A stretch of DNA of 64,000 bases from Streptomyces ferrugineus (GTDB lineage Bacteria; Actinomycetota; Actinomycetes; Streptomycetales; Streptomycetaceae). Where the stretch lies: NCBI RefSeq assembly GCF_015160855.1, contig NZ_CP063373.1, forward strand, positions 3,162,001 through 3,226,000, given 5' to 3'. The notes under the pieces were generated by a model. The model saw only the letters and a program-made list of their open reading frames with translations. It searched no databases and was not told where the DNA came from. How positions within the stretch are numbered: the first letter of the stretch is position 1; each line of letters opens with the position of its first letter. The position numbers were made by a program, and so were the translations under genes. Below are positions 1-64,000 of this stretch, piece by piece.

Positions 1-2
1 AA

Positions 3-386
3 GGCCCCAAGCGCGCCCCCAAGAAGCGGCGTCCCACCAGCCCGAAGATCCCCGCCACGGTCTCCATGGAGGACGACGTCCCCGTGGTCACCGAGTGGAC
101 CGCGGGCGGGCTGCCCCAGCGCCGCAGCCGGGTCAAGACCCCGCTCAGCAAGCGCATCGCCGAGCAGGCCGCCATCGAGCAGGCCGAGCGGGAAGGCCGG
201 CCGACCATCTGGTCGACGCGCAAACCCGAGCCCGAGCCCGAGCCGGAGAAGGACGACGAGCCCGCCCCCGGAGCGTGGGTCGAGGCCTTCTGGAACGGCC
301 TCAAGGACAAGCCCGACCCTTACACACTCCAGCCGCGAACCCAACCGGCCCGCCCCGAGGCCGACCACGAGGGGGACACCAAGTGA
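3..386 (+). CDS. cvnA: Conservon sensor-like protein CvnA, C-terminal part only
   Basis: The reading frame is open from the left edge and ends in TGA at 384-386, so only about 127 C-terminal residues are present. They are lysine-, proline- and glutamate-rich and look disordered, with a Glu-Pro stretch (EPEPEPEPEK) near the middle. This fits the cytoplasmic tail of a CvnA protein, a membrane histidine-kinase-like sensor. The identification rests on context: the next three genes are CvnB, CvnC and CvnD in the usual order, and the downstream start overlaps this stop (GTGA). The kinase domain lies outside the window, so whether it is intact cannot be judged. In S. coelicolor the similar rar/cvn9 cluster forms a membrane-associated complex. 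Confidence 0.75.
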   Translation, partial: GPKRAPKKRRPTSPKIPATVSMEDDVPVVTEWTAGGLPQRRSRVKTPLSKRIAEQAAIEQAEREGRPTIWSTRKPEPEPEPEKDDEPAPGAWVEAFWNGLKDKPDPYTLQPRTQPARPEADHEGDTK

Positions 387-790
387 TCCAGCAGCGCGCC
401 AACTTCGACTGGATGCTCAAGGAGCTCCACGACGGCGTACCGGGCATCGAGATGATCGTGGTGCTCTCCGCCGACGGTCTGCGCATCGCCCGCTACGGCG
501 GCGACCCGGACACCGCCGACCGCGTCGCCGCGGCGTGCGCGGGGCTGCAGAGCCTGGCGAGCGCCGTCGCCACGGAGATCCCGAACAGCGACGGCAAGAT
601 GAAGATGGTCCTCATCGAGATCAACGGCGGCTACTTCTATCTGATGGCCGCCGGCGCCAACGCCTATCTCGCCGTGCTCTCCGACACGTTCGCCGAACCC
701 GGACGGATGAGCAACCGCATGTCCGACCTCGTCGCCCGCATCGGCGCCCATCTCACCAGTCCGCCCAGGCGCAACGGGCAGACCGTATGA
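383..790 (+). CDS. cvnB: Conservon protein CvnB, roadblock/LC7 domain
   Basis: A 135-residue protein starting at GTG 383, which overlaps the cvnA stop by 4 nt; a much longer open frame upstream is a shadow of cvnA. The sequence has the MglB/roadblock pattern: an N-terminal helix (NFDWMLKELHDGVPG), a strand with LSADGLRIA, and a second strand around KMVLIEINGGYFYLM. Roadblock proteins dimerise and act on Ras-like GTPases, so the partner is presumably the GTPase CvnD two genes downstream. The stop overlaps the cvnC start (ATGA), implying translational coupling. Confidence 0.92.
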   Translation: MIQQRANFDWMLKELHDGVPGIEMIVVLSADGLRIARYGGDPDTADRVAAACAGLQSLASAVATEIPNSDGKMKMVLIEINGGYFYLMAAGANAYLAVLSDTFAEPGRMSNRMSDLVARIGAHLTSPPRRNGQTV

Positions 791-1188
791 CTCCTCCGCA
801 ACGCCAGCGGCGACACCCCAAGGAACAACCGCCCGCACCGCCCCCCGAGCCCGGCAAGCAGAAGCACCCGGAGCGGCTCTTCGTGGTCGCCGGACCGGAC
901 GGTGGCGAGCGCGACGGCGACCTCGACCTCGTCACGTTAATCGTGGCGCGCGCCGACCCCCCGCCCTCCGCCACGCCGGAGCAGTCGGCGCTGCTCCGGC
1001 TCTGTTCCACCCCCTTGTCCGTGGCCGAGCTGTCGGCCTATCTCAACCTGCCGTTCAGCATGATGACGGTGCTGCTCACCGACATGCTGACGGCCGGACT
1101 GGTGACGGCCCGCAACCCGATCGTGCGCCAGACCGTCGCCGACCGTTCAATCCTCGAAGCGGTGATGCATGGACTTCAAAGGCTCTGA
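787..1188 (+). CDS. cvnC: Conservon protein CvnC (DUF742), contains a TTA codon
   Basis: A 133-residue DUF742 protein. The first 30 residues are Pro/Gln/Lys-rich; the remainder resembles a winged helix (TPEQSALLRLCSTPLSVAEL, then SMMTVLLTDMLTAGLV). It starts at ATG 787 inside the cvnB stop and overlaps cvnD by 20 nt. Codon 51 is TTA (937-939, within DLVTLIVAR). In Streptomyces TTA is read by the bldA tRNA, which becomes abundant late in development, so expression of the middle of this conservon is probably bldA-dependent. The biochemical role of CvnC is unknown beyond its membership in the membrane-associated Cvn complex. Confidence 0.92.
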   Translation: MTPPQRQRRHPKEQPPAPPPEPGKQKHPERLFVVAGPDGGERDGDLDLVTLIVARADPPPSATPEQSALLRLCSTPLSVAELSAYLNLPFSMMTVLLTDMLTAGLVTARNPIVRQTVADRSILEAVMHGLQRL

Positions 1189-1789
1189 CACCGTCCCCGG
1201 TCCGCGGACCGAGGACCAGTTGCCGCACACGGCCGAAGCCGCGGTCAAGATCGTGATCGTGGGCGGCTTCGGCGTCGGAAAGACGACCATGGTCGGCTCG
1301 GTCAGCGAGATCAGGCCGCTGACCACCGAAGAGACCATGACGCAGGCGGGCATCGGCGTCGACGACAACTTCGGCTCGGACACCAAGACGGCGACCACCG
1401 TCGCCATGGACTTCGGCCGCATCAGCATCACCGAGCAGCTCGTGCTGTATCTGTTCGGCACCCCCGGCCAGGAGCGCTTCTGGTTTCTGTGGAACGGGCT
1501 GTTCGACGGCGCGCTGGGCGCGGTGGTGCTGATCGACACCCGCCGCCTCGAGGTCAGCTTCGACGTCATGGGGCGGCTCGAGGAGCGCGGCGTGCCCTTC
1601 GTGGTGGCCGTCAACACCTTCCCGGACGCGCCCCGTTACCCCGTCGACGAACTCCGCACGGCGCTCGACCTGCCCGAGGAGATCCCCATCGTCGAGTGCG
1701 ACGTACGTCGCCGGGCCTCCAGCCGGGACGTCCTGATGACGCTGATGCACTTCCTGCACGCGCTGGCGATGGCGAAGGCCCCCGCCTGA
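1169..1789 (+). CDS. cvnD: Conservon GTPase CvnD
   Basis: A 206-residue small GTP-binding protein, the G-protein-like member of the conservon. The P-loop GFGVGKTT lies at about residues 33-40. A Thr-rich switch region follows (LTTEETMTQAGI), and the G3-like motif FGTPGQERFW is at about 97-106. The usual NKxD appears as VNTFPDA, which deviates from the standard Asn-Lys-x-Asp. The start ATG 1169 lies within cvnC. It probably cycles with CvnB (roadblock) as regulator and CvnA as sensor. Last gene of the tightly overlapping set; a 66-nt gap separates it from the P450. Confidence 0.93.
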   Translation: MDFKGSDTVPGPRTEDQLPHTAEAAVKIVIVGGFGVGKTTMVGSVSEIRPLTTEETMTQAGIGVDDNFGSDTKTATTVAMDFGRISITEQLVLYLFGTPGQERFWFLWNGLFDGALGAVVLIDTRRLEVSFDVMGRLEERGVPFVVAVNTFPDAPRYPVDELRTALDLPEEIPIVECDVRRRASSRDVLMTLMHFLHALAMAKAPA

Positions 1790-1855
1790 GACGCGTGATC
1801 ACAACCCCCCTCACCTCCTGTACACCGGATTCACCTCAGCTTCGGAGCGACCATC

Positions 1856-3325
1856 GTGACGCCTGAATCCTTCTCCCCGACCGGTACGCACGACCCCACG
1901 GCCGCCCCGCCACCCGGCTGCCCCGCGCACGGCATCGGCCCCGGCGGGCTGCGCCGGCTGTACGGCCCCGACGCGGAGGACCTGGGAGCCGTGTACGAGG
2001 AACTGCGCGCCGAGTACGGTGCCGTTGCTCCCGCGTTGCTGCACGAGGACGTGCCGATCTGGGTTGTGCTCGGCCACACCGAGAACATGCACGTGGTGCG
2101 CACTCCCTCGCAGTACACCCGGGACACCCGGCTGTGGAGCGCTCTGCAGGACGGCACGATCAAGCCCGATCACCCGCTGATGCCGATCGTCGCCTGGCAG
2201 CCCATCTGCTGCCACGCCGAGGGCGACGAGCACCTGCGGCTGCGCGGCGCGGTCACGGGCGCCATGTCGACCATCGACCACCGGGGTATCCGCCGCTACA
2301 TCAACCGGGCGACCCAGCACCTCGTCAACAAGTTCTGCGAGGAGGGCGGCGCCGACCTGGTCGCCCAGTTCGCCGAGCACCTGCCGATGGCGGTGATGTG
2401 CGAGATCCTCGGGATGCCCGAGGAGTACAACGACCGCATCGTGCAGGCCGCCCGCGACATGCTCAAGGGCAGCGAGACCGCCATCGCCAGCAACGAATAC
2501 ATCATGGAAGTCCTGATGCGGCTGACCGTACGCCGCCGGACCGACCCCAAGGAGGACTTCACCAGCCACCTGATCAACCACCCGGCGAGGCTCACCGACG
2601 AGGAGGTCGCCCAGCACCTGCGGGTCGTCCTGATCGTCTCGTACGAGGCCACCGCCAATCTGCTGGCCAACGTACTGCGCGTGGTACTCACCGACCCGCG
2701 GTTCCGCGCCCAGCTCAAGGGCGGCCAGATGACGGTGCCGGAGGCGGTCGAGCAGTCCCTGTGGGACGAGCCACCGTTCAGCACCATCCTTCCCTATGTC
2801 GCCAAAGCGGAGACCGAGCTGGGCGGCCAGCGCATCGGTCAGGGAGACGCCCTCATCTTCGGCATCGCGCCGGGCAACGTGGACCCGCGGGTCCGCCCCG
2901 GCCCCAAGGCCAACATGCAGGGCAACCGCTCCCACCTCGCCTTCGGCGGCGGCCCCCACGAGTGCCCGGGCCAGGACATCGGACGCTCCATCGCCGACGT
3001 CGGCGTCGACGCCCTGCTGACCCGCCTCCCGGACGTCCAACTCAGCTGCCCGGAGCACGAACTGCGCTGGCGGTCGTCCATCTCGAACCAGCACCTGGTG
3101 GAACTGCCGGTGAAGTTCGCGCCGAAGCCCCAGCAGGACGTCATGCAGCGGCCCTCCATCAATCCCGTGCCGCCGCAGAGCCCGAACAACTGGCAGGTCA
3201 GCTCGCGGCAGCCGGAGCCCGCGGCTGCGCAGCCCGCCGCCGTGCCGACCCCGGTGGCGGCGCCCGAACAGGCCCGTCGGCTCAGTGTGTTCCGGCGTCT
3301 TCTGCGCTGGTGGCGCGGGGACTGA
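1856..3325 (+). CDS. Conservon-associated cytochrome P450 lacking the EXXR arginine (CYP157-like)
   Basis: A 489-residue P450 starting at GTG 1856. The haem loop FGGGPHECPGQDIG carries the ligand Cys370. The K-helix region, where nearly all P450s have ExxR, reads EQSLW (residues 299-303), so the Glu is kept and the Arg is replaced by Leu. Streptomyces CYP157 enzymes are known for exactly this EQSLW-type variation, so I group it there by motif, not by alignment. The I-helix region (VVLIVSYEATANLL) also lacks the usual AGxDT. The last 75 residues are a Pro/Gln/Ala-rich tail ending in a basic patch (RRLLRWWRGD). P450s are frequent fifth genes of conservons (rarE). Substrate unknown. The last 44 nt overlap the convergent gene. 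Confidence 0.9.
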   Translation: MTPESFSPTGTHDPTAAPPPGCPAHGIGPGGLRRLYGPDAEDLGAVYEELRAEYGAVAPALLHEDVPIWVVLGHTENMHVVRTPSQYTRDTRLWSALQDGTIKPDHPLMPIVAWQPICCHAEGDEHLRLRGAVTGAMSTIDHRGIRRYINRATQHLVNKFCEEGGADLVAQFAEHLPMAVMCEILGMPEEYNDRIVQAARDMLKGSETAIASNEYIMEVLMRLTVRRRTDPKEDFTSHLINHPARLTDEEVAQHLRVVLIVSYEATANLLANVLRVVLTDPRFRAQLKGGQMTVPEAVEQSLWDEPPFSTILPYVAKAETELGGQRIGQGDALIFGIAPGNVDPRVRPGPKANMQGNRSHLAFGGGPHECPGQDIGRSIADVGVDALLTRLPDVQLSCPEHELRWRSSISNQHLVELPVKFAPKPQQDVMQRPSINPVPPQSPNNWQVSSRQPEPAAAQPAAVPTPVAAPEQARRLSVFRRLLRWWRGD

Positions 3326-4286
3326 GCCGACCGGAGCGCCCCGTCCACCCGGCCCAGTTCTCGTACGACGACCAGGCCGTCAGCACACGCGAGCTGACGA
3401 ACCGGTGCTCGCGCCCCGTGATCGGATCGGTGAACTCCAGGACCCGCGCCAGCAGTTGGAGCGGGCGCCGGAAATCACCGTCCGCCACGGGGCCGGTCAC
3501 CTCGGGATAGAGGGGATCGCCGAGGATCGGCACACCCAACGCGCTCATGTGCACCCGCAGTTGGTGTGTCTGCCCGGTACGCGGTACGAGCCGGTACCGG
3601 GCACGCCCGTTCCGGTGATCGAGCAGCTCGACCCGGCTGACGGCGTTGGGCTCGCCCTCGACCTCGCGGGCGGCCAGCACCCCGCGCTCCTTGACGATCC
3701 GGCTCCGCACGGTGCGCGGCAGGTCCAGTGCGGGATCGTACGGGGCCACCGCCTCGTACTCCTTGCCCACCCGCCTGTCGCGGAACAATGTCTGGTACGC
3801 GCCGCGCTCCTCGGGCCGCACGGTGAACAGCACCAGCCCCGCCGTCAGCCGGTCCAGCCGGTGCGCTGCGCCCAGCGTCGGGAGGCCCAGCTCCCGCCGC
3901 AGCCGTGCCAGGGCCGTCTCGGTGACATGGCTGCCGCGTGGCGTGGTGGCCAGGAAGTGCGGCTTGTCAGCCACTACGAGGTGTTCGTCCCGGTACACGA
4001 CCTCGACTGCGAACGGCACCCGCTCCTCGGCCGGCAGCTCGCGGTGGAACCACACGAACATCCCCGGCACGTATGCCATGTCCCGCGGTACCGGGCGCCC
4101 GGTGACGTCGACTACCCGTCCCTCGTCCAGCATGGTGTCGATCACCTCGGCCCCGGCCGCCAGTCGCGCCACGAGATGGTCCCGCACGGTCGTCCACGCG
4201 TCGCCGGCCGGCAACCGCACCCGCACCGGGTCCACCCCGTCGCGCTGCGGCAGGGGGGAGGGCGGTGCTGGGGTGCGGCGTCTCAT
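3282..4286 (-). CDS. RluA-family pseudouridine synthase
   Basis: A 334-residue protein of the RluA/RluD family, which isomerises specific uridines in rRNA or tRNA. The catalytic block HRLDRLTAGLVLF contains the active Asp, and the C-terminal signature RTGQTHQLRVHMSALG is intact. The family-typical start is ATG 4286 (MRRRTPAPP); a longer frame to 4475 is unlikely to be translated. An N-terminal region before the catalytic domain may include a small S4-like or spacer segment. The stop lies inside the P450 gene on the other strand, giving a 44-bp tail-to-tail overlap. Target RNA cannot be told from sequence. Confidence 0.9.
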   Translation of the reverse strand: MRRRTPAPPSPLPQRDGVDPVRVRLPAGDAWTTVRDHLVARLAAGAEVIDTMLDEGRVVDVTGRPVPRDMAYVPGMFVWFHRELPAEERVPFAVEVVYRDEHLVVADKPHFLATTPRGSHVTETALARLRRELGLPTLGAAHRLDRLTAGLVLFTVRPEERGAYQTLFRDRRVGKEYEAVAPYDPALDLPRTVRSRIVKERGVLAAREVEGEPNAVSRVELLDHRNGRARYRLVPRTGQTHQLRVHMSALGVPILGDPLYPEVTGPVADGDFRRPLQLLARVLEFTDPITGREHRFVSSRVLTAWSSYENWAGWTGRSGRLSPRATSAEDAGTH

Positions 4287-5018
4287 CAGGGTCAAGCGTA
4301 CGAGGAGCGGCGAGGGCGGGGCGAGGCGATGCCGACCGACGCGAGCCTCTCCGTGCAACTGCGCTCCGGCTGGGTGCCGCTCGCTCCGGCGCATCAGCGC
4401 GTTCAGCGATGCATGTCCTAAAACGACTGTCCAGCGTGATTGCGTGATTGTCTTTGTACCCCCATGCGCCCCCATTCGATCACTTGTCGCCGTGCGGCGG
4501 TCCTGCGTCTACTGGTAGTCGTCCGCGGAGCTCCATTGCCTTGCGCATACCGTCGTCCCGGTGACGTGAACCTCGTGGGAGCCGCCATGACCACTGTTCA
4601 GCGGCCAGTCTCCGCTTGCCTGCACGTACCCGGCCGTCCCCCCTCGGTCATCCGCCGCTCAGTTCCCTGACCGCGGAAGGGGAGCGCGTCCTGAGCCGGC
4701 GGTTGCTCAGCCTTGCGAGCGAAGCATTCACGACAGAATCAAAGGCGTCCACTTCCGGTCTGGACTGAACTGCGATGTGATTAAAAGGCGTACAGCCGAA
4801 GGCGGCGCCCGTGCTCGCGCCCTCATGGAAGGGGAAGTCCGTGCCACCGCTCGTCCTGTCGCTGCCCACCAAGGCCGCTCCTGGCCGGGACACTCCGCAG
4901 CGCGCCCGTGAGACATCGATCGCTCACCGACTCCTCGGCTTCTCGCCGCGAGAGCAGGCAACCTGACGACACCTCACTCGCCTCGGCCAACTCCGACGCC
5001 CCAGACATGGAGGACTCA
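4287..5018 (+). other. Long non-coding region upstream of the terpene synthase
   Basis: About 730 bp without a convincing gene. It is less GC-rich and less codon-biased than its surroundings, with AT-containing patches (for example TGTGATTAAAAGG near 4777). One short frame at 4588-4671 would encode 27 residues after a GTGGGAG sequence, but has no recognisable family. The region probably holds the promoter(s) of the terpene cassette and possibly remnants of an older gene. I could not assign a promoter with confidence. Confidence 0.5.
5009..5013 (+). promoter_or_regulatory. Ribosome binding site that fixes the terpene synthase start
   Basis: GGAGG, 5 nt before GTG 5019. It favours 5019 over the in-frame GTG at 4908 and ATG at 5007, neither of which has a comparable site. 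Confidence 0.7.
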
Positions 5019-6074
5019 GTGCTCGCCATGATCCCGACGTTCGCGGAGCCCACACCGCCGACCGTAAGTCCATACGCCCCGAGGATCGAGGAGTACGTCC
5101 GCTCTCTCGGAGAGAGCCTCGGGTTGACAGAGACACAAGACGGCCGGGAGCGGCTGGAGGCAGGCTACGGGCACTTTGTCGCCTGGACCTATCCGGAAGC
5201 CTCGTTCCGCGATCTCTGCCTCTGCGCGGAATGGCTCTTCTTCACCTTCATCCTGGACGATTTGCACACTCTGAAGGTCTATGACACTCCGGAAGCCTGG
5301 GATCCGGTTCACCGGCGTCTGATGGACATCATCAACACCGGAAAAGACCTTGCTCCCGCACAGGAGCAGACTCGGTTCACCACGGCGCTGGCGGATCTGT
5401 CGATTCGTACGGGCGAAAGGCTTTCGCCGACGCTTCATGCGCGGTTGAACCATCATCTGGATTTATTCTTCCAAGGATTCGCCGAGGAATCCATGAATCG
5501 GTTCCGCGGTACCCCCCCGGGGATCGACAGCTTCACCCAGACCAGGCGACTTTCCGTGGGAATGGAGTTCGGCTTCGACCTGGTTGAGCTCAGCCTGGGC
5601 GTGGAGGTACCCGAGGACATATACGAGACGGGTCTGTTCCGGGAGATCGTTGAAGCCGCGAGCGACGTGGTTGCCTGGCAGAACGACCTGCATTCAATTC
5701 ACCTGGACGACAAGCGGGGAGATTTCCATAACGTCGTCATCGTCATGCAGCATGCCGCCGGAATCTCGCTGCAGGAGGCCATCGACGCGGCCGTCGCAAG
5801 GGTTCAGGAGCGAGTCGCCGACTTTCTGGCCGCCGAAAAGCAGCTCTTGCCCTTCCTGACGAGCCGTGGTGTGCCGCCCCGCATCCGCGAAGAAGTCCTG
5901 AGGGTCACTGCCGGAATGCGGCAGTGGACCAATGGGTGCCTGCAGTGGTACGGGAACACCACCCGCTACGCGATCCCCACCACCTCGGGCCAGGCCGAAC
6001 AGCAGCATGCACACCTCGGAGCCCTGTTCCCGAGTCAGGATGACGCGTCCCGGACTGTTGCGGTTGACCACTGA
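5019..6074 (+). CDS. Class I terpene synthase with altered metal-binding motifs; TTA codon
   Basis: A 351-residue bacterial class I terpene cyclase, expected to ionise farnesyl or another prenyl diphosphate with Mg2+. Family features are the N-terminal TPPTVSPYA, the RRLSVGMEFGFDL segment (diphosphate-sensing Arg and the G-helix break) and the C-terminal RY pair (TTRYAIP). Both metal motifs deviate. The first is DDLHT at residues 80-84, with no acid at the usual third position. The NSE triad reads NDLHSIHLD at 222-230, with Asp for Glu. Codon 149 is TTA (5463-5465), so translation probably needs bldA tRNA. A P450 follows 44 nt downstream, typical of a two-gene oxidised-terpenoid cluster. The product cannot be predicted. 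Confidence 0.9.
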   Translation: MLAMIPTFAEPTPPTVSPYAPRIEEYVRSLGESLGLTETQDGRERLEAGYGHFVAWTYPEASFRDLCLCAEWLFFTFILDDLHTLKVYDTPEAWDPVHRRLMDIINTGKDLAPAQEQTRFTTALADLSIRTGERLSPTLHARLNHHLDLFFQGFAEESMNRFRGTPPGIDSFTQTRRLSVGMEFGFDLVELSLGVEVPEDIYETGLFREIVEAASDVVAWQNDLHSIHLDDKRGDFHNVVIVMQHAAGISLQEAIDAAVARVQERVADFLAAEKQLLPFLTSRGVPPRIREEVLRVTAGMRQWTNGCLQWYGNTTRYAIPTTSGQAEQQHAHLGALFPSQDDASRTVAVDH

Positions 6075-6118
6075 GCGGCTCGCCGACCACCTGGATCGAC
6101 AGAGAAGGGCCACGCGCC

Positions 6119-7462
6119 ATGGCAACGGACCATGAAGGCATCACACAGGCTCCCGGGGCACTCCCGATCGTCGGGCATCTGTTTCCACTGCTCAGAGACC
6201 CGCTGGGTTTTCTGAAAACCCTCCCGTCCTATGGTGACTTGGTGCAGATTCGGCTGGGCCCGCAAACAGCCGTCGTGGTCTGCCGGCCCGAACTCGTTCA
6301 GGAAGTCCTCCTGCACGACCGAATATTCGACAAGGGCGGACCCATCATCGAACGGGTCGGAAATGCGCTGGGGGACGGAATCGCCTCGTGCCCGCACAGC
6401 GCCCACCGGCGACAGCGCCGCGAGTTGCAGCCCGCCTTCTCTCGCACCTGCCTGCGTGAGTACGCCGCCATCATGACCGAGCAAATAGACACGCTCACCG
6501 CCGGCTGGCACGACGGGCCGACCATCGATGTGGGCTCACAGATGTACGCTCTGGCGAGCGGCACCATTGCGCGGACATTGTTCACGGCCGAAGCCGCGCG
6601 ACCCGCTGTGGAGGCCGTCACGGAGAACCTGCCGGACATCTTCCGAGGCATCTACCAGCAGGCTCTCCTCCCACCCTCGCTGCGCCGTCTGCCGCTCCCT
6701 TCGAACCTGCGCTACGAGCGGGCCCGCAACCGAGCGTGGGGCGAGGTCAGCAAGGCCATCAGCTGGTACCGGCAGGACGGCGAGGGCCACAGCGATGTGC
6801 TGTCGATGCTCCTCGCGACCCATGACGACGCGGGAGAAGCCCTCGGGGACGCCGAGGTCCACGCCCAGATCATGACTCTGCTCGTCGCCGGCATCGACAC
6901 CACCGCGGTGGCCCTCACCTGGGCCGTCCATCTCCTGTGCCAACACCCCGATGTGCAGGAGCGGTTGCACGTCGAGGCAGCCAAGGTTCTCGGCACCCGA
7001 GCGGCCACCTGGGAGGATCTCCCACAGCTGGAGCTGGCCGGCAGGGTCATCACCGAGACACTGCGGCTCTACCCTCCCGGGTGGATCTTCACGCGCATGA
7101 CCACCACGGAGGCCCGGCTGGCGAACGCCGTGATCCCCCCCGACACCACCCTGGTCTACAGCCCGTACCTCATGCACCACGACGCACGGTTCAATCGGCG
7201 CCCCGACTCCTTCGATCCCGACCGGTGGCTTCCGGAGCATGAGCATGTGCGCGGCGCTTTCATCCCGTTCGGCGGAGGTGCGCGCAAGTGCATCGGTGAC
7301 GCCTATGCGATGAACCTGGCGACACTGGCCCTGTCCACGATCGTGGCCCGATGGCGACTCTCGCACGGTGACGTTCGACGACCGCGCATCGAACCCCGGA
7401 TGACCCTGTCCCCCAACAAGGTTCGGGTACGAGTCGCATGTGTGGAGCGAGCGCCGGTGTGA
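6119..7462 (+). CDS. Cytochrome P450 of the terpene cassette
   Basis: A 447-residue P450 with a full set of motifs: I-helix VAGIDTTAVAL, K-helix ExxR in TETLRLYPPGW, the PERF-region FDPDRWLPE, and the haem loop PFGGGARKCIGDAYA with Cys391. The N-terminus has the proline-rich start of soluble, eukaryote-like bacterial P450s (APGALPIVGHLFPLLRDP), as in CYP170 and the pentalenene oxygenases, with no membrane anchor. It lies 44 nt after the terpene synthase and has a ribosome site (GAAGGG) before ATG 6119, so the pair is presumably one transcript and this enzyme oxidises the cyclised hydrocarbon. GC and codon use are lower than in the flanking genes. No ferredoxin or reductase gene is adjacent. 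Confidence 0.9.
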   Translation: MATDHEGITQAPGALPIVGHLFPLLRDPLGFLKTLPSYGDLVQIRLGPQTAVVVCRPELVQEVLLHDRIFDKGGPIIERVGNALGDGIASCPHSAHRRQRRELQPAFSRTCLREYAAIMTEQIDTLTAGWHDGPTIDVGSQMYALASGTIARTLFTAEAARPAVEAVTENLPDIFRGIYQQALLPPSLRRLPLPSNLRYERARNRAWGEVSKAISWYRQDGEGHSDVLSMLLATHDDAGEALGDAEVHAQIMTLLVAGIDTTAVALTWAVHLLCQHPDVQERLHVEAAKVLGTRAATWEDLPQLELAGRVITETLRLYPPGWIFTRMTTTEARLANAVIPPDTTLVYSPYLMHHDARFNRRPDSFDPDRWLPEHEHVRGAFIPFGGGARKCIGDAYAMNLATLALSTIVARWRLSHGDVRRPRIEPRMTLSPNKVRVRVACVERAPV

Positions 7463-7468
7463 CAGGAG

Positions 7469-7508
7469 CTCTTCCCGTCCGTGCCGGGCTCTTCCCGTCC
7501 GTGCCGGG
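7469..7508 (+). repeat. 20-bp tandem duplication
   Basis: The unit CTCTTCCCGTCCGTGCCGGG occurs twice head to tail just after the P450 stop. It looks like a local replication-slippage duplication at the end of the cassette; no function is evident. Confidence 0.7.
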
Positions 7509-7528
7509 TCGGCCGAGTTCATGCCGAA

Positions 7529-7556
7529 GGGGCGGCACCCGCGAGAGTGCCGCCCC
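7529..7556. terminator. Bidirectional hairpin terminator
   Basis: GGGGCGGCAC and GTGCCGCCCC form a perfect 10-bp stem around an 8-nt loop, followed by GTTT. It sits between two convergent genes, the terpene P450 and the siderophore-interacting protein, and can serve both. Confidence 0.75.
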
Positions 7557-7576
7557 GTTTCGGCGTCCACGAAGGC

Positions 7577-8422
7577 CTACGCCGCCGGCGCCGACCCCTC
7601 CTGCTCCGCCTCGATCCGCGCGTTCCAGTCCCGCTTGGAGGCCTGCCAGCCGTCCTCGTCGTGACCGAGCCGCCAGTAACCGGAGATCGACAGGTCCTCG
7701 CGGGGCACGGCACGCTCGACCCGCAGCAGATGGCGCAGCTCCTTCACGAAATGCGCCTCGCCGTGCACGAACGCGTGCACCCGCCCTTCGGGGAACTCCA
7801 GCGCGCGTACGGCCTCGACCAGCATCTCGCCGACGGGACGCGAGCCGCGGTGCAGCCAGATCACCTCCACATCGGAGTCGATCTTCTGCTCCTCCTCCGG
7901 ACCGGCGATCTCCACGAACGCGTACGCCACGGCACCGTCGGGCAGCGACTCCAGGGCGCGGGCGATGGCGGGCAGCGCGCTCTCGTCACCCACCAGCAGA
8001 TGCCAGTCGGCATCCGGGTCGGGGGCGTAGGCACCGCCGGGACCCATGAACCGCACGGTCTCGCCCGGCCGGGCGCGCAGCGCCCACGGGCCGGCCAGGC
8101 CCTCGTCACCGTGCAGCACGAAGTCCAGGGTCAGCTCGCGATGCTCCGGATCCCAGGCCCGCACGGTGTACGTCCGCGTCACCGGCCACTGCTCGCGCGG
8201 CAGCTCCTCGCGGATGCGCTCCAGGTCGAAGGGCTCGGGGTAGCTCACACCCGGAGGGGAGAACAGCATCTTCACGTAATGATCCGTGCAGGTGTCCGCC
8301 GCGAACTCGGCGAGCCCCTCACCGCCCAGCACCACACGCTGCATGTGCGGGGTCAGCCGTTCGGTACGGATGACCTGCGCGGAGTGGGGCTTCCGCGGCT
8401 TGCGGGCAGGGCGTAGCGCCAT
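7577..8422 (-). CDS. Siderophore-interacting protein (NAD(P)H ferric-siderophore reductase)
   Basis: A 281-residue cytoplasmic flavoprotein of the SIP/ViuB family, which releases iron from imported ferric siderophores. The N-terminal FAD-binding barrel contains RTYTVRAWD (residues about 87-95) and the phosphate-binding segment GPGGAYAP. The C-terminal NAD(P)H-binding part contains LVGDESALPAIARALE. The start is ATG 8422, with GGAGG 6 nt upstream; an ATG at 8443 would lie at the edge of the operator and is not used. An iron-box palindrome directly upstream implies repression by a DtxR/DmdR1-type regulator in iron-replete cells. Confidence 0.92.
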   Translation of the reverse strand: MALRPARKPRKPHSAQVIRTERLTPHMQRVVLGGEGLAEFAADTCTDHYVKMLFSPPGVSYPEPFDLERIREELPREQWPVTRTYTVRAWDPEHRELTLDFVLHGDEGLAGPWALRARPGETVRFMGPGGAYAPDPDADWHLLVGDESALPAIARALESLPDGAVAYAFVEIAGPEEEQKIDSDVEVIWLHRGSRPVGEMLVEAVRALEFPEGRVHAFVHGEAHFVKELRHLLRVERAVPREDLSISGYWRLGHDEDGWQASKRDWNARIEAEQEGSAPAA

Positions 8423-8444
8423 CACTGGCCTCCCTCGTTCCAAG

Positions 8445-8460
8445 CTTAGGTTTACCTAAG
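8445..8460. promoter_or_regulatory. Iron box (DmdR1/DtxR-type operator)
   Basis: A perfect inverted repeat, CTTAGG-TTTA-CCTAAG, 23 bp upstream of the siderophore-interacting gene. It matches the core of the actinobacterial iron box (TTAGGTTAGGCTAACCTAA). Further TTAG at 8461 extends the similarity. Confidence 0.85.
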
Positions 8461-8592
8461 TTAGCACCTCCGTCCGGCGAATGCCGCTATGAACGTTCAT
8501 GAAAAGGGGCATGTCGCGCACGCACGGAACGAATTCCCCACGTCACGAGCCCCATGCACGCGATCGTGACGCGGTTCACGCCCCCGGCGATC

Positions 8593-9522
8593 TCACGCCC
8601 CCAGCGTCACGAGCAGCCGCTGCAGCGACCCGCCCAGCCCCCAGCGCATCGCCAGTTCGTCCAGCCCCGCCGCATCCCGGGGTGTGTGCGGCAGCGTGGT
8701 GTCCACGTCGGGCAGTGGAACGTCGTGCGCCACCCGCACGACCCTCGGCGCGACGGCGACGTACGGCCGCGACTCGTCCAGCCGCTTGCGCTGCGAGGGC
8801 GTGAGCTTCGCCTTGGGGTCGTCGACCGCCGCCATGATCCCGGCCAGGTCGCCGAACTCGGCCAGCAGCTTCGCGGCCGTCTTCTCCCCGATCCCGGGCA
8901 CGCCCGGCAGACCGTCGCTCGGGTCGCCCCGCAGCAGCGCCAGATCCGCGTACCCCCGGCCGTCGACGCCGTACTTCTCGCGCAGCCACGCCTCGTCGGT
9001 GAGCTGGAGGGTGCCGACGCCCTTGAGCGGGTAGAGCACCCGCACCCCGCGCTCGTCGTCCACGAGCTGGTACAGGTCGCGGTCCCCGGTGACGATGTCG
9101 ACCGGGCCCTTCGCGCGCGCCGTGAACGTGCCGATCACGTCGTCCGCCTCGTACCCCTCGACGCCCACGCGCGCGATGCCGAGCGCGTCCAGGACGGACT
9201 CGATGACCGGCACCTGCGGCGACAGCGTGTCGGGCACCTCCTCCTCGTCCGGACCCGCCGCGTGCTCCTCGGCGACCCGGTGCGCCTTGTAGGAGGGGAT
9301 CAGCTCGACCCGCCACTGGGGCCGCCAGTCGGCGTCCATGCAGGCCACCAGCGCGTCCGGCCGGTGGTCCCTGACCAGGCGGTCGATGAAGTCGAGGAGC
9401 CCGCGCACGGCGTTCACCGGCGTGCCGTCCGGGGCCTTCACGGAGTCCGGGACGCCGAAATAGGCGCGGAAGTACAGCGAGGCGGTGTCGAGGAGCATCA
9501 GTCGTCCGGTCACGCCACGCAT
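8593..9522 (-). CDS. 5'-3' exonuclease (PIN/FEN-like domain, Pol I N-terminus homologue)
   Basis: A 309-residue stand-alone 5'-3' exonuclease, related to the N-terminal nuclease of DNA polymerase I and to XNI. It shows MLLDTASLYFRAYF near the start, the acidic cluster YEADDVIGTF and TGDRDLYQLV of the two-metal site, and the helix-3-turn motif GDPSDGLPGVPGIGEKTAAKLL that binds DNA. The start is uncertain: ATG 9522, ATG 9525 and GTG 9513 are all possible and no strong ribosome site separates them. It reads toward the iron-regulated gene but is separated from it by that gene's operator, so the two are probably not co-regulated. Likely role: removal of flaps or RNA primers. Confidence 0.9.
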   Translation of the reverse strand: MRGVTGRLMLLDTASLYFRAYFGVPDSVKAPDGTPVNAVRGLLDFIDRLVRDHRPDALVACMDADWRPQWRVELIPSYKAHRVAEEHAAGPDEEEVPDTLSPQVPVIESVLDALGIARVGVEGYEADDVIGTFTARAKGPVDIVTGDRDLYQLVDDERGVRVLYPLKGVGTLQLTDEAWLREKYGVDGRGYADLALLRGDPSDGLPGVPGIGEKTAAKLLAEFGDLAGIMAAVDDPKAKLTPSQRKRLDESRPYVAVAPRVVRVAHDVPLPDVDTTLPHTPRDAAGLDELAMRWGLGGSLQRLLVTLGA

Positions 9523-9709
9523 CATGCCGTACCGCACTGACAGCGGCCCTGGGTGAGCCTCCCGTCGCGGTGCGTGGCGGGCCTGTGGCCTGGACCACTT
9601 GTGCGTTTGTGTACAGGGAAGCAGGGCAGGCGGGCCTGCGGAGTGGCGCCCCCTGCGCAACTGTTGCGTCAGTCGCTCCCATCATTTGCCGTCGAGACAA
9701 GAGGTACCC

Positions 9710-10786
9710 GTGTCATCCAGGCTTGAGGCCGACCATCTGTACAAGGTGTTCGGCAGACGACCGGACGAGGCCGTCGAGCGGCTCCGTCACGGAGCCGACC
9801 GTGAGGAGCTGCGCGCCGACGGCACCACCGCCGCCGTGATCGACGCCTCCTTCACCGTCGAACCCGGTCAGATCTTCGTCGTCATGGGCCTGTCCGGATC
9901 CGGCAAGTCCACGCTGCTGCGCATGCTCAACGGGCTCCTGGAGCCGACCGCGGGTCACGTCCGCTTCGACGGCCAGGACCTGACCGCCATCGGCGACCGC
10001 GAGCTGCGCGAGGTCCGGGCGAGGAAGATCAGCATGGTCTTCCAGCACTTCGCGCTGTTCCCGCACCGCAGCGTCCTGGAGAACGCCGCCTACGGCCTCG
10101 CCGTCCAGGGCGTGCCGCGCGCCGAGCGCGAGAAGCGTGCCGCCGAGGCCCTGGAGCTGTGCGGCCTGGGCGGCTGGGAGAAGTCCTGGCCCGACGAGCT
10201 GTCCGGCGGCATGCAGCAGCGCGTGGGCCTCGCCCGCGCCCTCGCCACCGACGCCGACCTGCTGCTGATGGACGAGTCCTTCAGTGCGCTCGACCCGCTG
10301 ATCCGCCGTGACATGCAGGACCAGCTGCTCCAGCTGCAGCAGACCCTGAAGAAGACGATCGTCTTCATCACCCACGACCTGAACGAGGCCATGCGCCTGG
10401 GCGACCGCATCGCCGTCATGCGCGACGGCCGCATCGTGCAGACCGGCACCGCCGAGGACATCCTCCTGCGCCCGGCCGACGACTACGTGGCCTCCTTCAT
10501 CCAGGACGTCGACCGCTCCCGCGTGCTGACCGCGGGCGCCCTGATGGACACCTCGGTCACCGCCGACGCCCCGCTGTGCACCTGTGAGACCGCGACCAGC
10601 GAGACGCCGTTCGTGGAACTGTGCGCGATCAGCGCCCGGCTGTCGCACCGCGTCTCGGTCGTGGACGACGACCACAAGGTCATCGGCGTCGTGCCGCGGC
10701 AGCGCCTGATCGGCTTCCTCGGCGACGAGGCTGCCGAGCCGGCGCCCTGCGACCACCCGGAGGACAGGGTGATCGCCCGTGCCTAG
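9710..10786 (+). CDS. Glycine betaine/proline ABC importer, ATP-binding subunit
   Basis: A 358-residue ProV/OpuAA-type ATPase. Walker A is GLSGSGKSTLL, the signature is ELSGGMQQRVGLARA, and Walker B is LLLMDESFSALDP, followed by the switch His in FITHDLNEAM. After the nucleotide-binding domain comes a C-terminal extension of about 90 residues containing a CBS-like segment (HRVSVVDDDHKVIGVVPRQRLIGFL), as in OpuA, where it senses ionic strength. Start GTG 9710 has AGAGGT upstream; the longer frame from 9599 is not credible. The stop overlaps the next gene by 8 nt. Likely function is uptake of compatible solutes under osmotic stress. Confidence 0.93.
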   Translation: MSSRLEADHLYKVFGRRPDEAVERLRHGADREELRADGTTAAVIDASFTVEPGQIFVVMGLSGSGKSTLLRMLNGLLEPTAGHVRFDGQDLTAIGDRELREVRARKISMVFQHFALFPHRSVLENAAYGLAVQGVPRAEREKRAAEALELCGLGGWEKSWPDELSGGMQQRVGLARALATDADLLLMDESFSALDPLIRRDMQDQLLQLQQTLKKTIVFITHDLNEAMRLGDRIAVMRDGRIVQTGTAEDILLRPADDYVASFIQDVDRSRVLTAGALMDTSVTADAPLCTCETATSETPFVELCAISARLSHRVSVVDDDHKVIGVVPRQRLIGFLGDEAAEPAPCDHPEDRVIARA

Positions 10787-12602
10787 GCTGCGTCTCGGCG
10801 ACTGGGTCGACTCCGGAGTGGACTGGCTGGTCGCCCACATGGGCTGGCTCTTCGACGCGATCAAGGCGGTCGTGGAGGGCATGTACGACGGCGTCAACGC
10901 CGTCCTGACGGCCCCCGAGCCGCTGCTCCTCGCGGGCATCCTCGCCGTGCTCGCCTGGTGGCTGCGCGGCCTGGTCGCGGGCGTCCTCGCCTTCGGCGGC
11001 TTCGCGCTGATCGACTCACTCGACCTGTGGGACCGGGCCATGTCGACGCTGGCCCTCGTGCTCGTCGCCACCCTCATCGCGCTGGTGCTCTCGATCCCGC
11101 TCGGCATCTGGGCGGCCCGCTCCAAGGCGGTCAGCGCGGCCGTACGGCCCGTCCTGGACCTGCTCCAGACGATGCCGTCGATGGTGCTGCTGATCCCGGC
11201 CATCCTCTTCTTCGGCCTTGGCACCGCCGCCGGCGTGATCGCCACCCTGATCTTCGCGCTCGCCCCCGGCGTCCGCATGACCGAGCTCGGCATCCGCCAG
11301 GTCGACGCCGAACTGGTCGAGGCGGCGGAGGCCTTCGGCACCGCGCCCCGGGACACCCTGCTGCGGGTCCAGCTGCCGCTCGCGCTGCCCACGATCATGG
11401 CCGGCATCAACCAGGTGATCATGCTGAGCCTGTCGATGGTCGTCATCGCCGGCATGGTCGGCACCGGCGGCCTCGGCGGCGCGGTCAACGAGGCCATCGG
11501 CCAGCTCGACATCGGCTTCGGCTTCGAGGCGGGCGTCGGCATCGTGGTCCTCGCCATCTACCTGGACCGCATCACCGGCGCGCTCGGCGCCCAGATCTCC
11601 CCGCTCGGCCGTCGTGCCGCCGCCAAGGCCCGCGCCGCGGGCGGCGTCAAGGTCTGGAACTACCGTCCCCGCCCCGTCGTCGCGGTCGCCGGCGTGGCCG
11701 CCCTGGCCCTCGTCGCGGGCGGCCTGGGCGTCTTCGGCCCCTCCGCCGGCACCGCCGAGGCCTCCGCCACGAACGTCGGCAAGGGCAAGGAGATCAAGAT
11801 CGGCTACATCCCGTGGGACGAGGGCATCGCCTCGACGTACCTCTGGAAGGAGCTGCTGGAGCGGCGCGGCTTCAAGGTCACGACCACCCAGTACGCCGCG
11901 GGCCCCCTCTACACCGGCGTCGCCACCGGCCAGCTCGACTTCCAGACGGACGCCTGGCTGCCCACCACCCACGCCGAGTACTGGAAGAAGTACGGGAACC
12001 GGCTCGACGACCTCGGCTCCTGGTACGGCCCGACCTCGCTGGAGCTCACCGTCCCCTCGTACATGAAGGACGTGAACTCCCTGGAGGACCTCAAGAACAA
12101 GTCCGCCGAGTTCAAGGGCAAGATCGTCGGCATCGAGCCGAGCGCCGGAATGATGGGCCTGCTCAAGGACAAGGTGCTCAAGGAGTACGGCCTCGAGGAC
12201 TCGTACGAGGTCGTGGACGGCTCGACACCCGCGATGCTGGCCGAGCTCAAGCGCGCGTACGCCAAGAAGCAGCCCATCGTCGTCACGCTGTGGTCGCCGC
12301 ACTGGGCGTACAGCGACTACGACCTGAAGAAGCTCGAGGACCCCAAGGGCGCCTGGGGCAAGGGCGACGGCGTGCACACCCTGGCCCGCAAGGGCTTCGC
12401 CGACGACAACCCCCAGGTCGGCAAGTGGCTGAAGGACTTCTCCATGACCGAGAAGCAGCTCACCGGCCTGGAGTCCCAGATCACCAAGGCCGGCAAGGGC
12501 AAGGAACAGGACGCCGTGCGCACCTGGCTGAAGCGGAACCCGGGTCTGCTGGACAAGTGGGCTCCGGTCCCCGGATCGGACAAGAGCCAGGCGGCCGGGT
12601 GA
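10779..12602 (+). CDS. Glycine betaine ABC importer, fused permease and binding protein
   Basis: A 607-residue protein joining two subunits. Residues about 1-285 form a ProW-type permease: several hydrophobic helices and the coupling segment ELVEAAEAFGTAPRDTLLRVQLPLALP. After one further membrane helix (about 298-318, RPVVAVAGVAALALVAGGL) comes an extracellular OpuAC-type binding domain (about 330-600; IKIGYIPWDEGIASTYLWKELL, then TQYAAGPLYTGVATGQLDFQTDAWLP). Tryptophans such as W in DAWLP and SPHWAYS fit the aromatic cage for quaternary ammonium. The start GTG 10779 is inside the ATPase gene, implying coupled translation. This ProW-ProX fusion is known in other Gram-positives. Confidence 0.93.
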   Translation: MPRLRLGDWVDSGVDWLVAHMGWLFDAIKAVVEGMYDGVNAVLTAPEPLLLAGILAVLAWWLRGLVAGVLAFGGFALIDSLDLWDRAMSTLALVLVATLIALVLSIPLGIWAARSKAVSAAVRPVLDLLQTMPSMVLLIPAILFFGLGTAAGVIATLIFALAPGVRMTELGIRQVDAELVEAAEAFGTAPRDTLLRVQLPLALPTIMAGINQVIMLSLSMVVIAGMVGTGGLGGAVNEAIGQLDIGFGFEAGVGIVVLAIYLDRITGALGAQISPLGRRAAAKARAAGGVKVWNYRPRPVVAVAGVAALALVAGGLGVFGPSAGTAEASATNVGKGKEIKIGYIPWDEGIASTYLWKELLERRGFKVTTTQYAAGPLYTGVATGQLDFQTDAWLPTTHAEYWKKYGNRLDDLGSWYGPTSLELTVPSYMKDVNSLEDLKNKSAEFKGKIVGIEPSAGMMGLLKDKVLKEYGLEDSYEVVDGSTPAMLAELKRAYAKKQPIVVTLWSPHWAYSDYDLKKLEDPKGAWGKGDGVHTLARKGFADDNPQVGKWLKDFSMTEKQLTGLESQITKAGKGKEQDAVRTWLKRNPGLLDKWAPVPGSDKSQAAG

Positions 12603-12625
12603 CCTGACAGTCCCGGGCCGTCACC

Positions 12626-12681
12626 CGAGGGGTGGGTCACGCCGTACGTTTTTCCCCTCCGTACGGCGGACCCACCCCTCG
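12626..12681. terminator. Strong hairpin terminator after the betaine importer
   Basis: A 22-bp stem with one unpaired A: arms at 12626-12648 and 12660-12681, beginning CGAGGGGTGGGTC and ending GACCCACCCCTCG. The loop is T-rich (TTTTTCCCCTC). One of the strongest hairpins in the window. Confidence 0.85.
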
Positions 12682-13130
12682 CGGCATGTCCGCATAGTCA
12701 CCCGGCATGCCTACGAAAAGGATCCGGCCAACCACGCAGCGCTATCCCACCACCCGAGCCGGGGTGCGCGAACTCCCCACGGCCGGACTCGACTTCCGGA
12801 CCGGGTACTCGGTTCTCCGGGACCCTCCGACCAGGCCCGCCGGTCGCGGCGGACGCGGGAACACGGGGGAGTGCCGGAGCATTGAACAGAACAGGGGTGT
12901 TCGCGTACTGAGCGGTGGTCAGGGCGTCGCGGGGGCGCCGGGCGGATCCCGGGAGCCGATCCGCTGGCGCGAACCGATGGGTCGAAGTCCCCCCGATGTG
13001 TCGTCGATGTGACGGGCGCATGAAACGGTTTGCCGAACATGCGTAGGGTGCAGAGAACTCAACAGAAGGTGTGCGCCGAACGGTGGGCGCGAGGACAGTG
13101 GACCGACGAGCGAAGGAGGGAGCCGGAGCG
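12682..13130 (+). other. Intergenic region before the XRE regulator
   Basis: About 450 bp. Frames exist on both strands (for example 12707-13012) but have no family resemblance or good ribosome site. A TAGGGT hexamer at 13044 is the best -10 candidate for the regulator. I see no other structure. Confidence 0.4.
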
Positions 13131-13700
13131 ATGGGCGACCACAAAGAACAGCCCCTTCGGGTGGGCGCCGCCGTGCGACGGCGACGCCGCGCACTGGACC
13201 TCACCCTCGCCGTCGTGGCCGAACGCAGCGGCCTGTCGGTGCCCTTCCTGAGCCAGGTCGAGAACGACCGGGCACGCCCCAGCCGAAGCTCCCTGGAGAA
13301 GGTCGCCGACGCGCTGCGCACGACCGCCGTCGAACTCCTCGCCGCCGCCGACCCGGCGTGCAGCGTCGACGTCGTGCGGGCCGACACCACCGAACTGGCG
13401 CCGGAGCCGCGGGCGCGGTCCCTGGTGCGCGGTCACCATCAGATGCACGCCTCGGAGTTCACCGGCGACCATGACGCGGGCCGCGAATTCCAGTACCGCA
13501 ACGACCAGTTGATGTACGTCGCCGACGGCGGTGTGGAGATCGAGGCGGAGGGCCGCGCCTATCGCCTGGGCCGCGGCGACACCCTGTACCTCACCGGCGG
13601 GGTCCGCCACCGCTGGCGGGCGACCGTGCCGGACACGCGCGTGGTCGTCGTCGCGGTGGCGGAGCACATCGAGGCGGTCCGGGACCGGCCGGGGCGCTGA
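13131..13700 (+). CDS. XRE-family regulator with cupin domain
   Basis: A 189-residue transcription factor. Residues about 8-70 are an XRE helix-turn-helix (RRRRALDLTLAVVAERSGLS, then PFLSQVENDRARPSRSSLEKV). Residues about 105-185 are a small cupin (EFQYRNDQLMYVADGGVEIE, YRLGRGDTLYLTGGVRHRWR) that may bind a small ligand. Such regulators often control amine or amino-acid metabolism. ATG 13131 follows GGAGGG at 13115-13120. The stop codon overlaps the next start by one base (TGATG), so it is co-translated with the metal-receptor gene. Confidence 0.9.
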   Translation: MGDHKEQPLRVGAAVRRRRRALDLTLAVVAERSGLSVPFLSQVENDRARPSRSSLEKVADALRTTAVELLAAADPACSVDVVRADTTELAPEPRARSLVRGHHQMHASEFTGDHDAGREFQYRNDQLMYVADGGVEIEAEGRAYRLGRGDTLYLTGGVRHRWRATVPDTRVVVVAVAEHIEAVRDRPGR

Positions 13701-14419
13701 TGCGCGTCGTCTCCCTGGTGCCGTCCCTGACGGAGGCCGTGGCCGTCTCGGCCCCCGGCGCCCTGGTGGGCGCCACCGACTGGTGCGACCACCCTGCAGG
13801 CCTGGACGTCACCCGCGTCGGCGGCACCAAGAACCCCAAGGTCGAGAGGATTCTCGCGCTCGCGCCCGACCTGGTGATCGCCAACGAGGAGGAGAACCGC
13901 GAGATGGACCTCACCGCCCTGCGCGCGGCCGGCGTCGAGGTCCTGGTGACGGAGGTACGGGACGTACCGCAGGCCTTCGCCGAGCTGGCCCGGGTGCTGG
14001 GCGCCTGCGGGGTGACGGCACGCCCGCGGTGGCTGGACGAGGCGGAGGAGACGTGGTCGTCGCCGCCGGTCCCGGAGCACCGTACGACGGCCGTGGTCCC
14101 GATCTGGCGGCGCCCCTGGATGGTGCTGGGCCGCGACACCTTCGCGGGCGACGTCCTGGCCCGCCTCGGCGTGGACCACCTGTACACCACGCACGAGGAC
14201 CGCTACCCCCGCATCCCTCTGGAGGACCTGCGGGCGGCGGCCCCGGACGTCGTGGTCCTCCCCGACGAGCCGTACCGCTTCACCGCGGACGACGGCCCGG
14301 AGGCGTTCCCGGGCCTGCCCTGCGCACTGGTCAGCGGACGGCACCTGACGTGGTACGGCCCGTCACTGGCCGAGGCGCCACGGGTGCTGACGCGGGCCCT
14401 GCGAGCAGCGCGCCGCTGA
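13700..14419 (+). CDS. Helical-backbone metal receptor (BtuF-like), apparently cytoplasmic
   Basis: A 239-residue protein with the fold of class III ABC binding proteins (RVVSLVPSLTEAV at the N-terminus, RVGGTKNPKVERILALAPDLVIANEEENR, and a C-terminal VSGRHLTWYGPSL). Homologues bind cobalamin or iron complexes, but there is no signal peptide or lipobox, so it is predicted to stay in the cytosol. It is translationally coupled to the XRE-cupin regulator and no ABC permease is adjacent, so a direct transport role is doubtful. Its last 89 nt overlap the convergent transporter gene. Confidence 0.8.
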   Translation: MRVVSLVPSLTEAVAVSAPGALVGATDWCDHPAGLDVTRVGGTKNPKVERILALAPDLVIANEEENREMDLTALRAAGVEVLVTEVRDVPQAFAELARVLGACGVTARPRWLDEAEETWSSPPVPEHRTTAVVPIWRRPWMVLGRDTFAGDVLARLGVDHLYTTHEDRYPRIPLEDLRAAAPDVVVLPDEPYRFTADDGPEAFPGLPCALVSGRHLTWYGPSLAEAPRVLTRALRAARR

Positions 14420-15470
14420 ACAGCCCGCGGCTGGTGTGGACGGCCACGACGGCCCAGGCGCCGACGAGCACGGCGTACAGCCCGACGGCGAGCCCGTCGT
14501 ACACGACGAGCCCGGTGTGCCGGGCCAGCGCCTCGGCGCCGGTGACACAGGTGCCGACCGGGAAGGTGAACGCCCACCAGGTCATCGCGAACCGCATGCC
14601 GTGCCGTCGGGCCCGCAGCACATGGGCGGTGGCGAGCCCGAACCACAGCAGCGCGAACCCCATGACGGGCACGCCGTACAGCACCGCGAGAATCCCGAAC
14701 CCCCCGCCGTACGGTGCCCCAACCACCCCCGGGGCGACGTCCGCGAACGTGCCGACGGCGGTGGTGGACTGCCCGAGCGGCCCCAGCACGAGAAACAGCG
14801 ACGGGGTGAGGACGAGGGGCAGCGGTCCGCCGGTGATCAGCCGGGCGAAGACCAGCGGCAGCATCAGCAGCGTGGCGAGCAGACTGAGCCCGAACATCGC
14901 GACACAGGCGAGCAGCAGCGTCTCCCGGGCCTGCCCGGGCGGCAGCTGCGGCACCAGCAGCGGGCCGAGCGCGGCGGACACCATGGGCGCGACGAGCGGC
15001 AGCAGCCATACGGGCGTGGCCTGCGAGGGCTCGATGCGATGGCGTACGGCCATGAGGTACGGCACGGCCAGGGCGGCCGCCAGCCCGATGGCCGTACCGG
15101 CGGTGAACAGCACGGCGTCGAGTGCGACCGCCGCTCGGGCCCCGATCCAGTCCTCGCCGACGGTGACGGCACCGCCGCCGACGGCCAGCAGCGCCATGGA
15201 CAGACAGCCGTAGAAGGGCGCCATGGCCGGGTCGAGGAGGTGGGCGCGGGCCTGTGCGCGATGGTGGGTCCAGTGCCGGGCGCGGGCGGCGAGCAAGGCG
15301 ACGAGCAGGACGAGGGAGAGGGCCCACACGGTGGTGCAGGCGGTGCGCAGGCCGGGGAGGCGGAGCGGCAGTCCGGCTCCGGCGGTGGCGACGGCGGCGG
15401 TGCCCATGACGGCGGCGTACCAGTTGGGTCCGAGGTGACGGACGCCGAGGCGGCGGGTGGCGGTGACCAT
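14331..15470 (-). CDS. TDT-family transporter (tellurite-resistance/dicarboxylate, SLAC1-like)
   Basis: A 379-residue membrane protein with about ten hydrophobic helices, beginning LGPNWYAAVMGTAAVATAGAG, the conserved first-helix pattern of the TehA/SLAC1/Mae1 family. MRFAMTWWAFTFPVGTCVTG near the C-terminus is also family-typical. Members export or take up C4-dicarboxylates, sulfite or other anions; the substrate here is not clear. Start ATG 15470 is chosen because the family N-terminus begins just after it; the open frame extends much further upstream into lysR. It is transcribed divergently from a LysR regulator 70 bp away, its likely controller. Its 3' end overlaps the metal-receptor gene by 89 bp. 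Confidence 0.88.
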   Translation of the reverse strand: MVTATRRLGVRHLGPNWYAAVMGTAAVATAGAGLPLRLPGLRTACTTVWALSLVLLVALLAARARHWTHHRAQARAHLLDPAMAPFYGCLSMALLAVGGGAVTVGEDWIGARAAVALDAVLFTAGTAIGLAAALAVPYLMAVRHRIEPSQATPVWLLPLVAPMVSAALGPLLVPQLPPGQARETLLLACVAMFGLSLLATLLMLPLVFARLITGGPLPLVLTPSLFLVLGPLGQSTTAVGTFADVAPGVVGAPYGGGFGILAVLYGVPVMGFALLWFGLATAHVLRARRHGMRFAMTWWAFTFPVGTCVTGAEALARHTGLVVYDGLAVGLYAVLVGAWAVVAVHTSRGLFSGALLAGPASAPVAPRPVTGRTTSGAVR

Positions 15471-15526
15471 GTGCTGAGGGTCGCTGCGGGGTTCGGCTCC
15501 CACCAGGGAGTTTGCCTCTATGACGA

Positions 15527-15543
15527 CATAAACTGCACTTATG
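15527..15543. promoter_or_regulatory. Candidate LysR operator / leaderless promoter
   Basis: CATAA-N7-TTATG inverted repeat in the 70-bp divergent region; its right arm includes the lysR start codon. A TAAACT hexamer (15529-15534) ends 6 nt before ATG 15541, so lysR may be transcribed without a leader. Confidence 0.45.
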
Positions 15544-16464
15544 GCAGAGGCGGCGGAGGGGCAGTTTCGCGCGGGTTCCCTGGCACATCGCGTCCCGGAT
15601 CTCGGCGCGCTGGAGCTGCTGCTGGCGGTGGCGCGGCTCGGGAGTCTCGGTGGGGCGGCGCGTGAGCTGGGGATCACCCAGCCGGCGGCGAGCAGTCGGA
15701 TCCGGTCGATGGAACGGCAGCTCGGGGTGGCGCTGGTGGACCGGTCACCGCGGGGCTCGCGGCTGACGGACGCCGGGGCGCTGGTGACGGACTGGGCGCG
15801 GCGGATCGTGGAGGCGGCGGAGGCGTTCGACGCGGGGGCGCAGGCGCTCAGGGACCGGCGGGACTCGCGGTTGCGGGTGGCGGCGAGCATGACGATCGCG
15901 GAGTATCTGCTGCCGGGGTGGCTGCTCGCGCTGCGGGCACAGCGGCCGGACACGGCGGTGTCGCTGCTGGCGGGGAACTCGGCGGCGGTCGCCGAGCGGC
16001 TGCTCGCGGACGAGGCGGACCTGGGGTTCGTGGAGGGGCTGACGGTGCCGACGGGGCTGGACTCGGTCGTCATCGCCCACGACAACCTGATCGTGGTGAC
16101 CGCGCCGGCGCATCTGTGGTCCCGTCGCCGTCGTCCGCTGGAGGCGTCGGAACTGGCGGCGACGCCGCTGATCCTCCGGGAGACGGGCTCGGGGACGCGG
16201 CAGGTCCTGGACGCGGCGCTGGGCGGCCTGGCCCGCCCGCTGATCGAACTGTCGTCGACCACGGCGGTGAAGGCGGCGGCGGTGAGCGGGGCGGGGCCGG
16301 CGGTGCTGAGCGAACTGGCTGTCGGTGAGGAACTGGCGATGCGGCGGCTGGTGAGCGTGCCGGTGGCGGGCGTGTCGCTGGCGCGGGACCTGCGGGCGGT
16401 GTGGCCGACGGGCCATCGCCCGGTGGGCCCGGCACGAGACCTGCTGTCGCTGACGCGGGGGTAG
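15541..16464 (+). CDS. LysR-family transcriptional regulator
   Basis: A 307-residue LysR protein. The N-terminal winged helix is at about residues 21-80 (LELLLAVARLGSLGGAARELG, ITQPAASSRIRSMERQLGVALVDRS), followed by the linker helix and a periplasmic-binding-like effector domain (RLRVAASMTIAEYLLPGWL onward). It is divergent from the TDT transporter, the classic arrangement for autoregulation and control of the neighbour. No ribosome site precedes ATG 15541, in line with a leaderless message. The effector is unknown. The large composite inverted repeat follows directly after the stop. Confidence 0.92.
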   Translation: MAEAAEGQFRAGSLAHRVPDLGALELLLAVARLGSLGGAARELGITQPAASSRIRSMERQLGVALVDRSPRGSRLTDAGALVTDWARRIVEAAEAFDAGAQALRDRRDSRLRVAASMTIAEYLLPGWLLALRAQRPDTAVSLLAGNSAAVAERLLADEADLGFVEGLTVPTGLDSVVIAHDNLIVVTAPAHLWSRRRRPLEASELAATPLILRETGSGTRQVLDAALGGLARPLIELSSTTAVKAAAVSGAGPAVLSELAVGEELAMRRLVSVPVAGVSLARDLRAVWPTGHRPVGPARDLLSLTRG

Positions 16465-16470
16465 TTACCT

Positions 16471-16686
16471 CGCCCCCGCCGCCCCTACCCATTCCCGTCC
16501 CCTGGGGGCTGCCGCCCCCAGACCCCCGCTTCGGCCCTGAACGGGCCTTGTCCTCAAACGCCGGACGGGCTGAAAATCCAGCCCCTCCGGCGTTTGAGGA
16601 GCGGGGGTCCAGGGGGCGGAGCCCCCTGGCGGGGTCGAAGGGGCGGAGCCCCTGGGGGACGGGAATGGGTAGGGGCGGCGGGGGCG
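16471..16686. repeat. Composite inverted repeat of about 216 bp (Streptomyces TTTGAGGA-type element)
   Basis: Nested palindromes fill the gap between two convergent genes. The outer arms are a perfect 31-bp pair at 16471-16501 and 16656-16686. The inner arms are TCCTCAAACGCCGG (16551-16564) and CCGGCGTTTGAGGA (16587-16600), enclosing GGGCTG/CAGCCC. A further G/C-rich pair lies between (CCCCCAGACCCCCGCT against AGCGGGGGTCCAGGGGG). As RNA it would fold into one long cruciform-like hairpin in either direction, so it can terminate both genes. Similar GGCGTTTGAGG-containing repeats are scattered between genes of many Streptomyces. No transposase is present, so mobility, if any, would be in trans. 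Confidence 0.88.
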
Positions 16687-16697
16687 CGATCCTGCCG

Positions 16698-17384
16698 TCA
16701 GCCGCCGGCGGCGACCCGCACCAGCCCCCGCACCACCCGCACATCCTCCCCCATCTCCGGATGCCACTGCACCCCCAACACCCACCCCCCGGACGGCAGT
16801 TCCAGCGCCTCCACCGTTCCGTCCGCCGCGTACGCCGACGCCACAAGACCCTCGCCCAAACGGTCCACGGCCTGGTGGTGATACGTCGGCACGGACGTCT
16901 CCTCCGGCACCAGCTCGCCGTACAGACTCCCCGGCACCGGCTTCACGGCATGGCTGCCGAAGACGCCCACCACCTCCGCGTGCCCGTCGATGTGCTGCAC
17001 GAGCGTGCCGCCGAGGGCGACGTTCAACAGCTGCATGCCCCGGCAGATGCCCAGCAGGGGCACCCCCGCCGCCAGCGCCGCGTCGATCAGGGCCAGCTCC
17101 CACGCGTCCCGCTCCCGCGCCGGCGGCCCGGTGCGGGGCTCGCGCTCCGCGCCGTAGCGCACCGGCTCCACATCGGGTCCCCCCGCGATGACCAGCCCGT
17201 CCAACCGGGCCACGGCCGCCGCCGCGTACTCCGGGTCGTCCGGTGGAAGCATCGCCGCGAGGCCGCCCGCCCGCTGCACCAGCCGTGGATAGCCGACCGG
17301 CAGCAACGCCGCCTCCAGCTCCCACACGCCCCAGCGCGCACCGGACTCCAGATAGGTGCTGATCCCGATCAGCGGCCTGGTCAC
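16698..17384 (-). CDS. Gamma-glutamyl amide hydrolase (class I amidotransferase fold, PuuD-like)
   Basis: A 228-residue peptidase C26-type protein. The nucleophile Cys is in LLGICRGMQLLN, and the catalytic His/Glu pair is in VLGVQWHPE. Related PuuD removes glutamate from gamma-glutamyl-GABA. It is the last gene of a minus-strand run behind a permease and a FadR-type regulator, and lies across from a GlnA4-like ligase. The likely role is therefore hydrolysis of the gamma-glutamylated intermediate after oxidation, returning glutamate. The assignment to the pathway is by context. Confidence 0.88.
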   Translation of the reverse strand: MTRPLIGISTYLESGARWGVWELEAALLPVGYPRLVQRAGGLAAMLPPDDPEYAAAAVARLDGLVIAGGPDVEPVRYGAEREPRTGPPARERDAWELALIDAALAAGVPLLGICRGMQLLNVALGGTLVQHIDGHAEVVGVFGSHAVKPVPGSLYGELVPEETSVPTYHHQAVDRLGEGLVASAYAADGTVEALELPSGGWVLGVQWHPEMGEDVRVVRGLVRVAAGG

Positions 17385-17422
17385 AGCGACTCCCTCACTC
17401 TCCGCGCCGCACTGTCGACGCC

Positions 17423-18871
17423 TCAGTCCCGTGCCAACTCTGCCTCGGCCGCCGCCAGCGCCGCGAACTCCTCCTCCGGAGCCTTCGCCACCAGACGCTT
17501 ACGGCTGTACAGGCCGAAGTACCCGATCGCCACGACGTACACCACCAGCGCGATCAGCGCCGCCGTCACGTCCACCAGGAACGTCGCCACCAGCGCCGCA
17601 CAGGCCAGCACCAGCGCGACCGACGACGTCAGCACCCCGCCCGGCGTACGGTACGGCCGCGCCAGCTCCGGCTCGCGGCGGCGCAGCACGATGTGCGACA
17701 GGGACATCAGGGCGTACGAGATCGTCGCGCCGAAGACCGCGATGTTCAGCATCCGCGCCCCGTTGCCCGACACCGCCGCCAGCAGGAAGCCGATCGTGCC
17801 GGGCACCAGCAGGCCCAGGTACGGCGCCTTGCGGCGGCTGGTCAGGGAGAGGAAGCGGGGCAGGTAGCCCGCGCGGGAGAGGGCGAAGAGCTGGCGTGAG
17901 CCCGCGTAGATCAGGGAGAAGAAGGAGGCCACGAGGCCCGCGAGGCCCGCGTAGTTCACGATGCGGCTCAGCGTCGTAGCCTTCCCGTCCGGCTGCAGCG
18001 CCTCCACCAGCGGGTTGCCCGCCTCCTGGATCGCCGCCGAGCCGCGTGCGCCGGCCGCCGCGAAGAAGGTCACCACGGCCAGCACCACGAGGATGCCCAT
18101 CGACCAGCGGATCGCCTTCGGCAGCGTACGGGCCGGCTCCTTGGTCTCCTCGGCGGCCAGCGGCACCCCTTCGACGCCCAGGAAGAACCACATCCCGAAG
18201 GGGAACGCCGCCCAGATGCCGAGCAGGCCGAAGGGCAGCCAAGAGCTCGATCCCGCCGCCGAGGTGTCGACCGGGATGTCGTCCAGGGCCGAGAACGAGA
18301 AGTCCGGCAGCGCCGTCAGCGCGAACACGATCAGGGCCGCCACCGCGATGCCGGTGACCACGAAGCTGAAGCGCAGCGCCTCGCCCACGCCCCAGAGGTG
18401 GATGCCGAGGAAGATCGCGAAGCAGACCAGGTACATCGGCCAGCCGGACTCCAGGCCGAACAGGCCCAGCGACTCGACGTAGTCCCCGATGAAGATGACG
18501 ATCGCGGCGGGGGCGAGGACGTACTCGATGAGGATCGCCGTGCCGGTGAGGAAGCCGCCCCACGGGCCGAGGGCCCTGCGGGCGAAGCCGTAGCCGCCGC
18601 CGGCCGTGGGCAGGATCGCGGACAGCTCGGCGAGGGCGAAGACCATGCAGCAGTACATGGCGCCCATCAGCACCATGGCGATCGCCAGGCCACCGAAGCC
18701 GCCCTCGGCGAGGCCGAAGTTCCAGCCGGAGAAGTCGCCGGAGACGACGTAGGCGACGCCGAGACCGGTCAGCAGCACCCAGCCGGCGCTGCCGCGGCGC
18801 AGCGCTCTGCGCTCCAGATAGGCGTCCGCCTCTGAGGCGGAGGTGGGTGTACTGGTGGATTCCAGGGACAT
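17423..18871 (-). CDS. APC-family amino-acid/amine permease (ethanolamine-permease-like)
   Basis: A 482-residue transporter with about 12 hydrophobic helices. The first helix GWVLLTGLGVAYVVSGDFSGWNFGL and EYVLAPAAIVIFIGDYV resemble the ethanolamine permease branch of the APC superfamily. Residues GVEGVPLAAEETKEPARTLPKAI form the conserved cytoplasmic loop. Start ATG 18871 has GGGGAG 8 nt upstream; ATG 18901 is less likely. With the adjacent gamma-glutamyl ligase and dehydrogenases it probably imports the amine that the pathway consumes. A 24-bp palindrome lies about 75 bp upstream of its start. Confidence 0.88.
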   Translation of the reverse strand: MSLESTSTPTSASEADAYLERRALRRGSAGWVLLTGLGVAYVVSGDFSGWNFGLAEGGFGGLAIAMVLMGAMYCCMVFALAELSAILPTAGGGYGFARRALGPWGGFLTGTAILIEYVLAPAAIVIFIGDYVESLGLFGLESGWPMYLVCFAIFLGIHLWGVGEALRFSFVVTGIAVAALIVFALTALPDFSFSALDDIPVDTSAAGSSSWLPFGLLGIWAAFPFGMWFFLGVEGVPLAAEETKEPARTLPKAIRWSMGILVVLAVVTFFAAAGARGSAAIQEAGNPLVEALQPDGKATTLSRIVNYAGLAGLVASFFSLIYAGSRQLFALSRAGYLPRFLSLTSRRKAPYLGLLVPGTIGFLLAAVSGNGARMLNIAVFGATISYALMSLSHIVLRRREPELARPYRTPGGVLTSSVALVLACAALVATFLVDVTAALIALVVYVVAIGYFGLYSRKRLVAKAPEEEFAALAAAEAELARD

Positions 18872-18944
18872 GGGCACGACTCCCCACGGGGCGGCGGACA
18901 CGGATCTGTATTCCGGGCGCGGTGGGGTCCACCGAGCCCCGGTT

Positions 18945-18968
18945 CAAAGGAATGGATCCATACCTTTG
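18945..18968. promoter_or_regulatory. 24-bp palindrome, candidate operator of the FadR-type regulator
   Basis: CAAAGGAATGGA and TCCATACCTTTG form a palindrome with a single mismatched pair, between the permease start and the regulator gene. A related half-site, AATACCTT (19807-19814) with AATGG nearby (19794), occurs in the divergent promoter region between the regulator and the ligase gene. Shared half-sites in the two gaps suggest one repressor controls both. Confidence 0.6.
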
Positions 18969-19023
18969 CGGTGTCGGCGCCGGGAAGGCAATACCCGTGC
19001 GTTAAGCGTCCGTAAATCCACAC

Positions 19024-19770
19024 TCATCCGAGGAACCCGCGCAGCAGTGCCGCCGTACCTCCGCAGTGCTCGCGCATGACCTCGCGCGCGCACTCGGCGT
19101 TGCCCTCGATCACGGCCTCCACCAGCGCGGTGTGCTGGCGCTGGGAGTGCTCCAGGTTGCGCACGAGCAGCGGGATGCAGTCGAGCAGGTCGTTCACGGT
19201 CGCCCGTACGGCCGCGTACTGCGCGGTGAGGGTCGGGGAGCCGGAGAGCTCGGCCAGCGTCAGGTGCAGCAGCGTGTCCAGACGGCGGTACTCGGCGAGC
19301 GGGGCGTCGTGGGTGCGGGCCAGCGCCTCGCGCAGCCGGTCCGCCTGCTCCTCGTCCAGCCCGTGCGTGGCGCACAGCCCGGCCGCGCCCACCTCCAGCA
19401 CCTCGCGGAAGCGCAGCGCGTCCTCCACGTCGATGCCCTTCAGTCGGCGGCGCAGCTCCTCCTCGCCGGGCGTCTCGGAGCGCGGCAGCACGAACGTGCC
19501 GCCGTAGCGACCGCGCCGGGACTCCACCAGCCCCTGGTCCTGGAGCACCTTCAGCACCTCGCGCAGCGTCACCCGGCTGATCCCCAGCCGGTCCGCCAGC
19601 TCGCGCTCGGCGGGCAGCCGCTCGCCGCCCGGCACCAGGCCGAGCCGCACCACCTGGAGGATCTGTTCCAGGGCCTCCTCGAAACCATTGCCGGCCCGCA
19701 CCGGCCGCAGCACCGAGGTCAGCCGGTCGTCGGCCTCGGGCGCCCCGTGCTCCGTGCCCGTCTGCGACAT
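19024..19770 (-). CDS. FadR/GntR-family regulator of the gamma-glutamylation cluster
   Basis: A 248-residue regulator. The N-terminal winged helix (EQILQVVRLGLVPGGERLPAERELADRLGISRVTLREVLKVL) is followed by an all-helical FCD domain with FadR-type metal/ligand residues ([51 protein letters not shown]). Start ATG 19770 (MSQTGTEHG) has GGAAGGGGG upstream; ATG 19791 is possible. It is divergent from the GlnA4-like gene by 85 bp and precedes the permease. It is the natural candidate to sense the amine or its glutamyl derivative. Confidence 0.9.
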   Translation of the reverse strand: MSQTGTEHGAPEADDRLTSVLRPVRAGNGFEEALEQILQVVRLGLVPGGERLPAERELADRLGISRVTLREVLKVLQDQGLVESRRGRYGGTFVLPRSETPGEEELRRRLKGIDVEDALRFREVLEVGAAGLCATHGLDEEQADRLREALARTHDAPLAEYRRLDTLLHLTLAELSGSPTLTAQYAAVRATVNDLLDCIPLLVRNLEHSQRQHTALVEAVIEGNAECAREVMREHCGGTAALLRGFLG

Positions 19771-19855
19771 GTGGTCGGACCCCCTTCCCAATCAATGGTC
19801 CTGCGCAATACCTTATGGCTTCCGGCTGACCGAAGTAGCCCAAGGAGGCTCTCCC

Positions 19856-21220
19856 GTGGCAGACCGCACACCCCCGCTGAGCGTCGAGGAGCTGCACGCC
19901 CTCGTCGCCGGCGGTGAGATCGACACTGTCGTCCTGGCCTTCCCCGATATGCAAGGGCGACTGCAGGGCAAGCGGTTCGCCGCCCGTTTCTTCCTCGACG
20001 AGGTCCTCCACCACGGCACCGAGGGCTGCAACTACCTGCTCGCCGTCGACACCGAGATGAACACCGTCGACGGCTACGCCATGTCCTCCTGGGACCGCGG
20101 CTACGGCGACTTCGCCATGCACCCCGACCTGGCCACGCTGCGCCGCGTGCCCTGGAACGCCGGCACGGCCATGCTCGTCGCCGACCTCGCCTGGAGCGAC
20201 GGCTCGCCCGTGGTCGCCGCGCCCCGCCAGATCCTGCGCCGCCAGCTCGAGCGCCTCGCCGAACTCGGATACACCGCGAACGTCGGCACCGAGCTGGAGT
20301 TCATCGTCTTCAAGGACACCTACGAGCAGGCCTGGGACGCGGGCTACCGAGGGCTCACACCGGCGAACCAGTACAACATCGACTACTCGGTGCTCGGGAC
20401 CGGGCGGATCGAGCCCCTGCTGCGCCGTATCCGCAACGAGATGGCGGGCGCCGGGCTCACCGTCGAGTCCGCCAAGGGCGAGTGCAACCCCGGGCAGCAC
20501 GAGATCGCCTTCAAGTACGACGAGGCCCTGGTCACCTGCGACCAGCACGCCATCTACAAGACCGGCGCCAAGGAGATCGCCGCCCAGGAGGGCTGCTCGA
20601 TCACCTTCATGGCCAAGTACAACGAGCGGGAGGGCAACTCCTGCCACATCCACCTCTCGCTCGCGGACGCGGCGGGCGACAACGCCATGGCCGGGGATGG
20701 CGAGGGCGGCATGTCGGACGTCATGCGCCACTTCCTCGCCGGGCAGCTCGCCGCGCTGCGGGACTTCTCGCTGCTGTACGCCCCCCACATCAACTCCTAC
20801 AAGCGGTTCCAGCCGGGCTCCTTCGCCCCGACCGCCGTCGCCTGGGGCCACGACAACCGCACCTGCGCGCTGCGCGTCGTCGGCCACGGCCGCTCGATGC
20901 GCTTCGAGAACCGGCTCCCCGGCGGCGACGTCAACCCGCACCTCGCCGTCGCCGGACTCGTCGCCGCCGGCCTGTACGGCATCGAGCAGAAGCTGGAGCT
21001 GCCCGAGCCCTGCCCCGGCAACGCCTACACCGCCGGCTTCGAGCACGTCCCCACGACCCTGCGCGAGGCCGCCGAACTCTGGGAGAACAGCCCGATCGCC
21101 AAGGCCGCCTTCGGCGACGAGGTCGTCGCCCACTACCGCAACATGGCGCGCGTCGAGCTGGACGCCTTCGACGCCGCGGTGACCGACTGGGAGCTGCGCC
21201 GCTCCTTCGAACGCATGTGA
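19856..21220 (+). CDS. glnA4: Glutamine-synthetase-like gamma-glutamyl ligase (GlnA4 type)
   Basis: A 454-residue enzyme of the glutamine-synthetase fold. ATP/metal motifs are present: GTELEFIVF, ESAKGECNPGQHEIAF, NEREGNSCHIHLSL (catalytic-domain His), FAPTAVAWGHDNRTCALRV and FENRLPGGDVNPHL. Start GTG 19856 is 7 nt after AAGGAGG. S. coelicolor GlnA4 (SCO1613) is known to make gamma-glutamylethanolamide rather than glutamine, and the neighbourhood here matches. I infer the same activity: ATP-dependent joining of glutamate to an amine. It is the first gene of a coupled operon with an aldehyde dehydrogenase and an SDR. Confidence 0.9.
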   Translation: MADRTPPLSVEELHALVAGGEIDTVVLAFPDMQGRLQGKRFAARFFLDEVLHHGTEGCNYLLAVDTEMNTVDGYAMSSWDRGYGDFAMHPDLATLRRVPWNAGTAMLVADLAWSDGSPVVAAPRQILRRQLERLAELGYTANVGTELEFIVFKDTYEQAWDAGYRGLTPANQYNIDYSVLGTGRIEPLLRRIRNEMAGAGLTVESAKGECNPGQHEIAFKYDEALVTCDQHAIYKTGAKEIAAQEGCSITFMAKYNEREGNSCHIHLSLADAAGDNAMAGDGEGGMSDVMRHFLAGQLAALRDFSLLYAPHINSYKRFQPGSFAPTAVAWGHDNRTCALRVVGHGRSMRFENRLPGGDVNPHLAVAGLVAAGLYGIEQKLELPEPCPGNAYTAGFEHVPTTLREAAELWENSPIAKAAFGDEVVAHYRNMARVELDAFDAAVTDWELRRSFERM

Positions 21221-22602
21221 GGCCCTTCTTGTCCGACCAGCTCCAGGTACTGAACCCGGCCACCGAAGAGATCGTCGCCACCGTCCCGGCCGCCACCGCG
21301 GCCGACGTGGACGCCGCCGTCGTACGCGCCACGAAGGCCCAGTCGGCGTGGGCCGCCCTCGCCCCCGGCGAACGCGCCCGGCTGCTGCGCCGGTTCGCCG
21401 TCGCCGTCGACGACCACCTCGAAGAACTCGCCCGGTTGGAAGTGCGCGAGGCCGGGCACACCGTCGGCAACGCCCGCTGGGAGGCGGGCAACGTCCGCGA
21501 TCTGCTCGACTACGCCGCCGGGGGAGTGGAACGGCTCACCGGCCGTCAGATCCCGGTCCCCGGCGGCCTGAACGTCACCGTCCTCGAACCGCTCGGCGTC
21601 GTCGCCGTCATCGCGCCCTGGAACTTCCCGATGCCGATCGCGGCCTGGGGCACGGCCCCGGCGCTCGCGGCCGGCAACGCCGTCCTCCTCAAGCCCGCCG
21701 AGACGACCCCGCTGACGGCCCTGCGGCTGGCGGAACTGGCGTTGGAGGCGGGGCTTCCCGAAGGCCTGTTCCAGGTCCTGCCCGGCCACGGCCCCGTCGC
21801 CGGCAACGCCCTCGTCGAGCACCCGGGTGTCGCGAAGATCGTCTTCACCGGGTCGACGGCCGTGGGCAAACAGGTGCTGGCCAAGGGGTCGGCGCTGCTC
21901 AAGCGCGTCACCCTCGAACTCGGCGGCAAGAGCCCCAACATCGTCTTCGCCGACGCCGACCTGGAAGCGGCCGCGGCCGCCGCGCCCATGTCCTTCCTCG
22001 ACAACTCCGGCCAGGACTGCTGCGCCCGCACCCGCATCCTCGTCCAGCGCTCCGCCCACGACCGCTTCATGGAACTGCTCGGCCCCGCCATAGAGGCGGT
22101 GACCGTCGGCGACCCCGCCGACGCGAAGACCGACATGGGCCCGCTCATCTCCAAGGCCCAGCTGGACCGGGTCCGTTCCTACGTCACCGACGACCTCGAC
22201 GGCATCCGCGGCAAGGCCCCCGAGGGCCCCGGCTTCTGGTTCCCGCCCACCGTCCTCACCGGCGTCGACGCACACGCGCGCGTGGCCGTCGAGGAGGTCT
22301 TCGGCCCCGTCGCCGTCGTCCTCCCCTTCGAGGACGAGGCGGAGGCCGTCGCCCTCGCCAACGCCACCGACTACGGCCTCTCCGGCTCCATCTGGACCCG
22401 GGACGTCGGCCGCGCCCTGCGCGTCTCCCAGTCCGTCCGCGCGGGCAACCTGTCCGTCAACTCCCACTCCAGCGTCCGCTACTGGACCCCCTTCGGGGGC
22501 TTCAAGCAGTCCGGCATCGGCCGCGAGCTCGGCCCGGACGCCCTGACCGCCTTCACCGAGACAAAGAACGTCTTCATCAGCACGGAGGGTCCCGCACAGT
22601 GA
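21217..22602 (+). CDS. Aldehyde dehydrogenase of the gamma-glutamylation pathway
   Basis: A 461-residue NAD(P)+-dependent aldehyde dehydrogenase. The cofactor motif is APWNFPMPIAAWGTAPALAAGN; the general base Glu is in LELGGKSPNIVF; the catalytic Cys is in NSGQDCCARTR. The proposed start GTG 21217 overlaps the glnA4-like stop (GTGA); TTG 21229 is an alternative. It would oxidise the gamma-glutamyl aldehyde formed by the alcohol-oxidising partner, in the manner of PuuC in the Puu pathway. The stop overlaps the SDR start (GTGA). Confidence 0.92.
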   Translation: MRPFLSDQLQVLNPATEEIVATVPAATAADVDAAVVRATKAQSAWAALAPGERARLLRRFAVAVDDHLEELARLEVREAGHTVGNARWEAGNVRDLLDYAAGGVERLTGRQIPVPGGLNVTVLEPLGVVAVIAPWNFPMPIAAWGTAPALAAGNAVLLKPAETTPLTALRLAELALEAGLPEGLFQVLPGHGPVAGNALVEHPGVAKIVFTGSTAVGKQVLAKGSALLKRVTLELGGKSPNIVFADADLEAAAAAAPMSFLDNSGQDCCARTRILVQRSAHDRFMELLGPAIEAVTVGDPADAKTDMGPLISKAQLDRVRSYVTDDLDGIRGKAPEGPGFWFPPTVLTGVDAHARVAVEEVFGPVAVVLPFEDEAEAVALANATDYGLSGSIWTRDVGRALRVSQSVRAGNLSVNSHSSVRYWTPFGGFKQSGIGRELGPDALTAFTETKNVFISTEGPAQ

Positions 22603-23381
22603 CCGAAGCAATTGTGTGCCGTCGACTCGTCGGCCGTACGGCCGTCATCACCGGAGCAGGCAGCGGCATCGGCCTCGCCGCCGCCCGCCGGCTCGCCTCC
22701 GAGGGCGCGCACATCGTCTGCGGCGACGTCGACGAACAGCGCGGCAAGACCACGGCCGAGGAGGTCGGCGGGATCTTCGTGAAGGTCGACGTCACCGACC
22801 CGGAGCAGGTCGAGGCGCTGTTCAGGACCGCGTACGACACCTACGGCAGCGTCGACATCGCCTTCAACAACGCCGGCATCTCGCCGCCCGACGACGACTC
22901 CATCCTGGAGACCGGCCTGGAGGCCTGGAAGCGCGTCCAGGAGGTCAACCTCACCTCCGTCTACCTGTGCTGCAAGGCCGCCATCCCCTACATGCGCCGG
23001 CAGGGCAAGGGCTCCATCATCAACACGGCGTCCTTCGTGGCGAGGATGGGCGCCGCCACGTCCCAGATCTCGTACACCGCCTCCAAGGGCGGCGTGCTGG
23101 CCATGTCCCGTGAACTGGGCGTGCAGTTCGCCCGCGACGGCATCCGGGTCAACGCCCTGTGCCCGGGACCGGTCAACACCCCGCTGCTGCAGGAGCTGTT
23201 CGCCAAGGACCCGGAGCGCGCCGCACGCCGGCTCGTGCACATCCCGGTCGGCCGCTTCGCCGAGGCCGAGGAGATCGCCGCCGCCGTCGCCTTCCTGGCC
23301 AGCGACGACTCCTCCTTCGTGAACGCCACCGACTTCCTGGTCGACGGCGGAATCGCGGGGGCGTACGTCACGCCGCTGTAG
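22599..23381 (+). CDS. Short-chain dehydrogenase/reductase
   Basis: A 260-residue SDR. The NAD(P)-binding motif is TGAGSGIGLAAA; the Asp in CGDVDE after beta2 favours NAD+. The NNAGI motif is present, as is the catalytic set with Tyr-x-x-x-Lys in ISYTASKGG. Start GTG 22599 is inside the aldehyde dehydrogenase stop. In this setting it may oxidise the alcohol of gamma-glutamylethanolamide to the aldehyde for the upstream enzyme. That role is inferred from operon structure only. Confidence 0.9.
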   Translation: MTEAIVCRRLVGRTAVITGAGSGIGLAAARRLASEGAHIVCGDVDEQRGKTTAEEVGGIFVKVDVTDPEQVEALFRTAYDTYGSVDIAFNNAGISPPDDDSILETGLEAWKRVQEVNLTSVYLCCKAAIPYMRRQGKGSIINTASFVARMGAATSQISYTASKGGVLAMSRELGVQFARDGIRVNALCPGPVNTPLLQELFAKDPERAARRLVHIPVGRFAEAEEIAAAVAFLASDDSSFVNATDFLVDGGIAGAYVTPL

Positions 23382-23401
23382 GCCGCTCTACAGTTTCCGG
23401 A

Positions 23402-24337
23402 ATGAGCATGACGCCCCCGCCCGGCTGGTACCGCGACCCCTCCGCCCCACACCTGGAGCGCTGGTGGGACGGCACGGCCTGGACCGAGCACCGGCGCGCC
23501 CCCGAGGACGCGGCACAGCCGGCACCGACGCCCGGCCCGCAGGCCTACGGGCCGCCGGCGACCGCGCCGACGACGCCCGGACCGCCGGCCGCCGGCCCTG
23601 CCTCCGGGCGGACGCCCAAGGTCGTCGCCCTGATCGCCGCGGGGGCCGTCCTGCTCACGGCGATCGTCACGGGCGTGATCGTCCTGCGCGAGGACGACGG
23701 GGGCGCGGACGTGGACACCGCGCCCACGCTCGCGACCTCGGAGCCCGCGCAGCGCGAGTCGGCCTCCGAGACCCCCACCCCGACCGAGACCGCCTCCGAG
23801 CCCTCCGCCGACGACCCGCTCGTCGTCACGGACGAGCTCAACGGGTTCACCCTGCCGCTGCTCAACGGCTGGGTCAGACCGCGCAACCTCGCCGAGGCCA
23901 ACGTCCTCGTGACCACCGACGGCACCTACGAGTGCCCCGCCGACTTCGGCTACTGCCGGCGCGGCAAGGTCATCTCGCGCACGGCGTCCGCGGACGACGG
24001 GACGTCCCCCGAGGCGATCGCCAAGGCGGACATCCAGGACGCGGCCGACGACGCCTACGACCGCGACCTCGTCGGCCGCAGCCCCTTCGGGGGCATCAAG
24101 TCCCACAAGGTCGTCGGGTCCGGCCCGGTCTCGGTGGCGGGCCGCTCCGGCTACTTCGTGCGCTGGCGGGTCACGACGGCCGAGGGACCGGGCGGCTACG
24201 TCCAGTCCCTCGCGTTCCGCTCCAGCGTCGGCACCGAGTCGCCGGTCGTCGTCCGCTACGTCTTCGACGCGGGCGAGGACGGGCCGCCGCTGGCCGACAT
24301 GGACCGCTTCACCAAGGGGATCCGGCCGGCCCGCTGA
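23402..24337 (+). CDS. DUF2510 membrane protein
   Basis: A 311-residue protein (305 if ATG 23408 is used). The N-terminal DUF2510 motif PPPGWYRDPSAPHLERWWDGTAWTEH is followed by a Pro-rich linker, one membrane helix (VVALIAAGAVLLTAIVTGVIVL, about 77-98), a Thr/Ser/Glu-rich stalk, and an extracellular domain of about 170 residues with a possible disulfide (YECPADFGYCRRG). Function unknown. It lies 20 nt after the SDR gene, so it may ride on that transcript, but it shows no pathway link. Confidence 0.85.
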   Translation: MSMTPPPGWYRDPSAPHLERWWDGTAWTEHRRAPEDAAQPAPTPGPQAYGPPATAPTTPGPPAAGPASGRTPKVVALIAAGAVLLTAIVTGVIVLREDDGGADVDTAPTLATSEPAQRESASETPTPTETASEPSADDPLVVTDELNGFTLPLLNGWVRPRNLAEANVLVTTDGTYECPADFGYCRRGKVISRTASADDGTSPEAIAKADIQDAADDAYDRDLVGRSPFGGIKSHKVVGSGPVSVAGRSGYFVRWRVTTAEGPGGYVQSLAFRSSVGTESPVVVRYVFDAGEDGPPLADMDRFTKGIRPAR

Positions 24338-24338
24338 G

Positions 24339-25541
24339 CTACAGGAACGTGTGGCCCTCGCCGCGATACGTCGGCACCGTCGCCGTCACCGAGTCGCCCT
24401 CGACGAGATGCAGCGCGTCGAACCGCTCGCACAGCTCACCGGCCTTCGCGTGCCGGAACCACACCTTGTCGCCGATCAGCAGATCGTCGGCGGGGGAGCC
24501 GAGCAGCGGCGTCTGCACCTCGCCGGGCCCCTCCTGGGGGTCGTACCGAAGCCCCTCGGGCAGATACGGCACCGGCAGCCGGTCGGGCCCCGCCGCACCC
24601 GAGGCCGGATACCCGCCGCCGAGGACGGTCACCGCCCCGACGCCGGGCCTGCGCACCACCGGCTGGGCGAACAGGGCGGCCGGACGCCCGCTGAAGGACG
24701 TGTAGTTGTCGAACAGCCGGGGGACGTACAGCCCCGACCCGGCGCCGATCTCCGTCACGGCGTCCTCGGCGGCCGTGAACTGCACACTGCCGGTCCCACC
24801 GCCGTTGACGAACTCCAGCCCCGGCACCACCGCCCGCACGGCCCGCACCACCTCGGCCCGCCGCTCGGCGAGTTCGCGGCGCGCGGCAGCCTGCATCAGC
24901 CGTACGGCCCGCGACCGCACCGGCCGCCCGGCCACCGCGTCCCCGACCCCGGCGATGTGCCCCTCGTACGCCATGATCCCGACGACCTCGAACCCAGGCC
25001 GCCGGGCGACGGCACGGGCCATGTCGGCGACCTGGGCGGGGGAGTGCAGCGGCGAACGCCGGGCGCCGACCCGCACCCGTCCCCCCAGCAGCTTCAGCGA
25101 GGTGTCCAACTCCAGGCAGACCCGGACCACTTCCCGGCCGCCGTTGCGTGACCCGTCGATCAGCCGCAGCTGTGCCGGGTCGTCGATCATCACGGTGACG
25201 GCGGAGGCCAGCTTGGGGTCGCCGGTCAGCTCGGCGAACGCGGCGCGGTCGGCCGACGGATAGGCGAGCAGGACGTCGTCGAACCCGGAGCGCGCCAGCC
25301 ACAGCGATTCGGCCAGGGTGAAGGACATGACGCCCGCGAAGCCGTCCTTCGCGAGCACGCGTTCCAGCAGTGCCCGGCAGCGTACGGACTTGCTGGCGAC
25401 GCGGATCGGTTTCCCGCCGGCCCGGCGGACGAGATCGTCCGCGTTGGCGTCGAAGGCGTGCAGGTCAACGATCGCGAGAGGGGCGTCGAGATGGGCGGTG
25501 GCCCGGTCGTAACGGGCCCGGTCAGCGGCGCGCGCAGTCAT
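24339..25541 (-). CDS. PLP-dependent alanine-racemase-fold enzyme (D-threonine aldolase/deaminase family)
   Basis: A 400-residue fold-type III PLP enzyme. The N-terminal barrel carries the Schiff-base Lys in IRVASKSVR after DLHAFDANADDLVRRA. EVVGIMAYEGHIAG and the phosphate-binding FVNGGGTGSVQF follow. The C-terminal D-serine-dehydratase-like domain has the His/Cys region (VWFRHAKAGELCERF) that can hold a metal ion in D-threonine aldolases. Likely substrates are D-threonine or D-serine-type beta-hydroxy amino acids. It is convergent with the DUF2510 gene with a 1-nt gap. Confidence 0.85.
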   Translation of the reverse strand: MTARAADRARYDRATAHLDAPLAIVDLHAFDANADDLVRRAGGKPIRVASKSVRCRALLERVLAKDGFAGVMSFTLAESLWLARSGFDDVLLAYPSADRAAFAELTGDPKLASAVTVMIDDPAQLRLIDGSRNGGREVVRVCLELDTSLKLLGGRVRVGARRSPLHSPAQVADMARAVARRPGFEVVGIMAYEGHIAGVGDAVAGRPVRSRAVRLMQAAARRELAERRAEVVRAVRAVVPGLEFVNGGGTGSVQFTAAEDAVTEIGAGSGLYVPRLFDNYTSFSGRPAALFAQPVVRRPGVGAVTVLGGGYPASGAAGPDRLPVPYLPEGLRYDPQEGPGEVQTPLLGSPADDLLIGDKVWFRHAKAGELCERFDALHLVEGDSVTATVPTYRGEGHTFL

Positions 25542-25821
25542 GAACGCAGCCTGCCAGACGGGATTACCGCAGGGTAGGGGGACGTTCCGGGCAGATGTGC
25601 ACGGGGTCGTGGACTGGTTCCCGTTCGCGCAGGTTCAACCCGTAGAGTGACGCGCACGCATGTGGGGACGTCCTCGGCCGCGCCGTCGCGCCGGGATGAC
25701 GCGCCCCCGGTGCGGGTATGCGTGCCTGGTCGGAGGAGTCCGTGCCGGGCGGGGCAGACGGAAAAACGGGACGGCGGCCCGCGCACGAGGACGGGCCCGG
25801 GCACAGGGAAACGGGGGGTGC

Positions 25822-27912
25822 ATGAGCACGGAAGCGCGGCGCGCCCCCATCCCACCACGCCCCACCACGCCCCCTCCGCCATCCGCTCCGCCCCGCCCGA
25901 CGACACCGCCGACCGTCGGCGACGGACGGGACGAGGACACGGCCGGCGAGGCCGCGCGAACGGAGGGCACGGTGCCTGGCGGCGTCGGCACGAGGCCGGA
26001 CCCCATGGACGGCTCGCCGGAGGGACGGACGACCGCGCCGCGCGGCACCCGGCCGCACCCGAGCGCACGCATCCCGTCCCCCGGAGCCGACGCCCCGCCC
26101 CCGCCCCGAGCCTCGGCCCGCTTCCCGGACACACCGCCCGTGGCAGGGCGCACGGACGCCGGCGACTCGCCGCGCCCCGAGGCCGCCGGCACACCGCCCC
26201 GCCCGACCGGCCGAGTGAGCGCCCCCGCCGAGACCGCCGCGGAGTCGACGTTCCGCCTCCGCCCGATCCCCGCGAACCCGTCACCCGACACCGGCAACCG
26301 GCCGACCGGCGCGCAGGGTTCGCCCAGTGGGCCGCGCACCACGTCCGGCCCCGCCGGTACACCGCCCCAGCGCGCCTCTGCGGACATGCCTCCACAGCGC
26401 ACCGCCGCTACCAGGCACCCCTCTGCGAGCCCACCACCTCGCCCGGGAAACGCCCCCGCGCAGGGTTCCGCGGGTGCGCCACCTCGTCCGGGAAACCCCC
26501 CCGCCCAGGGTTCTGTGGGTACGTCTTCCCGGTCGGGCCCGGTTTCCGGGTCGGGTTCTGCGGGTGTGCCGCCTCGGTCGGGCAGTGCCTCGGCGCAGGG
26601 TTCCGTCGGTACGTCTTCCCGGTCGGGCCCGGTCTCTGGGTCGGGTTCCGGGGGTGTGCCGCCTCGTCCGGGAAACGCCCCCGCCCAGGGTTCTGTGGGT
26701 ACGTCTTCCCGGTCGGGCCCGGTCTCTGGGCCGGGTTCCGGGGGTGTGCCGCCCCGGTCGGGCAGTGCCCCCGCGCAGGGTTCCGTCGGTACGCCGCCCC
26801 AGCCGGGCACCGCCACCGGACCGGGTCCCGCCGGCACGCCTCCCCGCCCGAGCACCGCCCCCGCCGACCGCGCGCACCGAGTCCGTTCCGCACCCCTGCC
26901 CCCGATGCGCCCCCCGCAGGCGCCACCCTCGGGTGGAGACGGGTACGGGGCGGCTGTGCCCCCGGCCGGAGACGTGTACGGGGCATCGGCACCCGCCGGC
27001 TCCTCCCGGGACCTGTCGCACTCGGCTGCCGCGTTCTCTCCCGACCCGTCCCTCTCCTGGAGCGCCCCGATGGCGCCGCCGGGTTCCGGGCGGCCCGTCG
27101 TGTCGTTCGGGGAGCCCGAGGGGTACGACCAGCAGGCGAGGCCGCGGCCCCTCGGGGTGCGGATCCGGCCCCGGATCGCCGCGGCCGCCGCGTGTGTCGT
27201 GCTCGGCATCGGGCTCATCGGCGGGGCCGTGACCGGGAGTTGGCTGCTCGGCGAGCCCGGTGACGGCGGCTCGCAGGACACCTTCGCCACGGCCGGCACG
27301 CTGTGGCACAGCGTCCCCGTCGACGGGCTGTTCCCGCCCACCGTGATCGGCAAGGGGGCTGGTCCCGGCGGCGCCGACCGCATCTGGACGCGGATCGCCG
27401 TCGCGCCGGACACCGGCTGCGCGGACGCCTTCGACCCGCTGCTGCGCGAGGCCCTCGCCCCGGTCGGCTGTGAGCGCCTCCTGCGCGCCACCTACACCGA
27501 CGCCACCCAGAGCTATGTCACCACCGTCGGCCTGCTCTTCACCAAGGCCGACGCCGCCGCGATGCGCTCACTCGACTCCCGGTTCGCCAAGGAGGGCCTC
27601 GACCGCCGTACGGACCTGATGCCGCGGCCGTACGCCGCGAAGGGCACCCTGGCCGCCGGATTCGGCGACGAGCAGCGCGCCTCCTGGACCCTCTCCGTGC
27701 TCACCGACGCCCCCGTCGTGGTCTACTCCGTCTCCGGCTGGGCCGACGACCGCACGGTCGACGACCCCCAGCCCGCCAAGGAGGCCATGGAGTCCGGCGC
27801 CACCACGGCCGTGGCCCAGGCCGGCCTCGGCCACGAGGCACAGGGCCTCGCCGACCGCGTCGAACGCGCCCTGCGCAAGAACGTCGGCCCGTCCCCGGAG
27901 CAGTCGTCATGA
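25822..27912 (+). CDS. Large Pro-rich single-pass membrane protein with 90-bp tandem repeats
   Basis: A 696-residue protein. Residues 1 to about 440 are low-complexity Pro/Ser/Gly/Ala, with several 30-residue repeats of the type QGSVGTSSRSGPVSG. A single membrane helix follows (about 451-477, IAAAAACVVLGIGLIGGAV), then an extracellular domain of about 220 residues with a Cys pair (DTGCADAF and APVGCERL). Topology is probably cytoplasmic Pro-rich tail, outside C-domain. ATG 25822 is preceded by a G-rich stretch; longer frames upstream are unlikely. The stop overlaps the mycosin-like protease start by 4 nt, so the two work together. Possibly a substrate, scaffold or activator of the protease; family not recognised. 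Confidence 0.75.
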   Translation: MSTEARRAPIPPRPTTPPPPSAPPRPTTPPTVGDGRDEDTAGEAARTEGTVPGGVGTRPDPMDGSPEGRTTAPRGTRPHPSARIPSPGADAPPPPRASARFPDTPPVAGRTDAGDSPRPEAAGTPPRPTGRVSAPAETAAESTFRLRPIPANPSPDTGNRPTGAQGSPSGPRTTSGPAGTPPQRASADMPPQRTAATRHPSASPPPRPGNAPAQGSAGAPPRPGNPPAQGSVGTSSRSGPVSGSGSAGVPPRSGSASAQGSVGTSSRSGPVSGSGSGGVPPRPGNAPAQGSVGTSSRSGPVSGPGSGGVPPRSGSAPAQGSVGTPPQPGTATGPGPAGTPPRPSTAPADRAHRVRSAPLPPMRPPQAPPSGGDGYGAAVPPAGDVYGASAPAGSSRDLSHSAAAFSPDPSLSWSAPMAPPGSGRPVVSFGEPEGYDQQARPRPLGVRIRPRIAAAAACVVLGIGLIGGAVTGSWLLGEPGDGGSQDTFATAGTLWHSVPVDGLFPPTVIGKGAGPGGADRIWTRIAVAPDTGCADAFDPLLREALAPVGCERLLRATYTDATQSYVTTVGLLFTKADAAAMRSLDSRFAKEGLDRRTDLMPRPYAAKGTLAAGFGDEQRASWTLSVLTDAPVVVYSVSGWADDRTVDDPQPAKEAMESGATTAVAQAGLGHEAQGLADRVERALRKNVGPSPEQSS
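26431..26790 (+). repeat. In-frame 90-bp tandem repeats
   Basis: A 90-bp period is exact: ACGTCTTCCCGGTCGGGCCC begins at 26521, 26611 and 26701, with diverged copies on both sides. Each unit encodes 30 residues (QGSVGTSSRSGPVSG plus a Gly/Pro-rich part). T-rich wobble use in the units differs from the GC-ending codons around them, which points to recent amplification. Confidence 0.85.
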
Positions 27913-29156
27913 ACACCGGCACGAACCGCGCCACGAGCACAGCCGTGAACAGCGCGGCGACCCGCTCCGTGACCAGGGGCGTGAAGAGCCTCATGACCCG
28001 CCGCACCGGCCCCCTCGCCGTCCTCCTCGGCGCCTGCCTCGCCCTCCTGCCCCCCACCGTCGCGCACGCCGACTCCATCCGCGCCCAGCAGTGGGCCCTG
28101 GAGGCGATGAACACCCAGGAGGCCTGGCAGACCACCAAGGGCGAGGGCGTCACCGTCGCCGTCCTGGACACCGGCGTCGAGGACGACCACCCCGACCTCG
28201 CCGGCAACGTCCTCGAAGGCAAGGACATGGTCGGCTTCGGCGCCGAGCGCGGCGACCGCGCCTGGGCCCGGCACGGCACCGCGATGGCCGGCATCATCGC
28301 CGGTCACGGACACGGCCCGGGCAACGGCGACGGCGTCATGGGCATCGCCCCCGAGGCCAAGATCCTCCCCGTCCGCGTCATCCTGGAGGACGGCGACCCG
28401 GCCCGCGCCAGGGCCCGCAGCACCCGCGGCAACGCCCTCGCCGAAGGCATCCGCTGGGCCGCCGACCACGGCGCCGACGTCATCAACCTCTCCCTCGGCG
28501 ACGACTCCAAGTCCGCCCACCCCGAGGCCGGCGAGGACGAGGCCGTCCAGTACGCCCTGAAGAAGGGCGCCGTCGTCGTCGCCTCGGCCGGCAACGGCGG
28601 CGAGAAGGGCGACCACATCTCCTACCCGGCCGCCTACCCGGGCGTCATCGCCGCGACCGCCGTCGACCGCTACGGCACCCGCGCCTCCTTCTCCACCCGC
28701 CGCTGGTACGCCACGGTCAGCGCCCCCGGCGTCAACGTCGTCATCGCGGACCCCGACCACAAGTACTACGAAGGCTGGGGCACCAGCGCCGCGGCCGCCT
28801 TCGTCTCCGGCGCGGTGGCCCTGGTCAAGGCCGCCCACCCCGACCTGACCCCGGCGCAGATCAAGAAGCTCCTTCAGGACACGGCCCGCAACGCCCCCGC
28901 CGACGGCCGCGACGACTCCCGCGGCTACGGCTTCATCGACCCGGCCGCCGCCATCAAGAAGGCCTCCGGCATGCGGCCGACGGACCTGAAGGCAGCGGCG
29001 TACGGCGAGGAGTACTTCGGCCCGGGCCCCGACGCCGCCGCGTCCGAGGACGACGGGACGAGCTGGACCGCGTGGGTCGCGGGCAGCGCCGGCGGCCTGC
29101 TGCTGGTGTCGGCGGTCGTGGTCTTGCGGGGCCGCCGCGGCCGCTTCGGCTTCTAG
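27909..29156 (+). CDS. Mycosin-like subtilase (S8 serine protease), membrane anchored
   Basis: A 415-residue secreted subtilase. A signal peptide (hydrophobic core GPLAVLLGACLALLPPTVAHA, to about residue 54) precedes the catalytic domain. The triad is Asp in VAVLDTGVEDDHPDL, His in RHGTAMAGIIAG and Ser in GTSAAAAFVSG. A C-terminal membrane helix (AGGLLLVSAVVVL) and basic tail anchor it outside the cell, as in MycP mycosins of type VII secretion. No ESX/T7SS components are nearby, so the link to T7SS is only by family likeness. ATG 27909 overlaps the repeat-protein stop. Confidence 0.92.
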   Translation: MNTGTNRATSTAVNSAATRSVTRGVKSLMTRRTGPLAVLLGACLALLPPTVAHADSIRAQQWALEAMNTQEAWQTTKGEGVTVAVLDTGVEDDHPDLAGNVLEGKDMVGFGAERGDRAWARHGTAMAGIIAGHGHGPGNGDGVMGIAPEAKILPVRVILEDGDPARARARSTRGNALAEGIRWAADHGADVINLSLGDDSKSAHPEAGEDEAVQYALKKGAVVVASAGNGGEKGDHISYPAAYPGVIAATAVDRYGTRASFSTRRWYATVSAPGVNVVIADPDHKYYEGWGTSAAAAFVSGAVALVKAAHPDLTPAQIKKLLQDTARNAPADGRDDSRGYGFIDPAAAIKKASGMRPTDLKAAAYGEEYFGPGPDAAASEDDGTSWTAWVAGSAGGLLLVSAVVVLRGRRGRFGF

Positions 29157-29168
29157 CCGCCCGGTCCG

Positions 29169-30155
29169 CTACGAGGCGGCGGATGCCGCGGCGGCCGCAG
29201 AACCGGACACGGCCTCCCCGGTGACCACCGACACCGCCGCTCGTGCGGCCGCCTCGACCAGCGCGACGCCCTTCGTCCTGGTGGAGTTGCCGTCGGAGAG
29301 CACGGCCACCAGACAGTCGTGGCCGTCCACCGTCACCCGCCCGATGCTGTTGATGTCCCACAGCCCGGTGGCGGTGCGCGGCAGCCAGCCGTTCTTCAAC
29401 GCCCATGCGGAGCCGTCGGCCGCGGCGGACACCCCCCACCGCTGGTCGACCGCGATCCGCCCCATCAACCCCTGGAGATACGCGCGCGAGCCTGCGCTCA
29501 GCGCCGAGTCATCTCCGAACACCTGCCCCAACAAGGTGAGTTGATCAGCGGCGGTGGCCTGTGTCAGCCCCCAGTACATGCCGTCGCCGCCCTCGGTGTC
29601 GGTGAGCCCGAGGCGCTCGTTCGCCTCGTCGAGCCCGTCCGCCTTCCCGATCGCCCGCCACAGGGCCGACGCGGCGGTGTTGTCGCTGGTGCCGATCATC
29701 TCGGCGGCGTACGACTCTTCCACCGCGGTGAGCTCACGCCCCGCATCCTGAGCCTGGAGCAGCAGCGCGGCCAGGATGTCGACCTTGACGATGCTCGCGG
29801 TGTCGAAGCTGCCGTCCCCGTAGCCGGCCCTCGCACCGGACTCCAGATCCAGCGCCGCCACCGACATCCTGGCGCCGTCCTCGACGGTCACCGACTCCAC
29901 GGCCCCGGCCAGCAGCGCGTCGCGGTCCACCGTCGGCTCTGCCACCGGTTCCACCGAAGCCTCCCCACCCGCGCGGACCGAAACCGACGCCGAGGCCGAC
30001 GGCGTCGCCGCCGACGATACGGCGTCGCCGCCCGGGTGCGCCTGAGCCTGCACGTAAACGGTCCCCGTGGCCGCGGCGCCGACGATGACGACGAAGGCGA
30101 GCGCGGCGTACGACGGCACCAGCCGACGGCGGCGGAGGGCTGCGGAGGACTCCAT
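29169..30155 (-). CDS. Secreted class A beta-lactamase-like serine hydrolase
   Basis: A 328-residue protein with an N-terminal signal anchor (about 13-36) and a Ser/Ala-rich stalk. The penicilloyl-transferase fold follows: SxxK as SIVK (in DTASIVKVDILAALL), SDN (GTSDNTAASALW), and a KTG-equivalent KNGWLP. The Glu of the omega loop of true class A lactamases is not obvious, so it may be a peptidase or a non-lactamase homologue. Its C-terminus is Ala-rich. Convergent with the mycosin gene, 12 nt apart. Confidence 0.85.
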   Translation of the reverse strand: MESSAALRRRRLVPSYAALAFVVIVGAAATGTVYVQAQAHPGGDAVSSAATPSASASVSVRAGGEASVEPVAEPTVDRDALLAGAVESVTVEDGARMSVAALDLESGARAGYGDGSFDTASIVKVDILAALLLQAQDAGRELTAVEESYAAEMIGTSDNTAASALWRAIGKADGLDEANERLGLTDTEGGDGMYWGLTQATAADQLTLLGQVFGDDSALSAGSRAYLQGLMGRIAVDQRWGVSAAADGSAWALKNGWLPRTATGLWDINSIGRVTVDGHDCLVAVLSDGNSTRTKGVALVEAAARAAVSVVTGEAVSGSAAAAASAAS

Positions 30156-30304
30156 GCCCGCGATCGTCGGGGCGCTGTCTGTGCGTGCCGTTAGACGGAC
30201 GTTAGATGTGTGTCAGAGAAGTCGGGATCCCGGGGGCGGGTGTCACGGCCCGGTTTCCGGGGCCGCACAAGCCCAGCAGCATCCCCCCGATAGGGTCGGT
30301 GACC

Positions 30305-31036
30305 GTGGCGAACAAGAACATTCCCGACTCCCCCTTCTCCGACGACGACGGCTCCGCCGACCCCCGGCTGAGCGCCGCGCTCGCGGCCTGGGCCGAGGAC
30401 CGCACCGCCGAGGGCCCGGTCCTTCAGGCCCTCAAGGGCGCCCGGCTGCTCGTCCCGGTCGTCGCCGTGCTCGGCGAGGTCGAGGAGGACGAGAACGGGC
30501 TGCGCCGCGAGAAGACCAGCGACATGGCCGTCCCCACCCTCAAGGCCGGCGATCGCACCGCCCTGCCCGCCTTCACCTCCACCGACTCCCTGGCCCGCTG
30601 GGACCCGGCGGCCCGCCCCGTCGCCGTACCCCTGCACCAGGCCCTCCAGGCCGCGGCGCACGAGAAGGCGGACACGGTCGTACTGGACATGGCCGGGCCG
30701 GTGCCGTACGAGCTGACGGGACGCGCCCTGCTCGCGCTCGCCGAGGGGCGTACGACGACCGACCCGCTGGCCGACCCGGCCGTGCGGGAGGCGGTACGGG
30801 CCGCGGTGGCCGCCGAGCCCGCCGTGCTGCGCGCCCACCTCGGGCCCGGACAGGCCGACGGCATCCTCGCCCTCGTACTGGAGGAGTCCGCCGCCCCCGC
30901 CGAGGCCGCCCGCGCCGTCGCCGACCGTCTCGCCGCCGACCAGACACTCAGGGCCCGCCTGGTGCGCGGCCTCGACCTGGCACTTCTGCCGGCCGGGACG
31001 ACGCCACCGGGCGAGCCCCTGTACGTACGCGGATGA
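30305..31036 (+). CDS. SseB-family protein
   Basis: A 243-residue protein of the SseB type (DPRLSAALAAWAEDRTAEGPVLQALKGARLLVPVVAV, then KAGDRTALPAFTSTDSLARWDP), followed by a C-terminal half of helical repeats. The likely start is GTG 30305 (MANKNIPDSPF); GTG 30299 and ATG-like starts further upstream are weaker. SseB domains occur in secretion-related and many actinobacterial proteins of unknown role. It ends in a strong shared hairpin. Confidence 0.85.
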   Translation: MANKNIPDSPFSDDDGSADPRLSAALAAWAEDRTAEGPVLQALKGARLLVPVVAVLGEVEEDENGLRREKTSDMAVPTLKAGDRTALPAFTSTDSLARWDPAARPVAVPLHQALQAAAHEKADTVVLDMAGPVPYELTGRALLALAEGRTTTDPLADPAVREAVRAAVAAEPAVLRAHLGPGQADGILALVLEESAAPAEAARAVADRLAADQTLRARLVRGLDLALLPAGTTPPGEPLYVRG

Positions 31037-31037
31037 C

Positions 31038-31132
31038 CTAGGGGGTGGTTTGAAAGTCCCGCACAGCACCCGTGGCGCCCGGCACGCACCGAACACCACG
31101 GGCACCGCACTGGACTTTCAAACCACCCCTAG
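31038..31132. terminator. Long bidirectional hairpin terminator
   Basis: Outer arms 31038-31059 and 31112-31132 pair over 21 bp with one extra G (CTAGGGGTGGTTTGAAAGTCC type). Inner CCCGTGG and CCACGGG pair again. The structure starts 1 nt after the SseB-family stop and includes the TAG stop of the DUF1844 gene on the other strand. Confidence 0.85.
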
Positions 31133-31494
31133 CCGTAGATCGCGCCGGTGTACTTCTCACCCGGCCCCTGGCCCGGCTCGTCCGGGACGATCGATGCCTC
31201 GCGGAAGGCGAGCTGCAGCGACTTCAGGCCGTCGCGCAGCGGCGCCGCGTGGAAGGAGCTGATCTCGGTGGCGCTGGCGTCGAGCAGTCCGGCGAGGGCG
31301 TGCACCAGCTTGCGGGCCTCGTCCAGGTCCTTGTGCTTGTCGCCCTCCTCGGTCAGACCGAGCTTCACGGCGGCGGCGCTCATCAGGTTGACGGCGACCG
31401 TCACGATCACCTCGACCGCCGGGACCTCGGCGATGTCGCGGGTCATGGCGTCGAAGTCGGGGGAACCAGCGGACTCAGGAGGGGTGTCACTCAT
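31129..31494 (-). CDS. DUF1844 protein
   Basis: A 121-residue small helical protein of the DUF1844 family (AVEVIVTVAVNLMSAAAVKLGL, then DLDEARKLVHALAGLLDA). No catalytic motif is visible. It lies back to back with the infC leader, an arrangement common in Streptomyces. Cytoplasmic; function unknown. Confidence 0.88.
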   Translation of the reverse strand: MSDTPPESAGSPDFDAMTRDIAEVPAVEVIVTVAVNLMSAAAVKLGLTEEGDKHKDLDEARKLVHALAGLLDASATEISSFHAAPLRDGLKSLQLAFREASIVPDEPGQGPGEKYTGAIYG

Positions 31495-31855
31495 GCCTCA
31501 CACGATAGGCCCCGGTGCACGCCGGTTCGCGCCGCCCCCGGCCAGCTGCTAGCCTTGTGGAACGACCGGCTGGACATGTATGTGCTCAGCCCACAAGTGG
31601 AGGCTCCGATCTCCCACCTGGCTGTCCCTGGGGACGGCGGGTCACCCGGTCAGGCGGCCACCATCGTTCCGTACGGACGATGGAGTCGCCCGAAAGCGCG
31701 CCCCGCGATCATCGCGGCGGTGCTCCGGAAGTGTTTGGAGCCCCGCCTGTGATCGTCCGGGGCATTTTTTCTGCTTCGGCGCGGTTAGGTCTATCGAAAA
31801 GAGACATACGCGGCTGTCCGCCAGACCGTCGCGTGGTGCTAACCGAGGAGGATCC
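31495..31855 (+). promoter_or_regulatory. infC leader region
   Basis: About 360 bp of untranslated DNA before infC. It contains G/C-rich inverted repeats (GATCATCGCGGCGG with CCGCCTGTGATC, 31708-31754) that can compete with the terminator-like hairpin at 31740-31770. The promoter itself is not clear; a TAGCCT hexamer near 31551 is a weak candidate. The arrangement suggests attenuation or autogenous control of the infC-rpmI-rplT operon. Confidence 0.6.
31740..31770 (+). terminator. Attenuator-like hairpin in the infC leader
   Basis: GCCCCG and CGGGGC form a 6-bp stem followed immediately by A and six T (31764-31770), ending 85 nt before the infC start. T runs of this length are rare in this DNA. 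Confidence 0.6.
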
Positions 31856-31858
31856 ATC
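31846..31858 (+). promoter_or_regulatory. Ribosome site and ATC start of infC
   Basis: AGGAGG (31846-31851) is followed 4 nt later by ATC (31856-31858). The family N-terminus ([17 protein letters not shown]) begins at the next codon, and no ATG or GTG is available in frame here. The first in-frame ATG downstream is far inside the domain. Confidence 0.85.
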
Positions 31859-32503
31859 AGCGCCGAGCCCCGCATCAACGACCGGATTCGCGTTCCCGAG
31901 GTGCGACTTGTCGGTCCCAGTGGCGAGCAGGTGGGCATTGTCCCGCTGGCCAAGGCACTGGAGCTTGCCCAGGAGTACGACCTCGATCTCGTCGAGGTAG
32001 CGGCGAACGCCCGTCCGCCCGTGTGCAAGCTCATGGACTACGGGAAGTTCAAGTACGAGTCGGCCATGAAGGCCCGTGAGGCGCGCAAGAACCAGGCGCA
32101 CACGGTCATCAAGGAGATGAAGCTCCGGCCGAAGATCGACCCGCACGACTATGACACCAAGAAGGGTCACGTCGTCCGGTTCCTCAAGCAGGGCGACAAG
32201 GTCAAGATCACGATCATGTTCCGTGGTCGCGAGCAGTCCCGTCCCGAACTGGGCTACCGACTGCTGCAGCGTCTCGCGGAGGACGTCCAGGACCTCGGGT
32301 TCGTCGAGTCGAACCCGAAGCAGGACGGCCGGAACATGATCATGGTTCTCGGTCCGCACAAGAAGAAGACCGAGGCGATGGCCGAGGCCCGCCAGGCGCA
32401 GGAGGCCCGCAAGGCCGAAGCGAAGGCCAACCCCGGCCGCTCGCAGAACGCCGCGGACGCCGAGAGCGCCGCGGCCCCTGCCGAGGCTTCCGCCGAGGCG
32501 TGA
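31856..32503 (+). CDS. infC: Translation initiation factor IF-3, ATC start codon
   Basis: A 215-residue IF-3, which discriminates start codons and keeps the 30S subunit free. The N-domain ([49 protein letters not shown]) and C-domain ([39 protein letters not shown]) are complete, with an Ala/Glu-rich actinobacterial tail. The start must be the near-cognate ATC 31856. IF-3 rejects such codons, which allows feedback control as known for E. coli infC with AUU; mycobacterial infC also starts at AUC. First gene of infC-rpmI-rplT. Confidence 0.95.
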
Positions 32504-32613
32504 TCCCGGGGGACACCAGTCCCCAGGACGTAACCGATACAAGAGCGACGCTCCACCGTGCCCGGTTTCACGACCGGGCATCGGAGCGCCACTGACGAGG
32601 AGAGAACGGCGCT

Positions 32614-32808
32614 ATGCCGAAGAACAAGTCGCACAGCGGTGCCAGCAAGCGCTTCAAGGTCACCGGCTCCGGCAAGGTGCTCCGTGAGCGCGCCGGCAAG
32701 CGCCACCTGCTCGAGCACAAGTCGTCCCGTCTGACGCGTCGCCTGACCGGCAACGCCGAGATGGCCCCGGGCGACGCCAAGAAGATCAAGAAGCTTCTCG
32801 GCAAGTGA
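32614..32808 (+). CDS. rpmI: Ribosomal protein bL35
   Basis: A 64-residue basic protein with the standard L35 sequence ([21 protein letters not shown]). Structural protein of the 50S subunit. ATG 32614 has GAGGAG upstream. It is followed by rplT 101 nt later in the conserved operon order. Confidence 0.97.
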
Positions 32809-32909
32809 CGTGAGCGGCGCCCCCAGTGAGCGCCGTACGTCTGGACCGGGACCCAATCGATACCGGGCCGTGTGAGTCCAACCGCGGCCCCGCTACAAGG
32901 AGTTAACAA

Positions 32910-33293
32910 GTGGCACGCGTCAAGCGGGCAGTCAACGCCCACAAGAAGCGCCGGGCGATCCTCGAGCAGGCCTCCGGCTACCGCGGTCAGCGCTCGCGCC
33001 TGTACCGCAAGGCCAAGGAGCAGGTCACCCACTCGCTGGTCTACAACTACAACGACCGCAAGAAGCGCAAGGGCGACTTCCGTCAGCTGTGGATCCAGCG
33101 CATCAACGCCGCTGCCCGCGCCAACGGCATCACGTACAACCGCTTCATCCAGGGTCTGAAGGCCGCGAACGTCGAGGTCGACCGCAAGATCCTGGCCGAG
33201 CTGGCCGTCAACGACGCGAACGCGTTCGCCGCGCTCGTCGAGGTCGCCCAGAAGGCGCTGCCGAGCGACGTCAACGCCCCCAAGGCTGCGTGA
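32910..33293 (+). CDS. rplT: Ribosomal protein bL20
   Basis: A 127-residue protein with the typical L20 N-terminus ([15 protein letters not shown]) and globular part ([27 protein letters not shown]). It is needed for 50S assembly and represses its operon in some bacteria. The start is GTG 32910 after AAGGAG. It ends the operon before a hairpin terminator. Confidence 0.97.
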
Positions 33294-33324
33294 GCGCTGC
33301 GCTTGGCCTGAGCCGACGTGACTG

Positions 33325-33357
33325 AACGGACCCGTGGGATCTGCCCGCGGGTCCGTT
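33325..33357 (+). terminator. Terminator of infC-rpmI-rplT
   Basis: AACGGACCCGTGGG and CCCGCGGGTCCGTT form a 14-bp stem with one G-U pair and a 5-nt loop, 31 nt after the rplT stop. Confidence 0.8.
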
Positions 33358-33397
33358 GTCGTCGGGCAGTGGAAAGTAGCTATCGAAAGTGAAGAGC

Positions 33398-34246
33398 ATG
33401 CCCTCCGCCACCCCCGAGCTCATCTCCCCCCGTTCCCCCCGCGTCTCCGCCGCCCGGCGGCTCGCCAAGCGGAACTTCCGGGGCAAGGAGCGGCTGTTCC
33501 TCGCCGAGGGGCCGCAGGCCGTGCGGGAGGCGGCCGGGTACGGGTCGACGCTCGTCGAGCTGTTCACGACCGTCGAGGCCGCGGAGCGGTACGCCGACAT
33601 CGTCGGGGAGGCCCGGGACGCGGGCGCGCGCGTGCACCTCGCCGAGGAGCAGGTGATCGCCGACATCTCGACCACCGTCACGCCGCAGGGGCTCGTCGGG
33701 ATCTGCCGGTTCATCGACACCCCCTTCGAGGAGATCCTCGCCGCCCGGCCCAGACTCGTCGCCGTCCTCGCGCATGTGCGCGACCCCGGGAACGCCGGGA
33801 CGGTGCTGCGGTGCGCCGACGCCGCCGGGGCCGAGGCCGTCGTCCTCACCGACGCGTCGGTGGATCTCTACAACCCGAAAGCCGTACGGGCCTCCGTCGG
33901 CTCCCTCTTCCATCTGCCGGTCGCCGTCGGCGTGCCCGTCGAGCGGGCCGTGGCGGGGCTCAAGGACGCCGGGGTGCGGATTCTCGCCGCCGACGGCGCC
34001 GGGACCGACGATCTGGACGACGAGCTCGACAAGGGCACCATGGGCGGGCCCACGGCCTGGGTGTTCGGCAACGAGGCGTGGGGGCTTCCGGAGGAGACCC
34101 GCGCGCTGGCCGACGCCGTCGTGCGCGTCCCGATCCACGGAAAGGCCGAGAGCCTGAACCTCGCCACCGCCGCCGCCGTATGTCTCTACGCGTCGGCCCG
34201 TGCACAGCGCGCCTCCGCAGGGTGCCGCAGCGTCACCGAGAACTAG
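33398..34246 (+). CDS. SpoU/TrmH-family RNA 2'-O-methyltransferase
   Basis: A 282-residue SPOUT methyltransferase. An N-terminal L30e-like substrate domain (RLAKRNFRGKERLFLAEGPQAVREA) is followed by the knotted AdoMet domain with its three motifs: HVRDPGNAGTVLRCADAAGA, WVFGNEAWGLPEE and IHGKAESLNLATAAAVCLYA. It probably methylates a ribose in rRNA; resistance-type TsnR enzymes share this fold. ATG 33398 fits the family better than GTG 33389. It has its own transcription unit after the rplT terminator. Confidence 0.92.
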   Translation: MPSATPELISPRSPRVSAARRLAKRNFRGKERLFLAEGPQAVREAAGYGSTLVELFTTVEAAERYADIVGEARDAGARVHLAEEQVIADISTTVTPQGLVGICRFIDTPFEEILAARPRLVAVLAHVRDPGNAGTVLRCADAAGAEAVVLTDASVDLYNPKAVRASVGSLFHLPVAVGVPVERAVAGLKDAGVRILAADGAGTDDLDDELDKGTMGGPTAWVFGNEAWGLPEETRALADAVVRVPIHGKAESLNLATAAAVCLYASARAQRASAGCRSVTEN

Positions 34247-34299
34247 TAGGGTGACCAGCTCGGGGGCCCCTCAGCCGTGGTGAGAGGTGGGGTACGGGG

Positions 34300-35436
34300 A
34301 TGAGTGTCGGCACGAGCGGCGCACCGGGAGCACGTCAGGTGCCGCGGCCGTCCACGTCCCGGCCCGGTGATCGTGCCGAGCCCGGATTCGATCCCGACGA
34401 CCTGCCCGACGGCCTCGTCGTCGCCGACGAGCAGGGGCACGTCATCTGCTTCAACGCCGCCGCCGAGCGGATCACCGCCGTCCGCGCCACCGACGCCCTC
34501 GGGCAGCGGCTGGAGAAGGCCCTGCCGTTAGAGGACCTGGACGGACGGCGCTGGTGGCAGCTCACCGACCCCTACGGCGGACTGGCCATCAGGCGTCGGC
34601 AGCCCGAGCGCAACCTCCTCCTCCCCGGCGGCCGTGAGGTGCTCGTCTGCGCACGCTACGTCCGCACCGAGCCGACCGGGCCCGTGCACCGCGTCGTCGT
34701 CTCCCTGCGCGACACCGAGGCCCGCCGCCGCACCGAGCGCAGCCACGCCGAGCTGATCGCGACCGTGGCCCACGAGCTGCGCTCCCCGCTCACCTCCGTC
34801 AAGGGCTTCACCGCCACCCTGCTCGCCAAGTGGGAACGCTTCACCGACGACCAGAAGCGGCTGATGCTGGAGACCGTCGACGCCGACGCCGACCGCGTCA
34901 CCCGGCTCATCGCCGAGCTGCTCGACATCTCGCGGATCGACAGCGGGCGGCTGGAGGTGCGGCGCCAGCCCGTCGACATCGGGGCGGCCGTGGGGCGGCA
35001 CATCCAGGCGTACGTCGCCGCCGGACAGCCCGCCGACCGGTTCCTGCTGCGCCTGGAGCAACCCCTGCCCGCCCTGTGGGCCGACCCCGACAAGATCGAC
35101 CAGGTGCTCAGCAACCTCATCGAAAATGCCGTGCGGCACGGCGACGGAACGGTCACCATTGACATCACGGCCACGGCGTCCCCCCGCGAAGGCGAGGACA
35201 CCGGCACGTCGGTCACGGTGAGCGACGAGGGGCCCGGCATCCCGGAGGAGTCCATGAACCGCGTCTTCACCCGCTTCTGGCGGGGCAGCAAGCGCGGCGG
35301 CACGGGCCTCGGGCTCTACATCGTCAAGGGCATCGTCGAGGCCCACGGCGGCACCATCACGGTCGGCCGCGCCCCCGGCGGCGGCGCACAGTTCCGATTT
35401 ACGTTGCCCGTGGCGGCACCGGCCTTCATGGCCTGA
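34300..35436 (+). CDS. PAS-domain sensor histidine kinase; TTA codon
   Basis: A 378-residue soluble kinase without membrane helices. A PAS domain (about 25-140; DLPDGLVVADEQGHVICFNAAAERI) precedes the dimerisation helix with the phospho-His in ATVAHELRSPLTSVKGF and the ATPase domain (N box NLIENAVRHGDG, G1 SDEGPGIPEE, F box FTRFWRG, G2 GGTGLGLYIVKGIVEAHGG). No response regulator gene is adjacent. Codon 77 is TTA (34528-34530, within LPLEDLDG), so translation likely depends on bldA. It lies between the trmH-type gene and pheS, a position I recall as conserved in Streptomyces. The PAS ligand is unknown. Confidence 0.92.
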   Translation: MSVGTSGAPGARQVPRPSTSRPGDRAEPGFDPDDLPDGLVVADEQGHVICFNAAAERITAVRATDALGQRLEKALPLEDLDGRRWWQLTDPYGGLAIRRRQPERNLLLPGGREVLVCARYVRTEPTGPVHRVVVSLRDTEARRRTERSHAELIATVAHELRSPLTSVKGFTATLLAKWERFTDDQKRLMLETVDADADRVTRLIAELLDISRIDSGRLEVRRQPVDIGAAVGRHIQAYVAAGQPADRFLLRLEQPLPALWADPDKIDQVLSNLIENAVRHGDGTVTIDITATASPREGEDTGTSVTVSDEGPGIPEESMNRVFTRFWRGSKRGGTGLGLYIVKGIVEAHGGTITVGRAPGGGAQFRFTLPVAAPAFMA

Positions 35437-36739
<1,303 letters not shown>

Positions 36740-36740
<1 letters not shown>

Positions 36741-39253
36741 TGCGGGTCCCGCTTTCTTGGCTGCGGGAGTACGTCGACCTGCCGGCGACGGAAACCGGCC
36801 GCGACGTCCAGGAGAAGCTGGTCTCGGCCGGTCTTGAGGTCGAGACCGTCGAGCATCTCGGCGCCGACCTCAAGGGCCCGCTCGTGGTCGGCCAGGTGCT
36901 GACGATCGAGGAGCTGACGGAGTTCAAGAAGCCGATCCGCTTCTGCACCGTCGACGTCGGCCGGGCCAACGGCACCGGCGAGCCCCAGGAACTCATCTGC
37001 GGCGCCCGTAACTTCGAGGTCGGCGACAAGGTCGTCGTGGTCCTCCCGGGCGCCGTGCTGCCCGGCGGCTTCGCGATCGCCGCCCGCAAGACCTACGGCC
37101 GTGTCTCGCACGGCATGATCTGCTCCAGCGGCGAGCTGGGCATGGGCGACGACGGCACCCACGGCATCATCGTGCTGCCGCCGGAGACCGAGGTCGGCAA
37201 GGACGCCATCGAGCTGCTCGAACTGGTCGACGACGTCCTGGACATCGCCGTCACCGCCAACCGCGGCGACTGTCTGTCCATCCGCGGCGTCGCCCGCGAG
37301 GCCGCCATCGCCTACGGCCTCCCGCTGCGCGACCCCGCGCTGCTGGACGTTCCCGGCCCGAACGCCTTCGGCTACCCGGTGCAGGTCTCGGACCCGATCG
37401 GCTGCGACCGCTTCACCGCCCGCACGGTGACCGGCCTCAGCCCCGACGCCCGTTCCCCGATCTGGCTGCAGCGCCGGCTGCAGAAGGTCGGCATGCGCCC
37501 GATCTCGCTCGCCGTCGACATCACCAACTACGTGATGATGGAGCTCGGCCAGCCGCTGCACGCCTACGACCGCAACCTGGTCCAGGGCACCATCGGCGTG
37601 CGCCGGGCCGAGGAGGGCGAGAAGCTCGTCACCCTCGACGGCGTCGAGCGCAAGCTGCACGCCGAGGACCTCGTCATCACCGACGAGCGTGGGCCCATCG
37701 GCCTCGCGGGTGTCATGGGCGGCGCCGACACGGAGATCGCCGACCACGACGACCTGGAGAACGCCACGACCGGCGTCGTCATCGAGGCCGCGCACTTCGA
37801 CCAGGTGTCGATCGCGCGTACGGCCCGCCGCCACAAGCTGTCCTCCGAGGCGTCCCGCCGCTTCGAGCGCGGTGTCGACCCGGCGGCGGCCGCCGCGGCG
37901 GCCCAGCGGACGGTGGACCTGCTGGTGCTGCTGGCCGGCGGCACGGCCGAAGGCGGCGTCACCGAGGTCATCACGCCGTCGGCACCGCACAGCGTCACCA
38001 CCCCGGCCGACCACCCGGACAAGGTCGCGGGCGTCCGGTACGGCCGCGAGACCGTCGTACGGCGACTGCAGGAGATCGGCTGCGACGTGTACGGGCAGGA
38101 CGAGCTGATCGTCACCGTGCCGTCCTGGCGGCCCGACCTCCTCGAGCCGAACGACCTGGCCGAAGAGGTCATTCGCCTGGAGGGCTACGAGAACCTGCCC
38201 TCCACGCTGCCCAAGCCGCCGTCCGGCCGCGGTCTGACCCACCGGCAGCGACTGCACCGCCGGGTCGGCCGCGCGCTGGCCGGGGCCGGCTTCGTCGAGG
38301 CGCCGAACTACCCGTTCGTCAGCGAGCAGGTCTTCGACCAGCTCGGCCTGGCCGCCGACGATCCGGCCCGCCGTGTCGTCAAGCTGGTCAACCCGCTCAA
38401 CGACGAGGAGCCCGCGCTGCGTACGTCGCTGCTGCCGGGGCTGCTCGGCGCCCTGCGGCGCAATGACGGGCGGGGTTCGCACGATCTGGCCCTGTTCGAG
38501 ACGGGCCTGGTCTTCCAGCCGCGTGCGGAGCGCAGCGCCGCCGGGCACCTGCCGGTGGACCGCCGCCCGACCGACGAGGAGATCGCCGCGCTCAACGCCG
38601 TGCTGCCGGAGCAGCCGCGGCACGTCGCCGCCGTCCTCGCCGGCGCGCGCGAGCAGGCCGGCTGGTGGGGCAGGGGCCGTGCCGGTGACTGGGCCGACGC
38701 GATCGAGGCGGCGCGGGTCGTGGCCCGTGAGGCCGGGGCCGAGCTGACCGTGCGGAGCGGTCAGTACGGGCCGTGGCACCCGGGCCGGTGCGCCGCGCTG
38801 GCGATCACCGTGGACGGCGCCGAGCAGGTCGTCGGCCATGCCGGTGAGCTGCACCCGCGGGTGCTGAAGGCGCTGGGCCTGCCCGCGCGCACCTGTGCGA
38901 TGGAGCTCAACCTGGACGCCCTGGAGCAGGTCGGCGACGGCACGCCGCAGGCGCCGAGCATCTCCACGTTCCCCGTGGCCACGCAGGATGTCGCCCTCGT
39001 GGTGGACAAGCCGGTGCCGGCCGCGGAGGTCGAGGCCGCGCTGCGTGCGGGCGCGGGTGAACTCCTCGAGGACATCCGGCTGTTCGACGTGTACGTCAAC
39101 GACGAGCAGCTCGGTGACGGGAAGAAGTCGCTGGCGTACGCCCTGCGCTTCCGCGCGGGGGACCGGACGCTGACCGTCGATGAGGCCTCGGCGGCCAGGG
39201 ACGCCGCGATCGCCCTCGCGGGTGAGCGTACGGGCGCGGTGCTGAGGGGCTAG
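36740..39253 (+). CDS. pheT: Phenylalanyl-tRNA synthetase beta subunit
   Basis: An 837-residue beta subunit of usual length. It has the N-terminal tRNA-binding fold ([19 protein letters not shown]), the B3/B4 editing region ([33 protein letters not shown]), B5, the catalytic-like domain ([21 protein letters not shown]) and the C-terminal anticodon-binding FDX-ACB domain ([15 protein letters not shown], then [16 protein letters not shown]). It is translated together with pheS from overlapping codons. Confidence 0.97.
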
Positions 39254-39335
39254 CGGCCTTGTCAGGGCGTTGCGGTCACCTCACTCGATAGGGTGACTTC
39301 TCGGGGTGATCTGGTACTTCCGGACTATCTCTCGA

Positions 39336-39373
39336 CAGAATCGGACCGGCCTTTCGAGGCCGGTCCGATTCTG
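39336..39373 (+). terminator. Perfect 16-bp hairpin after pheT
   Basis: CAGAATCGGACCGGCC and GGCCGGTCCGATTCTG pair perfectly around TTTCGA. It separates pheST from the phosphatase gene, whose start follows only 31 nt later. Confidence 0.8.
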
Positions 39374-39404
39374 CGTTGTCAGGGCCTATTGGGGGGCCAT
39401 CGGC

Positions 39405-40448
39405 ATGTTCCGCATCAAGGCTCGGGTTCCCCGCAAGGTGATCGCGATGGGGCTGCCCACCGCCTGGGGTGCGATGGCGATCACGTACAAGTTGGCCTGT
39501 CCGCTGGCCCAGCAGGACAGCCTCGGCGCCCGGGTCGTCACGAGCGCCGTCTTCTTCGCCGTGGGAACCGGCCTGATCCTGCACGTCCGGCAGGCCCTGG
39601 TGCGGGAGCTCCGACAGGTCCGCGAGGTCGCCGGCGCCGCGCAGAGCGCGCTGCTGCGGCCGCTGCCGCCGCGCATCGACGGGCTGAACGTCGCCGCCGC
39701 CCAGCACTCCGCGGATCGCGGCGCCCGTGTCGGCGGTGACCTGTACGAGGTCGTCGCCACCGAGCACGGCGTACGGGCGGTCATGGGCGACGTACGCGGC
39801 CACGGCATCGCCGCCATCGGCACGGTCGCCGCCGTCCTCGGCAGCTTCCGGGAGGCCGTCCATGACGAACCCGACCTGGGCCGGGTGCTGCGCAGACTGG
39901 ACCGGGCCCTGGACCGGCAGCTGCGCGAGCGGACGTGCGACGACCCGGTCTCCGAGGAGTTCGTCACCGTACTGCTCCTGGAGATCGGCCGGGACGGCGA
40001 GATCACCGCCCTCAACTGCGGTCACCCCTGGCCGTACCTGCTGACCGGCACGACCGTACGACCCCTCGCCCGCACCGACCCCCTCCCACCCCTCGGCCCG
40101 TTCCCCCTCCCGACCGACCTGACCCCGCTGCCCTGCGGCACCCTGCTCCCCGGCGACTCCCTGGTGCTGTACACGGACGGCGTCGAGGACGCGAGGGACG
40201 CGAGGGGCCGGTTCTTCGCCCTGCAGGCGGCGCTCGCCGGAGCCGTACGAAACGAACCGATCACGCCTCAGGCGATCGTTCGCACCCTCTTCGCGGCGCT
40301 CGTTCGCCACACAAGGGGGAAGCAGGCGGACGACATAGCCCTACTGGTCCTACGGAACGATCGAACGAGGCTTCACTGCGATGCCCCAGGGGCGCGGGGA
40401 ACTGCGCGAGCAACCACACACAACCCGCAGCCGACCAACCACCTCTGA
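39405..40448 (+). CDS. Membrane SpoIIE/RsbU-type PP2C phosphatase
   Basis: A 347-residue protein. Two N-terminal helices (MGLPTAWGAMAITYKLACPL; VVTSAVFFAVGTGLIL) and a short linker helix lead to a PP2C-like domain with the metal motifs GGDLYEVVA, MGDVRGHGIAA, LNCGHPWPYLL and VLYTDGVEDARD. Such phosphatases dephosphorylate anti-anti-sigma factors in partner-switching cascades, numerous in Streptomyces. No anti-sigma gene is adjacent. ATG 39405 is preceded by GGGGGG; the frame could extend upstream but crosses the hairpin. Confidence 0.9.
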   Translation: MFRIKARVPRKVIAMGLPTAWGAMAITYKLACPLAQQDSLGARVVTSAVFFAVGTGLILHVRQALVRELRQVREVAGAAQSALLRPLPPRIDGLNVAAAQHSADRGARVGGDLYEVVATEHGVRAVMGDVRGHGIAAIGTVAAVLGSFREAVHDEPDLGRVLRRLDRALDRQLRERTCDDPVSEEFVTVLLLEIGRDGEITALNCGHPWPYLLTGTTVRPLARTDPLPPLGPFPLPTDLTPLPCGTLLPGDSLVLYTDGVEDARDARGRFFALQAALAGAVRNEPITPQAIVRTLFAALVRHTRGKQADDIALLVLRNDRTRLHCDAPGARGTARATTHNPQPTNHL

Positions 40449-40587
40449 CGCAACGGCGATGAGCGCGCCGGGCCGCCGCTGTACGAGGGGGAGCCGGCGG
40501 CCCGGCCGGCCTCTTGCGAGGTATTCCAGTCAAGCGGCCCGAAACTCTCCGCAACAGCGCGCGCACGCTACGGATTCGGGCACTCCG

Positions 40588-40604
40588 TTCACACCCCGTG
40601 TGAA
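40588..40604. promoter_or_regulatory. Palindrome upstream of the NsdA-like gene
   Basis: TTCACAC-CCC-GTGTGAA is a perfect 7-bp inverted repeat. TACTCT (40616-40621), a -10-like hexamer, follows 12 bp later, 29 nt before the start codon. A likely operator. Confidence 0.5.
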
Positions 40605-40650
40605 GCGGTTCGCACTACTCTGACGGCACCGAGCCACCCGGGGGGCATAC

Positions 40651-41991
40651 ATGCAGCCCAACACACTGCTCGACGCGATCCTGGACGAGGCCGGGATCTC
40701 GCACGCGGGGCTGGCGGCCCACGTGAACCAGGCGGGGCGGGCGCGCGGGCTCGCCCTGCGCTACGAACACACCGCCGTCGCACGGTGGTTGAAGGGGCAG
40801 CGGCCACGCGGTCAGGTGCCCGACCTGATCTGCGAGGTGCTGGCGGTCCGGCTGCACCGTACCGTCACGCTCGACGACATCGGTCTCGGCGTACCCGGCG
40901 AACCCTCCTCCACGCACACCACCTCGCTGTCCGGCTTCGTCGAGCGGGCCACCGCCCTGTGGCGCTCCGACGAGCAGCAACGCCCGCACATCCTGGGCGC
41001 ACCCGCGGTCACGGGCACGCCGGCCGTGATGCCGGTGTGGGAGTGGGAGAACCCGCCCGAGGACGTCGATGTCTCGCGCGGCGGCCGGCACCGGGTCACC
41101 CCGGCCGACATCGAGATGCTGCGGGCCGCCCGCACCCACTACGAGCAGATGTACCGCAAGGCGGGCGGCATAGCGACCCGCACCCGGATCGTGGGGTTCC
41201 TGAACGCCGAGGCCGCCCCGCTGCTGCGCGGCAGCTACACCGACGCCACGGGGCGTCAACTGCACCGGGCCACGGGCGGGTTGGTGGCGGTCGCGGGGAT
41301 CTGCGCGTACGACTCCGACGCACACGGGCTCGCCCAGCGGTACTTCCATCAGGCGCTGCGGCTGGCGAAGGCCAGTGGGGATCGAGGGCTGGGCGCGTAT
41401 GTGATCGCCCTGCTCGTCAACCAGGCCCTGTTCATGCGGGAGTTCCGGCAGGCCGTCGCCTTCGCGGAGGCCGCGCTGCGGGCCGCCGGCAAGCACATCA
41501 CCCCGGCGCTCGCCTCCGATCTGTACGCGATGCAGGCGAAGGCGTACGCCCATCTCGGCGACGGCACGAGCGCGCTGTCCTGCATCCGGCGTGCCGAGCA
41601 GGCCGCCGAACGCATCCACCGCGGATACGAACCCGACGAGACCGGCTATGTCCAGCCCGGGCTCGTCAACGTCCAGGTGGCGGAGGCACTGCTGAGTCTC
41701 GGGGAGCTGGCGGCCGCGGGGGAGCACGCCGCGGCCGCCGTCGACAATCCGGCGCACGACCGGGGCCGGGTGCACCGGCTGGGCATGCTCAGCACCATCG
41801 AGCTGCGCCAGGGCAACGCCGACAAGGCGGTGGCCACCGCGGTGCAGATGGCCGAGCAGGCGCGGGGAATGGAGTCCCAGCGCCTGCGCGACAGACTCCG
41901 GGCGGTGCGCGAGCACCTGGTGCGCAGCGGCAGCGCGGGCACCGCCGAGGCCGCCGAACTCATCGACGGGGCGCTGCGCGTACCGCTGTAG
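40651..41991 (+). CDS. NsdA-like regulator with TPR-type helical repeats
   Basis: A 446-residue protein of the Streptomyces family that includes NsdA, a negative regulator of sporulation and antibiotic production. The N-terminus resembles a helix-turn-helix (LDAILDEAGISHAGLAAHVNQ, then HTAVARWLKGQRPRGQVPDLI). A central Trp/Pro-rich linker (VMPVWEWENPPEDVDV) is followed by helical TPR-like repeats (about 230-440; RYFHQALRLAKASGDRGLGAYV, YAMQAKAYAHLGDGTSAL). The family call is from memory of such architectures, not an alignment. Its own operator-like palindrome lies 47 bp upstream. Confidence 0.75.
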   Translation: MQPNTLLDAILDEAGISHAGLAAHVNQAGRARGLALRYEHTAVARWLKGQRPRGQVPDLICEVLAVRLHRTVTLDDIGLGVPGEPSSTHTTSLSGFVERATALWRSDEQQRPHILGAPAVTGTPAVMPVWEWENPPEDVDVSRGGRHRVTPADIEMLRAARTHYEQMYRKAGGIATRTRIVGFLNAEAAPLLRGSYTDATGRQLHRATGGLVAVAGICAYDSDAHGLAQRYFHQALRLAKASGDRGLGAYVIALLVNQALFMREFRQAVAFAEAALRAAGKHITPALASDLYAMQAKAYAHLGDGTSALSCIRRAEQAAERIHRGYEPDETGYVQPGLVNVQVAEALLSLGELAAAGEHAAAAVDNPAHDRGRVHRLGMLSTIELRQGNADKAVATAVQMAEQARGMESQRLRDRLRAVREHLVRSGSAGTAEAAELIDGALRVPL

Positions 41992-42076
41992 ACCGGTGCG
42001 GGCGGGTACTCGAACACCGACACCTCATAGTCACTGCTGCGATATTGCCACTTACTCGACGGAAGGTGGCAGAACC

Positions 42077-42622
42077 GTGCAGTGGACGAAACAGAACGAA
42101 CAAACTGTGTATGAAAACCGCTGGTTCACCGTCAACCTGGCAGACGTGGAGCTGCCCGACGGCCGGCATCTGGACCACTTCCTGATCCGGTTGCGGCCGG
42201 TCGCCGTGGCCACCGTGGTCAACGAGGCCAACGAGGTCCTCCTCCTGTGGCGCCACCGCTTCATCACCGACAGCTGGGGGTGGGAACTCGCGGCTGGCGT
42301 CGTCGAGGACGGCGAGGACATAGCCCGCGCGGCCGCCAGGGAGCTCGAGGAGGAGACCGGCTGGCGGCCGGGACCCCTGCACCACCTCATGAGCGTGGAG
42401 CCCTCCAACGGGCTCACCGACGCCCGGCACCACATCTACTGGTCCGACGAGGGCGAGTTCATCGGTCACCCCGTGGACGACTTCGAGTCGGACCGCCGGG
42501 AGTGGGTCCCGCTCAAGCTCGTCCCCGACATGGTCGCCCGTGGGGAGGTCCCGGCCGCCAACATGGCGGCCGCGTTACTGATGCTGCACCACCTCAGGCT
42601 CGGGCAGGACGTCTTGCCCTGA
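42077..42622 (+). CDS. Nudix hydrolase; TTA codon
   Basis: A 181-residue ADP-ribose-pyrophosphatase-like Nudix protein. The full Nudix box GVVEDGEDIARAAARELEEE plus TGW is present at about residues 75-97, and upstream VLLLWRHRFITDSWGWEL is family-typical. It probably hydrolyses a nucleoside-diphosphate derivative. Codon 167 is TTA (42575-42577, within AAALLMLHH), near the end, so without bldA tRNA synthesis would stall close to completion. The start is GTG 42077. It is convergent with a small gene that also has TTA. Confidence 0.9.
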   Translation: MQWTKQNEQTVYENRWFTVNLADVELPDGRHLDHFLIRLRPVAVATVVNEANEVLLLWRHRFITDSWGWELAAGVVEDGEDIARAAARELEEETGWRPGPLHHLMSVEPSNGLTDARHHIYWSDEGEFIGHPVDDFESDRREWVPLKLVPDMVARGEVPAANMAAALLMLHHLRLGQDVLP

Positions 42623-42637
42623 TGCGTCGTCCCTCGG

Positions 42638-42895
42638 CTAGTGGCCCACCGCCTGCCAGATCGCCACGACGAGGGCACCCACGGCGGTGAGGGCGGCGAC
42701 CGCGGGCAGCGGCCAGCGCGCGTGTTCGAGTGTGTTGATCCGGGTGTTCAGCTCGTCGAGTTCCTTGGCGGTCTCCTCGGTGCGGTGCGTGAGCAGAGCC
42801 AGCCCGCCCTCCACGCGGGCGTAGGCGACGTCGAGGCGGCGTCGTAACTCTGCGAGTTCTCCGTTCACGACGGGATGCTCGGGATCGGCGGTCAC
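42638..42895 (-). CDS. Small coiled-coil, tail-anchored membrane protein; TTA codon
   Basis: An 85-residue protein starting at GTG 42895 with AAGGAG 8 nt upstream; the open frame continues to 43039 but lacks a ribosome site there. Residues about 12-58 form a coiled coil (ELAELRRRLDVAYARVEGGL, then EETAKELDELNTRINTLE), and residues 61-82 form one C-terminal membrane helix (WPLPAVAALTAVGALVVAIWQ). Codon 17 is TTA (42845-42847 on the plus strand as TAA), so it too is probably bldA-dependent. Function unknown; topology suggests a tail-anchored structural or adaptor protein. Confidence 0.75.
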   Translation of the reverse strand: MTADPEHPVVNGELAELRRRLDVAYARVEGGLALLTHRTEETAKELDELNTRINTLEHARWPLPAVAALTAVGALVVAIWQAVGH

Positions 42896-43027
42896 TTGTC
42901 CGCTCCTTTCCGTAGTCGTCTCGAATCCCTGGCATGCGCAGGGAAAGTGAACTCGCCTGGTGGACGCATGGGGAGAGTGTGCGAGGGGCATATGCGAGCC
43001 CGGCGTGCACACGGTGTGTGAATGACG

Positions 43028-43058
43028 CGGGCCCGGCACCTTTCCGGTGCCGGGCCCG
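43028..43058 (-). terminator. Terminator of the hydroxyacyl-CoA dehydrogenase gene
   Basis: CGGGCCCGGCACC and GGTGCCGGGCCCG form a perfect 13-bp stem around 5 nt, just downstream (minus strand) of the dehydrogenase stop at 43107. Confidence 0.8.
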
Positions 43059-43106
43059 TGTACTTGGCCGGAATCTGACCGTCTGTAATCAGCCGTACAG
43101 GAGTGA

Positions 43107-43976
43107 TCAGTACGTGTAGAAGCCGGAGCCGGTCTTACGGCCCAGCCGGCCGGCGTCGACCATGCGCTGCAGCAGCGGGGGAGCGGCGTACAGCGGCTCC
43201 TTGAACTCGTCGTACATGCTCTGCGCCACCGAGGCCACGGTGTCCAGGCCGATCAGGTCGGACAGCTTCAGCGGGCCCATCGGGTGGGCGCAGCCGAGCT
43301 CCATGCCGTTGTCGATGTCCTCGCGGCTGGCGATGCCCGACTCGAACATCCGGATCGCGGAGAGGAGGTAGGGGATCAGCAGCGCGTTCACCACGAAGCC
43401 GGACCGGTCCTGGGCGCGGATCGCGTGCTTGCCCAGCAGCTTCTCGGCGAAGCCCTCGGCGCGGGCGATGGTGCCCTCGGAGGTGGTGAGCGCGGGGATC
43501 AGCTCGACCAGCTTCTGCACCGGGGCCGGGTTGAAGAAGTGGATGCCGATGACCTGGTCGGGGCGTGAGGTGGCGACCGCCAGCCGCACCAGCGGGATCG
43601 AGGAGGTGTTGGAGGCCAGGATCGCGTCCGGCCGGGTCACGACGTGGTCGAGGACCTGGAAGATCTCGGTCTTGACCTGCTCGTTCTCGACGACGGCCTC
43701 GATCACCAGATCGCGGTCGGCGAACTCGCCGAGGTCGGTGGTGAAGGACAGCCGCGCCTGCGTCTCGTCCCGCTCCTCCTCGCTGATCTTGCCGCGCTCG
43801 GCGGCCTTGGCCAGGGAGTTGTACAGCCGGGTGCGGCCGATCTCCAGGGCCTCGCCGGTGGTCTCGGCGACCTTCACGTCCAGCCCGGCGCGGGCGCACA
43901 CCTCGGCGATGCCCGCCCCCATCTGGCCGCAGCCCACCACACCGACGCGTGCAATATCTCCGGAGATGCCGGTCAC
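43107..43976 (-). CDS. 3-hydroxybutyryl-CoA dehydrogenase
   Basis: A 289-residue 3-hydroxyacyl-CoA dehydrogenase. The Rossmann motif VGVVGCGQMGAGIAEVCARAG is followed by the substrate-side SNTSSIPLVRLA, IHFFNPAPVQKLVELI (catalytic His) and the C-terminal GMELGCAHPMGPLKLSDLIGLD. It would reduce acetoacetyl-CoA or oxidise 3-hydroxyacyl-CoA in C4 metabolism. Start GTG 43976, with AAGGGGA before it, is preferred over the open frame to 44201. Single-gene unit ending in a strong terminator. Confidence 0.93.
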   Translation of the reverse strand: MTGISGDIARVGVVGCGQMGAGIAEVCARAGLDVKVAETTGEALEIGRTRLYNSLAKAAERGKISEEERDETQARLSFTTDLGEFADRDLVIEAVVENEQVKTEIFQVLDHVVTRPDAILASNTSSIPLVRLAVATSRPDQVIGIHFFNPAPVQKLVELIPALTTSEGTIARAEGFAEKLLGKHAIRAQDRSGFVVNALLIPYLLSAIRMFESGIASREDIDNGMELGCAHPMGPLKLSDLIGLDTVASVAQSMYDEFKEPLYAAPPLLQRMVDAGRLGRKTGSGFYTY

Positions 43977-44173
43977 ATCGTCCCCTTCGCTGATCCACGA
44001 CTGCGGCAGGAACGCCGTGGTCCGGCGCCTGCTCCAAACCTGCACGTTACCTTCGGCGAAGCTTGATCGATCGTTCGGGTACCGCATGAAAGGCTGACGC
44101 CGGGCCGGTCCGGAACGCTCGGATCTGTCCCGGGGTGGGGCCCTTGACCACGGCACACGGAGGTACGAGAAAG

Positions 44174-45436
44174 ATGCTTCACCGGAAGTCACGGCTGTCA
44201 CGGCGGGCGTTCACGGCCACCGCCCTGTCGGCACTCGTGGCGTCAGGCGGCGCGATGGCGGCCGGTTCCGCCAGGGCGAGCGGATCGGACCGCGATCAGC
44301 GGCGGGCGACCCGGGAGATGCGCGGCGTATGGGTGGCGACCGTCGCCAACCGGGACTGGCCGTCCCGGCAGGGTCTGACCGCCGACGAGCAGCGCGCCGA
44401 GCTGATCGCCCACCTCGACAACGCCGCGAAGTGCAATCTGAACACGGTGATCCTCCAGGTGCGGCCCACCGCCGACGCCCTGTGGCCCTCGCCGTACGAG
44501 CCCTGGTCGCAGGTGCTGAGCGGCACCCAGGGCCAGGACCCCGGCTGGGACCCGCTCGGCACGGCCGTCGAGGAGGCACACGCCCGCGGCCTTCAGCTGC
44601 ACGCCTGGTGCAACCCGTACCGCGTCGCCAACCACACCGACCTCGACAAGCTGGCCGAGACCCACCCCGCCCGGGTGCGCCCCGAATGGGTGGTGGCGTA
44701 CGGCGGCAAGCTCTACTACAACCCGGGGCTGCCCGAGGTCCGCGGCTTCGTGCAGCAGGCGATGCTCGACGCGGTGGAGCGGTACCCCGTCGACGCGGTC
44801 CACTTCGACGACTACTTCTACCCGTACCCGGTGGCGGGCCAGAACTTCGACGACGACGCGGCCTACGAGGCCCACGGCACCGACTTCGCGGACCGGGCCG
44901 ACTGGCGGCGGGACAACATCGACCGGCTGATCCAGGAGATGGCGGCCGGCATCAGGCGGATCAGGCCCACCACCCAGTTCGGCATCAGCCCGTTCGGCGT
45001 GTGGCGCAACGCCGCCACCGACCCGCTCGGCTCCGACACCCGGGGCGGCGTCCAGACGTACGACGACCTGTACGCGGACACCCGCAAGTGGGTCCGCGAG
45101 GGCTGGATCGACTACATCTGCCCGCAGCTGTACTGGAACATCGGCTTCGCCGTGGCCGACTACGCCAAGCTGCTGCCGTGGTGGGCGGAGGTGGCGCAGG
45201 GCAGCAGGACGCAGCTCTACCTCGGCGAGGCCCTGTACAAGGCCGGCGACCCGGCGCAGCCCGCCGCCTGGCAGGACCAGGCCGAGCTGTCCCGGCATCT
45301 GGCGCTGGCCAAGGACCAGCCGGGGGCGTGCGGGCACGTCTTCTTCGCCGCGCGGGACATGGCGGAGGACCGGATCGGCGCCATGGCGCGGGTGGTCGCC
45401 GACCACTACGGGCAGCCGGCGATTACCCCGCGCTGA
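44174..45436 (+). CDS. Secreted GHL10-family glycoside hydrolase-like protein (DUF187)
   Basis: A 420-residue exported protein. A twin-arginine type signal (SRLSRRAFTATALSALVAS, then AGSARA) ends near residue 36. The catalytic barrel begins EMRGVWVATVANRDWPS, with QVRPTADALWPSPYEPWS, LHAWCNPYRVA, VDAVHFDDYFYPYPV and WIDYICPQLYWN, all typical of the DUF187/GHL10 family. It probably acts on cell-wall or other glycans outside the cell. ATG 44174 lies about 10 nt after GGAGG. Downstream gap of 12 nt to the convergent DUF1918 gene. Confidence 0.9.
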   Translation: MLHRKSRLSRRAFTATALSALVASGGAMAAGSARASGSDRDQRRATREMRGVWVATVANRDWPSRQGLTADEQRAELIAHLDNAAKCNLNTVILQVRPTADALWPSPYEPWSQVLSGTQGQDPGWDPLGTAVEEAHARGLQLHAWCNPYRVANHTDLDKLAETHPARVRPEWVVAYGGKLYYNPGLPEVRGFVQQAMLDAVERYPVDAVHFDDYFYPYPVAGQNFDDDAAYEAHGTDFADRADWRRDNIDRLIQEMAAGIRRIRPTTQFGISPFGVWRNAATDPLGSDTRGGVQTYDDLYADTRKWVREGWIDYICPQLYWNIGFAVADYAKLLPWWAEVAQGSRTQLYLGEALYKAGDPAQPAAWQDQAELSRHLALAKDQPGACGHVFFAARDMAEDRIGAMARVVADHYGQPAITPR

Positions 45437-45448
45437 TCGGAGTCCGGG

Positions 45449-45652
45449 TCACCGCCCGGACGCGTGAGTGTCCTTGTGGCGGATCTCGGTGTCGGGGCCG
45501 GGGGAGCACAGGCCCTCGTGCCCGTCCTCGAAACGGACGCGGTACGGGGGATTGCCCTCCTGGCCCAGGACTTCGACGATCTCGCCGACCTTGTCGTGTT
45601 GCCCGACCACCCTGCCGTGCTGGACAAGTTGGTCGCCCACGGTTGCACGCAT
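45449..45652 (-). CDS. DUF1918 protein
   Basis: A 67-residue small protein of the DUF1918 family (MRATVGDQLVQHGRVVGQHDKVGEIVEV, then PPYRVRFEDGHEGLCSPGPD), an SH3-like fold frequent in actinobacteria. GAGGAGG precedes ATG 45652 by 8 nt, which sets this start over ATG 45685. Role unknown. Confidence 0.9.
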   Translation of the reverse strand: MRATVGDQLVQHGRVVGQHDKVGEIVEVLGQEGNPPYRVRFEDGHEGLCSPGPDTEIRHKDTHASGR

Positions 45653-45747
45653 CTGTTTGGGCCTCCTCACCAGGTGCGGGAGCAACGGTCCGTGGCCTTG
45701 AGTCTACGGCGTGGAGCGGTGGTTGGAAGTGGGTCGTCAGGGCCCGC

Positions 45748-46662
45748 TCAGCCACGTGCCCGCTGGGTCACGGCGATGCACACCAGCACCGCCGCGGCCG
45801 TCAGCGGGGCGGCCACTGTCAGGTGCTCGCCCAGCAGCAGCACCGACCACACCAGTGTGAGCAGGGGCTGGGCCAACTGCAACTGGCTGGCCTTCGGGAT
45901 GCCGATGGCCGCCATGCCCCGGTACCAGACGACCAGACCGAGGAACTGCGACCCCGCCGCCACCCACACCAGTCCCGTCACCCCGTGCCAGGTCAGATGC
46001 ACGGGCTCGTACGACAGCGCCACCGCGGCGGCCGGCACGCCGATCGGCAGGCACAGCACCAGCGCCCAGCCGATCACCTGCCAGCCCGGCATGACCCGGG
46101 CCAGCCGGCCGCCCTCGGTGTAACCGGCGGCGCACACCACGAGCGCCGCGAACAGAAAGAGGTCGGCGCTGGTCAGGGCGCCGCCGCTCTGCTGCACGGT
46201 GAAGGCGACCACCGCGGCGGCGCCGACCAGGGCCGCGATCCAGAAGGTGCGCGAGGGGCGGGTGCCGACCCGCAGCGCGGAGAACAGAGCGGTCGTCAGC
46301 GGGAGCAGGCCGACCACGACGGCCGCGTGCGCGGTGGTGGACGTCTGCAGGGCGAGCGTCGTGAGCAGCGGGAAGCCGAGGACCACTCCGGCGGCGACCA
46401 CCGCGAGGCCCGCCCAGTGGCGCCGGGAAGGCAGCGGAACCCGCAGCGCGAGCAGACAGCCGCCCGCGACGAGGGCGGCGAGCACACTGCGCGCGGCGAC
46501 CAGCGACCAGGGGCCGAAGCTCTCCAGCCCCCAGGCGGTGGCGGGGAAGGTGAGGGAGAAGGCCGCGACACCGAGGGCGGCCTGCAGGGTGCCGATCGAG
46601 CTGCCGGGCCGACTGCTGACCGCTATCCCGCTGGAGGCGATAGCGCTACTCTGTGTTCTCAT
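45748..46662 (-). CDS. EamA/DMT-family transporter
   Basis: A 304-residue membrane protein with about ten helices in two EamA halves (LQAALGVAAFSLTFPATAWGLE at the start of the first; WHGVTGLVWVAAGSQFLGLVVWYRGMAAIG in the second). DMT exporters of this type move amino acids or metabolites. The only Met near the family start is ATG 46662, whose codon overlaps, on the opposite strand, the ATG of the MocR regulator. No ribosome site precedes it, so a leaderless message is likely. Presumably controlled by the neighbouring PLP-dependent regulator. Confidence 0.9.
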   Translation of the reverse strand: MRTQSSAIASSGIAVSSRPGSSIGTLQAALGVAAFSLTFPATAWGLESFGPWSLVAARSVLAALVAGGCLLALRVPLPSRRHWAGLAVVAAGVVLGFPLLTTLALQTSTTAHAAVVVGLLPLTTALFSALRVGTRPSRTFWIAALVGAAAVVAFTVQQSGGALTSADLFLFAALVVCAAGYTEGGRLARVMPGWQVIGWALVLCLPIGVPAAAVALSYEPVHLTWHGVTGLVWVAAGSQFLGLVVWYRGMAAIGIPKASQLQLAQPLLTLVWSVLLLGEHLTVAAPLTAAAVLVCIAVTQRARG

Positions 46663-46673
46663 GCAAGAGCGTA
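46647..46673. promoter_or_regulatory. Interlocked divergent leaderless promoters
   Basis: TACTCT (46647-46652) lies 8 nt before the plus-strand ATG 46661. TACGCT on the minus strand (46673-46668) lies 5 nt before the minus-strand ATG 46662. Each -10 is inside the other gene. GCTACTCT and AGAGCGTAGC form an imperfect inverted repeat spanning both starts. Confidence 0.5.
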
Positions 46674-48094
46674 GCAGCGTGGCTGATCTGGCGGAACAGC
46701 TACGAGGGGAGCTCAACCGCTACTCGCCAGGTGGAAAGCTCCCGTCGAGCCGGGCCCTCGTCGAACGGTTCCGGGTCAGCCCGGTGACCGTCTCGCGGGC
46801 CCTGGCACAGCTCGCCGCCGAGGGGCTGGTGGTCACCCGCCCCGGCGCCGGGGCGTTCCGGGCGCGGCCGCGGACGGCCACTGCCCCCGTCGGTGACACC
46901 TCCTGGCAGGAAGTCGCCCTCAGCGCGGACGGCGCCGCCGACCTCGTACCGCGCTCGGTGGACGCCTCCGGGGTCCTCGTCTCGCTCGCCGCTCCACCGC
47001 CCGGGGTGATCGAGTTCAGCGGCGGCTATCTGCACCCCTCGCTCCAGCCCGAGCGGGCGATGGCGGCGGCCCTCTCCCGCGCGGGCCGCCGCCCCGGCGC
47101 CTGGGGACGACCGCCCACCGACGGACTGCCGGAGCTGCGCGAGTGGTTCGCCCGGGGCATCGGCGGCGCCATCACCGCCGCCGAGGTCCTGATCACCGCG
47201 GGCGGCCAGTCCGCGCTGACCATCGCGCTGCGCGCGCTCGCCCCGCCGGGCGCGCCCGTCCTCGTCGAGTCGCCCACCTATCCCGGCATGCTGGCGATCG
47301 CCCGCGCGGCCGGCCTGCGGCCGGTGCCGGTGCCGGTGGACGCGGAGGGGGTGAGGCCCGCGCTGCTCGCCGACGCGTTCCGGGCGAGCGGTGCGCGGGT
47401 CTTCGTCTGCCAGCCGCTGATGCAGAACCCCACGGGCGCCGTGCTCCGCTCCGGGCGCCGGGAGGAGGTGCTGCGCATCGTGCGGGAGGCCGGCGCGTTC
47501 GTGGTGGAGGACGACTTCGTACGCCGGCTCGTGCACGAGGACGCGGGGCCGCTGCCGCGCCCGCTGGCCGCCGACGACCCCGACGGTGTCGTCGTCCACG
47601 TCTGCTCGCTGACCAAGGCGACCTCACCCAGCTTCCGGGTGAGCGCGCTCGCCGCTCGGGGTCCGGCGCTGGAGCGGCTGCGCGCCATCCAGGTCGTCGA
47701 CACCTTCTTCGTGCCCCGGCCCCTTCAGGAGGCCGCCCTCGAACTTGTCGGCTCGCCCGCCTGGCCGCGCCATCTGCGCACCGTGGCGACGGCGTTGAGG
47801 ACCCGCCGCGACGCCATGACCTCCGCCCTGCGCCTGCACCTGCCCGAACTCGCCCTCCCGCACATCCCGTCCGGCGGCTACCACCTCTGGCTGCGGCTGC
47901 CCGACGGGGCCGACGAGTCCGCCCTGGTGTCCGCCGCCCTGCGCGCGGGCGTCGCGATCACACCCGGCCGCCCCTACTTCAGCGCGGAACCTCCGGCCGG
48001 GCACCTGCGGTTGAGCTTCGCGGCCGTGGCGGGGGAGGGGGAGATCACCGAAGGGGTATGGCGGCTGCGGGCGGCCTGTGACGAGGTGCTGTGA
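46661..48094 (+). CDS. MocR/PdxR-type GntR regulator with aminotransferase domain
   Basis: A 477-residue fusion. The GntR winged helix is at about residues 6-66 (LAEQLRGELNRYSPGGKLPSS, FRVSPVTVSRALAQLAAEGLV). A linker leads to a fold-type I aminotransferase domain (about 110-470) with VLITAGGQSALTIALRAL, ESPTYPGMLAIARAAGL, QPLMQNPTGAVL, VVEDDF and the PLP Lys in HVCSLTKATSPSFRVSAL. Such proteins use PLP or a PLP adduct as effector and usually control the divergent gene, here the DMT exporter. The start codon overlaps that of the exporter. Confidence 0.93.
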   Translation: MQERSSVADLAEQLRGELNRYSPGGKLPSSRALVERFRVSPVTVSRALAQLAAEGLVVTRPGAGAFRARPRTATAPVGDTSWQEVALSADGAADLVPRSVDASGVLVSLAAPPPGVIEFSGGYLHPSLQPERAMAAALSRAGRRPGAWGRPPTDGLPELREWFARGIGGAITAAEVLITAGGQSALTIALRALAPPGAPVLVESPTYPGMLAIARAAGLRPVPVPVDAEGVRPALLADAFRASGARVFVCQPLMQNPTGAVLRSGRREEVLRIVREAGAFVVEDDFVRRLVHEDAGPLPRPLAADDPDGVVVHVCSLTKATSPSFRVSALAARGPALERLRAIQVVDTFFVPRPLQEAALELVGSPAWPRHLRTVATALRTRRDAMTSALRLHLPELALPHIPSGGYHLWLRLPDGADESALVSAALRAGVAITPGRPYFSAEPPAGHLRLSFAAVAGEGEITEGVWRLRAACDEVL

Positions 48095-48164
48095 GGCGGG
48101 CTGGCGCTCGCTCACGGACGAAAACCGTTCGACGCCCGCGCCTTCGCCCTGCGAGTCTCGCCGC

Positions 48165-48602
48165 ATGACCGACACCCCGCCCCTCGCCGAGGGCTACGAG
48201 ATCTCCACCGACCCCGACCGCGTCGACCGCGAGCGGGTGCACCGGTGGCTGTCCAGCGACGCGTACTGGGCGATCGGGCGGGCGCGGGACAAGCAGGACC
48301 GGGCGATCGACGGGTCGCTGAACTTCGGGGTGTACGAGACGGTTTCGGGGGATCAGGTCGCCTACGCCCGGGTCGTCACCGACCGGGCGACCTTCGCGTG
48401 GCTGTGCGATGTGTACGTCGATCCGTCGGTGCGCGGCAAGGGGATCGGGACGGCGCTGGTCGGGGCCGTACGCGAGTGGCTGCGGCCGCACGGGGTCAAG
48501 CGGGTTCTGCTCGCCACCCACGATGCGCACGGGGTCTACGAGAAGCTCGGGTTCGCGCCGCTGGAGAAGCCGGAGCAGTGGATGGCGCTCTACTTCCAGT
48601 AG
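48165..48602 (+). CDS. GNAT acetyltransferase
   Basis: A 145-residue GNAT-fold protein. The acetyl-CoA pyrophosphate loop is VDPSVRGKGIGTALVGAV, and YEKLGFAPLEKPEQWM is the beta6-beta7 end typical of the family. ATG 48165 (MTDTPPLAEGYEI) is the likely start; an open frame from 48078 overlaps the preceding gene. Substrate unknown. Confidence 0.9.
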   Translation: MTDTPPLAEGYEISTDPDRVDRERVHRWLSSDAYWAIGRARDKQDRAIDGSLNFGVYETVSGDQVAYARVVTDRATFAWLCDVYVDPSVRGKGIGTALVGAVREWLRPHGVKRVLLATHDAHGVYEKLGFAPLEKPEQWMALYFQ

Positions 48603-48749
48603 CGCCCGCGGTTGTACTTGAATGTCCAACAGCCGTTTTCCAGTGACTTGTCCGCCTGGTCCTGACCCCGCAGTAAGGCTAGGTGAACCCTCGGTCACGC
48701 CTGCACAACGCCTCTTGACCTGCCCACTTTCACGTCACACCATCACCGC

Positions 48750-49343
48750 ATGTCGCTTCGGGTCACGTTCGTCGCAGCCGCGCGCAGCTCCCCGCTGCTC
48801 GCGGAGCGCTTCGAGGACGACCGGCCGCTGGACCAGGCCGGCTGGGGTGAGGTGCAGCGCGTCGCGCACGACCTGGTGTCACTGGCCGCGGCCGAGCTGC
48901 GCTACTGCTCGCCGACCCCGCGCAGCCGCGCGACCGGCGACGCCCTGGGCTACGCCCCGCTGGTCCAACTCGCGCTGCGCGACTGCGACATGGGCCGCTG
49001 GCGTGGGCTGACCCTCGGCGAGGCGATGGCCCGGGAGCCGGAGGCCGTGGACGCCTGGCTGGCCGATCCGCGCGGCACCCCGCACGGCGGCGAGTCGCTG
49101 CTCGCGTTCATCTCCCGCGTCGGCGGCTGGCTCGACACCCGGCCGGTGGAGGACGGCGGCCGTATCGTCGCCGTGGCCGAGCCGTCCGTGATCCGCGCGG
49201 CGCTGGTGTACGCGCTGAAGGCGCCGCCGTCGACGTACTGGAACCTCGATGTACGTCCGCTGTCGACGACCACGGTCACCGGCCGCGCGGGCCGCTGGAA
49301 CCTCCGTTTCGAGGGGGCGTCGGCTCAGCCCTCACGCGCGTAG
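48750..49343 (+). CDS. Histidine-phosphatase-fold protein with degenerate active site
   Basis: A 197-residue protein of the phosphoglycerate-mutase/histidine-phosphatase superfamily by layout: RVTFVAAARSSPL at the start, CSPTPRSRATGDALG (usually SPxxRAxxTA), MGRWRGLTLGEAM, HGGESLLAFISRV, and VAVAEPSVIRAALVYAL. The RHG signature is replaced by AAR, and the second catalytic His (normally in THGGVIR) by Glu in AEPSVIR. It therefore probably lacks phosphatase activity and may bind a ligand or act as a regulator. A similar degenerate family exists in actinobacteria, so this is unlikely to be a recent pseudogene. Confidence 0.82.
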   Translation: MSLRVTFVAAARSSPLLAERFEDDRPLDQAGWGEVQRVAHDLVSLAAAELRYCSPTPRSRATGDALGYAPLVQLALRDCDMGRWRGLTLGEAMAREPEAVDAWLADPRGTPHGGESLLAFISRVGGWLDTRPVEDGGRIVAVAEPSVIRAALVYALKAPPSTYWNLDVRPLSTTTVTGRAGRWNLRFEGASAQPSRA

Positions 49344-49769
49344 TGGGTGGTGAGGACCAGGTCCTTGGCCGGTCCGCGCACCCGCCACACCGTCCGCCAG
49401 TGGTCCTCGTCCAGGACGGTGAACTCGCCCCGGTAGAGGTCCGCCGAGCAGGGGTGGTCGGCGACGTGCCGGCCGGACGTCAGATCCAGGTCGTGGAACG
49501 GGCGGCCGTCGGCGAAGCACACCTCCACCGCCCCCGGTGCGGCCCCCGGCAGAAACCGCAGCGTCCGCTCGGCGGGGCGCGAGATGCCCTGCCAGACGAA
49601 CCTGCCGGACTCGTGGTGCAGCAGCCCCCCCGCTCTCCAGGGGGCCGAAAACCGTCGTACCGGAGAACTGCCCTTCCAGGCCACTCGCGAGATCCCGCAC
49701 GGACCGTTCGGCCCGCCAGGCGCCGGCGAGATACGTCAGCGCGTCCGGTACTGGCCAGAACTCGCCCAT
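49325..49769 (-). pseudogene. Small conserved protein (DUF6314-like) broken by a frameshift in a G7 tract
   Basis: Two frames on the minus strand join into one plausible 147-residue protein. The N-terminal part, from ATG 49769, reads MGEFWPVPDALTYLAGAWRA to FGPLESGG. The C-terminal part in another frame reads GLLHHESGRFVWQGISRPAE to the stop at 49325. The switch falls in seven C (plus strand, 49625-49631); six would restore one frame, and 49325-49769 is 445 nt, one more than a multiple of three. Both halves have normal codon use. It may be a sequencing error, a true mutation, or a slippery tract. The family resemblance is from memory. It overlaps the 3' end of the phosphatase-fold gene by 19 nt. 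Confidence 0.7.
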
Positions 49770-49810
49770 CCGATCCACTTCTTCCGACACTTTCGCTTCC
49801 GCACGACCCG

Positions 49811-49840
49811 TTGACGGCCCCAAATCCCCCTCCCTATCTT
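49811..49840 (+). promoter_or_regulatory. Promoter of the arabinofuranosidase gene
   Basis: TTGACG (49811-49816), an 18-nt spacer and TATCTT (49835-49840) give a good housekeeping-type promoter, about 70 nt before the start codon. Confidence 0.6.
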
Positions 49841-49864
49841 GCCGTTCGACGTACTGATCGCTGT

Positions 49865-49887
49865 CCGATATTTCGAACGCCGATATT
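49865..49887 (+). promoter_or_regulatory. Direct repeat, candidate operator
   Basis: CCGATATT occurs at 49865-49872 and 49880-49887 with TTCGAA between. The repeats lie just downstream of the promoter, an apt place for a repressor responding to sugar. Confidence 0.45.
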
Positions 49888-49912
49888 GTGAACACCGAGC
49901 CGCGGAGTATCC

Positions 49913-52387
49913 ATGTCACGCACCCGCTGGAGATACGGCACAGCCGCCACCGCCATCCTGGTGGCGGCGAGCCTCATCCCCACCACCGCCCACGCCGAGG
50001 ACGTCACCGACTACTCGATCACCGTCGACCCGACCGCGCAGGGCGCGAAGATCGACGACACGATGTACGGCGTCTTCTTCGAGGACATCAACCGGGCCGC
50101 GGACGGCGGACTGTACGCCGAGCTGGTGCAGAACCGGTCCTTCGAGTACTCGACCGCCGACAACGGCTCCTACACCCCGCTCACCGCCTGGACGGTCGGC
50201 GGCACGGCCAAGGTCGTCAACGACTCCGGCAGGCTCAACGACCGCAACCGCAACTACCTCTCCCTGGGCGCCGGTTCCTCCGTCACCAACGGCGGCTACA
50301 ACACCGGCATCCGCGTCGAGCAGGGCAAGCGGTACGACTTCTCGGTGTGGGCCCGCGCGGAGAGCGGCACCGCCCTGACCGTCACCCTCAAGGACGCCGC
50401 CGGCGCGCTGGGGACCGCGCGCCAGGTGGCCGTCAAGGGCGGCTGGGCCAAGTACGAGGCCACGTTCACCGCGACCCGCACCAGCAACCGCGGCCGCCTC
50501 ACCGTCGCCGCCACCGACGCGGCGGCCCTCGACATGGTGTCGCTGTTCCCGCGCGACACCTACAAGAACCAGCCGAACGGCCTGCGCAAGGACCTCGCCG
50601 AGAAGATCGCCGCCCTGCAACCTGGCTTCGTGCGCTTCCCCGGCGGCTGCCTGGTCAACACCGGCTCCATGGAGGACTACAGCGAGGCCTCCGGCTGGCA
50701 GCGCAAGCGCTCCTACCAGTGGAAGGACACCGTCGGCCCCGTCGAGGAGCGCGCCACCAACGCCAACTTCTGGGGCTACAACCAGAGTTACGGCCTCGGC
50801 TACTACGAGTACTTCCGCTTCTCCGAGGACATCGGCGCCATGCCGCTGCCCGTCGTCCCGGCCCTGGTGACCGGCTGCGGCCAGAACAAGGCCACCGACG
50901 ACGAGGCGCTGCTCAAGCGGCACATCCAGGACACCCTGGACCTGATCGAGTTCGCCAACGGCCCGGTGACCTCCAAGTGGGGCAAACTGCGCGCCCGGAT
51001 GGGCCACCCCAAGCCCTTCCACCTCACCCACCTCGGGGTCGGCAACGAGGAGAACCTGCCCAACGAGTTCTTCGCCCGCTTCCAGCGGTTCCGCGCCGCG
51101 ATCGAGGCGAAGTACCCCGACATCACGGTCGTCTCCAACTCCGGCCCGGACGACTCCGGCACGACTTTCGACACCGCCTGGAAGCTGAACCGCGAGGCGA
51201 AGGTCGACATGGTCGACGAGCACTACTACAACAGCCCGAACTGGTTCCTGCAGAACAACGACCGCTACGACTCCTACGACCGCAGCGGCCCGAAGGTCTT
51301 CCTCGGCGAGTACGCCTCCCAGGGCAACGCCTGGAAGAACGGCCTCTCCGAAGCCGCGTTCATGACCGGCCTGGAGCGCAACGCGGACGTCGTCAAGCTC
51401 GCCTCGTACGCCCCGCTGCTCGCCAACGAGGACTACGTGCAGTGGCGCCCGGACCTGATCTGGTTCAACAACCGCGCCTCCTGGAACTCGACGAACTACG
51501 AGGTCCAGAAGCTGTTCATGAACAACGTCGGCGACCGTGTCGTCCCCTCGAAGGCGACCACCACGCCGAACGTCAGCGGCCCGATCACCGGTGCCGTCGG
51601 CCTGTCGACGTGGGCGACCAGCGCCGCGTACGACGACGTGAAGGTCACGGCCGCCGACGGCTCGACGCTGCTGAGCGACGACTTCTCCGGTGACGCCTCG
51701 AAGTGGACGCACACGGGGGCCGGCAGCTGGAGCGTCCAGGACGGCCAGTACGTGCAGACGGACGCCGCCGCGGAGAACACCATGGTCCAGGCCGGCGACC
51801 CGTCCTGGCACGACTACGACCTGCATGTGAAGGCCACCAAGAAGTCCGGCAAGGAGGGCTTCCTCGTCGCCTTCGGGGTCAAGGACACCGGCAACTACTA
51901 CTGGTGGAACCTCGGCGGCTGGAACAACACCCAGTCCGCCGTCGAGCAGGCCGTGGACGGCGGCAAGGGCACCCTGCTCACCAAGCCCGGGTCCATCGAG
52001 ACGGGCCGCGCCTACGACATCGACATCAAGGTGCGCGGCCGCCAGGTCACCCTGTACCTGGACGGCCAGGAGTGGGGCACCTTCACCGACGACAAGCCGG
52101 CCGAGCCGTTCCGCCAGGTCGTCACCGAGGACGCCAGGACCGGTGACCTGATCGTCAAGGTCGTCAACGCCCAGGCCTCCGAGGCCCGCACCGCGATCGA
52201 CCTGGGCGGCGCCAAGGTCGCCTCCAGGGCCCGGGTCACCACCCTGGCCGCCGACCAGGACGCCGTGAACACCGAGACGGACACCCCGGTCGCACCGGCG
52301 GCCTCGACCTTCTCCGGGGTCGGCGAGAAGTTCACCTACACCTTCCCGGCGAACTCCGTGACCTTCCTGAGGATCAAGCAGAGGTAG
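49913..52387 (+). CDS. Secreted GH51 alpha-L-arabinofuranosidase, multidomain
   Basis: An 824-residue secreted enzyme. The signal peptide ends at AHA (about residue 28). The GH51 catalytic fold starts DTMYGVFFEDINRAADGG. A CBM4/9-like beta domain is inserted at about 85-205 (RNYLSLGAGSSVTNGGYN). The acid/base Glu379 is in GVGNEEN and the nucleophile Glu466 in FLGEYAS. After about residue 570 a laminin-G/concanavalin-like domain (LLSDDFSGDASKW, YYWWNLGGWNN) interrupts the C-terminal beta-sandwich, which ends TYTFPANSVTFLRI. It releases arabinose from arabinan or arabinoxylan outside the cell. It has its own promoter and a hairpin downstream. Confidence 0.93.
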   Translation: MSRTRWRYGTAATAILVAASLIPTTAHAEDVTDYSITVDPTAQGAKIDDTMYGVFFEDINRAADGGLYAELVQNRSFEYSTADNGSYTPLTAWTVGGTAKVVNDSGRLNDRNRNYLSLGAGSSVTNGGYNTGIRVEQGKRYDFSVWARAESGTALTVTLKDAAGALGTARQVAVKGGWAKYEATFTATRTSNRGRLTVAATDAAALDMVSLFPRDTYKNQPNGLRKDLAEKIAALQPGFVRFPGGCLVNTGSMEDYSEASGWQRKRSYQWKDTVGPVEERATNANFWGYNQSYGLGYYEYFRFSEDIGAMPLPVVPALVTGCGQNKATDDEALLKRHIQDTLDLIEFANGPVTSKWGKLRARMGHPKPFHLTHLGVGNEENLPNEFFARFQRFRAAIEAKYPDITVVSNSGPDDSGTTFDTAWKLNREAKVDMVDEHYYNSPNWFLQNNDRYDSYDRSGPKVFLGEYASQGNAWKNGLSEAAFMTGLERNADVVKLASYAPLLANEDYVQWRPDLIWFNNRASWNSTNYEVQKLFMNNVGDRVVPSKATTTPNVSGPITGAVGLSTWATSAAYDDVKVTAADGSTLLSDDFSGDASKWTHTGAGSWSVQDGQYVQTDAAAENTMVQAGDPSWHDYDLHVKATKKSGKEGFLVAFGVKDTGNYYWWNLGGWNNTQSAVEQAVDGGKGTLLTKPGSIETGRAYDIDIKVRGRQVTLYLDGQEWGTFTDDKPAEPFRQVVTEDARTGDLIVKVVNAQASEARTAIDLGGAKVASRARVTTLAADQDAVNTETDTPVAPAASTFSGVGEKFTYTFPANSVTFLRIKQR

Positions 52388-52416
52388 TTCCCGAGGAGAT
52401 CGGACTCGGGAGGTTT

Positions 52417-52457
52417 CGGCGGTGGGCCGCCGCTGTGCGGGCAGCGGCCCACCGCCG
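52417..52457 (+). terminator. Terminator after the arabinofuranosidase
   Basis: CGGCGGTGGGCCGC...TG (52417-52435) pairs with CAGCGGCCCACCGCCG (52442-52457): 16 bp with a 3-nt bulge and a 6-nt loop. Confidence 0.75.
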
Positions 52458-52496
52458 CGTGCTGTGATCGGCGATAGCCCTGGGCGTCACTGCCAC

Positions 52497-52528
52497 CGGC
52501 CCGGCTGGTGACATCACCAGCCGGGCCG
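52497..52528. terminator. Second hairpin before the arg operon
   Basis: CGGCCCGGCTGG and CCAGCCGGGCCG pair perfectly (12 bp, 8-nt loop). The surrounding 52458-52720 has no gene I can support. Confidence 0.6.
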
Positions 52529-52729
52529 CCGCCTCCTCGTGCTGTTCTTCGTCCTCGGTCACGAGGTGGAGGTCCTCATCGGGGTCCCGCGGATCTGGTC
52601 GTCGTTCCAGGCAGCAGTACGAGGAAGTCCGGAGTGTGCTACACCCCACTCATGCCGTCAGTGAAGTCCAGTACCACTTCCTGCGAACAGCTCAAGAACT
52701 CGGTCTCAGCCGGCCCCCGGCGGGTGATC

Positions 52730-54962
<2,233 letters not shown>

Positions 54963-54966
<4 letters not shown>

Positions 54967-55874
54967 GCAACCCGACGCGGAAGCACACCGCTCTCCCCAA
55001 GGCCCAGATCCTCATCGAGGCGCTGCCCTGGCTGGTCCGGCACAACGGCAAGACCGTCGTCATCAAGTTCGGCGGCAACGCCATGATCGACGAGGAGCTC
55101 AAGGCCGCCTTCGCCCAGGACGTCGTCTTCCTGCACCACGCCGGGCTCAAGCCCGTCGTCGTGCACGGCGGCGGCCCGCAGATCAGCGCCGCCCTCGACA
55201 AGCACGGCATCGTCAGCGAGTTCAAGGCGGGCCTGCGCGTCACCACCGAGGACGCCATGGACGTCGTACGGATGGTGCTGGCCGGGCAGGTCCAGCGCGA
55301 GCTGGTCAACCTGCTCAACGAACACGGCCCGCTCGCCGTCGGCCTCACCGGCGAGGACGCGCACACCATCACCGCCACCAAGCACCAGCCCGAGATCGAC
55401 GGCGAGCTGGTCGACATCGGGCGGGTGGGCGAGATCACCGACATCGACACGGGCGCGATCGAGGCCCTGCTCGCCGACGGCCGGATCCCGGTCGTCTCGT
55501 CGATCGCCCGGAGCCAGGACGACGGACATGTCTACAACGTCAATGCTGATACGGCGGCTGCGGCACTCGCTGCTGCGCTGGGCGCCGAAACCCTCATGGT
55601 CCTCACGGACGTCGAGGGCCTCTACGAGGACTGGCCCCACTCCGACGAGGTGATCAGCCGCCTCACCGCTTCCCAACTGGAGAAGCTGCTGCCGGAGTTG
55701 AGCTCCGGCATGGTGCCGAAGATGGAGGGCTGTCTGCACGCCGTCCGCAACGGCGTCACCACCGCCCGGGTCATCGACGGCCGGGTCCAGCACTCGATCC
55801 TGCTGGAGATCTTCACGGATGAAGGGATCGGCACGATGGTCGTGCCGGACGCGCCGGAGGGGGACGCGCAATGA
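54963..55874 (+). CDS. argB: Acetylglutamate kinase
   Basis: A 303-residue amino-acid kinase. The N-terminal [13 protein letters not shown] contains the phosphate-binding Lys; [11 protein letters not shown] is the glycine-rich loop; [17 protein letters not shown] and [11 protein letters not shown] complete the ATP site. An N-terminal helix ([16 protein letters not shown]) is typical of arginine-inhibited hexameric forms, so feedback inhibition is likely. Overlaps argJ and argD by 4 nt each. Confidence 0.97.
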
Positions 55875-57058
55875 CCGCCAACCAGGAGTACGCCCAGCGG
55901 TGGCAGGGCTCGCTGATGAACAACTACGGCACCCCGCGGCTCCCTCTCGTGCGCGGTGCGGGGCTCAAGGTCTGGGACGCCGAGGACCGGCAGTACTACG
56001 ACTGGGTCGGCGGCATCGCGACCAACGCGCTCGGCCACGCCCATCCGGCGATCATCGAGGCCGTTTCGCGGCAGATCGGTTCCCTCGGCCACATCTCCAA
56101 CTTCTTCATGGCCGAGCCGACCGTCGCCCTCGCCGAACGGCTGCTCCAGCTCTTCGGCCGGGACGGCAAGGTCTTCTTCTGCAACTCCGGCGCCGAGGCC
56201 AACGAGGCCGCGTTCAAGATCGGCCGGCTGACCGGGCGGACCCACATGGTCGCCACCGACGGCGGCTTCCACGGCCGCACGATGGGCGCCCTCGCCCTCA
56301 CCGGGCAGCCCGGCAAGCGGGAGCCGTTCCTGCCGCTGCCCGGCGACGTCACGCATGTGCCGTACGGCGACGCGCAGGCGCTGGCCGCCGCCGTCACCGA
56401 GCAGACGGCGCTGGTGATCATCGAGCCGATCCAGGGCGAGAACGGCGTCGTGGTCCCGCCCGCCGGCTACCTCAAGGCGGCGCGGGCGATCACCGCCGCC
56501 ACCGGCGCCCTGCTGGTCCTGGACGAGGTGCAGACCGGCGTCGGCCGCACCGGGCACTGGTTCGCCTATCAGGCCAGCGAGGGCGTCCTGCCGGACGTCG
56601 TCACCCTGGCCAAGCAGCTCGGCGGCGGGCTGCCGCTCGGCGCGACGGTCGCCTTCGGGCGGGCCGCGGAGCTGCTCCAGCCCGGCCATCACGGGACGAC
56701 CTTCGGCGGGAACCCGGTCGCGTGCGCCGCGGGAATGGCCGTGCTGGACACCATCGCGAACGACGGGTTGCTGGAGAACGTCAAGCGGCAGAGCGAGAAG
56801 CTGCGCGACGGGATCGAGGCCCTGGGCCACCCGCTGATCGACCATGTCCGGGGCGGCGGCCTGCTCCTGGGTATCGTGCTCACCGAACCGCTCGCCGCCA
56901 AGGTGCAGCAGGCGGCTCAGGACGCCGGTTTCCTGGTGAACGCGCCCGCCCCCGATGTCGTACGGCTCATGCCGCCGCTGAACCTCGGTGACGACGAAGT
57001 GGAGGCGCTTCTTCAGGGGCTTCCCGGCATCCTTGACGTGGCCGACGGGGACGGATGA
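55871..57058 (+). CDS. argD: Acetylornithine aminotransferase
   Basis: A 395-residue class III PLP aminotransferase. [51 protein letters not shown] and the PLP Lys in [13 protein letters not shown] are all present. It converts N-acetylglutamate semialdehyde to N-acetylornithine. ATG 55871 is inside the argB stop. Confidence 0.97.
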
Positions 57059-57077
57059 TCCGGGGAATGAGACGACG

Positions 57078-57623
57078 ATGAGTCAGGCGCAGGACCACGA
57101 GCACAACGGGGCCGCGGGGCCTGCCGTGCCGCAGACCCGCACCGCGCGCCACCGCCGGATCGTGGACATCCTCAACCGGCAGCCGGTGCGGTCGCAGAGC
57201 CAGCTCGCGAAGCTGCTTGCCGACGACGGGCTGAGTGTCACGCAGGCGACGCTCTCCCGGGATCTGGACGAGCTGAACGCGGTGAAGATCCGCAACAACG
57301 ACGGTGACCTCATCTACGCGGTGCCGAGCGAGGGCGGGTTCCGCACACCGCGCGCTCCGCTGGGGGAGTCGGCGAAGGAGGAGCGGATGCGGCGGTTGTC
57401 GCAGGAGCTGCTGATCTCCGCGGAGGCTTCCGCGAACCTCGTGGTCCTGCGTACTCCTCCGGGGGCGGCGCAGTTTCTGGCGTCGGCGATCGACCAGGCC
57501 GAGCTGCAGGACATTCTGGGGACGATCGCCGGTGACGACACGTTGTTGCTGATCAGCCGGAATCCTACGGGCGGTCAGGCTTTGGCCGATCACTTGTTGC
57601 GGTTGGCTCAGAACGGCCACTGA
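57078..57623 (+). CDS. argR: Arginine repressor
   Basis: A 181-residue ArgR. The N-terminal winged helix ([41 protein letters not shown]) binds ARG boxes. The C-terminal hexamerisation and arginine-binding domain includes [15 protein letters not shown] and [17 protein letters not shown] 57078 is 20 nt after argD, so the repressor is made from the operon it controls. ARG boxes upstream of argC and argH are its likely sites in this window. Confidence 0.96.
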
Positions 57624-57656
57624 GTGGGGTGGTGACGGGGGTGGGCGCTTCAGTGC

Positions 57657-58460
57657 TCAACCGAGCCGCGCCGCCAGTCCTCCCGTGCACCGCACTTCAT
57701 CCCCCGCCGTGATCAGCAGGGCCTCCACCCCTGGCAGGGCCTCCAGCCACCGCAGCCCCTGCCGCGAACCCATCGCGAAGGCCGCCGTCGCCCAGCAGTC
57801 CGCCCAGGTCAGCTCGGGGGCCACCACCGTCACGGCCACCAGGTCCGTCACCGCGGAGCGGCCCGTGCGGGGGTCGACGATATGGGTGCCGCGTTCCGCC
57901 GTGCCGGAGGTGGCCACCGCCAGTTCGGTCAGGCCGGCAGCGGAGATGACCGCCGCCAGGCCGCCGGGGCGCAAGGGGTCGGAGATGCCGACCCGCCAAG
58001 GGCGCTGCGGACCCGGCACGCCCAGGAGCTGCACGTCGCCGCCGCCGTTCACGCTCACGCCCGTCACACCGGCGACGTCCGCCAGACGGCGGGCCGCTCG
58101 TTCCACCGACCAGCCCTTGACGATGCCGGTCGGGTCGAGGCGGCCCTCGTACGTCGTACTGAACCAGCCCTCGCTGAGCCGCTCCGCCTCGGCGCCCAGG
58201 TCGAGGACCTCGGCGACCTCCGGGGCACAGTCGTCGACCGTCAGCTCGCCGCACGCCAGCCGGGAGATCTGGCTGTCGTCGCGGTACGTGCTGAACACCT
58301 CGTCGACCCGGCGCAGCCCGGCGACCGCCTCTTCCAGCGCCGACCGCACGGCACCGGGGTCCCCGCCGCGGACGTCAAAGGAGAAGACCGTCCCCATGAC
58401 CTCCTCCGCATGACGTACCGCGGCGGGAGCTTGTGTCGGTTCCGCCACCGTGTCAGCCAC
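57657..58460 (-). CDS. apbE: FAD:protein FMN transferase (ApbE)
   Basis: A 267-residue ApbE-family enzyme, which attaches FMN from FAD to a Thr of a target protein. VMGTVFSFDVRG at the start, LDPTGIVKGWSVERAA (FAD and Mg2+ binding), VSVNGGGDVQLLG and ERGTHIVDPRTGRSA are conserved. No clear signal peptide or lipobox is seen, though transfer normally occurs outside the membrane. Its start overlaps the end of the FMN-binding gene by 8 nt, so the enzyme and its substrate are co-translated. Confidence 0.92.
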   Translation of the reverse strand: MADTVAEPTQAPAAVRHAEEVMGTVFSFDVRGGDPGAVRSALEEAVAGLRRVDEVFSTYRDDSQISRLACGELTVDDCAPEVAEVLDLGAEAERLSEGWFSTTYEGRLDPTGIVKGWSVERAARRLADVAGVTGVSVNGGGDVQLLGVPGPQRPWRVGISDPLRPGGLAAVISAAGLTELAVATSGTAERGTHIVDPRTGRSAVTDLVAVTVVAPELTWADCWATAAFAMGSRQGLRWLEALPGVEALLITAGDEVRCTGGLAARLG

Positions 58461-59250
58461 CGGCCTGGTCCAGTGCGGCCTGGAGCGATTCCTTGTAGCC
58501 GGCGCTGGTGTAGGTGGCGCCGGAGACCGCGTCGATGTCGGCGCTGCCGGCGGCCACGGCCGCCTGGTTGAGCTTGGGTACGGCGTTGGCGGTGATCTGG
58601 TCGCTCCGGCCGCCCTTGGGGGCCTGGATCGTCTCGGCCTTGGTGATCTTCCCGCCGCTGACGATGATCCGGACCTGGACCGGCCCGTACTGGGTCTGCG
58701 CGACGCTGCCGTTGACGGTGGTGGCCTGGGCGCCGCCGGAATCCTGCGAACCGGACCCCTGCGAACCGGACTCCTGCGAACCGGACCCCTGCGAGGAGCC
58801 GGAGCTCGCCTTCGCCTTGTCGATCGCCGACTGGAGGGACTCCTTGTAGCCGGCGCTGGTGTAGGTGGCGCCGGAGACCGCGTCGATGTCGGCGCTGGCG
58901 GCGGCCACGGCCGCCTGGTTGAGCTTGGGCACGGCGTTGGCGGTGATCTGGTCGCTCCGGCCGCCCTTGGGGGCCTGGACGGCCTCCGCCTGGGTGATCT
59001 TGCCGTTGCTCATGGTCAGCCGCACCTGCACGGCCCCGTACTGGGTCTGCGCCGCGTCACCGGTGACCGTGCCGGACCCGGCCGCCTGGGCGCCGCCCTG
59101 GGGCGAGGCCGCCGCCGGGGGTGCCGCGCCGCCCGCCGCCTGCGCGGACCCCGGGTCGGACGCCGGCTTCAGCGACAGCAGCAGCACGATCCCGGACACG
59201 GTGGCGGCACCCGCCAGCACAACCCGCCGGATGGGGTGACTCTTCCTCAT
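58453..59250 (-). CDS. Secreted protein with two FMN-binding domains
   Basis: A 265-residue protein: signal anchor (RRVVLAGAATVSGIVLLLSL, residues about 8-28), an Ala/Pro/Gly linker, then two FMN-binding domains joined by a Ser/Gly/Gln-rich linker (SSGSSQGSGSQESGSQGSG). Each domain ends in DAVSGATYTSAGYK, in which SGATYT carries the Thr flavinylated by ApbE, so two covalent FMN are expected outside the membrane. ATG 59250 (MRKSHPIRR) is the likely start. It sits between a membrane reductase and ApbE and would be the extracytosolic electron carrier of the module. Confidence 0.92.
   Translation of the reverse strand: MRKSHPIRRVVLAGAATVSGIVLLLSLKPASDPGSAQAAGGAAPPAAASPQGGAQAAGSGTVTGDAAQTQYGAVQVRLTMSNGKITQAEAVQAPKGGRSDQITANAVPKLNQAAVAAASADIDAVSGATYTSAGYKESLQSAIDKAKASSGSSQGSGSQESGSQGSGSQDSGGAQATTVNGSVAQTQYGPVQVRIIVSGGKITKAETIQAPKGGRSDQITANAVPKLNQAAVAAGSADIDAVSGATYTSAGYKESLQAALDQAGG
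58489..58988 (-). repeat. Duplicated FMN-domain DNA, 351-bp offset
   Basis: About 58489-58637 and 58840-58988 are nearly identical over roughly 150 bp, including silent positions. The offset of 351 bp is in frame (117 codons). Recent duplication or gene conversion. Confidence 0.85.
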
Positions 59251-59287
59251 GGCTTCTACAGCTCCTGAAGTCTTTAAGTCCCGTCGC

Positions 59288-60670
59288 TCACATCTCGAAC
59301 GACTCGTGATGGATGCGGCGGGCAGGCACACCCGCGCCGCGCAGTGCTTCGTAGACGGACTGTGCGAAGCCGGCCGGCCCGCACATGAACACGTCGTGCT
59401 TGTCGATGTCCGGCAGCTTCTGCCGCAGCCGGTCCGCCGAGATGTCCGGCCGCTCGCCGTCCGGGCTGTTGACCGCGTACATCAGCCGGGCGCCGCGCTC
59501 GTCGGCGATCGCCGCGAGCTCGTCCCACAGCGCCAGGTCCTGGGTGCTGTTGGCCCGGTAGAGCAGGGTGATGTCGCCGGCCGCCCCCGGCAGCGTCTCG
59601 AACAGGGCCCGCATCGGCGTGATGCCGACCCCGCCCGCCACCAGCAGCACCTTGCCCCGGCTGCGGCGCTGGGCGGTCATGGCGCCGTACGGGCCCTCGG
59701 CCCACACCTTGGTGCCGGGCCTGAGGTCGCGCAGCCGGGAGGTGTGGTCGCCGATCGCCTTGACCGTGATCCGCAGCATGTCGGGGCGGGGCGCCGCCGA
59801 CAGCGAGTACGGATGCGAGCTGAACCGCATGCCCGGCGCCTTGAACCGCCACCGGAAGAACTGGCCCGCCTGCGCCCCCATGCGGTGCAGCTTGCGCCCG
59901 CCGATCAGCACCGACACGATGCCCGGCGTCTCCTCGATGACCGCCTCGACGTACATCCGGTGCCGCAGGTTGAGGCGGATCGGGGTGAGCACCCGGTACC
60001 AGAGCACCGCCGCGGTCACGGCCCCGTACAGCCCGTACCAGAAGGTCTTCGCGGCGGGCTGGACGGCGAACTCGTTGCCGGTGGTGATCTGGTGCCAGAA
60101 CGTCAGGTACACCGCCGCGTACGTCAGCAGGTGCACGTGGTACCAGGAGTCGTACGGGATCCGGCGGCGGATGCCCCCGATCGAGATGAACGCGATGAGG
60201 AACAGCAGGCCGGTGCCGATGGCCGCCTTGCCCATGTCGGGCAGGGTGTTGACCGAGTCGATCGTCTGCTGGACGACGTCGCCGAGCGTCTTGCCGGCCT
60301 GGAGCGCGTACCCCCACATGGTGAGGAAGACATGCGCGATGACCAGGCAGACCGTGTAGCGGCCGCTCATCGCGTGCCAGCGTGCGACCCGGTCCGAGCC
60401 GACCCGCCGCTCCAGCGCGGGCACCCGCGCCATCTGGAGCACCACGAGCGCCATCAGATAGCCGGCGAGCAGACCGGTGATCCGGCCCGCGGCGAGGATC
60501 TTGGCCGTGTTGTCCGCGAGGGACGGCGTGTTGTCCCACCACAGCCACAGCACCGCCGCCGCGCCCGCCCATAGGGCGACGACCAGCGGAACGGCCGGGG
60601 AGCGGCGCGGTCGGATGCGGCGCAGCGTCTGGCGTCGAGCGGCACGGCCGCCCGCGAGCGTGGTGGTCAC
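59288..60670 (-). CDS. Ferric-reductase-like membrane flavoprotein
   Basis: A 460-residue reductase. Residues about 25-215 hold around six membrane helices with paired His (RWHAMSGRYTVCLVIAHVFL; YHVHLLTYAAVYLTFWHQI) that fit two b haems. A cytoplasmic FAD/NAD(P)H module follows: FSSHPYSLSAAP, VWAEGPYGAMT, LLVAGGVGITPMRAL and FMCGPAGFAQSVYEAL. The start is GTG 60670 with AGGA 5 nt before. It should pass electrons from NAD(P)H across the membrane to the neighbouring double-FMN protein. Confidence 0.92.
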   Translation of the reverse strand: MTTTLAGGRAARRQTLRRIRPRRSPAVPLVVALWAGAAAVLWLWWDNTPSLADNTAKILAAGRITGLLAGYLMALVVLQMARVPALERRVGSDRVARWHAMSGRYTVCLVIAHVFLTMWGYALQAGKTLGDVVQQTIDSVNTLPDMGKAAIGTGLLFLIAFISIGGIRRRIPYDSWYHVHLLTYAAVYLTFWHQITTGNEFAVQPAAKTFWYGLYGAVTAAVLWYRVLTPIRLNLRHRMYVEAVIEETPGIVSVLIGGRKLHRMGAQAGQFFRWRFKAPGMRFSSHPYSLSAAPRPDMLRITVKAIGDHTSRLRDLRPGTKVWAEGPYGAMTAQRRSRGKVLLVAGGVGITPMRALFETLPGAAGDITLLYRANSTQDLALWDELAAIADERGARLMYAVNSPDGERPDISADRLRQKLPDIDKHDVFMCGPAGFAQSVYEALRGAGVPARRIHHESFEM

Positions 60671-60760
60671 GGTTCCTCCGGGAACGGGAGCAAGGGGGGT
60701 GGCGTGGTCCCTTGGCCCAGAGATACGTGCGAGGAGGGCGGTGTGTTCAGTGGTGCGCGC

Positions 60761-61462
60761 TCAGTACCTGGTGATCGCCGTCGGCCCGTTCGCCGTCCCG
60801 ATCGCGATGTGCGGTCTGCGCCGCGGATCGGCCCATGTGAGGATCCGCCGCATGGCGTCCCGCGACACCGACACACACCCGGCCGTCGCCCCGCGTCCCT
60901 TCACATGGAGGAAGATCCCGGCCCCGCGCCCCTTCACCGGGCGGTCGTAGTTGAAGCCGATGACGAGGGCGTGCGCGTACAGCGCGCCGTAGGAGACGAG
61001 GTGCTCGGACTCGGCGGCCCGGCAGTCGCGGGCCCGCGGTTCGCTCCACCGGTTGTACGCGCGGGAGTCGTTGTCCTGGCACCACCAGGAGTTCCTGTGG
61101 ACACGGCGGTACTTGTACGTCGTCCCGCGCGGCGCCGTCTCGATGCCGAAGGCGTACGGCAGCCCGTACAGCCCCGTCGGCGTCGTGTTCGTGCCCTGCT
61201 TGCGCCGGCCGCCCTCGGCGAGCCCCTTCGCGCCGAAGCGGGCCCGCGCCGAACCGGTCTTCACCCAGCGCCCGTCGGCCCGGTCCCACCACGTGACCGT
61301 CCCCGAGGTCGAGCCGGCCTTCGGCGCGACCGCGGTGATCAGCTGGGTGCCGCCCCCGGTGTCGGCCATCCTCGCGGGCAGCGGCTTCGGCGGCGCACCG
61401 CCGGGCGCGGCGCCGAGGGCGAGGAGGGATGCGGACGCGAGGGCGACGACACCGGGGCGCAT
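60761..61462 (-). CDS. Secreted L,D-transpeptidase-like (YkuD fold) protein
   Basis: A 233-residue protein with an N-terminal signal (MRPGVVALASASLLALGAAP). The catalytic block IFLHVKGRGATAGCVSVSR holds the Cys and upstream His of the L,D-transpeptidase family, preceded by TPTGLYGLPYAFG. Extra Cys (SWWCQDND, RARDCRAAE) could form a disulfide. It is a short form without a recognised wall-binding domain. It may crosslink peptidoglycan or attach proteins. 90 nt after the reductase gene on the other side of its start; separate unit likely. Confidence 0.88.
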   Translation of the reverse strand: MRPGVVALASASLLALGAAPGGAPPKPLPARMADTGGGTQLITAVAPKAGSTSGTVTWWDRADGRWVKTGSARARFGAKGLAEGGRRKQGTNTTPTGLYGLPYAFGIETAPRGTTYKYRRVHRNSWWCQDNDSRAYNRWSEPRARDCRAAESEHLVSYGALYAHALVIGFNYDRPVKGRGAGIFLHVKGRGATAGCVSVSRDAMRRILTWADPRRRPHIAIGTANGPTAITRY

Positions 61463-61465
61463 GCC

Positions 61466-62053
61466 TCAGACGCTAGACGGCGGCAGCGGCAACGGCAGCC
61501 CGGGTAGGCCATCCAGGCTGGTCGCGATGTACTCCTTCTTGGCGAAGTACGCGCTGAGCGAGTCGTCGTCCTCCCGGGCGAACCGCTTGCCGTGCAGGTC
61601 GCGGTCCTCGTCGTACGTCATCAGGGGCACCGCGTACCCGCAGGAGTCGCGAATGACTTCGGCCCGCACCACGATGATCGCGCGCAGGCCGTGCCGGGAG
61701 GTGTCGATGTCGGGGAAATGGCCGAGCAGCTCCTGGAACCGCGGGTCGTCCCGGAAGACGGCCTCGCCGCGGCCGTGCACCCGGACGATGTTGGGCGGGC
61801 CCTGGAAGGCGCACCACATCAGGGTGATCCGGCCGTTCTCCCGCAGATGCGCGACCGTCTCGGCGTTGGAGCCGGCGAAGTCGAGGTAGGCCAGGGTGAG
61901 TTCGTCGAGGACGGCGAACGAACCCCGCAGCCCCTTGGGGGAGAGGTTGACCGTGCCGTCGGCGGCCAGGGGAGCGGTCGCGGTGAAGAAGAGCGGCTGC
62001 TCTTCGATGAACGTGCGGAGCCTGCCGTCTATGCGTTCGTAAGTCTTTCCCAC
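61466..62053 (-). CDS. Pyridoxamine 5'-phosphate oxidase family protein
   Basis: A 195-residue split-barrel flavin-binding protein (QPLFFTATAPLAADGTVNLSPKG, LDFAGSNAETVAHLRENGRITLMWCAFQGPPNIVRVHGRGE). Cofactor could be FMN or F420; the sequence does not decide. Its stop is 3 nt from the transpeptidase-like gene start, so the two may be co-transcribed. Confidence 0.87.
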   Translation of the reverse strand: MGKTYERIDGRLRTFIEEQPLFFTATAPLAADGTVNLSPKGLRGSFAVLDELTLAYLDFAGSNAETVAHLRENGRITLMWCAFQGPPNIVRVHGRGEAVFRDDPRFQELLGHFPDIDTSRHGLRAIIVVRAEVIRDSCGYAVPLMTYDEDRDLHGKRFAREDDDSLSAYFAKKEYIATSLDGLPGLPLPLPPSSV

Positions 62054-62170
62054 GTCTACCGAGTATGGACGCGGGTCGTTCGTTTGTCTAAGGAATTACC
62101 GGGTGTCCTTCGGGTGACCAGGGCCGCCCCGGCCGGCGTGCCAACAGGGCGGCCCTGGATACCTGTCACG

Positions 62171-63097
62171 TCACTGGGTGAGCGTGCAGGCGGCGAACGC
62201 CTCCAGTCCCTCGGGCTTCTCGGCCGCGCGGCCGATGGCGGTCTCGATGCGGTTGAGGGCGGCGACGCGCTTGTCCTCCAGGGGGCCGAGGATGGCGTTC
62301 TGGACGAAGTTGGGTCCGCCCTGGCCGACGGTGTCGACGAGGCGCTGGTTGGCCTCGTCGATCTGGGTCTGGAGCTGGGCGAGGTTGCGGTCGACCTCGG
62401 CCTGCGCGGACGCCGGTACGGCGGGCAGCTGGCCGGTGACGTCCGGGCAGGCGATCGAGCCGACACCGGCGTTCCCCGCGTTGCCCCCGCCGTTTCCGGC
62501 GTTCCCCGCGTCGTTCCCGCTCTCCTCGCCCGCGGCGCCGCCCGCCTCGTCCTCGGCCGCCTCGGTCGGCGTGGCCTCGGCCTCGCCCGCACCGGCCCCC
62601 GCCTCCTCGCCGGCCCCGGCCTCCTCGCCCGCGCCCGCCGCCGCGCCGCCGTCGGCGTTGAGGCTGCAGGCGGCGAACGCCTCCAGGCCCTCGGGCTTCT
62701 CGGCCGCGCGGCCGATGGCGGTCTCGATGCGGTTGAGGGCGGCGACGCGCTTGTCCTCCAGGGGGCCGAGGATGGCGTTCTGGACGAAGTTGGGTCCGCC
62801 CTGGCCGACGGTGTCGACGAGGCGCTGGTTGGCCTCGTCGATCTGGGTCTGGAGCTGGGCGAGGTTGCGGTCGACCTCGGCCTGCGCGGACGCCGGGACC
62901 GCCGGCAGCTGGCCGGTGACGTCCGGGCACGAGATGGTGCCGGGACCGGCCAGGGTGCGGGCGTTCGTGTCGCTGCTCCGGGACGTCTCCCCGGCGAGCG
63001 CGAAGCCCGCGATCACCGTGCCGGACAGCGCCACCGCGGCGGCGCCGCCGATGAACGCGACGCGACGCTTGTTGTACTTCGGAAGAGCCCTGGACAT
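62171..63097 (-). CDS. Secreted protein with two nearly identical domains, family not recognised
   Basis: A 308-residue protein. A basic N-terminus and one hydrophobic helix (RVAFIGGAAAVALSGTVIAGFALA, about 12-35) suggest a signal peptide or anchor. Two copies of an 85-residue helical domain follow (each ISCPDVTGQLPAVPASAQ-like to EGLEAFAACxL), separated by a Gly/Ala/Glu/Asn-rich linker of about 70 residues. Each copy has one Cys at each end (SCPD, AAC), probably a disulfide. The repeat DNA is almost identical, so the duplication is recent or homogenised. Function unknown; an extracellular structural role is possible. Confidence 0.75.
   Translation of the reverse strand: MSRALPKYNKRRVAFIGGAAAVALSGTVIAGFALAGETSRSSDTNARTLAGPGTISCPDVTGQLPAVPASAQAEVDRNLAQLQTQIDEANQRLVDTVGQGGPNFVQNAILGPLEDKRVAALNRIETAIGRAAEKPEGLEAFAACSLNADGGAAAGAGEEAGAGEEAGAGAGEAEATPTEAAEDEAGGAAGEESGNDAGNAGNGGGNAGNAGVGSIACPDVTGQLPAVPASAQAEVDRNLAQLQTQIDEANQRLVDTVGQGGPNFVQNAILGPLEDKRVAALNRIETAIGRAAEKPEGLEAFAACTLTQ
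62185..62904 (-). repeat. Intragenic direct repeat, 480-bp offset
   Basis: 62185-62424 and 62665-62904 match over about 240 bp. The stretch 62208-62415 is identical to its copy, including third codon positions. The offset is 160 codons. Confidence 0.9.
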
Positions 63098-63223
63098 GCG
63101 GATGCCTCACTCGGGTTCGGGTGTCGTCGTTTACGAACGCGGCGCCTGCGTTCGGCGAGAGGTACGGGTAAGCGGTTTCCCGCGTTCAAAGAGTGCTCGG
63201 ATTTCCGTCACCGCGAGCCCGGA

Positions 63224-64000
<777 letters not shown>

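Follow-up and report, generated by a model that had tools for sequence, protein, structure and literature searches.

The gene pair at positions 5019 to 7462 of a 64,000 nt stretch of the Streptomyces ferrugineus genome, the whole of which is referred to here as the window, is very probably an isoishwarane cassette, in which a terpene synthase would form the hydrocarbon and a cytochrome P450 would then oxidise it. The genome consists of one contig of 9,959,088 bases. A preliminary description, made from the sequence alone, had presented the pair as a terpene synthase/P450 cassette with the motifs DDLHT and ND-S-D, an RY pair and the fold markers of the family, and all of these could be read in the sequence. 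Its proposal that the altered motifs may mean a new product was set aside, since the motifs occur throughout the clade and the enzyme has a probable characterised orthologue.

Organisation of the cassette

The features of the cassette and its flanks are listed in Table 1. The reading frame of the synthase is open from 4908 and its start was placed at GTG 5019. This start is upheld by the cassette alignment, in which L006 and L016 show an ATG at the corresponding position, and by a GGAGG sequence 5' of the start in nine cassettes, window included, i.e. those with an intact 5' end; L011, with a rearranged 5' end, was kept out of this count. As described before, the P450 gene follows on the same strand after 44 nt (6075-6118), and the G + C content of the synthase (61.6%) and P450 (66.2%) genes is lower than that of the window (71.2%). 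The upstream region of approximately 730 bp was also found again, as the distance from the synthase to the inferred start of the RluA-like gene at about 4286.

Table 1. Features of the terpene cassette and its flanks (positions in the window)
Feature	Position	Strand	Basis
Conservon GTPase gene	1169-1789		Ahead of conservon P450
Conservon-type P450, EQSLW where ExxR is expected	1856..3325	+	Position after conservon GTPase gene
RluA-family pseudouridine synthase (upstream flank; probable start)	3282..4286	-	PF00849
Conserved upstream block, 32 bp, probable promoter or operator (role inferred)	4750..4781	+	Cassette alignment, genome searches
Ribosome-binding site GGAGGA	5009..5014	+	GGAGG in nine cassettes
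Class I terpene synthase, 351 aa, probable isoishwarane synthase	5019..6074	+	PF19086, start comparison, orthology and elimination
First metal motif DDLHT, third acid absent	5256..5270 (residues 80-84)	+	DD[LV]HT in 26/26 distinct clade members
TTA leucine codon 149 of synthase	5463..5465	+	In frame
Second metal motif NDLHSIHLD, Asp for Glu, Leu for Lys/Arg	5682..5708	+	Asp in 26/26
Cytochrome P450, 447 aa, probable oxidase of synthase product	6119..7462	+	PF00067, motifs, co-occurrence
Siderophore-interacting protein (SIP) gene, downstream flank	7577..8443	-	PF08021, PF04954

The synthase scored 134.5 bits against PF19086 (cut-off 23.7), which places it among the class I terpene synthases. 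In its first motif the DD is kept and the third acid is missing. The triad reads N222-D223-L-H-S226-I-H-L229-D230, so that the literal NSE pattern NDxxSxx(K/R)E is not matched: N and S are kept, Asp stands for Glu, and Leu229 replaces the usual Lys/Arg before the triad Glu position, a point absent from the preliminary description. Other catalytic anchors are in place, namely the diphosphate sensor Arg176, 46 residues before the triad, and the RY pair (R316-Y317). Pro59 and Leu66 lie 21 and 14 residues ahead of the first motif, and Arg142/Glu190 and Asn238 are kept as well; these further class I anchors (Pro, Leu, Arg, Arg/Glu, Asn) are named in the available part of PMC8450962. Membership of the family is thus claimed on the Pfam match, these anchors and the probable characterised orthologue, and not on the literal NSE motif. 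The AlphaFold2 model of the enzyme, built on a 20-row alignment, was confident (mean pLDDT 89.3); this alignment, which also underlies the profile, holds 20 of the 28 rows of the clade search alignment.

Assignment of the product

None of the NCBIfam models reached its cut-off with the synthase or the P450 of the window. The scores of the synthase were 137.7 bits for isoafricanol (cut-off 500), 102 for epi-isozizaene (675) and 97.9 for pentalenene synthase (675), and models of characterised synthases were also far under cut-off for the four clade members tried. The product was assigned by orthology and elimination. A (+)-isoishwarane synthase with a clustered P450, SlIWS of Streptomyces lincolnensis (Xu, Rinkel, Dickschat 2021), is known to us through citing papers. 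In the parts of these at hand, the enzyme is said to share a gene cluster with a P450 that gives an oxidation product called unidentified (PMC12723471), its strain is given as NRRL 2936 (PMC10301674), and a conserved Phe near the first motif is reported as essential for it (PMC9303655). The corresponding Phe77 is kept in the clade rows that were compared for active-site positions.

S. lincolnensis strain L4 (L009) carries a cassette at the same locus as the window. The synthase of a further genome, G313, is 98.6% identical to that of strain L4, and G313 was for this reason taken as S. lincolnensis. It contains five PF19086 domains in four proteins, and a PF03936 search of this genome gave no match. 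The first protein has two domains, an architecture that we take to be of the geosmin type. The second is an epi-isozizaene synthase over the NCBIfam cut-off, with an adjoining P450. The third is over the cut-off of encapsulin cargo 2, presumably a match of the 2-MIB type, and no P450 match was present within 12 kb of it. The fourth, with its P450, is the orthologue of the window synthase at the same locus (82% identity for the synthase, 81% for the P450). Since the other synthases of G313 are of geosmin, epi-isozizaene and 2-MIB types, and the published enzyme is, according to the citing papers, clustered with a P450, the window enzyme is most likely the orthologue of the published isoishwarane synthase. 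By its own terms, the preliminary description would be refuted by a closely related, characterised enzyme bearing these motifs and having a known product, and the S. lincolnensis isoishwarane synthase, as far as it is known through those papers, appears by elimination to be such an enzyme.

Active-site positions were mapped through epi-isozizaene synthase, using a list of 30 positions that we take to be those from work on that enzyme. All 30 are identical between the window and S. lincolnensis; 67 positions differ overall, and a sequence difference of 18% can change a terpene product. Elimination, the identity of the mapped pocket and Phe77 together lead us to expect isoishwarane and its subsequent oxidation. 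The two systems also differ in that the window strain lacks the downstream permease, PadR and ABC genes that S. lincolnensis has, and the TTA codon is in the synthase gene in the window but in the P450 gene in S. lincolnensis.

In the proposed pathway, the synthase would bind farnesyl diphosphate (FPP) and magnesium in the class I site formed by DD, N-S-D, Arg176 and RY. Ionised FPP would then be cyclised, probably via germacrene A, to the tetracyclic sesquiterpene isoishwarane, and the P450 would oxidise this hydrocarbon. The germacrene A route is suggested by an unrelated enzyme that, according to the part of PMC12723471 available, gives germacrene A, aristolochene and valencene alongside isoishwarane. 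Transcription of the two genes probably starts from a single promoter close to the conserved block, and a TTA codon in either of them would link the output to the bldA tRNA, and so to late growth.

The partner P450

The P450 of the window scored 230.9 bits against PF00067, and its motifs AGIDTT, ETLR and FGGGARKC include both the ExxR and the heme Cys. Its closest NCBIfam models were pentalenene oxygenase (NF045812, 445.4 bits, cut-off 800) and albaflavenone oxygenase (362 bits); the closest PDB chain was 3dbg (264 bits), which we take to be CYP170A1. The pair thus resembles two known systems in part. It shares the two-gene synthase-P450 plan with epi-isozizaene synthase/CYP170A1 (albaflavenone), to which the closest PDB chain also points, but epi-isozizaene synthase is on another branch of the tree than the window synthase, and the score of the latter with its model is far under cut-off. 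Likewise, the oxygenase of the pentalenene synthase/pentalenene oxygenase (PtlI) pair is the nearest model, but the cut-offs of both models of that pair are missed. In the genus, the P450 (E 1e-130) was found in 6 of 392 genomes, the same six that have an intact or near-intact synthase.

Metal motifs and the clade

A protein search with the window synthase gave 27 matches, including the query itself and an outlier with about 25% identity. Of the clade members, 17 from Streptomyces and environmental sources were 77-84% identical to the window, and a further eight (Nocardia, Rhizocola, Umezawaea, one Streptomyces and others) were 46-58% identical. Nocardia thraciensis has two of them, P0021 (53%) and P0024 (50%), which are probably paralogues on one contig. 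When the 7999 best word-sharing candidates were scored in a profile protein search, no further clade member was found. The motifs, rather than being peculiar to this cyclase, are common to all 26 distinct members, and the residue preceding the triad Asp is Leu, Val or Ile in each of them. In a tree of 52 rows (14 of the 26 clade members and 38 others; duplicate rows of L004 and L012 were dropped), the clade was separated from all other rows by a branch supported at 100/100.

That the altered metal motifs indicate a synthase with a different, new product is unlikely. The clade is indeed separate in the tree, and Asp at the Glu position was found in only 1 of 38 distinct domains outside it, among the nearest matches. 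However, the motifs are clade-wide and shared with the probable isoishwarane synthase, with which all mapped pocket positions agree. The one outside case (L059, in G776) is a Streptomyces terpene synthase with the triad NDTFTVRKD, in which the Lys is kept. Loss of the third acid has moreover been reported in active enzymes, in the parts seen of PMC10509563 for epi-isozizaene synthase (NbEIZS, DDHRN) and sesterviolene synthase (StSS, DDFIV), and of PMC8450962 for SmTS1 (NDLTV). These three resemble the window synthase in this respect but, as described there, have Glu as the last triad residue where the window clade has Asp. The third acid is likewise missing from the second domain of the two-domain synthases of geosmin type. 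A full-text literature search with the string DDLHT gave no match, which is uninformative, since alignments sit in figures and supplements, and a search on Glu-to-Asp triad variants gave no match to the variant terms among the 20 of 28 papers listed.

Damage to the motifs in a decaying, inactive enzyme would be a further explanation, which we regard as extremely unlikely. Altered or missing motifs did accompany poor activity in one Streptomyces branch (PMC10509563, in the part available), the 5' end of the L011 synthase is rearranged, and the copy in genome G350 is a broken fragment; against this, the changed residues are fixed in 26 members with 46-84% identity to the window, and the other catalytic anchors are kept.

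The Umezawaea endophytica relative (L012 784-18496; 46% identity) lies within a terpenoid cluster with a polyprenyl synthetase, ispH, dxs, ispG, a squalene-hopene-cyclase-like protein and further terpene synthases. Because this relative adjoins the polyprenyl synthetase and squalene-hopene-cyclase-like genes, the substrates of the whole clade may extend beyond FPP. The surroundings of this relative, and of the broken G350 copy, which adjoins polyprenyl synthetase pieces, could also suggest that the window enzyme is a diterpene synthase using GGPP or the product of a class II cyclase. This is very unlikely: the relatives concerned are just 46-58% identical to the window, no prenyl transferase was seen next to the cassette in the window or in L006-L011, and the window P450 is nearest to sesquiterpene oxidases.

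TTA codons

The in-frame TTA at 5463 noted before is codon 149 of the synthase, and bldA control of the cassette, judged from the codons of its relatives, is probable. In total 10 non-redundant cassettes were compared, leaving out G313 (98% identical to L009) and G062 (the same as L011). Nine of them contain TTA codons, 11 altogether, two in the synthase (both codon 149) and nine in the P450 gene; the exception is L016. The codons occupy seven distinct positions, codon 46 of the P450 being common to four cassettes. From the leucine codon use of the cassettes themselves 1.38 TTA codons would be expected, assuming independence and setting shared descent aside; the Poisson probabilities, which also ignore shared descent, are 2e-7 for 11 codons and 6e-4 for seven positions. 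Neighbour frames held six TTA codons, none of them beyond codon 59 and all in RluA and exonuclease frames judged to be over-extended. This is a slight undercount, with short frames for RluA (L010, L011) and for PadR and OpuA (L009).

Chance occurrence in genes of low G + C content, rather than bldA control, is a rather improbable alternative. The third-position G + C content is 0.77 in the cassettes and 0.90 in the neighbours, the sharing of codon 46 makes some of the codons non-independent, and one cassette has none; the excess over expectation and the number of distinct positions, independence assumed, speak against it. The spread of TTA over positions and genes favours selection for bldA control of the whole pathway, through whichever gene.

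Variation at the locus

In L006-L011 the gene order is conservon GTPase, conservon P450, RluA gene (-), synthase, P450 and APC permease (-), followed by a PadR regulator, ABC transporter genes, SIP (-), an exonuclease-like gene (-) and OpuA. Small extra genes are present in L010 and L011, and the permease is degraded in L011. In the window the P450 is directly next to SIP (7463-7576), without the permease, PadR, ABC and ABC-2 genes. In L104 5-6517 (G313) a C-terminal piece of the permease adjoins the P450 and a full permease follows approximately 4.9 kb on, which differs from strain L4. L011 9868-10945 (Streptomyces sp. uw30) holds a synthase without its first 28 residues, preceded immediately by an inverted piece matching residues 133-183; this is either an inversion or an assembly error.

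The synthase (E 1e-60) was found in 7 of 392 genus genomes, the G350 copy being a fragment that has pieces of a transposase and a prenyl transferase next to it. The 1.5-kb flank was inspected at 22 RluA loci of other genomes: permease was found at 4, SIP at 7, none of the probed genes at 10, and the remaining one was G001. Since the contents differ among these loci, the interval between RluA and permease/SIP is variable. Of the suggested insertion between housekeeping genes, the variable interval is borne out, but the upstream flank consists of a conservon, with its GTPase and own P450, and the RluA-like gene. The conservon P450 is possibly a signalling neighbour of the cassette; the available parts of two conservon papers (PMC13343842, PMC8510531), consulted as background, contain no link between conservons and terpene cassettes.

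The upstream block was recognisable in nine aligned cassettes and occurs as a single copy in its own genome. At up to 3 mismatches it was found in 7 of 392 genus genomes, i.e. five carriers (window included), G001 and G268, and six of the seven have a cassette at the RluA locus, that of G001 being a different pair. G268 differs from the block at 3 positions, its 3.0-kb locus is free of cassette genes, and the match was taken as chance. In the sixth carrier, G062, the 5' end is rearranged and the block is absent. A sigma-factor reading of the block was weighed by eye and dropped.

At this same locus and behind the same block, G001 has a different synthase and P450 (L079, G001:C229:1-8000, 240-2677, minus strand), 23% and 43% identical to those of the window, respectively. 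Its synthase matched the 4-epi-cubebol and selinadiene synthase models best, both under cut-off, and NcECS among PDB entries; among the matches in 372 genomes it had no relative above 35% identity. A TTA is present at codon 39 of the frame, possibly ahead of the true start. The leader, block included, is 75% identical to L006 over 484 nt and 81% to L008 over 501 nt, with patchier similarity to the four other relatives. The similarity ends before the synthase and resumes at 83-89% in the permease tail in all five relatives having the permease. On the conservon P450 plus RluA proteins G001 nests among 7 carriers; a carriers-only clade was not obtained, but neither is it rejected (p-AU 0.148). 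The observation depends on a single draft assembly (630 contigs, 79% complete). It could reflect exchange of the gene pair downstream of a retained promoter, or a different history with the same outcome.

A tentative possibility is that the interval from the RluA gene to permease/SIP, beside the conservon, acts as an exchange site, at which the upstream element and bldA dependence are kept by selection and the synthase-P450 pair can be swapped for an unrelated one. A literature search on swapping at this locus gave nothing relevant by title, and swapping could still be published.

Implications

With the present assignment a supposed new cyclase becomes a probable known one, and the question shifts to the oxidised product. 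Attention now falls on this product, on the recurring TTA codons and on the unlike pair of G001. For the clade as a whole, Asp at the third metal position combined with loss of the third acid is a stable arrangement that presumably works. If the exchange site is real, it would change the terpenoid of a strain without rewiring its timing. Recurrent TTA codons at varied positions and a different cassette behind the same block may thus offer a test case in which timing stays fixed and chemistry changes.
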